Source: a virus
Direction: 5' to 3' (one strand)
IMG/VR virus record: IMGVR_UViG_3300025132_000259
Location: 1 to 25,886 of that record
Length of the DNA stretch: 25,886 nucleotides
Position numbers and translations under genes: made by a program. This document shows positions 1 through 25,886 of the stretch, piece by piece (the stretch's first letter is position 1; every line of letters begins with the position of its first letter). The notes under the pieces were generated by a model. The model made no database searches, was not told where the DNA came from, and saw only the letters and a program-made list of their open reading frames with translations.

Positions 1-1
1 T

Positions 2-1660
2 GTGGGTCGCGATGCTGACAACCAACTCAAGTTTGGAACAGACAACGAGATTACGTTCCGAGTGTCAGGCAACGACGGCGTTGTGATGAAGGCGAGCGGT
101 GAGATTGAGGCAACTTCGTTGGACATCAGCGGTGATGTTGATGTTGATGGCACCTTAGAGGCCGATGCCATTACCGTGAATGGTTCTGCACTGGCCGCGT
201 CTGCGACTACTGACGCAACCAACGCTTCAAACATTGGTTCAGGAACTTTGGCGGCAGCGCGAATGGCGTCTGCTCAGACTGGAATAGAGTCTGTACTGAA
301 CACAAGCCTTGTCGCTGGGCGCGACGCGGATAATCAAATTAAGTTTGGTACGGATAACGAGATTATCTTTCGTGTCTCAGGTGGCGATGGCGTCACCATG
401 AAAGCAAGCGGTGAGATTGAGGCAACTTCGTTGGATATCAGCGGTGATGCTGACATCGACGGAACGCTTGAGGCGGATGCGATTACGGTCGGCGGAACCG
501 CTCTCAACACAGTCATCGCAGGTGTAACCGTAACAAACGCTACCACGGCTGCGGTAGCCACAACGGTAACCATCAGTGACAACGAATCTACGAACGAAGA
601 GAATGCCGTAATCTTTACTGCGGGCGGTGACGTTGATGGTGGCAACATCGGCCTTGAGTCTGATGGAGACTTGACGTACAACCCGAGTACTGGAACGTTG
701 TCGGCCACGATCTTCAAAGGAAACGTTGATGCGGTTGACGGAGACTTTGACGGCACACTCGAAGCTGATGCAATCACAGTTGGTGGAACGAACCTACTGA
801 CGGGCGGAGTTGTCACGTCTTTGGGTACGATCACTCAAGACACAGTCACGTTCACATCAGCAAATGCCGATGATCCGCTGCTGATTATCAAGAACACTAC
901 CAATGATACGGCTGCCGCACGCCTCCGATTTGTGAAGGATAAGGGCGCTGCAGGTGCTGATGCGGACGGTTGTGGCGAGATTGAGTTCTACGGCGACGAC
1001 GATAATCAAGACAACATTCTCTTCGCAAGGCTTCGGGCAGAGGTGGCTGACGCATCAAATGGTGCCGAAGGTGGCCGAATCATGCTGGGTGTAGCCACTC
1101 ATGATGGCGAGTTCCAGAACGGCCTCGTAATTGAAGATGGCGATGCCGAAGACGAGATCGATGTCATCGTTGGTAACGGCGACAACTCTGTTACTACAGC
1201 CGCTGGATACATGAAGGCGAGTAACGGATTTCTTATTCCTGAGCAGAAGTCTATACACATCGAAACTCCGATGCTGGCTACAGCCGATCATACAGCTACG
1301 GGTATCACAACGATTATGTCAGCGAGCGAGAACATCGCTCAGGGAGATCTGGTTTACGTTTCAGGTAACGGTACCATTGGAATTGCGGACGCTGACGCGG
1401 TGGCTAAAATGCCTGCATTTGGGTTGGCCGTCGCAGCAATTTCGAGTGGTCAACCGGGCGTAATCTTGCTTCGCGGAATGTTTCGGGATGACACGTACAA
1501 CTTTACTGCGGGCAACCGATTGTTTGTCCACACAGATGGGACGGTAACTGCGACTGCTCCAAGCGGAAACAATGATGTAGCCCAGGCTGTTGGTATCGCT
1601 CTTAGCGATGACGTTATCTACTTCAGCCCTGACATGACTCTGGTGGAGATTACTGCCTAA
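2..1660 (+). CDS. Phage tail fibre / receptor-binding protein, 3' part (5' end outside window)
   Basis: At least 552 residues in an open frame that enters from the left edge. The first codon GTG is probably an internal Val, because the second copy of the same repeat also has a residue before GRDADNQ, so the gene is truncated by the window. A unit of about 63 residues occurs at residues 1-63 and 105-167 (GRDADNQ, KFGTDNEI, MKASGEIEATSLDISGD, DGTLEADAITV), and a partial third copy (FDGTLEADAITVGG) lies near 249-262. At the DNA level 95-123 and 407-435 are identical over 29 bases. The C-terminal ~130 residues (ENIAQGDLVYVSGNG, GVILLRGMF) look like a compact beta-rich tip domain. Low-complexity Thr/Ala/Asp/Gly composition and repeats are typical of trimeric phage fibres. 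Its stop overlaps the next start (TAATG). Host-receptor binding is inferred from position and composition. Confidence 0.75.
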   Translation: MGRDADNQLKFGTDNEITFRVSGNDGVVMKASGEIEATSLDISGDVDVDGTLEADAITVNGSALAASATTDATNASNIGSGTLAAARMASAQTGIESVLNTSLVAGRDADNQIKFGTDNEIIFRVSGGDGVTMKASGEIEATSLDISGDADIDGTLEADAITVGGTALNTVIAGVTVTNATTAAVATTVTISDNESTNEENAVIFTAGGDVDGGNIGLESDGDLTYNPSTGTLSATIFKGNVDAVDGDFDGTLEADAITVGGTNLLTGGVVTSLGTITQDTVTFTSANADDPLLIIKNTTNDTAAARLRFVKDKGAAGADADGCGEIEFYGDDDNQDNILFARLRAEVADASNGAEGGRIMLGVATHDGEFQNGLVIEDGDAEDEIDVIVGNGDNSVTTAAGYMKASNGFLIPEQKSIHIETPMLATADHTATGITTIMSASENIAQGDLVYVSGNGTIGIADADAVAKMPAFGLAVAAISSGQPGVILLRGMFRDDTYNFTAGNRLFVHTDGTVTATAPSGNNDVAQAVGIALSDDVIYFSPDMTLVEITA

Positions 1661-2901
1661 TGGGTGACATCAGCCAAATAAATGATGTTGCTGCGGCAAA
1701 TATCAGCGAAGTCAATGATGTCGCTAAGGCAAACATTAGTGAGATAAACGATCAAGGTGTTCCCGCTTCTGGTGCCACCCGATGGGTTGTTGGTATTCAC
1801 AACGGCTTTGTAGCATACGCCGAAAACTCTGATCTTACGTCATGGACTTCTTATTCAAGCACTGATCATAGCAACACTGCGTATGATATTGGGTTTGGTA
1901 AGGACAATAGCGGAAACGGTATTTATATCGTTACCCGAGATCATGATGACCGTGAGCTTGAAGTTTCTGGTACAGACGTAACTTCAACGGATAACTGGAC
2001 TGAAGTTGATTTGTCTTCTGACTTAAGTAGTGTTCGACAACAATACGTAATTATGTGGGGCGCACGAGCCGATGGCACGGCTGCGGGAACCTGGATGTCA
2101 GCCGGGAAACAAAACGGTCAGCGGATTCACAGGTCTACTGACGGAGGAGCAAACTGGACAAATGTAGATTTGTCGGGCATTTCAAATCATGACGCCAACC
2201 GAGGCATCCAATCAATGGCGTCGGACGGCCAAGGAAATTGGGCATTCGCTCAGGAAAATCGCTGGTATTATTCTACAAATGACGGAGCGAGTTTTTCTGC
2301 TACAACTCCAATTACCTCGGATGTTCCAGGTCAGTCCCGTGGCGTCGTGTTCACAAATAATAGTTGGGTTTGGATCTACAGCCGATCCAGCCAAATTTAT
2401 GTTCGCTCATGCGCTGCATCAGATATTACTGATTGGAGTGATGAGGTTAGACCTGAGTTAACGTATAACAAAGCGACAACGGATGGTTCTGGAACAGCCG
2501 ACACAACTGTTAATCCGTTAAATCCAAGCAATACAAATGAGCAACGAGCAAGCGTGTGTGCTGCAAACGGTCGCGTGTGTTTTGCGACTACAAATGACCA
2601 AGAAATCTTTTACTTCGACGTTGACGGTAAAACAATCAGCAACCTGAACGGCAAAAAATTTGGCCCGCATGGCGGGGGTCATGCATACGCTGGAGTCACT
2701 AACTTTGACACATCCGACACGATGCAAGACATTGCCACGGACGGCACAACCTGGATTGTGGTTTGTAAGGATGGGGATGCGTTTAAGAGCACCGACAACG
2801 CCGTGTCTTGGTCGTCAATTGTAACTGGGTTTGATGGTGGTGATGTTGCTGCTACAGATGACTGGAAAGCAATCACTTGTGACGTAGTCTTACCGCTTTA
2901 A
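1660..2901 (+). CDS. Asp-box (BNR-like) beta-propeller tail protein
   Basis: 413 residues; the start shares one base with the preceding stop, so the two are probably translationally coupled. The N-terminus has three copies of a roughly 10-residue unit (ISQINDVAAAN, ISEVNDVAKAN, ISEINDQ), which may be a short coiled or trimerising stalk. The rest contains Asp-box-like motifs, clearest at RSTDGGANWTNVD (about residue 157) with weaker ones at YYSTNDGASF and FKSTDNAVSW, the signature of sialidase/BNR-type beta-propellers. No sialidase catalytic set is recognisable, so carbohydrate binding or a structural role is more likely than hydrolysis. Its place directly after the fibre gene suggests a tail-tip or fibre accessory protein. 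The fold call rests on the motifs; the role is inferred. Confidence 0.65.
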   Translation: MGDISQINDVAAANISEVNDVAKANISEINDQGVPASGATRWVVGIHNGFVAYAENSDLTSWTSYSSTDHSNTAYDIGFGKDNSGNGIYIVTRDHDDRELEVSGTDVTSTDNWTEVDLSSDLSSVRQQYVIMWGARADGTAAGTWMSAGKQNGQRIHRSTDGGANWTNVDLSGISNHDANRGIQSMASDGQGNWAFAQENRWYYSTNDGASFSATTPITSDVPGQSRGVVFTNNSWVWIYSRSSQIYVRSCAASDITDWSDEVRPELTYNKATTDGSGTADTTVNPLNPSNTNEQRASVCAANGRVCFATTNDQEIFYFDVDGKTISNLNGKKFGPHGGGHAYAGVTNFDTSDTMQDIATDGTTWIVVCKDGDAFKSTDNAVSWSSIVTGFDGGDVAATDDWKAITCDVVLPL

Positions 2902-2910
2902 GGAGAAATA

Positions 2911-3102
2911 ATGCAAGCGTTCATCGACAAACTTTTTTGTTCTCAAAAACGAGTATCTTGGCGGCGACTGGCCGTGCTCATTCTCGGAACCGGATTGCTG
3001 GCAACTGGTCTACTTGAGTCTGAGCAGTGGCTGTATCTTAGTCTTGCTTATATCGCTGGCGATTCTGCCGAAAAGGCAATGAGTGCAATCTCGAAGAAGT
3101 AA
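2911..3102 (+). CDS. Small membrane protein, holin-like
   Basis: 63 residues with a good Shine-Dalgarno site (AAGGAGAAATAATG). A basic N-terminal segment (KRVSWRR) precedes a hydrophobic stretch (about residues 20-36, LAVLILGTGLLATGLL) and a second moderately hydrophobic stretch (about 41-50, LYLSLAYIAG), ending DSAEKAMSAISKK. Small two-helix proteins with a charged tail lie in many phage lysis cassettes, and this one sits between tail and lysis-type genes. It could equally be an inner-membrane protein of unknown role. I do not recognise a named family. Confidence 0.6.
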   Translation: MQAFIDKLFCSQKRVSWRRLAVLILGTGLLATGLLESEQWLYLSLAYIAGDSAEKAMSAISKK

Positions 3103-3105
3103 TGA

Positions 3106-3480
3106 ATGGCTTTCAAGTGTACTAAATTTGATAATGCAGTTTCGCACAAGGTATTACACGATACCAATATTACGAACGCAGCCCAAAAGAACATCACTGA
3201 TGGTCCTGGAAGGCTTCATTCTATAAAAATTGTGAACGGTAACAATGCGCCGGTATACGTAAAGATTTTCAATGCGTATACAGCGAGTGTTGGAACAACT
3301 GCGCCCGATTGGATTTTTTCTTGTTTGGCTTCGGTTACCACAAACTATGAAATTCCTGGGGGCGTAGCTTTTGACGCTCTTACAATTTGTGCAACTGAAA
3401 ACGCAAACCCTTCTGATGCGACAACACCAAGCGCATCAGGTAATGAAACCATTGCTGTAACGATTATTACGGAGCACTAA
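3106..3480 (+). CDS. Small phage structural-type protein, paralogue of the next gene
   Basis: 124 residues, starting 3 bases after the previous stop. Predicted mainly beta: KIVNGNNAPVYVKIFNAYTA, then a middle region ending EIPGGVAF, and a C-terminal strand IAVTIITEH. The same order (I-V-I … YVK-F … I-GG … I-V-I) is seen in the 129-residue product of the following gene, so the two look like an old tandem duplication. No signal peptide, membrane segment or catalytic motif. A small decoration, tail or fibre-associated subunit is the best guess from context; the sequence alone does not show function. Confidence 0.6.
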   Translation: MAFKCTKFDNAVSHKVLHDTNITNAAQKNITDGPGRLHSIKIVNGNNAPVYVKIFNAYTASVGTTAPDWIFSCLASVTTNYEIPGGVAFDALTICATENANPSDATTPSASGNETIAVTIITEH

Positions 3481-3870
3481 ATGGCTACATACACAGGGGC
3501 GCTCACTGGTTTAGCAGACAAGCTTGTCGTTGATACTGCCGCGAATACAACAGAAGAAGAGCGTGTAACATCTGCAGATTCAGGCAGAATGTACATTGTT
3601 CAAATTGATGCGACTGCTGGATCACCAACAACAGACGAACCAGCATGCTACGTAAAATTTGCTGATGCCGCATCGATTACTGGGGGTGGTGGTTCATCCA
3701 CGGTGCCCAGCCTTGTGCTTTATGCTCCTCTAGGGGTTATTACTTCTTATGTAATCAGCGGTGGGTGGCCTTTTTCGGATGGTCTTTCATACTGGGCAGT
3801 GACTACTGCTGAGATGGCTGGAGATACTTCTCCTACTGCAGACATTAAGGTTTCAATTGTATCGTCATAA
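3481..3870 (+). CDS. Small phage structural-type protein, paralogue of the previous gene
   Basis: 129 residues; ATG follows the previous TAA with no gap. Key segments RMYIVQIDATAG, CYVKFADAASITGGGGSS, YVISGGWPF and TADIKVSIVSS align in order with the preceding protein. A Gly/Ser-rich loop near residues 63-70 is absent from the neighbour. The beta-rich pattern and lack of membrane segments suggest a particle component. Like its neighbour it has no strong Shine-Dalgarno of its own, so translation probably depends on coupling. Function is inferred from location only. Confidence 0.6.
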   Translation: MATYTGALTGLADKLVVDTAANTTEEERVTSADSGRMYIVQIDATAGSPTTDEPACYVKFADAASITGGGGSSTVPSLVLYAPLGVITSYVISGGWPFSDGLSYWAVTTAEMAGDTSPTADIKVSIVSS

Positions 3871-3882
3871 ATGGAGTTAAAA

Positions 3883-4131
3883 ATGATTGAAGAATATATT
3901 TCAAGCGCAAAAGTCCGATTGTCCCGTAAGTTTGGAGACAAAAGTAAAGCCGCTAATGAGTTGTTGAAAGCAATCGATCTTTTGAAAGAAGAGCTTGCCA
4001 ATAAAGATGAAGAAATCAAATCTTTAAAAGCCGCAAATAAGCCTGCTGCGAAGAAACCCGCTGCTAAAAAGGCCGCTGCTAAAAAGCCCGCTGCTAAAAA
4101 GCCTGCTGCTAAAAAAGCATCTAAAAAATAA
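3883..4131 (+). CDS. Histone-H1-like Lys/Ala/Pro-rich protein
   Basis: 82 residues from the preferred ATG at 3883. An in-frame ATG at 3871 directly abuts the previous stop but has no Shine-Dalgarno; GGAG at 3873-3876 is well placed for 3883. Residues 1-45 form an amphipathic helical region (SSAKVRLSRKFG, ELLKAIDLLKEELANKDEEIKSL). Residues 46-82 are repeats of KPAAKK/KAAAKK ending KASKK. That tail matches the C-terminal domains of histone H1-like proteins and bacterial proteins such as AlgP, which bind DNA non-specifically. A DNA-condensing or packaging-associated role is plausible; so is cell-wall or RNA binding. The repeat DNA (GCTGCTAAAAAG units) may vary in copy number. Confidence 0.6.
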   Translation: MIEEYISSAKVRLSRKFGDKSKAANELLKAIDLLKEELANKDEEIKSLKAANKPAAKKPAAKKAAAKKPAAKKPAAKKASKK

Positions 4132-4138
4132 CTTTGGC

Positions 4139-4540
4139 ATGGGAATGTTCAACATGGAACCACTCACCCTTACAGCAATTGCAGTTCTAGCAGCGATTGG
4201 TGCTGGTTTCGGTGCAGGCTGGGGTCTGAAGCCAGACGCAGGCACAAAAGCTATTGAAGCCCAAACTGAGGCCATTAAAGAACTGAATACAGGTAACCAG
4301 GCGCTCGTCGATAAAGTGCAAGAGGTTGCCGTGGAAGAAGCGAAACGAGAAACTGTAATTGCAGATAAGCTCACTGACATGCCACCCCCCTGCATCAAAG
4401 AAGTCGGGGGAGATCCTATGTCATTGCAATGTATGTGGGCTTTGTGCATTCGTACAGGTGAAACAGACAAGCAACGATGTGAGCCATCTAAGTTGACCGA
4501 TCAGCTACTGAGTGCTTATAGTTGTTCTGAATCCCAATAG
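4139..4540 (+). CDS. Membrane-anchored coiled-coil protein, possible spanin-type lysis protein
   Basis: 133 residues if the first ATG is used; ATGs at 4145 and 4154 (MEPLTLT) are alternatives and no start has a strong Shine-Dalgarno. One membrane segment (about residues 10-29, LTAIAVLAAIGAGFGAGWGL) is followed by a charged helical stretch (KAIEAQTEAIKELNTGNQALVDKVQEVAVEEAKRE) and a Cys-containing C-terminal domain (PPPCIKEVGGDPMSLQCMWALCIRTGETDKQRCE). N-terminal anchor plus periplasmic coil is the layout of i-spanins (Rz-type), and it lies in the lysis-like cluster. The four to five cysteines could form disulphides in the periplasm. The family assignment is not proven. Confidence 0.6.
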   Translation: MGMFNMEPLTLTAIAVLAAIGAGFGAGWGLKPDAGTKAIEAQTEAIKELNTGNQALVDKVQEVAVEEAKRETVIADKLTDMPPPCIKEVGGDPMSLQCMWALCIRTGETDKQRCEPSKLTDQLLSAYSCSESQ

Positions 4541-4551
4541 TTGGAGTAACC

Positions 4552-4842
4552 ATGGAAATAAAGGATTTAGCTATACCTGGACTCACCATGGTTTTTGCTG
4601 CTGGTATATCGTTTGCGTCATTTGAGTCTGCTGCCAAGGATGTAGAAGACGTTGAAAAACGAGTAAATGTTCTCGAATCCAATGCCAGCAAACAAGAGGT
4701 AGTCGATGTCAAGATCGAAGGTATTGAACAACGTCTTGATAAGATGGAAGATATTGTTCAGAAAATGCTGGATATTCAACAGAAACAAGCGGTTAATGTC
4801 GCGCAAATCTGCCAAGCAACCAACGCAAATTGTAGTAACTAA
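4552..4842 (+). CDS. Small membrane-anchored coiled-coil protein
   Basis: 96 residues; Shine-Dalgarno TTGGAG lies 6 bases before ATG. An N-terminal hydrophobic segment (about residues 8-24, IPGLTMVFAAGISFASF) is followed by a long heptad-like coil (about 27-78; VEDVEKRVNVLESNASKQ, GIEQRLDKMEDIVQKML) and a short Cys-bearing tail (AQICQATNANCSN). It is one of at least five membrane-plus-coil proteins in this cluster. Possible roles are holin, anti-holin or spanin partner; the sequence does not tell them apart. Confidence 0.55.
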   Translation: MEIKDLAIPGLTMVFAAGISFASFESAAKDVEDVEKRVNVLESNASKQEVVDVKIEGIEQRLDKMEDIVQKMLDIQQKQAVNVAQICQATNANCSN

Positions 4843-4843
4843 A

Positions 4844-5431
4844 ATGCGCCCTGATATCCTTGATTACGCGGCCTCGCTTGGTCACACTGTTTTCGAATCT
4901 GGTGAGTACAACCTCAACATTATTGGTATTCGAAACTCGCAACACGAGCCCAACAGGTTCGATGATACGATTCACTGTGTCTACAAAGACGAAGACGGCG
5001 ATTGGATTCAAAAGTCGTGGCCTTGCACTACGGAGCCGGGGAAGTACTGGCTTGAAAATCCTACCAATGTCAAAGGTACCGCAGTGTTGGTTCCGGGCCA
5101 GTATCGATCAGTTTGGAAGATTGATAAGCATCAAGGGAAGTACTACGCTCTGTGCCAGCGCAACGGCACCGTAAAGGTATACCGTGATGACAATTTGGAT
5201 GAAATCATTGATTGTGATCCTGAAACAATCACTGAGGGCTTTTATGGAATCAACATCCACAAGGCCGGTGCTCATTCAACTCAAATCGATCGATGGTCAG
5301 CAGGATGCCAGGTGTTTGCGAACGAGTCCGATTTCGATGAGTTCATGGCTATTTGCGGCAAAGCTCGTGAGAAATGGGGCAACGCCTTTTCTTATACGTT
5401 GATTCTTGAGCACGAGAAAGGCTCTGATTGA
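4844..5431 (+). CDS. Putative cell-wall-active enzyme with a YkuD-like His/Cys signature
   Basis: 195 residues from ATG 4844, two bases after the previous stop; the frame stays open further upstream, but that part only shadows the neighbouring gene. Residues 136-158 hold GINIHKAG, His144, then WSAGCQVF, so His139 and Cys155 are set apart like the His and Cys of L,D-transpeptidases (HX14-17[S/T]HGC), but with Ala in place of the second His (SAGC). The upstream part (residues 80-125) is beta-rich with paired aromatic residues, compatible with a YkuD-like barrel. In the middle of a holin/spanin-like cluster, an endolysin-type role on peptidoglycan cross-links is plausible. The family link rests on the motif alone. 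Confidence 0.55.
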   Translation: MRPDILDYAASLGHTVFESGEYNLNIIGIRNSQHEPNRFDDTIHCVYKDEDGDWIQKSWPCTTEPGKYWLENPTNVKGTAVLVPGQYRSVWKIDKHQGKYYALCQRNGTVKVYRDDNLDEIIDCDPETITEGFYGINIHKAGAHSTQIDRWSAGCQVFANESDFDEFMAICGKAREKWGNAFSYTLILEHEKGSD

Positions 5432-5739
5432 TGGAGGCGCTGGTCGATTCACTATTAGCGGACGGCCACCTCGGAGTTTTTGCTGCCTTCCTTGTCTATC
5501 AATTTGTAATGATGCAGAGGCGTCTGGATAAGCTTGTTGAAGGGTTCCAAGAACAACTTGACGAGATACGAAAAGAATACGACGTTCGATCGGAAAAAAT
5601 GAGAGAGCGATACGACAGAGTAATAAATGAGTATAGAAATAGAGAAGACACTCAGTCTAAAGACTTTTTAATTACTCGAACTAAAGTTCATAATGATATT
5701 GTGTCTAAGCTTGATAGAATTTTAGACAGAGAAAAATAG
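5431..5739 (+). CDS. Small membrane-anchored coiled-coil protein, holin-like
   Basis: 102 residues from the ATG that shares its A with the upstream TGA stop; a TTG one codon earlier is possible but less likely. One membrane segment (about residues 13-29, LGVFAAFLVYQFVMMQR) is followed by a highly charged helix (RRLDKLVEGFQEQLDEIRKEYDVRSEKMRERYDRVI) and a basic-acidic tail ending DRILDREK. The layout resembles phage holin/BhlA-type proteins: one helix, then a cytoplasmic coil. The 3' part of the gene is AT-richer than its neighbours. Its position right after the putative cell-wall enzyme supports a lysis role. Confidence 0.55.
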   Translation: MEALVDSLLADGHLGVFAAFLVYQFVMMQRRLDKLVEGFQEQLDEIRKEYDVRSEKMRERYDRVINEYRNREDTQSKDFLITRTKVHNDIVSKLDRILDREK

Positions 5740-5745
5740 ATCGAA

Positions 5746-6396
5746 ATGAACTGCGTTGTTGGATCAGATACAGACTGTGAACTTAAGGTTGGTTCGTCGA
5801 TTCGTATTTACGATGAAGAGCCAGCCGAAAAGGAGGCCAAACCCGTGGCAAACGAAACTAAAACAGAAAAACCAGCCCCTGCACCTGCTCCTGTAGAGCA
5901 ACCAGCCCCTGCGCCTGCACCTGAACCAGCGCCTGAACCAGCCGTGGTAGAGACCGTTGCTGCACCGGTTGTGCCAGAACTCGTTGAATCAGTGGGCGTA
6001 TCTCAAGACATCACGGCTGCCGCTGATGCTGCCAAGTCCCTCGGTGGCGACTATGCGCCCATGGTTGCCATTGCGTTGGCAGGAATGGCTATTGCAGGCG
6101 GATCAAAAGCCTGGAGCTATTACCGTGACCGTGCAGAGCAAAAGCATGAACAAGAAATGCAGAAGCTCAAAATGGAAGCTCAGTCACAGGGCATGGACGG
6201 GCAACAGCCCCCACCTTGTCAGGCCGCAAACACAAAGATGCAGGCCGAAGTAGATGCATTGAAGTCTAAGCTCAGTGCAGTTGAAAAGAAAACATCGATG
6301 ATCTCTGCTGACTTTGATGGTGAAGATGTCGAGCGTCAAATCAAGCGCATGAAGAAGCGCATCGATGAGTTGTTTGAGATTACTGATCAAAAATGA
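5746..6396 (+). CDS. Pro/Ala-rich, single-membrane-segment, coiled-coil protein
   Basis: 216 residues from ATG 5746. Residues 1-33 contain two Cys (NCVVGSDTDCELKVG) and an acidic end. Residues 40-72 are a Pro/Ala/Glu linker (PAPAPAPVEQ and repeats). A hydrophobic segment lies near 104-117 (PMVAIALAGMAIAGG). A coiled coil runs from about 125 to 216 with a PPPC motif near 157. Inside the frame AGGAGG (5831-5836) lies 8 bases before GTG 5845 (residue 34), a stronger initiation site than at 5746, so the true start may be GTG, or two forms may exist. A long flexible linker before a membrane helix suggests a periplasm-spanning protein. Function unknown. Confidence 0.55.
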   Translation: MNCVVGSDTDCELKVGSSIRIYDEEPAEKEAKPVANETKTEKPAPAPAPVEQPAPAPAPEPAPEPAVVETVAAPVVPELVESVGVSQDITAAADAAKSLGGDYAPMVAIALAGMAIAGGSKAWSYYRDRAEQKHEQEMQKLKMEAQSQGMDGQQPPPCQAANTKMQAEVDALKSKLSAVEKKTSMISADFDGEDVERQIKRMKKRIDELFEITDQK

Positions 6397-6758
6397 TTGA
6401 ACTCGCTTTAATTTTTTTCGGTACGTTTGTTGTTCTTCCTGCAGGGCTGAGTTTTGCGGTAGACGGTGACGGAAGTTCTCGAAAGAAGAAAAAAGCGCCC
6501 GTCGTGGAAGAGCCAGTAATCGAAGAGCCCATACCTGATCCTGAACCCATCCTTGTGGCAAGACTTAAGGCGACAAAAAAGACTGTTGTAATCGTCGTTC
6601 CAGAATGCTCTGATGAGGAATCCGAAACAAGGTTGCGTGCTGCCAGTCTTGACTACTTGGAAAAAGTTACCGGATTGCCTGAGGAGACTGTATTTGAAGT
6701 GCAGGATTGTGGCGACGAAGGTATGGTAGACATTCAAATCGTCGAAACGATAGAATAA
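6393..6758 (+). CDS. Small protein with N-terminal signal or anchor segment
   Basis: 121 residues; ATGA overlap with the preceding gene indicates coupling. Residues 1-22 (MIELALIFFGTFVVLPAGLSFA) form a signal-peptide-like hydrophobic segment ending LSFA, then a basic cluster (SSRKKKKAP), an acidic-proline linker (VVEEPVIEEPIPDPEP), and a C-terminal domain of about 70 residues with Cys near 71 and 105 (VVPECSDEES, VQDCGDEG) that could pair as a disulphide. Last gene of the rightward block, ending 7 bases before the inverted repeat at 6766. An exported accessory lysis or cell-envelope protein is the best guess. Confidence 0.5.
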   Translation: MIELALIFFGTFVVLPAGLSFAVDGDGSSRKKKKAPVVEEPVIEEPIPDPEPILVARLKATKKTVVIVVPECSDEESETRLRAASLDYLEKVTGLPEETVFEVQDCGDEGMVDIQIVETIE

Positions 6759-6765
6759 GTAAATC

Positions 6766-6841
6766 TGCACCCCCCACCCGGTAGGAATCGCCCATGCTCA
6801 CGTCCCGAGTATGGGAACAAGCGATGTGGGTGGGGGGTGCA
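6766..6841. terminator. 14-bp perfect inverted repeat between convergent gene blocks
   Basis: TGCACCCCCCACCC at 6766-6779 is the exact reverse complement of 6828-6841. The 48-base interior can fold further: ATCGC (6787-6791) with GCGAT (6821-6825), or CCCAT (6791-6795) with ATGGG (6811-6815). The element lies between the last + strand gene and the 3' end of the - strand block, the usual site of a bidirectional terminator. No run of T follows the stem on either strand, so a canonical intrinsic terminator is not certain; a folded 3' UTR or cruciform site is also possible. Confidence 0.6.
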
Positions 6842-6850
6842 GGGGGGCGT

Positions 6851-7453
6851 TTAGACTTTCTTTGCTGGTGCGACACCTTGAGTCGGTGCGATTGCATCAT
6901 TAAGCATGTCCAAAACCTTCATAAGACCTTCTGGGGGGCCATCATCGCGAGCGACGACCTTCACGTCGTACTTGGCGCTGTTGTCGCTCTTACGGCTATT
7001 CTCGCTGTGGTTAGCCACAGAGCCGTGAACAGTAACGTCACAGCTAAATAGACCCGCGTTGTACTTTGCGTGTGCAGTAAGCTCTGCCTTGGTGTCAGAC
7101 GTAGTCTTAGCTGAGGTCGATGATTTCACTTCCATGGTGAAACGAACTTCTGCTTCTTTGACCGACAAGCTTGGCGTGTTGATGATGGCGAGCAGTGGGA
7201 CTTGCAGATCCACCTTCTCCATCGTTGTTGTGCCATCAGCAGCCTGAACGGGCTTGTTGAAACCAAAGTCAACGGTGCGTGCCGAAAGGTTGCCCTTTCC
7301 GTCGTCGTTAAGACCAACGTCCTTGATGAAGTCACTGGAAGCTTTAGCAAGCAGTGTCTGAGCACTACACGCGGCCTTGAGTGGGCCTCCAATAAGTTGG
7401 TCCATGGGAAGACCACCGAACTGGTCTGACATCTTTACGAGTTGATCTGGCAC
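6851..7453 (-). CDS. DUF2589 domain protein
   Basis: 200 residues from GTG 7453, preceded by AGGAG at 6-7 bases; the upstream TAG overlaps that Shine-Dalgarno. The whole length fits DUF2589: GGLPMDQLIGGPLKAAC (about 13-29), RTVDFGF, VDLQVPLLAIINTPSLSV (about 81-98), MEVKSSTSAKTTSD, SDNSAKYDVKV (about 156-166) and a C-terminal PEGLMKVLDM helix. DUF2589 proteins occur scattered in bacteria and phages; I know of no established biochemical function. It forms a leftward operon with the next two genes, opposite to the flanking lysis-type genes, so it is probably separately expressed. Last gene before the 6766-6841 inverted repeat. Confidence 0.8.
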   Translation of the reverse strand: MPDQLVKMSDQFGGLPMDQLIGGPLKAACSAQTLLAKASSDFIKDVGLNDDGKGNLSARTVDFGFNKPVQAADGTTTMEKVDLQVPLLAIINTPSLSVKEAEVRFTMEVKSSTSAKTTSDTKAELTAHAKYNAGLFSCDVTVHGSVANHSENSRKSDNSAKYDVKVVARDDGPPEGLMKVLDMLNDAIAPTQGVAPAKKV

Positions 7454-7462
7454 CGTTTACTC

Positions 7463-8047
7463 CTATTTTTTTCTCATGTTTTCCATGAGTGTTTGATCAG
7501 TTTTTTCGATTGGTTTTTTAGCCCCGCGTTGGTCGTACTTGTCAAAAGGGAAACCTTCGGAACCGTCCGACCTTGTAGGCCCACGAATCGGCTCAACTGT
7601 TTGCCCCATAGATCGAGTGGACTTGGATCCCGTCGTGAAATGACCGTGTGGGCCTACGAATCGTTTTCCTTGTTGTTCGTGTGATTCTAAGGCTTCAGTC
7701 AAGGCGAGTTGGGCTATTGCTTGCTTGTCCTTGATACGCTCGCCGACCGTAAAATCTGCACCCTTTCTGAAATCTCTCGGATTGTTTTCTTCGGGTCCGC
7801 CTCGGACAAGGTACTGGCGCAACTGCTGTGCAGCTTTACTATAGTTGGTGTGGAGGGGGGGGCCTTCTGCAACCTCTGTTTCAAAAGCCGTTCCGTATTG
7901 TCCCAGAATACCGTGGTAGCGACCTACCCTTTTAACGGCCTCTTTAGGGTCTTCGTAGCCGATCTGGAACATTTGTTCATAAAGGTCTGTATCTCGCAAT
8001 GCAGATAGGTAGTCGGAAGCTAAGTTTTTTGAGTATTGATCTGCCAC
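7463..8047 (-). CDS. Hypothetical protein between two DUF2589-type genes
   Basis: 194 residues from GTG 8047 (MADQYSKN), 9 bases after the preceding stop with a weak AGG Shine-Dalgarno. The N-terminal half is helical (SDYLSALRDTDLYEQMFQIG, SKAAQQLRQYLVRGG); residues 105-130 are rich in Ala/Gln/Lys; the C-terminal 60 residues are polar, low-complexity and probably disordered (GPHGHFTTGSKSTRSMG), ending in basic MENMRKK. No membrane segment, signal or catalytic motif. Sitting between two DUF2589-type genes, its product may act with theirs. I do not recognise a family. Confidence 0.6.
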   Translation of the reverse strand: MADQYSKNLASDYLSALRDTDLYEQMFQIGYEDPKEAVKRVGRYHGILGQYGTAFETEVAEGPPLHTNYSKAAQQLRQYLVRGGPEENNPRDFRKGADFTVGERIKDKQAIAQLALTEALESHEQQGKRFVGPHGHFTTGSKSTRSMGQTVEPIRGPTRSDGSEGFPFDKYDQRGAKKPIEKTDQTLMENMRKK

Positions 8048-8056
8048 AATTTAAAC

Positions 8057-8551
8057 CTACGGAAGTAGCTTAATTAATTCGTCATCGATTCTTGCATAAC
8101 CCTCTGGAGGCTCGCTGCCCTTGAAGATCAGCTTGAGTTTAGCAGCATTGTTCTCTTTTTTGAACCATGATGGCGTATTGGCGCATGGCCGAACCATCAG
8201 CTTTCCTTTTTTCTTGTCAGCAGTGAGGCCAGATATTTCAACAGACATTTCGACTTCGAGCGTATCCACACGAAGACTTTGCCCAGTCGTGAGGGATTGC
8301 AGGGGGACCGGAATTCTTTTTTGTACCAGTACTCCATCTTCCCATGTTGGGATTTCCATGACGACCATACGAGGTGCATATATGTGTCTTCCGTCGTCAT
8401 CTGTAACGGGGTCACCTTTTTCATCTGTTTTCAACTCCCAGAACTCTTCATTGGTGATGGAGTCAAGCTCGTGTCGTTCAGCAATATCGGTCGCAGCTAT
8501 AACCGCTGATTGAATGGAATGGACTATGTCGTCTAAAGAATGATCAGCCAT
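8057..8551 (-). CDS. Probable divergent DUF2589-like protein
   Basis: 164 residues; Shine-Dalgarno TTGGAG lies 6 bases before ATG 8551. Residues 81-107 (VPLQSLTTGQSLRV, LEVEMSVEIS) keep the central DUF2589 pattern also seen in the gene at 6851 (VPLLAIINTPSLSV, AEVRFTMEVK), and the C-terminus has PPEGYARIDDEL, echoing PPEGLMKVLDM there. The N-terminal helix (DDIVHSIQSAVIAATDIAERH) is also compatible. Two family members of different length in one three-gene operon suggests paralogues that may assemble together. First gene of the block; any promoter must lie in or near the 35-bp gap to the divergent + strand gene or inside that gene. Confidence 0.6.
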   Translation of the reverse strand: MADHSLDDIVHSIQSAVIAATDIAERHELDSITNEEFWELKTDEKGDPVTDDDGRHIYAPRMVVMEIPTWEDGVLVQKRIPVPLQSLTTGQSLRVDTLEVEMSVEISGLTADKKKGKLMVRPCANTPSWFKKENNAAKLKLIFKGSEPPEGYARIDDELIKLLP

Positions 8552-8585
8552 GCTATCTCCAAGTTATGATGAGTCAGGTGGTTCA

Positions 8586-9005
8586 ATGCGTCAGTTCCTA
8601 AAAGCGTACAAGGACATCCTGGTCTACCATGACTACGGACCCCTGCTCTTGTTCTGGAACATTGCTGACCTTGCCAACAACCGCGTGCTTTGGATGAGCT
8701 ACGGCGAGGCCCTGGATGGGGGCAACGAGTGGGCCTACTTTCAGTACTGTCTGTACTTTGTGGTGGCCCTCGGCATGCTCTTCAGTCTTCCCAATGTCCG
8801 ATCCTGCTCCCGCTTCGTTGGCGTCTACTTGCTGCTGTACATCTTTTCGACCACCCGTTTCCTGGTGAACGTGTTCAATGATCCCGAATTTGCTGCCGGT
8901 GACGTTGGTCGATCGCTTGTTGTTACAGGCGTCTACTTTACCTTGTGGGTTTGGATATACGTTAAAATGCGTGTGGAAGTAATGCACAAGGATCTCCGTG
9001 GATAA
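8586..9005 (+). CDS. Four-helix integral membrane protein
   Basis: 139 residues from ATG 8586 with GGTGG upstream; an in-frame ATG at 8550 would overlap the divergent gene and is less likely. Hydrophobic segments: LLLFWNIADLAN (about 20-31), YFQYCLYFVVALGMLFSL (about 53-70), FVGVYLLLYIFSTTRFLV (about 79-96) and LVVTGVYFTLWVWIYV (about 113-128). The C-terminus is basic (KMRVEVMHKDLRG). It overlaps the next gene by 8 bases. A multi-spanning membrane protein beside a membrane-coil protein suggests a second lysis or membrane-modification pair. No family recognised. Confidence 0.65.
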   Translation: MRQFLKAYKDILVYHDYGPLLLFWNIADLANNRVLWMSYGEALDGGNEWAYFQYCLYFVVALGMLFSLPNVRSCSRFVGVYLLLYIFSTTRFLVNVFNDPEFAAGDVGRSLVVTGVYFTLWVWIYVKMRVEVMHKDLRG

Positions 9006-9303
9006 ACCAACCACTACTGCTGCTGTTGTCGCTGTCGTTACAGGATTGGTCAGTGCTGGTGCGTTTAAGTTCTATGAGTTCATTCTGAAGCAAAAAAGAG
9101 AAAAGCAGGTCGAAGAGAAAGCTGAGCAAACGCTATACCGTGACGACCTCATCAAACGAGTTGAAAAACTCGAACAAGAGCGTGATGAGCACCTTCAGCA
9201 AATCATCGACCTGATGACCGACATTGCGGGACTGAAAGTAGAAGTCGACTACGTCAAACGCGAGAACGAAATCTTGAAGCTCAAGATTGATGCTATGAGG
9301 TGA
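8998..9303 (+). CDS. Membrane-anchored coiled-coil protein
   Basis: 101 residues from GTG 8998 (AAGGAT upstream), overlapping the previous gene by 8 bases. An N-terminal membrane segment (about residues 7-24, TAAVVAVVTGLVSAGAFK) is followed by a nearly continuous coiled coil (KREKQVEEKAEQTL, RVEKLEQERDEHLQQIIDL, VEVDYVKRENEILKLKI). The layout is that of phage membrane-anchored spanin or holin-associated proteins. The 3' end overlaps the convergent 37-codon zinc-ribbon gene by 11 bases. Confidence 0.6.
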   Translation: MDKPTTTAAVVAVVTGLVSAGAFKFYEFILKQKREKQVEEKAEQTLYRDDLIKRVEKLEQERDEHLQQIIDLMTDIAGLKVEVDYVKRENEILKLKIDAMR

Positions 9304-9406
9304 TTGGTTCGCCTGGGCCTTCACACTCTGGACAGTTCAGTTCTCCGAACCAAATGTGTCCACACTCAATACAACAACGCCTAAAAAGTTCAATCACCTT
9401 TGCCAT
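9293..9406 (-). CDS. 37-residue zinc-ribbon protein
   Basis: Short leftward frame with start MAKVIELFRR and a compact metal-site pattern CCIECGHIW…LNCPECEG: CxxC then CPxC about ten residues on, the knuckle pair of a zinc ribbon. It overlaps the 3' end of the upstream FmdB-like gene by 17 bases in another frame, as expected for coupled translation, and its own 3' end overlaps the convergent + strand gene. The two Cys pairs in so short a frame make chance unlikely. It may bind nucleic acid or partner with the neighbouring zinc protein. Confidence 0.55.
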   Translation of the reverse strand: MAKVIELFRRCCIECGHIWFGELNCPECEGPGEPITS

Positions 9407-9602
9407 TTTTCAATCCGTAGTTGTCCCTTGCCCAGCCGCTACCTTTGAGGGTGAAGTTGGTGGCACATATTTTTCGTTTCATATCAACCGATGTACCACG
9501 GTCGAGAGCGCAAGCCCCACAGTGGGGGCTTGGATCTCCGAATGCCTGCAAAACCTCTACGGTTAGCTCGCAGTTTGGACAAACAAACTGATACAACGGC
9601 AT
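9390..9602 (-). CDS. FmdB-type zinc-ribbon protein
   Basis: 70 residues. The N-terminus MPLYQFVCPNCELTVEV and the second pair CGAC (about residues 33-36) match the FmdB/putative regulatory zinc-ribbon family (start MP-Y-F-C--C, then a second C--C). The C-terminus KGSGWARDNYGLKNGKGD matches the end of many FmdB-like proteins, which often carry GSGWY…Y. These small proteins are common in phages and bacteria and are thought to bind DNA or partners; the exact role is unknown. The ATG lies 5 bases after the upstream stop, without a strong Shine-Dalgarno. Confidence 0.75.
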   Translation of the reverse strand: MPLYQFVCPNCELTVEVLQAFGDPSPHCGACALDRGTSVDMKRKICATNFTLKGSGWARDNYGLKNGKGD

Positions 9603-9607
9603 CGTAT

Positions 9608-10267
9608 TTAGTCGTCAAAAACAACTGGACTTGGGTCTGGGTCTGCAAATGACTCGACATCTGTGCTTGCGGGGGCGTTGTTTTTCAATGCTCCTGCAGA
9701 CATCGCCACAACCAGTTGCTTGATCAGATCCTTCAATTCACCGTCATCTGTGTTCTTGCTCGTAAGAGCTTCAACAAGTTCTGGTGCGATTGGGCTTGTA
9801 TTGACATTTACAGTAGTGGTGATTGGCACACCGTTTCGGTAAACAAGCTCTTCAGTGTTTTCAATATCTACGAACTTAACAACCAAGAACAATCGTTCTA
9901 CGCCATCGGTTGCGTAATCAATTTTGACATCGTAATCCATCAACATCCACTCACCGTTTGGTTGTGAGTTTCGGATGGTTTTGATCATTCCATTGATTGC
10001 ATTCTCAACGATTTTTTGCCAACCAAATTCAGACACCTTGCCTTGAAGTTGGTGCAAAGGCCACGAGCAATCACCAAGCTTTGTTCGGAACTCTGCACAC
10101 TCCTTGGCTTTTTTGGCCGGGAGTTGTTGTTCTGAAATGGCTTCATTCAAAATGTTCATCAACGTTGATGTTTGATTAATGTACGTGGGCTTAGAGCCGA
10201 CCTCATCATTTTTATTGTTTTGACCGAATGGGTTTCTGGCTTTTTCAACTTCTTCAAAAAGACTCAT
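9608..10267 (-). CDS. Hypothetical phage protein in the recombination operon
   Basis: 219 residues; start preceded by GGAGAAGACAA. Begins MSLFEEVEKARNPFGQ; the central domain (about residues 60-150) alternates helices and strands (EFGWQKIVENAINGMIKTIRN, WMLMDYDVKIDYATDGVERLFLVVKFVDIE); the C-terminal 60 residues are acidic and probably disordered (ASTDVESFADPDPSPVVFDD). The acidic tail recalls single-stranded-DNA-binding proteins, but no OB-fold signature stands out. Next to HNH, RecT and exonuclease genes, a recombination accessory role is plausible. Not recognised. Confidence 0.6.
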   Translation of the reverse strand: MSLFEEVEKARNPFGQNNKNDEVGSKPTYINQTSTLMNILNEAISEQQLPAKKAKECAEFRTKLGDCSWPLHQLQGKVSEFGWQKIVENAINGMIKTIRNSQPNGEWMLMDYDVKIDYATDGVERLFLVVKFVDIENTEELVYRNGVPITTTVNVNTSPIAPELVEALTSKNTDDGELKDLIKQLVVAMSAGALKNNAPASTDVESFADPDPSPVVFDD

Positions 10268-10281
10268 TTGTCTTCTCCATA

Positions 10282-10503
10282 TTATTTTATTGATCTGTTT
10301 TTAGATCGACTTATCACTTTGAGGTTTGATTTTTTGTTGTTGGTTGGATTTCCATCTTCATGGTGAACATCTTTTTTATCACCCTTTTTAATCTTTCCAA
10401 CCATTTTCATGATTCGATTGGCAGCATTGCGGCCCGCTCTACGTTTTTTTTGCTCCGGTTTGCTGTGGTATTCCCGGTATTCCTTTTGGTAGTCGCGAGC
10501 CAT
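10282..10503 (-). CDS. Small HNH-type endonuclease-like protein
   Basis: 73 residues; AGGATGGC upstream of ATG. A very basic N-terminus (MARDYQKEYREYHSKPEQKKRRAGRNAANR) precedes DVHHEDGNPTNN (about 45-56) and SNLKVISRSKNRSIK, matching the core HNH pattern (V-H-HxDGNPxNNxxxNLxxxxxxxH/N) of small phage nucleases. The last Asn replaces the third His, which is usual. No zinc-binding Cys pairs are present. Whether it cuts, nicks or only binds DNA is not shown. In front of RecT it may serve recombination or packaging. Confidence 0.75.
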   Translation of the reverse strand: MARDYQKEYREYHSKPEQKKRRAGRNAANRIMKMVGKIKKGDKKDVHHEDGNPTNNKKSNLKVISRSKNRSIK

Positions 10504-10512
10504 TTTGCCATC

Positions 10513-11331
10513 CTAATCTTCAAGTAGGGATTCTTGTTTTTCTTTAACCTCTGAAAGCTCATCGAGTTGTTCAGAAAGTAGATTCATAGAGTTCATTTCT
10601 GGTATGTCGTCTATGTTAACAACTCTGACGTCTTCGGATGGTGCATCTTGCTTTCCATCGTGGTCGTATGCATTCGAAGTAGTGTCATCCATTGGTACGA
10701 TGCCGCGTGCAAACGCGTATCGAAGCCCAGTCTTGAGGGCCATTTCAATGGGCCACTGACCCCAAGGCGATTGGTTTTTGTTTCGCTTGTACGCGTCCGA
10801 GTTTGCTCGACGTTTCTCGATGTCGGCCTTGCGAATCACAACGAAGTCTTTGCTTCCATCTTTGTAGTGGGCAACCACATAAACAGCGATCAATGTTTCC
10901 CATGATTGCTGTGCGTTAAGGTCTGGTACGTGTTCCAAGCTTGGGTCTGTGCCTTCGATAACATTGAATGTGTCGCTCTCGAATACTGCCTTGGTTCGAA
11001 GCCGTACTCCACTTCTGGCTGCAAGTTTAGAGAACCCACGGTGTGACACTTGCCATTGAAGGCTCTTGCCTCTTGGCAACAGGTAAACATCGGGCAGTGG
11101 ACCACCGGGCATGAGTCCAGTCATTGCTGAAAGCGCAACGGCCTGGGCCACAGATACGGGGTCACAGCCATACAATCGATCGTTTGTTTGTGCTGCTTGA
11201 CGGAAAGCAAGTGCTACGCGACCTGCCGCCTTTGCTCCTTCTTCGGTTCCAACCATAGCCTGCAAAAAGTCAGATGCTTTTGCTTCGACCACGTTTCTGA
11301 ACTGATGTGCTGGGTGTAGTGCGTTTGCCAT
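10513..11331 (-). CDS. recT: RecT-family single-strand DNA annealing protein
   Basis: 272 residues. The RecT core is clear: CDPVSVAQAVALSAMTGLMP (about 56-75), YLLPRGKSLQWQVSHRGFSKLAARSG (about 83-108), and the later IEMALKTGLRYAFARGIVPMDD. RecT proteins anneal complementary single strands and work with an exonuclease, here the YqaJ-type gene directly upstream. The ATG overlaps the exonuclease TAA by one base (TAATG), so the two are co-translated. The C-terminal ~45 residues are acidic and helical (LLSEQLDELSEVKEKQESLLED), probably a partner-docking tail. Confidence 0.9.
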   Translation of the reverse strand: MANALHPAHQFRNVVEAKASDFLQAMVGTEEGAKAAGRVALAFRQAAQTNDRLYGCDPVSVAQAVALSAMTGLMPGGPLPDVYLLPRGKSLQWQVSHRGFSKLAARSGVRLRTKAVFESDTFNVIEGTDPSLEHVPDLNAQQSWETLIAVYVVAHYKDGSKDFVVIRKADIEKRRANSDAYKRNKNQSPWGQWPIEMALKTGLRYAFARGIVPMDDTTSNAYDHDGKQDAPSEDVRVVNIDDIPEMNSMNLLSEQLDELSEVKEKQESLLED

Positions 11332-12242
11332 TATTTATCTCCTGTGTAGTTGAATCGGAATGTTCGTGTTGGTTCGCCTTGAATAAGGTATTTCTTGGCG
11401 AGGTCTGGGTTGTCAGACTCGAATGATGAACGATCGAATCGAGTCCTTGGTTTGCTCTGCGACCATGTTGCGACACCAGCAATACCATATGCCGTGCCTA
11501 TTTGTTCTTTGAGTTGATTTTCTAACGTCCGCTTTTCTTCGTCAAGCTCTGCACACTGCCTTCGGATTTCCTTCAGTTGTTTGGCAAGCTCGATGTGTGA
11601 TTCAGATGGCTCAATGAATGTCTTCGACTCTTGCTCGAACAACTTAGCGAGCGATTTTGAGCATGCTGTGGAGCCGTCAACATCTGGTGGGGCTCCATTC
11701 TTAATGTGCTTGTCGTACCACTCTCTTACGTATTCGATGATTCGTGATTCAACGGCCTCGTCTCTGTAAATGTTGTACGACCTGTATTCGTCAGACATGG
11801 TTGCAAATGCTGCCAGGTCACATCTTTCGTCACCCGTCACCGCCATCTGCCATACACATTGTGCTGCATAGTACGGGGGCACACCATTCGATCCCGAAAA
11901 CCCCCACCGATGATCAAACTTCCTCGTTGATTTGATTTCCAATAACCATTTACTATCATCACTTGTCACGAAGAAATCGGGTCGTGCATGCATCCATGGC
12001 TCTGGCCCCAGCATTGGTTCAGCTTCATATTCGGGGCCTTTTTTGATCTGCACATTGTTCAAGTGAGCATAGTGAGCACCGATTGCTGGCTCAAGAATAT
12101 GGCCCCTCTCCGTTGCCAGTGAAGATGAGCTTTGTGTGAGCCCATGCATTCTTGCCCACACGTCCCATGGGCTGCTCCAGGGTGACATTCCAAGTATTGC
12201 CCCAACGCTACTGCTGCCGATGGTCGGCGTATTTTCGTTCAT
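11331..12242 (-). CDS. YqaJ-family phage exonuclease
   Basis: 303 residues, PD-(D/E)XK fold. Motifs in order: SSVGAILGMSPWSSPWDVW (about 11-29), ERGHILEPAIG (45-55) with the helix Glu, HARPDF (85-90, Asp89), LEIKS (101-105, Glu102 and Lys104), and YYAAQCVWQM (124-133, Gln128). These are the metal and substrate residues of the lambda-exo/YqaJ nucleases. The C-terminal third is a coiled coil (about 213-247; ELAKQLKEIRRQCAELDEEKRTLENQL). It resects double-stranded ends 5' to 3' so the RecT partner can bind the single strand. Start has GAGGAAC upstream. First gene leftward from the 12243-12333 control region. Confidence 0.9.
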   Translation of the reverse strand: MNENTPTIGSSSVGAILGMSPWSSPWDVWARMHGLTQSSSSLATERGHILEPAIGAHYAHLNNVQIKKGPEYEAEPMLGPEPWMHARPDFFVTSDDSKWLLEIKSTRKFDHRWGFSGSNGVPPYYAAQCVWQMAVTGDERCDLAAFATMSDEYRSYNIYRDEAVESRIIEYVREWYDKHIKNGAPPDVDGSTACSKSLAKLFEQESKTFIEPSESHIELAKQLKEIRRQCAELDEEKRTLENQLKEQIGTAYGIAGVATWSQSKPRTRFDRSSFESDNPDLAKKYLIQGEPTRTFRFNYTGDK

Positions 12243-12333
12243 TTGTTCCTCTTTGTTCTCATGGTTTCTATGTTATCACGATGTGATGATGTTACCATCA
12301 CTCAAATCGGACATTTTTTGACTGGATATTTTT
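12243..12333. promoter_or_regulatory. Divergent control region with overlapping operator-like inverted repeats
   Basis: This 91-bp gap separates the leftward exonuclease/RecT operon from the rightward regulator gene. It holds ATCAC-GAT-GTGAT (12275-12287) and GTGATG-N7-CATCAC (12283-12301), which share the central GTGAT, so three related half-sites lie at close spacing. That is what Cro/CI-like repressors often bind, and such a gene starts 33 bp away. Promoters for both directions should be here, but I cannot place -35/-10 boxes with confidence; on the + strand TTGACT lies only 17 bp before the ATG. Confidence 0.5.
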
Positions 12334-12570
12334 ATGGACATTCGCTCTTTTCGAGAAAGCCAACCCTCCTTCAACAGCCGCTTTGGTTTCTGCAAGTGGA
12401 TGAATGAAACGCTCAACGAAAAAGGTTTGAGTATTTCAGTGTCCTATCTTCGAGACTTGGAGTCAGGTCGATCCATTCCCTCATTGAGGCTTGCTATTGC
12501 CGTAGAGGACTTCACCAAACAGAAAGTGACTGTGCGGGACTGGGCTGGTCTTTCAAAGAGACAATCTTAG
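12334..12570 (+). CDS. Cro/CI-like helix-turn-helix regulator
   Basis: 78 residues, the only + strand gene in the replication half. The segment FCKWMNETLNEKGLSISVSYLRDLESGRSIPSLRLAIAVEDF (residues 19-60) fits the Cro/CI-type helix-turn-helix pattern, including YLRDLESGRSIPS where recognition helix and loop lie; it ends with VTVRDWAGL. It faces the exonuclease operon across the operator-like repeats and is likely to repress it, itself, or both. Its TAG stop overlaps the convergent gene's TAA (TTAG). The Shine-Dalgarno is weak (GGAT). Confidence 0.75.
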   Translation: MDIRSFRESQPSFNSRFGFCKWMNETLNEKGLSISVSYLRDLESGRSIPSLRLAIAVEDFTKQKVTVRDWAGLSKRQS

Positions 12571-12776
12571 GCTTCCGCTACTTGCGATGTTTTGAGCACG
12601 TACATGAAGCTCGCGAAGCTCTGTGCAATCTTGAACTCTGTCTCGATAAGCTTTCTGAGTTCTTCGTGATTCTCTGCTTCAAACATACATTCGTCGTCTT
12701 CATCGCAAATGGCGAATCCATTCTTGGTTTCAATCATGGACCAGCCGGTGGGCAGTTTTTTAAGTAGCTCGATCAT
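12567..12776 (-). CDS. Small hypothetical protein downstream of the helicase
   Basis: 69 residues from ATG 12776, one base after the helicase stop (TGAAATG); the longer frame upstream only shadows the helicase. Sequence begins MIELLKKLPTGWSMIETKNGFAICDEDDECMFEAENHEELRKLIE and then helical. An acidic protein with a beta hairpin (W--I----GF-I-DE) and a helix, resembling small phage proteins beside replication genes. Function unknown; probably co-translated with the helicase. Confidence 0.6.
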   Translation of the reverse strand: MIELLKKLPTGWSMIETKNGFAICDEDDECMFEAENHEELRKLIETEFKIAQSFASFMYVLKTSQVAEA

Positions 12777-12777
12777 T

Positions 12778-14148
12778 TCAAGTGCATCCAATCTTCGTAT
12801 AGAGTTTTTGTCGTTTTCGAGCGAGTCCACGCATTGCTCCGTTATCATCAACGCAATCAATGACAATCGGATCTTTCTTTTCCGGGTGTGGTCGCATGAC
12901 TCTGCCAATGCGCTGTTGTATCCGGCCCATAGCTTTCGTCGGAGTAGTAAGCACAACAGTGTCGAGTGACGGAAGATCAAGTCCTTCATCTGCGACTGTT
13001 GTGGCACATACGACTTGAATCTGTCGATCATTTGCACGTTGTAAAACCTCTGCTCTTTGTTTCTTTGTCATCCGACCAACAAGCGGTTCTGCGACAATGG
13101 TGTGTGACTGTAGGGCTTCTGCCATCCATATGCAGTGATCTACACGGTCAGATAGCACCAGAATCTGCCTGCCCTCGGCGCATGCATCGAGAATCCGATC
13201 AAGAATCCTGTTGTTTCTTTGCGTATCACTTGTCATCGTTGTGATCAGTTTAGACCAATCCAAACGATTTTTCGGGCCCAGATAGTCAGTAAAAAACCAC
13301 TCGATCTTTGGGGCAACAACGTGGCCGGAAATGGTCAGCTCTGCGTTGGTGATTTCGTATACTGCAGGACCGAAGTGCCACCAAAGAATCGACGTCAAAC
13401 CATCGGGACGATTTGGCGTAGCAGTCAGTCCGAGTCTGTATCGTGCTGGCATGCAGAACATGACTGAGCAAAACGTATTCGCTGGAACGTGGTGTGCTTC
13501 ATCAACGATACAAAGTCCGAACTGTTGCCCAAAAGCGTAGCGTTCTGTAAATGACATTCGTTCGAGAGTCTGGAAAGTCGCGACCACAATCCGTCCCGAG
13601 TCATCCTTCTTACCCGCACCATACTGAGTTGCCTTTTTGTTAAGCATGGATTCGATTCGATTCATCCACTGTACAGCAAGATCGTTGGTGTGAACCAAGA
13701 CAAGAGCCTTCGTTGCAAACTGAGTCATGGCGGTAACACCAATGGCAGTTTTACCGGCACCGCATGGAGCAATGATGACTCCCTCTCCGTCGTTTGCAAT
13801 CCAAGCGTTGAGGGCTTTTTGTTGGTAATCCCTCAATGAAAAGTGTTGTGCCACACTGATCGGTTCGTCTTTTGGTTTTGTTCTTACGTCTACCAGTTGA
13901 CCAAGATTCATCTGCGATGCGGCCTTTCTTGGCACTGCAAGCCCACCACCCCAGGGATGGTCAAACGGGATTCGGTGACATGCGTTGATGTGTTTGTCTG
14001 GGATGGGAACGTATTTGCCTCGTTCTCTCATTCCCATCGCCATTCCGTATTCTGGATTGGCAAGCCTGAATCGACTCAATGCCTCATCTTCTTTGTTGTT
14101 TCCAGGTCGAAGAAAAACTCCTCCACCCAATGCTACTTTTTCCATCAT
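12778..14148 (-). CDS. Superfamily 2 DNA helicase (XPB/RAD25-like)
   Basis: 456 residues. Helicase motifs in order: Q-like FSLRDYQQKAL (103-113), Walker A APCGAGKT (127-134), VVATFQTL (188-195), DEAH (216-219), LTATP (241-245), then in RecA domain 2 VVCATTVADEGLDLPSLD (379-396) and QQRIGRVMRP (411-420). Residues 1-100 are a family-specific N-terminus without clear motifs. ATP-driven unwinding or remodelling of DNA in replication or recombination is expected. It overlaps the VapE-type gene by 4 bases (ATGA); a second ATG follows at once, so the exact first Met is uncertain. Confidence 0.9.
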   Translation of the reverse strand: MMEKVALGGGVFLRPGNNKEDEALSRFRLANPEYGMAMGMRERGKYVPIPDKHINACHRIPFDHPWGGGLAVPRKAASQMNLGQLVDVRTKPKDEPISVAQHFSLRDYQQKALNAWIANDGEGVIIAPCGAGKTAIGVTAMTQFATKALVLVHTNDLAVQWMNRIESMLNKKATQYGAGKKDDSGRIVVATFQTLERMSFTERYAFGQQFGLCIVDEAHHVPANTFCSVMFCMPARYRLGLTATPNRPDGLTSILWWHFGPAVYEITNAELTISGHVVAPKIEWFFTDYLGPKNRLDWSKLITTMTSDTQRNNRILDRILDACAEGRQILVLSDRVDHCIWMAEALQSHTIVAEPLVGRMTKKQRAEVLQRANDRQIQVVCATTVADEGLDLPSLDTVVLTTPTKAMGRIQQRIGRVMRPHPEKKDPIVIDCVDDNGAMRGLARKRQKLYTKIGCT

Positions 14149-15485
14149 GCTTCCTTACTTTCAATCTTTAGTATTTCATTTTTAGTCCAGACATACTTAC
14201 GTTTGCCTGCCAACATCATCCGTTTCTTTTCATAGTCCAACTCACGCAAAATCTCAGAGATACGCATTTCATCCCTTCGATTCATTCTCCCTCTTTCAAT
14301 CTTCAATCCTTCTTCCATCACCATGGTCATGGTCACATAGCCGTGCTGCAGCATCAAGAAGTTCGTGATTGGTTCAAGCCACGGGTCATCTTGACGATAA
14401 ATCTTGCTGGAGTCGTGTCGCTTCACATCCATTTCCTTGTCCAAATACCAAGTCTCGCCTGCTTTGAAAGCCACGATGGCTTCTGCCCACAACTGGTCAC
14501 GGTTCTCACGAACCCAGTGCAAGTTGACTTCATTCGTTTTTATGGGCCAATACCGACGAGAACCCGTCATGTCGTTGATGAACTGTGATTCATTTGTTGT
14601 TCCTGCGAACACAACGTGCCGTTTGATCGTGATTGCGTGACGACCATAGGCTGGACGAAAGTTGTCCTCTTGAGCACTCAAGAATGCTTTGGTTGCGCTG
14701 TTTGCTGAACGACGAACCGAGTCAAGCTCCGCTACCTCATAGATCCAAGCACGCGCGATTTGACTGTACGAGTTTGCAGAGCCGATGTCGAGCGGGGTGT
14801 CGGCGAAGTATTGCTCTGTTGCCAATGTGCGGAACAAAGTGCTCTTCCCTGCGCCCTGGTCGCCAGCCAGGATCAACACACAGTCTGCCTTGCAGCCCGG
14901 TTGATACGCGCGAGCCACGGCCTGTATGAGCCACTTTTCTGCCATGGTTCGGTTGAGGTCCGTGTCGTCGCAATCTGTTGCTTCAATAATCCATGAAGCC
15001 AGTCGAGGCGTTCCATCCCATTGAATCGAATCCAACCATTCCAACAGTGGGTTTCGTTTGTTCTCTTCGCCAATCAAAGAAACTGTTTCACTCACAGCAG
15101 CACTGGAATATTCAAGCCCATACGCGCGTGAAACCCAAAGAGCGATGCGCGTGTCGTCTGTGTCGCGGTAGTCCCGGTCATCTATCTTAAGGGTGTTGGT
15201 GAAACTGTTGAGCCACACACGGCCACGCCATCGACGATCTCGACGAAGAATGATGTACAGGTTGTTTTTGTTCTTACGAAACCTACCGGACGGCTGACCA
15301 TTGCGGTCCATGTACTGGTCCAGCAGGTCTATGATTCGAGTATCGCTTTCATTTTCTGGAACCGGAGTTTCTTCAGGTTGTGTAGATTGATTGGGCTGAT
15401 TGATGCAGTGTTCGGTTTCAGCAACACTGAGCAGGTCAGCAAGTCTTCGTTGTCCAGCAGCGAGGACTTCATCTAAATCAGCCAT
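14145..15485 (-). CDS. VapE-type phage replication ATPase
   Basis: 446 residues. The central domain matches virulence-associated protein E (PF05272): PLLEWLDSIQWDGTPRLASW (146-165), Walker A GDQGAGKST (208-216), WIYEVAELD (247-255) as Walker B, GTTNES (295-300) and GSRRYWPI (308-315). These are superfamily-3-like ATPases that replace a replicative helicase loader or helicase in phages and satellites. The N-terminal 140 residues resemble the domain that precedes VapE in primase-helicase proteins; the C-terminal ~100 residues are charged and may bind DNA. It overlaps the primase gene by 8 bases, so the two are co-translated. Confidence 0.88.
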   Translation of the reverse strand: MADLDEVLAAGQRRLADLLSVAETEHCINQPNQSTQPEETPVPENESDTRIIDLLDQYMDRNGQPSGRFRKNKNNLYIILRRDRRWRGRVWLNSFTNTLKIDDRDYRDTDDTRIALWVSRAYGLEYSSAAVSETVSLIGEENKRNPLLEWLDSIQWDGTPRLASWIIEATDCDDTDLNRTMAEKWLIQAVARAYQPGCKADCVLILAGDQGAGKSTLFRTLATEQYFADTPLDIGSANSYSQIARAWIYEVAELDSVRRSANSATKAFLSAQEDNFRPAYGRHAITIKRHVVFAGTTNESQFINDMTGSRRYWPIKTNEVNLHWVRENRDQLWAEAIVAFKAGETWYLDKEMDVKRHDSSKIYRQDDPWLEPITNFLMLQHGYVTMTMVMEEGLKIERGRMNRRDEMRISEILRELDYEKKRMMLAGKRKYVWTKNEILKIESKEA

Positions 15486-16545
15486 CGTTTATCTCCAGCG
15501 GTACGCGGTAAAGTGTGTGTTCGGGAAGGTGGTCACAGATTTCTGACGCATAGTCGTCGCCGGAATCATCTGTATCTGTTGCAATAAAAACCTTGAGTTC
15601 TTTGGGGATGTTCATCTTAGCAAGAGCCTTGTAGCTACCGGAGGTTCCAGCAACAATAGCAAGCTGCAGAGACTCCCTGTGTGCCTGTTCACATGCTCTC
15701 ATGAAGTCCGTAATACCCTCACAAATCAATAGGCCATCGATGGATTGTGATCGAACTCCTTTCATCAAGTCTTGAGCTTGTTGATTTGCCATGAGCAATC
15801 CACCGGCTTCGTATCCTGTAGGCCAACGAGTCTTGGAACCGGATGGTTGTCTGCCTTTGGCGTAGTTGACGCTTCTGCAATGAATGCTGGCGAATGTTCC
15901 ATCTGATTCAAAACATGGTGCTGCGATTCGATAAATGCCGCCCCATTGATGGGGGAACCATTCAGGGTATTTGTAATCGTTGGGTAGCGGAAGAATGCGA
16001 ACACACTTTGTTGTGTCGAGCAACTTCGGTGCAAACCGTCTATCGATCATCCACTTGCCTAATCGGTTTCCCCAGTTGGCATGTTGTTCCAGTGCAGCTT
16101 CGACCGTCAGTGTTTGGCTCCACAAGTCTTCAAGCTCATCCGTTGGTGGCCTGACGTAACCCTTAGTGGGTGGAGGGGTCACAGGTGGTCGCGTCGTTGG
16201 GTCTGGTTGAATGTGAGAGGGGACACCCGATGGCGTACAGTATCCCTGTTCAGCGAACCAATCCCTTACAACTGAGCGTTGCGCTTTATCGAGATTTCGA
16301 AGCGGTTGCTGGAAGAAGTGCTGTGATATGAAATCCACCACATCACCCTTGGCATCACATTGGTAGCAGGTCCAAGCAACTTCAGAACGAGAGAAGCCTA
16401 CTGGCCCTCGCTTCTTGTCCCTTGAGCCACGCTCCAGCAATCCGCATGATGGGCATGGGTAAATCGATTGACCATTGCCACGGCTGTATTGCAGTGTTGA
16501 TGCGATGGCAGTAATGCGTGCGTTCTTAGCGCCTTGAATCCACAT
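15478..16545 (-). CDS. Zinc-ribbon/Toprim DNA primase
   Basis: 355 residues. An N-terminal zinc ribbon has CPSC (31-34) and CYQC (60-63), as in DnaG-type primases. A Toprim domain follows with LLICEGITDF (272-281, catalytic Glu276) and IATDTDDSGDDY (321-332, the DxD pair). Residues 205-250 resemble the segment before Toprim in phage primases (IHCRSVNYAKGRQPSGSKTRW). It makes RNA primers and probably works with the co-encoded VapE ATPase. The start has GTCAGGAG 8 bases upstream; that sequence can pair with the leader (see 16546-16667). Confidence 0.88.
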   Translation of the reverse strand: MWIQGAKNARITAIASTLQYSRGNGQSIYPCPSCGLLERGSRDKKRGPVGFSRSEVAWTCYQCDAKGDVVDFISQHFFQQPLRNLDKAQRSVVRDWFAEQGYCTPSGVPSHIQPDPTTRPPVTPPPTKGYVRPPTDELEDLWSQTLTVEAALEQHANWGNRLGKWMIDRRFAPKLLDTTKCVRILPLPNDYKYPEWFPHQWGGIYRIAAPCFESDGTFASIHCRSVNYAKGRQPSGSKTRWPTGYEAGGLLMANQQAQDLMKGVRSQSIDGLLICEGITDFMRACEQAHRESLQLAIVAGTSGSYKALAKMNIPKELKVFIATDTDDSGDDYASEICDHLPEHTLYRVPLEINDG

Positions 16546-16667
16546 GGTAACTCCTGACGGGTTCCCGAAAGAGCACCACCGGAAAACCGATGGGCTCAGT
16601 CAGGAGCCCACATCTTGGGGGGATCAATCCCCAAGGGGCTTTGTTTCGTAGTCAGTCTTTCAACCTT
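16546..16667 (-). promoter_or_regulatory. Structured leader of the primase operon with a possible anti-Shine-Dalgarno
   Basis: 122 bp without a gene. In the leftward transcript, GTCAGGAG (the primase Shine-Dalgarno, plus 16551-16558) is exactly complementary to CTCCTGAC (plus 16599-16606). The latter is also half of a competing hairpin TGGGCTC-N6-GAGCCCA (16591-16597/16604-16610). Further upstream CTTGGGG/CCCCAAG (16614-16620/16629-16635) forms another stem. Mutually exclusive pairings around a ribosome site are the layout of translational control, but no known riboswitch class is recognised. No T-run follows these stems, so they do not look like terminators. Confidence 0.45.
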
Positions 16668-17006
16668 CTACAAGCTGTTTTTTGGTGGGACGATCATCCC
16701 GTCTATGCGATCGGTATCTTGTCCAATGATGCTGTAGTGCATCTTTAGGTCAGGCGTAATGGTCAGCACAACCTTCATTCCGGTCATGCGGTACACCCGA
16801 TTCATCCATGACACCACAGTATCCAGGGTTGGGGCCTTGGCCTCACGCTTAAGGATGCTGCGGAGCCGTGAACGACTGGTGCCGTAGATGTAGGCCATCT
16901 TTGAGTGCTTGCCCTTTTGTAGGCCACCCATGGCGTGAGTCATCTGGTACACCAGTTGGTACGTGTCGATTCGCTCGTAGTCTTCGATTTGATCTGTCAT
17001 TTCCAT
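16668..17006 (-). CDS. Probable helix-turn-helix regulator
   Basis: 112 residues. Residues about 36-70 (SKMAYIYGTSRSRLRSILKREAKAPTLDTVVSWMNRV) fit an XRE-like helix-turn-helix: TSRSRLRSIL as recognition helix, a basic turn, then P-L--VV-W-N. After it comes GMKVVLTITPD, a strand pattern common in antitoxin/HigA-like regulators, and a short tail. The start may be ATG 17006 or the ATG two codons later (MTDQIED); neither has a strong Shine-Dalgarno. Sitting after a strong terminator and before the primase leader, it probably has its own promoter and may control replication genes. Confidence 0.5.
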   Translation of the reverse strand: MEMTDQIEDYERIDTYQLVYQMTHAMGGLQKGKHSKMAYIYGTSRSRLRSILKREAKAPTLDTVVSWMNRVYRMTGMKVVLTITPDLKMHYSIIGQDTDRIDGMIVPPKNSL

Positions 17007-17007
17007 A

Positions 17008-17048
17008 ATAAAAAGGTGGGGCCACCGCCCCGCTGTAACGGTGGCCCC
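17008..17048 (-). terminator. Rho-independent terminator on the leftward strand
   Basis: In the leftward transcript GGGGCCACCG-N11-CGGTGGCCCC (plus 17018-17027 and 17039-17048) is a perfect 10-bp GC-rich stem, followed after ACC by TTTTTATT. This is the best canonical terminator in the window. It lies 7 bases after the stop of the gene at 17055-17549 and separates the accessory run from the regulator and replication block. Confidence 0.8.
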
Positions 17049-17054
17049 GGCGAC

Positions 17055-17549
17055 TTACTTCGCTGCGTCTTCCCCTTCCCCAAGGGTAGGAGCATCTTGG
17101 TCAGTCACCAACATCGGCTCGCGAACCGCCTCGATCATGGCCACCTCGAAGGTGATGCTGCCTTCGCGTTGCTTCTTAGGAAGCTTGTCGAAGACCTCAC
17201 GATCAAGCATGGCCAGTGCATCGCCCACACCCATTTCTTCAAGGAGCTTAGACTCCTTGTCCTTATCGGTGTTGAGGGCGAAGGTTACTGCATCAAGCAG
17301 CACCTTGGCGGTTTGCTCACGGGTAAACCCGGAACGCTTGGCGAAGAGAGCCAGAGCAACCTTCCACGGGATTGTGGAGGTAGCCTTGACTGGCTTTGAC
17401 TTACGGCCACGCTTCAGCCTACCAGCAAGCTTCACGACGAGGTTCACGTCGATTTCAGAGTTGTTGTCGATGTCCCGCTTTGCAAGCGAAACTGCTTTCG
17501 TGTTGAACGCCTTTGTAAGGGCGATGATTTCTTGTGATGTGAATTCCAC
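17055..17549 (-). CDS. Hypothetical protein, last gene before the terminator
   Basis: 164 residues from GTG 17549 (VEFTSQEI), with AGGAGAG 5 bases upstream; the frame is open 16 codons further but that part overlaps the previous gene. Helical: SQEIIALTKAFNTKAVSLAKRD, a basic stretch KLAGRLKRGRKSKPVKATS (about 41-57), then KVALALFAKRSGFTREQTAKVLLDAVTFAL and an acidic tail (TLGEGEDAAK). The basic patch plus helical bundle suggests a nucleic-acid contact, but no family is recognised. Directly upstream of the strong terminator, so probably last in its transcript. Confidence 0.6.
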   Translation of the reverse strand: MEFTSQEIIALTKAFNTKAVSLAKRDIDNNSEIDVNLVVKLAGRLKRGRKSKPVKATSTIPWKVALALFAKRSGFTREQTAKVLLDAVTFALNTDKDKESKLLEEMGVGDALAMLDREVFDKLPKKQREGSITFEVAMIEAVREPMLVTDQDAPTLGEGEDAAK

Positions 17550-17572
17550 AGCACTCTCCTGTAGTGGATTGT

Positions 17573-18076
17573 TCAAGCTCCCATGATTGGGAACCAACGC
17601 ATTTTTCGTTCTCCTTTGTACGTGACTCGTACTTTCTGAAGCCCTTGCTCTTTTAGGGCCTTTGCTACTTTCATTTCAGTCAGTCGCTGCTGTTCCTCCC
17701 ACCCTTGTGGGTCAACGAACTCAGCAACAGCGTCCGTTGTAATGTCGTACCTTCGGAAGGAAGGCGGGTTAATATCCAAGTACTCTTTGACCTTGTCTCG
17801 AAAGTCTTCAGGCAAGTTCGTACCGTAGATCAGTTGCGGCTCAATGCGCTTAGACGCTGCCATAATCCCTGACCTCAGTTCTTCCTTCGAGCAAACTACC
17901 CGCCATTTTTTAGCCAGGTAGACTGAGACTTCCGAAAAATCCGGCTCGTTCATCTTCTTGCCCTTGTAGTACTGAACGCCGTCGCGAGTACAACTGAACT
18001 TATCGTTTAGGTTTTTGTCACCCTTGATTGCCAAGTAGACTTTGTAGGGTCCATCAGCTTCCTCTATGTTATCCAT
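17573..18076 (-). CDS. Hypothetical protein
   Basis: 167 residues; GGAGG lies 7 bases before ATG 18076, inside the end of the overlapping 53-codon gene. Charged throughout: YKVYLAIKGDKNLNDKFSCTRDGVQYYKGKK, then a long helical middle (KEELRSGIMAASKRIEPQ, RDKVKEYLDINPPSFRRYD) and WEEQQRLTEMKVAKALKEQGLQKVRVTYKGERK at the end. No membrane segment or known motif. It has the look of a phage early protein; function unknown. Confidence 0.6.
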   Translation of the reverse strand: MDNIEEADGPYKVYLAIKGDKNLNDKFSCTRDGVQYYKGKKMNEPDFSEVSVYLAKKWRVVCSKEELRSGIMAASKRIEPQLIYGTNLPEDFRDKVKEYLDINPPSFRRYDITTDAVAEFVDPQGWEEQQRLTEMKVAKALKEQGLQKVRVTYKGERKMRWFPIMGA

Positions 18077-18230
18077 TTAGCACCTCCAGTCTTTTTGTGT
18101 ACCACTGAGAGTCAAGTCTGTCGCACATGCTCTTAATATACATTGACCAAAAAACAGTATTTGCGTTTTTAATCAATCTGAGAATGTGTTGATACTCATT
18201 GTCAACGGTAAAAGTTAATCCATCAATCAT
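18069..18230 (-). CDS. 53-residue hypothetical protein
   Basis: Short frame whose ATG overlaps the upstream TGA (ATGA, 18227-18230) and whose stop overlaps the next gene's start by 8 bases. Sequence: MIDGLTFTVDNEYQHILRLI then a helix and VFWSMYIKSMCDRLDSQWY, ending KRLEVLNG. It carries the next gene's GGAGG within its own 3' end. The double overlap and protein-like composition support a real gene that length filters would miss. Function unknown. Confidence 0.55.
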   Translation of the reverse strand: MIDGLTFTVDNEYQHILRLIKNANTVFWSMYIKSMCDRLDSQWYTKRLEVLNG

Positions 18231-18511
18231 GACTTGTTTTTAGACTTTGCGAACTCGGCAAGTCCATTCCAATCAATGCTGGAGTTACGGCGCTTTCGCT
18301 TGAACTTCTTCAGGGGCACACCCTTCTTTCGTGCATATGAAGCCTTGCCACCAATGAAGCTGCGCTCTTGTGGTGTGTCTTCAAAGCCAAGTTGTTCAAG
18401 CACTTCGTCATATGATTCAGAGCTTTGCCATGCCTCAACGAATGAGGGCCAGGACCACTCACGCTTTTGGTTGCTCTTTCGTTTTCTAAGTTTTGTTACA
18501 TTGTCAGCCAT
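18227..18511 (-). CDS. Small basic protein with a helix-turn-helix-like segment
   Basis: 94 residues; AGGAG 7 bases before ATG and a good promoter just upstream. Residues about 19-66 (WSWPSFVEAWQSSESYDEVLEQLGFEDTPQERSFIGGKASYARKKGVPLKKF) follow a pattern common in phage regulators: FV-AW-x-A-s--EV---LG, then RKKGVPLK. Strongly basic ends (KLRKRKSNQKR, KRKRRNSS) favour DNA binding. It could be an early transcription regulator; no target is visible. Confidence 0.55.
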   Translation of the reverse strand: MADNVTKLRKRKSNQKREWSWPSFVEAWQSSESYDEVLEQLGFEDTPQERSFIGGKASYARKKGVPLKKFKRKRRNSSIDWNGLAEFAKSKNKS

Positions 18512-18535
18512 TACATTCTCCTGTATGGTTTTTGA

Positions 18536-18565
18536 ATCTTAATGGGGTCCACCCATGTCTGTCAA
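18536..18565 (-). promoter_or_regulatory. Sigma70-type promoter, leftward
   Basis: On the leftward strand TTGACA (plus 18560-18565) and TAAGAT (plus 18536-18541) are separated by 18 bp. ACAGACTTGACA, which includes the -35 box, is identical at 23329-23340, where a second promoter is proposed. It sits in the 3' end of the preceding gene and would drive the genes from 18511 leftwards. Confidence 0.6.
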
Positions 18566-18747
18566 GTCTGTTGTTTCTTTTGACGTTCTCGTCTTTGGTT
18601 ATCGATTCGCATTCGGGCTTTTGATGCCAGCGCATGAAGACCCTGCCTTTGCGCTTCTCTCATTACAGTCCGAGGGTCGTACCCTTCGTCCACAAGCTTG
18701 GACCAGGGCACTCTCCTCTTGTGCAGTCGTTCATCAGTAAGGTCCAT
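18562..18747 (-). CDS. Small basic hypothetical protein, N-terminus shared with its upstream neighbour
   Basis: 61 residues from the ATG in the GGAGAAGAGTGATG junction. Begins MDLTDERL, nearly the same as the neighbour at 18747-18947 (MDLSDERL), then diverges: KRRVPWSKLVDEGYDPRTVMREAQRQGLHALASKARMRIDNQRRERQKKQQT. Very basic and helical, likely nucleic-acid-binding. The longer frame that starts upstream is not supported by a ribosome site. Confidence 0.6.
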   Translation of the reverse strand: MDLTDERLHKRRVPWSKLVDEGYDPRTVMREAQRQGLHALASKARMRIDNQRRERQKKQQT

Positions 18748-18947
18748 CACTCTTCTCCTTCGTCCTGCGCGGGTGGCAGTGACGGGTTCCAGCTTGGTGG
18801 AACGATAAGGTCCATGACTGCCTCGACTGTGCAATCAAACATAAAGTCGTCAATCGCTTCATCCGACGAGAAGGGGCCATGCGCCTCAAACCCGTCTACT
18901 ATGTTTCCGACCAAAACAATCTGAAGTCGTTCGTCACTCAGGTCCAT
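18747..18947 (-). CDS. Small acidic hypothetical protein (MDLSDERL start)
   Basis: 66 residues. Start ATG lies 6 bases after the Shine-Dalgarno of an AGAGGTGAGTGATG junction. Sequence continues QIVLVGNIVDGFEAHGPFSSDEAIDDFMFDCTVEAVMDLIVPP and ends DEGEE, its last codons forming the next junction's Shine-Dalgarno. Acidic, with no motif. The shared MDL[ST]DERL start with the next gene points to local duplication of a junction plus its first codons. Confidence 0.6.
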   Translation of the reverse strand: MDLSDERLQIVLVGNIVDGFEAHGPFSSDEAIDDFMFDCTVEAVMDLIVPPSWNPSLPPAQDEGEE

Positions 18948-19243
18948 CACTCACCTCTCTTTGTGCAGTGTGGGCACCGCCATGATCCAGCCTTGAAGGA
19001 CCACCCTTCTCGCTGCATTTCGCGAGCAACTCCCTCCACACGCCAGTCTTGCGCGTCATCGTGGTGAGCAAGATATTCTTCTGTACACCACGGCTCGCCA
19101 TCGACTTCGTGTGTGTCGGTGTCTCGGTTGTAAACCAACTGCTTGCCCTCTGGCACATCACCGATTGGATCGCAATACACATTGACTTTGATCCGACTAA
19201 AATCAAAGTAGCTTTGTAGTGCGTCATACTTGTTTTTACCCAT
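18947..19243 (-). CDS. Hypothetical protein with a C-terminal CxxC
   Basis: 98 residues (MGKNKYDALQSYFDFSR); the preceding GTG is less well spaced than the ATG. Contains VNVYCDPIGDVPEGKQ and a C-terminal WRCPHCTKRGE, a zinc-ribbon half or thioredoxin-like CxxC. Ends RGE from the junction motif. Many Glu/Asp/Trp residues in the middle (CTEEYLAHHDDAQDWRVEGVAREMQREGWSFK). Function unknown. Confidence 0.6.
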   Translation of the reverse strand: MGKNKYDALQSYFDFSRIKVNVYCDPIGDVPEGKQLVYNRDTDTHEVDGEPWCTEEYLAHHDDAQDWRVEGVAREMQREGWSFKAGSWRCPHCTKRGE

Positions 19244-19743
19244 CACTCACCTCCTTCTGGCCACCAAGACGGGGCCTCTGTTGTTCTGTTCCACTGGGCG
19301 AACCCAGCCTTCTCACCGATGTAGAACCGTCGATACGATTCAACGGCATCGTCACTCTTGTACTTGTCAGGCATGCACAACGGGTGTGCTGTGACCTTTC
19401 GAGACTTGAAGTCAGGACCACCAAGCCAAGCCACGTCTTTGATTACTTTGCGGCAGTGACGAATGACGGCCTCGGACTTGTGGACCTTGCTGTACCGCTC
19501 AGTGTACTCGTTGGCTAAAGCCATGCCGTGCTCCCACAGCCACAGGAAGTTGCCCGTGGTCTTACGAGCCCACACAGAGCACGGGTGGTTGACGTGAGCA
19601 GACTTGTAGGGTGTCTGCCCACCCAACTCGTTGATGACCGTAGCGAGCATCTGTGCGCTCTCCAGGGTCATCTTTACTACGTGCCGGTCACACTGCATGC
19701 GTGCTGCGATGCCGGGGTCAGGGTGAAGTACAAAGATGTTCAT
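19243..19743 (-). CDS. Conserved phage protein (CDRHVVKMTLESAQML family)
   Basis: 166 residues. Signature stretches: MNIFVLHPDPGIAARMQCDRHVVKM, LESAQMLATVINEL, HVNHPCSVWARKTTGNFLWL (about 51-70), EYTERYSKVHKS. I recognise this as a family widespread in marine phages and some bacteria; it is often annotated loosely, sometimes as a pyrimidine-dimer glycosylase, but I see no motif that proves that. Invariant-looking His, Cys and Asp suggest an enzyme. Ends PEGGE from the junction motif. The largest gene in the GGE array. Confidence 0.65.
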   Translation of the reverse strand: MNIFVLHPDPGIAARMQCDRHVVKMTLESAQMLATVINELGGQTPYKSAHVNHPCSVWARKTTGNFLWLWEHGMALANEYTERYSKVHKSEAVIRHCRKVIKDVAWLGGPDFKSRKVTAHPLCMPDKYKSDDAVESYRRFYIGEKAGFAQWNRTTEAPSWWPEGGE

Positions 19744-20099
19744 CACTCACCTCCCACGATGACCATCCACGACCCGTCTGGACGTTTGCGAATATGGAGC
19801 GTTGGCTCACTCACCCAACAGTCTCCGCCGTGTCTGTCGAACTCGGCAGTCTCACACATGTCCTCCCTCCAACTAATCGTGAAGTTCAACACGTCACCAT
19901 CGGCCAGTGGAAAGTCTCGACCGAATCCACTTCGACCGTCCCAATCCAAGTCACCCGGAAGATTGTTGCTCGTGTACTGTTTGCCGCTGAGTGTTCCGAA
20001 AGCAAACTCCGCATGGTGCTTGCGTGGGTTCCACTTCCCATACTCGCGCAACCGCGCATTGATGACGGTTCTCAAATGTCGCTGACTACTAAAGTACAT
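19743..20099 (-). CDS. Hypothetical beta-rich protein
   Basis: 118 residues (MYFSSQRHLRTVINARLREYGKWNPRKHHAEFAFG). A basic helical start is followed by beta-like segments and aromatic turns (LDWDGRSGFGRDFPLADGDVLNFTISW, CETAEFDRHGGDCWVSEPTLHIRKR). Two Cys near 85 and 99. Ends SWMVIVGGE at the junction motif. No known fold assigned. Confidence 0.6.
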   Translation of the reverse strand: MYFSSQRHLRTVINARLREYGKWNPRKHHAEFAFGTLSGKQYTSNNLPGDLDWDGRSGFGRDFPLADGDVLNFTISWREDMCETAEFDRHGGDCWVSEPTLHIRKRPDGSWMVIVGGE

Positions 20100-20506
20100 C
20101 ACTCACCTCCCGACTGTTTGGAAGGTTTCTTGTAGACAGGAGCCCTGTCCAACTCAGCGCGTATGAACTTCCGTTGTTCCTTCGATGCCTGATGAAACCA
20201 GTCCTGATGGGGGTTAAGTCCAATGGAAACAATAAGTTTTCTTTTTTCGACCAAGTGATCCAGCTTGCCGATGCGAATGCCCCGCTGCTTGGCTACTGCT
20301 TCGCGGGCTTCATCGTACTCCGCTGCGGACATTCGAGAGAGATTAAGAAGTACGGCGTCAAAGACTGCGGCCCTTGCGTCAGTTTTGATTACATCAAGTT
20401 TGAGGGTAGGACCCCCGTCTGGACGTTCTGCTTGTAAGACAACGTGTTCCAGTACTGACATTAGACTTCTTTCCAGTGTGGTCAGATACGCATATTCTTC
20501 ACCCAT
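20099..20506 (-). CDS. Hypothetical helical protein
   Basis: 135 residues (MGEEYAYLTTLERSLMSVLEHVVLQ). Contains AAEYDEAREAVAKQRGIRIGKLDHLVEKRK, a helix-turn pattern often found next to primase/helicase domains in phage proteins (GIR-G-LD-LV). The C-terminus is basic (AELDRAPVYKKPSKQSGGE). It could be a small DNA-binding early protein; not proven. Confidence 0.6.
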   Translation of the reverse strand: MGEEYAYLTTLERSLMSVLEHVVLQAERPDGGPTLKLDVIKTDARAAVFDAVLLNLSRMSAAEYDEAREAVAKQRGIRIGKLDHLVEKRKLIVSIGLNPHQDWFHQASKEQRKFIRAELDRAPVYKKPSKQSGGE

Positions 20507-20754
20507 CACTCACCTCCTTTTGCTTTAGCGATTGCAGCTTTCAGTCGAGGCAGAACAACAGTCACATCCGTTGGTCGGTCACTGTTGTGGTCCTCGCAGT
20601 AGTCTTCAATGTCCATGACTACTTCTTCAAGTGCAGCCAACAACTCGGGCGCAGCCTTGTACAGGCGATAGCCATCGTCGCCCAGAGCGAAGCGTTGCTG
20701 ACGTTCTCTGCGTTCATCCACTTGCTTGGCGTATCGTTCAAGTCTTCCGCCCAT
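20506..20754 (-). CDS. Small hypothetical protein
   Basis: 82 residues (MGGRLERYAKQVDERRERQQRF). Mostly helical with a strongly charged start, then YRLYKAAPELLAALEEVVMDIEDYCEDHNSD and PRLKAAIAKAKGGE. The C-terminal AKAKGGE is shared with the 48-residue gene at 21510 (TKAKGGE), showing that the repeated junction reaches into coding sequence. The segment LYKAAPELLAALEEV is common in short phage proteins. Confidence 0.6.
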   Translation of the reverse strand: MGGRLERYAKQVDERRERQQRFALGDDGYRLYKAAPELLAALEEVVMDIEDYCEDHNSDRPTDVTVVLPRLKAAIAKAKGGE

Positions 20755-20963
20755 CACTCACCTCCAAACGGTTCGCCGTGAATCTGGCCCACCAACTCAT
20801 CCGCTGCGTGGTTCCAACTGTCATCGCACTGGTCCCAATGCGCCGCCAGTTGCTCCCTGATGAAGTCAATGATTGCAGACTTGTGTCCTTGTGCGTCTGG
20901 ACGCAACTCGCTGATGAGAATCTGCGCCACCAGTTCTCGGTTCTCTTTTGTGTTCTTAGCCAT
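20754..20963 (-). CDS. Small acidic hypothetical protein
   Basis: 69 residues (MAKNTKENRELVAQILISELRPDAQGHKSAIIDFIREQLAAHWDQCDDSWNHAADELVGQIHGEPFGGE). Starts in a TAATG version of the junction. Helical and acidic; the short stretches between charged residues look like a helical bundle. Ends FGGE. No function recognised. Confidence 0.6.
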   Translation of the reverse strand: MAKNTKENRELVAQILISELRPDAQGHKSAIIDFIREQLAAHWDQCDDSWNHAADELVGQIHGEPFGGE

Positions 20964-21217
20964 TACTCACCTCCTGCGCTTTTTCGCTTCCAGTAGTCTT
21001 GGTCGTACCCGTCACCGACTTGGTAGAAAGAATGCTCTACTTCCGAGTGAAGAAAGCAATGTTCAGCGTGTATGTCGCCAGTGCCTTGAACCGTCTTGTT
21101 GTTTACGATTTCTTGGATGGGTAGATGTTCCCCGTCGCTCACGCGAACGATCACATCCTGATTCAGTTGCTCTGGTGTCAAACCGTTGAGTTCTTTCAGT
21201 AGCTTTCGATACGTCAT
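20963..21217 (-). CDS. Small hypothetical protein
   Basis: 84 residues (MTYRKLLKELNGLTPEQLNQDVIVRVSDGEHLPIQEIVNN). This start matches a family of short phage and bacterial proteins whose first helix and strand read LLK-L-LTPEQL--DV-V, of unknown function. The C-terminal half (DIHAEHCFLHSEVEHSFYQVGDGYDQDYWKRKSAGGE) is His/Glu/aromatic rich and might bind metal. Ends AGGE. Confidence 0.6.
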   Translation of the reverse strand: MTYRKLLKELNGLTPEQLNQDVIVRVSDGEHLPIQEIVNNKTVQGTGDIHAEHCFLHSEVEHSFYQVGDGYDQDYWKRKSAGGE

Positions 21218-21510
21218 CACTCACCTCCGTTTGCAAAGTCATTCAGTTGTTTGCGCCACACATTGATGGCAACGTCCACGTCTCCTGGCATCAGGTCAGG
21301 GAACCTGCACACACCTTTCATGTAGGCCTGCTCAAGAGCCTCGGTCTCCCGTCGGCGACTCTCCACCAGTCTGACCAACTTGGCGACGTTCTCATCGCTG
21401 AGGTCACGGCGACCATTGAACCAATCGACCAGCAGGTCGAGCGGTTTGTTGTCAACCTCGAATGATACAGGCGCTCGGCACCCGTCACACTTTCCACACT
21501 TCCGTGCCAT
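21217..21510 (-). CDS. Small zinc-binding-type protein
   Basis: 97 residues. The first 12 residues MARKCGKCDGCR contain three Cys in CGKCDGC spacing, a likely metal site. A helical middle follows (LLVDWFNGRRDLSDENVAKLVRLVESRRRETEAL) with VCRFPDLMPGDVDVAINVWRKQL and the GGE end. Starts in a TAATG junction. A small zinc-bearing regulator or adaptor; function unknown. Confidence 0.55.
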   Translation of the reverse strand: MARKCGKCDGCRAPVSFEVDNKPLDLLVDWFNGRRDLSDENVAKLVRLVESRRRETEALEQAYMKGVCRFPDLMPGDVDVAINVWRKQLNDFANGGE

Positions 21511-21656
21511 TACTCACCTCCTTTGGCTTTAGTTAGGGCAAGGTCAATCAGTGCCGCTGCATCGCCAAGTGAATCTTTCCAATCAGGTTTCGGGTCATCC
21601 GAGATAGCATCGAGCATGCTGGTCAAGATGGCTTCAAGTTCCTCTGTTGTGAGCAT
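21510..21656 (-). CDS. 48-residue hypothetical protein in the GGE array
   Basis: Frame between two junction motifs: MLTTEELEAILTSMLDAISD, then DPKPDWKDSLGDAAALIDL, ending ALTKAKGGE. Its start and stop are both set by the fused motif, its neighbours are spaced the same way, and its C-terminus matches the gene at 20506, so it is a real cassette despite its length. Predicted helical and acidic. Confidence 0.65.
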   Translation of the reverse strand: MLTTEELEAILTSMLDAISDDPKPDWKDSLGDAAALIDLALTKAKGGE

Positions 21657-21901
21657 CACTCACCTCCTTCGGCTTTGGTTTGGTTTCTCTTGGCTTCTCT
21701 CAATGCTTCAGCAGCAGCGATGCCGGCTTGAATGAAGAAGTCCTCTGCTCTTTCGTGGTGTACAACTTCATCCCAGTCAGGAACCACGTGGTAGAACTTC
21801 TCACCACCCTCAAGGCGGGTCAGTTGTTCTTCGGTAACAGCAATGGGCGTGGGCTCACTGAGCGTCCACGTTTCGCCGTCGTCAAGTACATATACAATCA
21901 T
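21656..21901 (-). CDS. Small hypothetical protein, upstream end of the GGE array
   Basis: 81 residues from ATG 21901, preceded by AGGAGAACAGAA; the long frame open upstream lacks any ribosome site and is Trp/Arg-rich shadow sequence. Begins MIVYVLDDGETWTLSEPTPIAV and ends KRNQTKAEGGE. It has a beta hairpin start (VYVLDDGETWT), EEQLTRLEGGEKFYHVV, then helices. The unit 'DDGETWTLSEPTPI' resembles short phage proteins of unknown role. Confidence 0.65.
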   Translation of the reverse strand: MIVYVLDDGETWTLSEPTPIAVTEEQLTRLEGGEKFYHVVPDWDEVVHHERAEDFFIQAGIAAAEALREAKRNQTKAEGGE

Positions 21902-21956
21902 TTCTGTTCTCCTGTGTTTGTAACGTATGCCATTTAAGTCAGTAGTGGCGGTCAGA

Positions 21957-22238
21957 TTATGACCGGCTTTGCTCACGAAGAAGGTCAACCAATCCGTCAA
22001 CCTCCCAGTCATCAAGCTCCACAGGGATGCGAACACCCTTGTCTTCTCGGTGAGCAGAAAGAACCTCGATGTGGGCAGCAAGGCCAACGTCGTTCTCTGC
22101 CGGAAGGAATCGACCGAACACATCGATGATATGCTCCTCCACCAACTCGCCTGTCTCTTCGTCTTCAATCTCTCGAACCAACTCCACTGATACGTTGCAC
22201 GCCTCAAGCGGAAGGTCACGGTCTATGTTTCGTTTCAT
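21957..22238 (-). CDS. Small acidic hypothetical protein
   Basis: 93 residues; GGAGCAACC directly before ATG. Starts MKRNIDRDLPLEACNVSVELV and is strongly acidic (EIEDEETGELVEEHIID), then VRIPVELDDWEVDGLVDLLREQSRS. The last part, I-V-LDDWEVDGLVDLL, is a helix motif seen in small phage proteins. No enzyme motif. It stands before the GGE array with its own ribosome site. Confidence 0.6.
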   Translation of the reverse strand: MKRNIDRDLPLEACNVSVELVREIEDEETGELVEEHIIDVFGRFLPAENDVGLAAHIEVLSAHREDKGVRIPVELDDWEVDGLVDLLREQSRS

Positions 22239-22282
22239 GGTTGCTCCTGTTTGTTTGGGTTGGGGAGGTAGGCCCCTATTTT

Positions 22283-22609
22283 CTAAGGAAGATTGAAGAA
22301 GGGGTTGTCTGGGTTTGTGGTGGTGTAGTTCACAGTTTCGTCGTCAGTAATCTCGGCGGCTTCGTTGCAGAAACTACAGCAAATCTTTTCGCGGTTGTAG
22401 TACTCGAATGTACCGTGCATTATGTGAGCACGGATGTCGTACACACCGCTGTATGTTTCGCAGGGCGTATCAATCCAAAACTCGCCTCGCCCGTGTAAGT
22501 CAAGCCAGTCGGTGATTCCGTCTGGGCATAGGGCGTGCGATTCACACGATGGGTTTTTGCATGAGAGTGTGTACCGTTTGACGGAATGTTCGTAGATAGG
22601 TTTGGTCAT
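22283..22609 (-). CDS. Cys-rich hypothetical protein, probable zinc binder
   Basis: 108 residues, starting in a TAATG junction of the GGAGAAGAGTAATG type. Cys groups CKNPSCESHALC (about 17-28) and KICCSFCNEAAE (about 75-86) could form a zinc site. Between them ITDWLDLHGRGEFWIDTPCETY is beta-like. Ends TTNPDNPFFNLP. Possible nucleic-acid or protein-binding accessory; no family recognised. Confidence 0.6.
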   Translation of the reverse strand: MTKPIYEHSVKRYTLSCKNPSCESHALCPDGITDWLDLHGRGEFWIDTPCETYSGVYDIRAHIMHGTFEYYNREKICCSFCNEAAEITDDETVNYTTTNPDNPFFNLP

Positions 22610-22800
22610 TACTCTTCTCCTTTGAAGGGCACGATGGCCCCATCCTTCTCGATTGTGAACATATGCATGCCGTCATGGCCGGACTGAGAGTGCATTGCGT
22701 GGACAACCAAGTTGCCGTCCACCACCTGGACCTCAACCTGTGATTCCTCAAAACCCACCCACACCGTGTCTTTGTCGTTGCTCTTTACTGTGATGTTCAT
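22609..22800 (-). CDS. Small beta-rich hypothetical protein
   Basis: 63 residues (MNITVKSNDKDTVWVGFEESQVEVQVV). Alternating strands (VWVGF, VEVQVVDGNLVVHAM, MHMFTIEKDG) suggest a small beta barrel. Its ATG overlaps the upstream stop (ATGA) and it ends KGEE at the next junction. His/Met-rich middle (HAMHSQSGHDGMHMF). Function unknown. Confidence 0.6.
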   Translation of the reverse strand: MNITVKSNDKDTVWVGFEESQVEVQVVDGNLVVHAMHSQSGHDGMHMFTIEKDGAIVPFKGEE

Positions 22801-22982
22801 GACTGCTCCTGAATGACCTTCAGGTCACATGATTGGCAAATGATGTTGCGCTTGTGGTCGAAGGGCTTGACCAGCCATTCGGTGCCGAGTGGGCTGTACC
22901 AGGGTTCAATGATGACACCGGTCTTGGTGCCGTAGTGCTTGGTTTGGACGACGACTACGTCGCCGGGTTTGAGGTCGTTCAT
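22797..22982 (-). CDS. Small SH3/KOW-like protein
   Basis: 61 residues; CAGGAG 7 bases before ATG 22982. MNDLKPGDVVVVQTKHYGTKTGVIIEPWY reads like the first strands of a KOW/SH3-type barrel (LKPGD-V-V----G--G-I), followed by a CQSC pair near the end. Such small barrels often bind RNA, DNA or ribosomal proteins. First annotated gene after the long leader 22983-23304. Confidence 0.55.
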   Translation of the reverse strand: MNDLKPGDVVVVQTKHYGTKTGVIIEPWYSPLGTEWLVKPFDHKRNIICQSCDLKVIQEQS

Positions 22983-23304
22983 GATGGGCTCCTGTTGTTT
23001 GAAATGTTGTCGATGGGTGGTACTGCCCCACCTTGCAGGGCTAATCCCTGCTGCCTGATCCGTTATTCCCGTTGCCGGGTTTGGCGTGAACGAGCGACCT
23101 TGGCTGGGACTTCGTTATCCATCCCAGTTTGACTGACCAGATACAGGTGACGAGTCTGTCTGGTTCTGAATAGCCCCGGAGGTGGTCACCCTCTGCGATA
23201 GCTATCTCCAAGCGCATTACTTTTATGCTTCATCGACATATGTAAAAGAGTAGCGGTTTTGATAAGCAGACCGCAAACTGCTCCCTCTCCCGGAGTTCTC
23301 TGAA
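22983..23304 (-). promoter_or_regulatory. Long structured leader of the accessory operon
   Basis: About 320 bp between the promoter at 23305-23334 and the gene at 22797-22982. Read leftward it carries several small stems: CTGGGA/TCCCAG (23105-23110/23123-23128), GCAGGG/CCCTGC (23035-23052), GGTGG/CCACC (23017-23033), CCCG/CGGG (23068-23079) and the palindrome GATAGCTATC (23197-23206). It contains no long conserved frame; the only candidate is the 58-codon one at 23041-23217. It could be a structured 5' UTR, a small RNA, or the site of a short gene. No known RNA class matches by eye. Confidence 0.4.
23041..23217 (-). CDS. Possible 58-residue hypothetical protein
   Basis: Frame from ATG 23217 to TAG 23041: MRLEIAIAEGDHLRGYSEPD, then RLVTCIWSVKLGWITKSQPR, ending in a Gly/Asn/Ser tail. 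The ribosome site is weak, and the frame coincides with the hairpin-bearing leader, so coding is uncertain. The N-terminal half looks protein-like and has no rare-codon pile-up. Listed because it is the only candidate gene in this 300-base gap. Confidence 0.25.
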   Translation of the reverse strand: MRLEIAIAEGDHLRGYSEPDRLVTCIWSVKLGWITKSQPRSLVHAKPGNGNNGSGSRD

Positions 23305-23334
23305 CTTATACACCTGTTTGGTTTCGGGTGTCAA
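23305..23334 (-). promoter_or_regulatory. Sigma70-type promoter, leftward
   Basis: On the leftward strand TTGACA (plus 23329-23334) and TATAAG (plus 23305-23310) are 18 bp apart, the same spacing as the promoter at 18536-18565, with ACAGACTTGACA identical in both. It lies 18 bp after the stop of the gene at 23352-23684. It should give a transcript with a leader of about 320 bases before the gene at 22982. Confidence 0.65.
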
Positions 23335-23351
23335 GTCTGTCAATGAATGAG

Positions 23352-23684
23352 CTACTTTTCGTTAGCCCACTCAGTGAATCGATGCCCATCGCTTTGGACG
23401 TCGACTCGCATCGGCTCTGTGCAAAGCTCAACGTGCTCCTTGCCGTCGAACCGAATGTTGAAGCGTCGACCATCCGTAAGGATGATGCATGCGGCAGCAG
23501 TGCCACCGTTGGCTTCCATGCCGATGCTCAATGAATGAACCAGAGGTACAATCATTTCACCGTCATCAGTGAACTCTGTGCATGGTTGAATCTCAACCAT
23601 CGCCTCATCGAAGAAGTATTCGTCCTGGTCGATTGAGCCGCCGTTGCTCGACCATATTCTGAACTGATTTATTTTTGCTGTAAT
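23352..23684 (-). CDS. Hypothetical protein with a probable AUU start (copy B)
   Basis: 110 residues if translation starts at ATT 23684, which follows AGGAGG and TGTCCC at 6 bases. No ATG, GTG, TTG or CTG occurs in frame before ATG 23600, residue 29, whose only GAGG lies 2 bases away, too close. The N-terminal 28 residues (ITAKINQFRIWSSNGGSIDQ, then DEYFFDEA) are clearly protein-like, so the gene should begin upstream of 23600. The rest alternates strands and loops (MIVPLVHSLSIGMEANGGTAAACIILTDG), a possible small beta domain. Function unknown. Confidence 0.6.
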   Translation of the reverse strand: MTAKINQFRIWSSNGGSIDQDEYFFDEAMVEIQPCTEFTDDGEMIVPLVHSLSIGMEANGGTAAACIILTDGRRFNIRFDGKEHVELCTEPMRVDVQSDGHRFTEWANEK

Positions 23685-23750
23685 GGGACACCTCCTGTGT
23701 GTCTGGGGTTGTTTGTTTCGCTCTCACCCTTACAAACGAACTGGGTGATT
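23685..23750 (-). repeat. Conserved leader with hairpin before an AUU start (copy B)
   Basis: Shares with copy A (24059-24116) a 24-base identical block (plus 23707-23730 versus 24076-24099) and the 14 bases around the ribosome site (23685-23698 versus 24059-24072). In the leftward transcript TCACCC (plus 23743-23748 complement) and GGGTGA (plus 23724-23729 complement) form a 6-bp stem before the shared block. In copy A the corresponding stem has different bases (ACCCTA/TAGGGT), so pairing is kept while sequence changes. Confidence 0.7.
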
Positions 23751-23773
23751 TTTTCGGAGATAGGTCAGGTTGT

Positions 23774-24058
23774 TCATCGAGTGATACGCTCGGCATTCCA
23801 CTTGATGAGAAAAGGCATCACGTCACGCTGGAACGCTGCGAGCAAGTCACGAACCACGTCGTTGGGTTCCTCACCATTGGCAAGGGCCTGCCGAATGGCT
23901 TCGTCGTTATGGTCAATGAACAACTGAAGCATGCTTGTGATGCTTGCCGCCATATCAATCGGCATGTTCAAGGACTCAGCCAGCGCAATCGCACCGGGCT
24001 TGATGGCTTCGGCGAACTTATCAAGTTCAGCCTGTGTCGATGGAATGTTGGTAAGAAT
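23774..24058 (-). CDS. Hypothetical helical protein with a probable AUU start (copy A)
   Basis: 94 residues from ATT 24058, again 6 bases after AGGAGG with TGTCCC between. Upstream in frame the next stop is TAG in the leader; the first usual start codons inside are a TTG at residue 30 and ATG at 32, without a ribosome site. The sequence from the ATT is protein-like: ILTNIPSTQAELDKFAEAIK, then PGAIALAESLNMPIDMAASI and NGEEPNDVVRDLLAAFQRDV. All-helical and acidic. Not related to copy B in its body, only in its leader. Confidence 0.65.
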   Translation of the reverse strand: MLTNIPSTQAELDKFAEAIKPGAIALAESLNMPIDMAASITSMLQLFIDHNDEAIRQALANGEEPNDVVRDLLAAFQRDVMPFLIKWNAERITR

Positions 24059-24116
24059 GGGACACCTCCTGTAATGGTTGTTTGTTTCGCTCTCACCCTA
24101 CAGAACGATAGGGTTT
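24059..24116 (-). repeat. Conserved leader with hairpin before an AUU start (copy A)
   Basis: Partner of 23685-23750. The shared 24-base block is at 24076-24099 and the shared ribosome-site block at 24059-24072; only the 3-base stretch between them differs in length from copy B (12 bases more or less). Stem: plus ACCCTA 24095-24100 pairs with TAGGGT 24109-24114. Confidence 0.7.
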
Positions 24117-24147
24117 TTATTCATGGACAATGGGAAGGGGGCAGCCG

Positions 24148-24513
24148 CTATTGCGGCCACCACCCAAAGCCCTGCTCATTGTCAGGGGTACCCTGCGCTC
24201 GGCGTTGCTTAGCCTCACGCTCGGCTTGCTCAGCAGCCTTGGCTGCGTCACACTCTGCAAGCAGTTCGTCAGCGCCCTCTACAATGTGGCTCTGAACAAG
24301 TGCCGCGATACTGGCGGCATCCGATACCATGGGAACCTCAACGACATGCAAGTCGCTGGGCTCGCCCCACAGTAGAAAATCAGTCCGTCGCTCTCTGGCA
24401 AGTGCGTCACGAGCGGACTGCGCTTGCTCCCGAGTGGGTGCAACGGCAACCGTTCTGTTGCCACTGCCATCCCAGTGTTGGACAAGGAAGAAAGAAGTGA
24501 TGGTAACCTCCAT
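24148..24513 (-). CDS. Hypothetical protein with a long charged C-terminal helix
   Basis: 121 residues from ATG 24513, 3 bases after the 30-codon gene's stop. A beta-like N-terminus (MEVTITSFFLVQHWDGSGNRTVAV) is followed by a helical basic segment (REQAQSARDALARERR), a strand region, and a helix EGADELLAECDAAKAAEQAEREAKQRRAQ, ending GFGWWPQ. ATG has no ribosome site upstream; instead GGAGG lies at its codons 2-3, 5 bases before ATC (residue 5), so initiation may be unusual here too. Confidence 0.6.
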   Translation of the reverse strand: MEVTITSFFLVQHWDGSGNRTVAVAPTREQAQSARDALARERRTDFLLWGEPSDLHVVEVPMVSDAASIAALVQSHIVEGADELLAECDAAKAAEQAEREAKQRRAQGTPDNEQGFGWWPQ

Positions 24514-24516
24514 GGT

Positions 24517-24609
24517 TTAGTGTTTGCTGAATGCGATTATGAACGGGGCCGCCATGAACAACGGCAGCGCCATCGCGCATAGGGTTTGAAAGTCGAACCA
24601 GTCAATCAC
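24517..24609 (-). CDS. 30-residue single-helix membrane peptide
   Basis: Starts at GTG 24609, overlapping the upstream TGA by 4 bases (GTGA), in a GGGGGTGCGAAGTGATTGAC context that is repeated at 24867-24886. Product: VIDWFDFQTLCAMALPLFMA then APFIIAFSKH, one hydrophobic helix with a short basic end. Its placement in an exact overlap junction and TM-like content support a real gene. It may act at the membrane; function unknown. Confidence 0.5.
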   Translation of the reverse strand: MIDWFDFQTLCAMALPLFMAAPFIIAFSKH

Positions 24610-24875
24610 TTCGCACCCCCAGTCCGTCCGGTCGGGGTGACGGTGCGCTCGACCGTTTGCCAGTCGTTGCCCTTGGGCACACAAGCCGTCACCTTGACCG
24701 TCCGCCCGTGAGGGATGTAGCCGTTGCGAACGGCGTAGTGGGCTGCCTTCAGGCAGGCGTCAGTCCCGCTGACTGCCTGCACGTCAACGTTGACGTAAGA
24801 GCGACCCTCGCATATGAGCGTCCTGACGGTTTCTACTTCGCAGTAGAAGGTGGGAAGGCCGAAGGGGTCAATCAC
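24606..24875 (-). CDS. Hypothetical beta-rich protein (VID start)
   Basis: 89 residues from GTG 24875 in a GTGA overlap; the longer upstream frame overlaps the previous gene without a ribosome site. Begins VIDPFGLPTFYCEVETVRTL, with strands YVNVDVQAVSG and HGRTVKVTACVPKGN and four Cys. Ends TGRTGGAK. It shares its first three residues and junction sequence with the 30-residue membrane peptide. A small secreted or cytosolic beta protein is possible; no family recognised. Confidence 0.6.
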   Translation of the reverse strand: MIDPFGLPTFYCEVETVRTLICEGRSYVNVDVQAVSGTDACLKAAHYAVRNGYIPHGRTVKVTACVPKGNDWQTVERTVTPTGRTGGAK

Positions 24876-25150
24876 TTGACACCCCCACGAACGAACACCC
24901 GGACGTTGACTCGCTGGCCATCCATGCCAGGGTGGCAGCGATGGCGGAACGTGTGGACGTTGCCCTGCGGTTTGTTGTAGCTGCCCATGTACTGCCAGGA
25001 CTCGCCACTGAAGGGGCAAGGGGCATTTACCTTGTCAGCCATGCGGGCGTTCGAGTAGTGGCGGGCGAGCGTCTGCCATGCTTCCTCCCAGTCGTTGTGG
25101 TCACGGTTCATGCAGAAGTAGTGGTCCATTGAAGTCAGTTCGTTTTCCAT
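24872..25150 (-). CDS. Hypothetical protein with His/Cys-rich middle
   Basis: 92 residues; CTGGAGC 7 bases before ATG. MENELTSMDHYFCMNRDHNDWEEAWQTLARHYSNARMADKVNAPCPFSGESWQYMG, then HTFRHRCHPGMDGQRVNVRV, ending RGGVK. Cys and His positions (HYFC, CPF, HRCH) could bind metal. The GGVK end is generated by the second kind of fused junction. Confidence 0.6.
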   Translation of the reverse strand: MENELTSMDHYFCMNRDHNDWEEAWQTLARHYSNARMADKVNAPCPFSGESWQYMGSYNKPQGNVHTFRHRCHPGMDGQRVNVRVFVRGGVK

Positions 25151-25163
25151 AGTTTGCTCCAGT

Positions 25164-25176
25164 GGGGCTGGGCCCC
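25164..25176 (-). repeat. GGGGC-TGG-GCCCC hairpin (copy 1 of 3)
   Basis: In the leftward transcript GGGGC-N3-GCCCC forms a 5-bp all-GC stem between the stop of the gene at 25179 and the ribosome site of the one at 25150, preceded by AACC. The same layout recurs at 25429-25443 and 25792-25806. No T-run follows. Confidence 0.6.
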
Positions 25177-25178
25177 GG

Positions 25179-25406
25179 TTAGACGTTGCGGTACTCGCTC
25201 ACCCTTTGGGCAAGCGCATCAGATAAGGCAATCAGGGTTTGACCAGGCAAGGCATCCACCAGCAAGCCAGCCAGCCGTTTGCCCTGTGAGCCATAGTCGG
25301 CAGACTCATGGCCCTCGGTCAGTTCAACGCGAACGGTAAGCGGTGATGCAAAGCTGGTCATGCCAGTGAATGCACGGTGAAAGCGTACAACGATGGGTTC
25401 AGCCAT
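25179..25406 (-). CDS. Small hypothetical protein
   Basis: 75 residues; CCGGAG 6 bases before ATG. MAEPIVVRFHRAFTGMTSFASPLTVRVEL, then GQGKRLAGLLVDALPG and an end helix LIALSDALAQRVSEYRNV. A beta-start, helix-end protein with no motif. Its stop TAA is part of the hairpin-bearing spacer TCTAACCGGGG. Confidence 0.6.
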   Translation of the reverse strand: MAEPIVVRFHRAFTGMTSFASPLTVRVELTEGHESADYGSQGKRLAGLLVDALPGQTLIALSDALAQRVSEYRNV

Positions 25407-25428
25407 GGGTGTCTCCGGTGATGATAGT

Positions 25429-25443
25429 GGGGCACAGGGCCCC
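25429..25443 (-). repeat. GGGGC-N5-GCCCC hairpin (copy 2 of 3)
   Basis: GGGGC (25429-25433) and GCCCC (25439-25443) are separated by 5 bases, again flanked by AACC on the leftward side and by a ribosome site (CCGGAG) for the next gene. The stem bases are identical to the other two copies, the loop is not. Confidence 0.6.
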
Positions 25444-25458
25444 GGTTGAGGGTTCTAC

Positions 25459-25779
25459 TTAGGGAAGCTGGGCGATGCTGGGAACGCTCAGGTAGTCGCC
25501 GAAGCGGATGCACCACGCGCGGCAGGCGTCGAACGGCAAGCGGTCACCGGGCAGGGTCCAGTCAATCTCACCGATGCCCGCCTTAATCATTGCCGCGCGG
25601 ATTTGTGTCAGGGTCGCGTTCACGTTGTGAATGCTCGCGTGGCAGACTTGGTATCCGCTGGCAACGTGGGTGATGCAGTAACAGGTCCGAGGGCCGGTGA
25701 TAACCAGGCCAGGGATGTTGGTCGGCCTTGAATACACTTCTGAAGTTCCGGTTGTAGTTGCGATGGTTACAGTGGGCAT
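25459..25779 (-). CDS. Hypothetical protein with several Cys
   Basis: 106 residues; TTGGAG 6-7 bases before ATG. Starts MPTVTIATTTGTSEVYSRPTNIPGLVITGPRTCYCITHVASGYQVCHASI, then a helical middle (LTQIRAAMIKAGIGEI) and CRAWCIRFGDYLSVPSIAQLP. Five Cys (CYC, VC, ACRAWC) suggest metal or disulphides. No known family. Confidence 0.6.
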   Translation of the reverse strand: MPTVTIATTTGTSEVYSRPTNIPGLVITGPRTCYCITHVASGYQVCHASIHNVNATLTQIRAAMIKAGIGEIDWTLPGDRLPFDACRAWCIRFGDYLSVPSIAQLP

Positions 25780-25791
25780 GGGGTCTCCAAT

Positions 25792-25806
25792 GGGGCGCGG
25801 GGCCCC
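25792..25806 (-). repeat. GGGGC-N5-GCCCC hairpin (copy 3 of 3)
   Basis: GGGGC (25792-25796) and GCCCC (25802-25806) with AACC on the leftward side, placed between the partial gene at the right edge and the ribosome site (TTGGAG) of the 106-residue gene, as in the other two copies. Confidence 0.6.
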
Positions 25807-25812
25807 GGTTGA

Positions 25813-25886
25813 TTATCTAAGGTTATGGGCTCGGCGTTCCGCTTCGGCCGTGTAGTGTGCTTCAAACGGGCACCGCTTCCGCTCGT
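25813..25886 (-). CDS. C-terminal end of a hypothetical gene, cut by the right edge
   Basis: A leftward frame enters from the edge and ends at TAA 25813-25815. Visible end: ERKRCPFEAHYTAEAERRAHN plus LR. Charged and helical; one Cys. It is followed by the same hairpin spacer as the next two genes, so it belongs to the same array. Too short to say what it is. Confidence 0.45.
   Translation of the reverse strand, partial: ERKRCPFEAHYTAEAERRAHNLR

Follow-up and report, generated by a model that had tools for sequence, protein, structure and literature searches.

The window analysed here is an entire IMG/VR contig of 25,886 bases from a tailed phage, and its genes include RecT, a RecE/YqaJ exonuclease, a helicase and a VapE primase-helicase. 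Three small genes, g3, P1 and P2, follow one another on its minus strand (Table 1). We observed that AGGAGGTG-TCCC-ATT stands at the start of both P1 and P2, below a duplicated leader, and that both frames open with ACAGGAGGTGTCCC-ATT. The string AGGAGGTGTCCCATT occurs in exactly two copies in the window (23682-23696 and 24056-24070), the sole further match needing three mismatches, a level at which 0.63 matches are expected by chance; GGTGAGAGCGAAACAAACAAC gave two matches versus none expected. From the nearest upstream in-frame stop to the ATT, neither gene has an ATG, GTG or TTG, and each frame reaches its first canonical codon at TTG 23971 in P1 (codon 30) and at ATG 23600 in P2 (codon 29). 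A first-pass annotation, made from the letters alone, had proposed AUU starts here, and its sequence and coordinates for the two sites proved correct on recheck. Its statement that no in-frame ATG, GTG, TTG or CTG follows for 28–29 codons holds for the first three triplets, but P1 has a CTG at codon 26.

Table 1. Positions of the genes and signals discussed in the text (window numbering).
Feature	Position	Strand	Remarks
P1 coding sequence	23774..24058	-	94 aa; orthologues in L041 (74%) and L087 (64%); codons 1-29 under purifying selection, as judged from dN/dS
ATT initiator codon, P1	24056..24058	-	6 nt after AGGAGG (4 nt after AGGAGGTG); very likely start; orthologues L041 ATT, L087 ATC
Extended Shine-Dalgarno AGGAGGTG, P1	24063..24070	-	predicted duplex with 16S tail, -14.3 kcal/mol
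P2 coding sequence	23352..23684	-	110 aa; open frame with coding-like codon use
ATT initiator codon, P2	23682..23684	-	very likely start; AGGAGGTGTCCC context as in P1
Extended Shine-Dalgarno AGGAGGTG, P2	23689..23696	-	predicted duplex with 16S tail, -14.3 kcal/mol
P1 leader hairpin, type B	24095..24114	-	7-bp stem, z -2.2; resembles leaders in L044, L091, L100
P2 leader hairpin, type A	23724..23748	-	6-bp stem, z -2.6; resembles leaders in L041, L045, L087
Mutually identical 24-nt leader blocks	24076..24099 (above P1), 23707..23730 (above P2)	-	
g3, gene upstream of P1	24148..24501	-	probable ATC start at 24499-24501; GGAGG-TTACC-ATC
w17, GTG-start gene	17055..17549 (also given as 17058-17549)	-	orthologues with ATT/ATC at the start position

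Neither P1 nor P2 matched Pfam, a fold comparison with P1 gave no match, and searches of phage records with the window DNA and with both proteins, as well as single-protein scans of IMG/VR, found nothing. Relatives were obtained from IMG/VR via the VapE gene; a search for the host by genome scan gave no match. One P1 orthologue came through VapE (L041, 74% identity over all 94 residues from residue 1, with an ATT start) and a second from a scan for the leader pattern (L087, 64% identity, with an ATC start). Further searches for homologues of P1 and of the TNRQM family (below) added none.

Could translation begin instead at the downstream canonical codons, leaving the upstream part untranslated? 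These codons are the first canonical ones in frame and the ones that standard gene finders would choose. However, P1 is conserved as protein above them: dN/dS before any canonical start (codons 1–29 or 3–29) was 0.44 against L041 and 0.39 against L087, compared with 0.34 and 0.31 downstream of codon 29, and the N-terminal 29 codons of P1 are thus under purifying selection, as judged from these ratios. The first canonical codon lies at position 30, 32 or 13 in the P1 orthologues, so they share no alternative start. In a three-sequence AlphaFold model of P1 (mean pLDDT 76), residues 9–29 form a predicted helix that would be lost if the protein began at the TTG of codon 30. The first-pass annotation counted homologues lacking the upstream 28 residues as evidence against its reading; the L041 orthologue aligns from P1 residue 1. 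Orthologues with a canonical start were not found for P1, and P2 gave no orthologue of any sort. The gene at the equivalent position in L087 had no significant similarity to P2, either as a short N-terminal piece or as full proteins. Because P2 has no orthologue, the case for its start is the context that it shares with P1. An antisense frame at 23699-24295 was also considered as the coding frame and was rejected, as it carries stops in L041, L087 and L002.

Other genes of these phages, with canonical starts in some relatives, give the clearest evidence. The w17 family aligns without gaps at its start (42 distinct sequences, mostly 164 residues). GTG occupies the start position in 26 distinct sequences, mostly as AGGAG-AGTGCT-GTG; L049/L150 has ATG there, and seven sequences have ATT or ATC (L035-L042, L045, L047, L051 and copies), all of the latter 4 nt after AGGAGGTG. 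In most ATT/ATC copies the Shine-Dalgarno contains a stop TGA two codons upstream, so that no earlier start is possible, and in the w17 tree ATT/ATC is kept across a clade. A second family, TNRQM, begins ATG-CGA-ACC-CTT-ACA-AAC-CGA-CAA-ATG in L041, ATC-AAA-CCC-ATC-ACA-AAT-CGT-CAA-ATG in L044 and ATT-ACA-CCC-ATC-ACT-AAT-CGT-CAA-ATG in L091. These alignments indicate that ATT and ATC occupy exactly the ATG/GTG position of orthologues, and the residues between them and the downstream canonical codons align with those that follow ATG/GTG in relatives, which makes downstream starts very improbable. Altogether, AUU or AUC starts were found in seven families of the clade: P1, P2, g3, w17, TNRQM, the L045/L028 family (ATC in both members) and a gene at L087 8180-8389. 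Homology, rather than the Shine-Dalgarno, led to the starts of w17, TNRQM and L028 only. A structure model of w17 was too poor for use (pTM 0.37). A broad homology survey for conserved extensions above canonical starts was swamped by antisense frames, and the overlap filter applied to it dropped known sites such as P1; with that filter it gave no further convincing family, and more families may exist.

For g3, the ATG that a gene finder would pick (24511-24513) overlaps the Shine-Dalgarno (ccATGGAGGttaccATC), and orthologues have CCG or TTG there, which suggests that g3 is probably four codons shorter and starts at ATC. The L100 orthologue reads GGAGG-TCATC-ATC, and from its upstream stop to that ATC it contains no canonical start; L087 has the same Shine-Dalgarno and ATC.

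A sequencing or assembly error, with ATT read for a true ATG, could be suspected in one metagenomic contig. But seven gene families have ATT/ATC starts, in many contigs that come from different samples, and the first-pass argument against such an error is borne out by the same architecture in many independent contigs and by the exact ATT/ATC to ATG/GTG correspondence between orthologues; we regard the chance of an error as negligible. The same correspondence supports AUU as the true start of P1 and P2, and, from the IMG/VR relatives, initiation at AUU/AUC is very likely.

The unusual codons nearly always come with unusually strong predicted pairing to the 16S tail. The w17 ATT/ATC starts, a set found by homology, reach -14.1 to -16.2 kcal/mol, compared with -7.7 to -10.8 for the GTG starts and -3.2 to -11.2 for the ATG starts of that family. 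Among the canonical starts of the window and of five long relatives, the median is -6.9 kcal/mol, and 7% of them lie at -12 or below. Weaker exceptions are g3 (-10.5 kcal/mol) and L028 (ATC, -7.6 kcal/mol). In two neighbouring rows of the w17 family, L113 (ATT, -14.1) and L150 (ATG, -9.8), codon and Shine-Dalgarno both differ.

We also surveyed the codon 4 nt after AGGAGGTG wherever it opened a frame of at least 45 codons, a criterion that selects strong Shine-Dalgarno sequences by design. In the near clade (VapE identity of at least 71%; 1.03 Mb including overlaps, each context counted once), the codon was ATG in 67 cases, ATT in 7, ATC in 6, and AAT and GTG in 1 each. Distant relatives had ATG 16, GTG 3, GAG 1 and GCT 1, with ATT/ATC at 0, and four control phages had no AGGAGGTG with an open frame at this distance. 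The difference between near and distant relatives (Fisher p 0.065) is suggestive of a restriction of ATT/ATC to the near clade; the sites are partly orthologous, so the counts are not independent events. ATA was not seen as a start. Furthermore, 21 whole records held nine AGGAGGTGNNNNATH sites versus none for the reversed pattern.

The leaders above P1 and P2 share a 33-nt repeat (88% identity). The 24 identical upstream bases of the first-pass annotation were confirmed within it, but around the ribosome site 17 nt are identical (ACAGGAGGTGTCCCATT) rather than 14. The hairpin had been described as 6 bp with differing yet pairing bases; both copies do pair (ACCCUAU/GUAGGGU above P1, UCACCC/GGGUGA above P2), but the P1 stem has 7 bp and the register differs too. 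Both fold better than most shuffles. A scan of IMG/VR with the exact leader pattern gave no match, and a looser pattern added L087 plus two chance matches, L083 and L085. Among nine distinct leader copies, all form the hairpin despite changes in stem sequence (z -1.1 to -4.4). Type A leaders read close to CTCTCACCC-CRTTCGTTTGTAA-GGGTGAGAG, and type B leaders close to CCCTMTCGTTCTGTAGGGTGAGAG, usually followed by a CA-rich linker. In L094, the stem is of another sequence (TGCTCAC/GTGAGCA) and still paired. A search of the whole window against Rfam (riboswitch, thermosensor and leader families) gave no match up to E = 1. The GTAAGGGTGAGAG element was considered as a T7-like promoter; the single-subunit RNA polymerase (PF00940) was matched in none of nine relatives, and none of the control genomes matched either.

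Do leader and AUU codon form one control element, as first proposed? The results speak against it. The codons below the nine leaders are ATT (three), ATC (four), GTG (one) and ATG (one); the last two belong to ordinary genes, in L091 (AGGAGCCATC-GTG, leader at 13875) and on the minus strand of L094 (6699). As w17 orthologues have ATT/ATC with an extended Shine-Dalgarno and no leader, leader and start codon are separate. In the window the leader precedes P1 and P2, but in L002 and L100 it precedes g3, which indicates that it moves between genes. Directly after g3, L002, where P1 and P2 are absent, carries the same sequence as the window has at 23030-23345, a stretch of about 300 nt on the minus strand between P2 and the gene at 22797-22982. 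This stretch has no clear gene, opens with a sigma-70-like TTGACA...TATAAG and has no Rfam match.

It is conceivable that the leader is instead a translational switch that hides the Shine-Dalgarno, CATCTCC upstream of the hairpin pairing with GGAGGTG, and that the start codon merely lowers the leak. The lowest-energy folds of the L041, L045 and L087 leaders do contain this 7-bp pairing around a 9-bp hairpin. However, it is absent from those of both window leaders, which are no better than shuffles (z -0.1 and 0.06), the z for L087 is only -1.8, the TGTCC of type B leaders leaves a mismatch, and w17 genes use ATT/ATC without any leader. We consider such a switch unlikely. Recoding, in which ribosomes ending a short upstream frame would hop or shift into P1 and P2 with the ATT not serving as a start, would fit the short frame that each window leader contains, with its end at the hairpin (MNKNPIVL-stop ahead of P1, MNNLTYLRKNHPVRL-stop ahead of P2). 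But L100 (with ACG), L041, L045 and L087 have not kept the upstream ATG, the take-off and landing codons mismatch, the spacer between leader block and Shine-Dalgarno differs in length between P1 and P2, and w17 has no such short frame; recoding is hardly credible.

We therefore favor, with a probability of roughly 85%, the reading that P1 and P2, and probably g3, start at AUU/AUC with a compensating Shine-Dalgarno, in a recurrent design to which the leader is a separate addition. In this design, the ordinary initiator tRNA of the host would presumably read AUU or AUC as formyl-methionine; the relatives scanned have only Asn, Tyr and Leu tRNAs and no special initiator. The poor codon-anticodon match would be offset by a near-perfect AGGAGGUG Shine-Dalgarno, which puts AGGAGG 6 nt ahead of the codon and may hold the 30S subunit in place long enough. 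This pairing of weak start and extended Shine-Dalgarno appears to recur in seven families of one marine tailed phage clade, with AUU/AUC retained through divergence. Its likely effect would be to keep translation low and limited by initiation, with a dependence on the fidelity of start-codon choice (the level or activity of IF3) and on the supply of host ribosomes. The hairpin leader would be a 5' element of its own, duplicated and exchangeable, which probably affects transcription or the 5' structure of the mRNA, and the AUU start would work without it. A tRNA-Asn(GTT) gene lies downstream of VapE in several related phages, namely L030, L034, L040, L048 and L049 and more distant loci such as L052, L055 and L060; the window is without any tRNA gene.

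Is the weak start regulatory? AUU starts are known from E. coli infC and pcnB, and infC encodes IF3, which autoregulates. The P1 and P2 starts share the AUU initiator with these two genes, and the weak, fidelity-limited translation seen there may apply here by analogy. Unlike infC, which encodes IF3 itself, the phages do not appear to supply the factor: IF3 (PF00707) had no match in nine related phage records, where a control matched in 10 of 14 genomes, and autoregulation of the infC type, in which the product is IF3, was not found. In Staphylococcus aureus, cvfC1 (AUU) and ccpN, citZ and infC (AUA) have extended Shine-Dalgarno sequences, and in poor medium they are expressed at about 10% of the AUG level (PMC13009471). 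Like the phage genes, they combine an AUN start with an extended Shine-Dalgarno and are conserved between species; on the other hand, they are chromosomal and known from ribosome profiling and reporters, whereas our case is a phage one, with AUU/AUC in seven families and evidence from sequence comparison. Streptomyces sigR starts at GTC, and its repression by IF3 was shown by experiment (PMC5472188). It too has a non-canonical start missed by annotation, for which fidelity-based control is proposed, but it encodes a regulator in a sigma/anti-sigma pair and uses GTC rather than ATT/ATC. By analogy with infC, sigR and the S. aureus genes, it is plausible that P1 and P2 are sensitive to IF3 or initiation fidelity.

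More tentatively, AUU/AUC may be a regular second class of start for small accessory genes, jointly throttled by the host IF3 level, with expression that would shift in concert as infection changes the translation apparatus of the host; we put this at well under even odds. A serious rival, itself somewhat short of even, is that the starts are real but neutral: with a strong Shine-Dalgarno and perhaps a permissive host, the codon would drift without any regulation. The w17 codon (ATG, ATT/ATC or GTG) indeed shifts together with Shine-Dalgarno strength, and the leader is not tied to the start codon. Against drift, ATT/ATC occurs in seven families and is kept over long branches where ATG is common elsewhere, and ATA does not appear; this retention weighs little, since T and C interchange more easily than either changes to G. 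The combination of AUU/AUC with a strong Shine-Dalgarno hints at a deliberate weak-start design.

AUU initiation has also been described in the mobile element IS911 (Polard 1991, cited in PMC9523058), where it is tied to programmed transposase frameshifting; a leader cassette or multi-gene recurrence is not known there. In Borrelia burgdorferi, an AUU start of pncA/BBE22 was missed by annotation, leaving the protein 24 residues short (PMC13398362); that is a single plasmid gene, compared with seven phage families here. The open-access literature searched gave neither a phage case nor a report of a clade in which AUU/AUC starts recur. Bacterial AUU starts are therefore known, and their recurrence across a phage clade is new as far as open-access papers show, although a report may exist.

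Gene finders limited to ATG, GTG and TTG will shorten such genes or overlook them, and phage proteomes may therefore hide an overlooked gene class. If the codon is regulatory, these genes together would form a natural set controlled through start-codon fidelity, for which the ATG/GTG orthologues are ready comparisons, and viral exploitation of initiation fidelity would become a directly testable question. Shine-Dalgarno sequences mark another part of the window as well: at 18747-21735 on the minus strand, many consecutive small genes have a Gly-Gly-Glu C-terminal end, since their last codons overlap with a GGAGGTGATG-like Shine-Dalgarno that belongs to the following gene.
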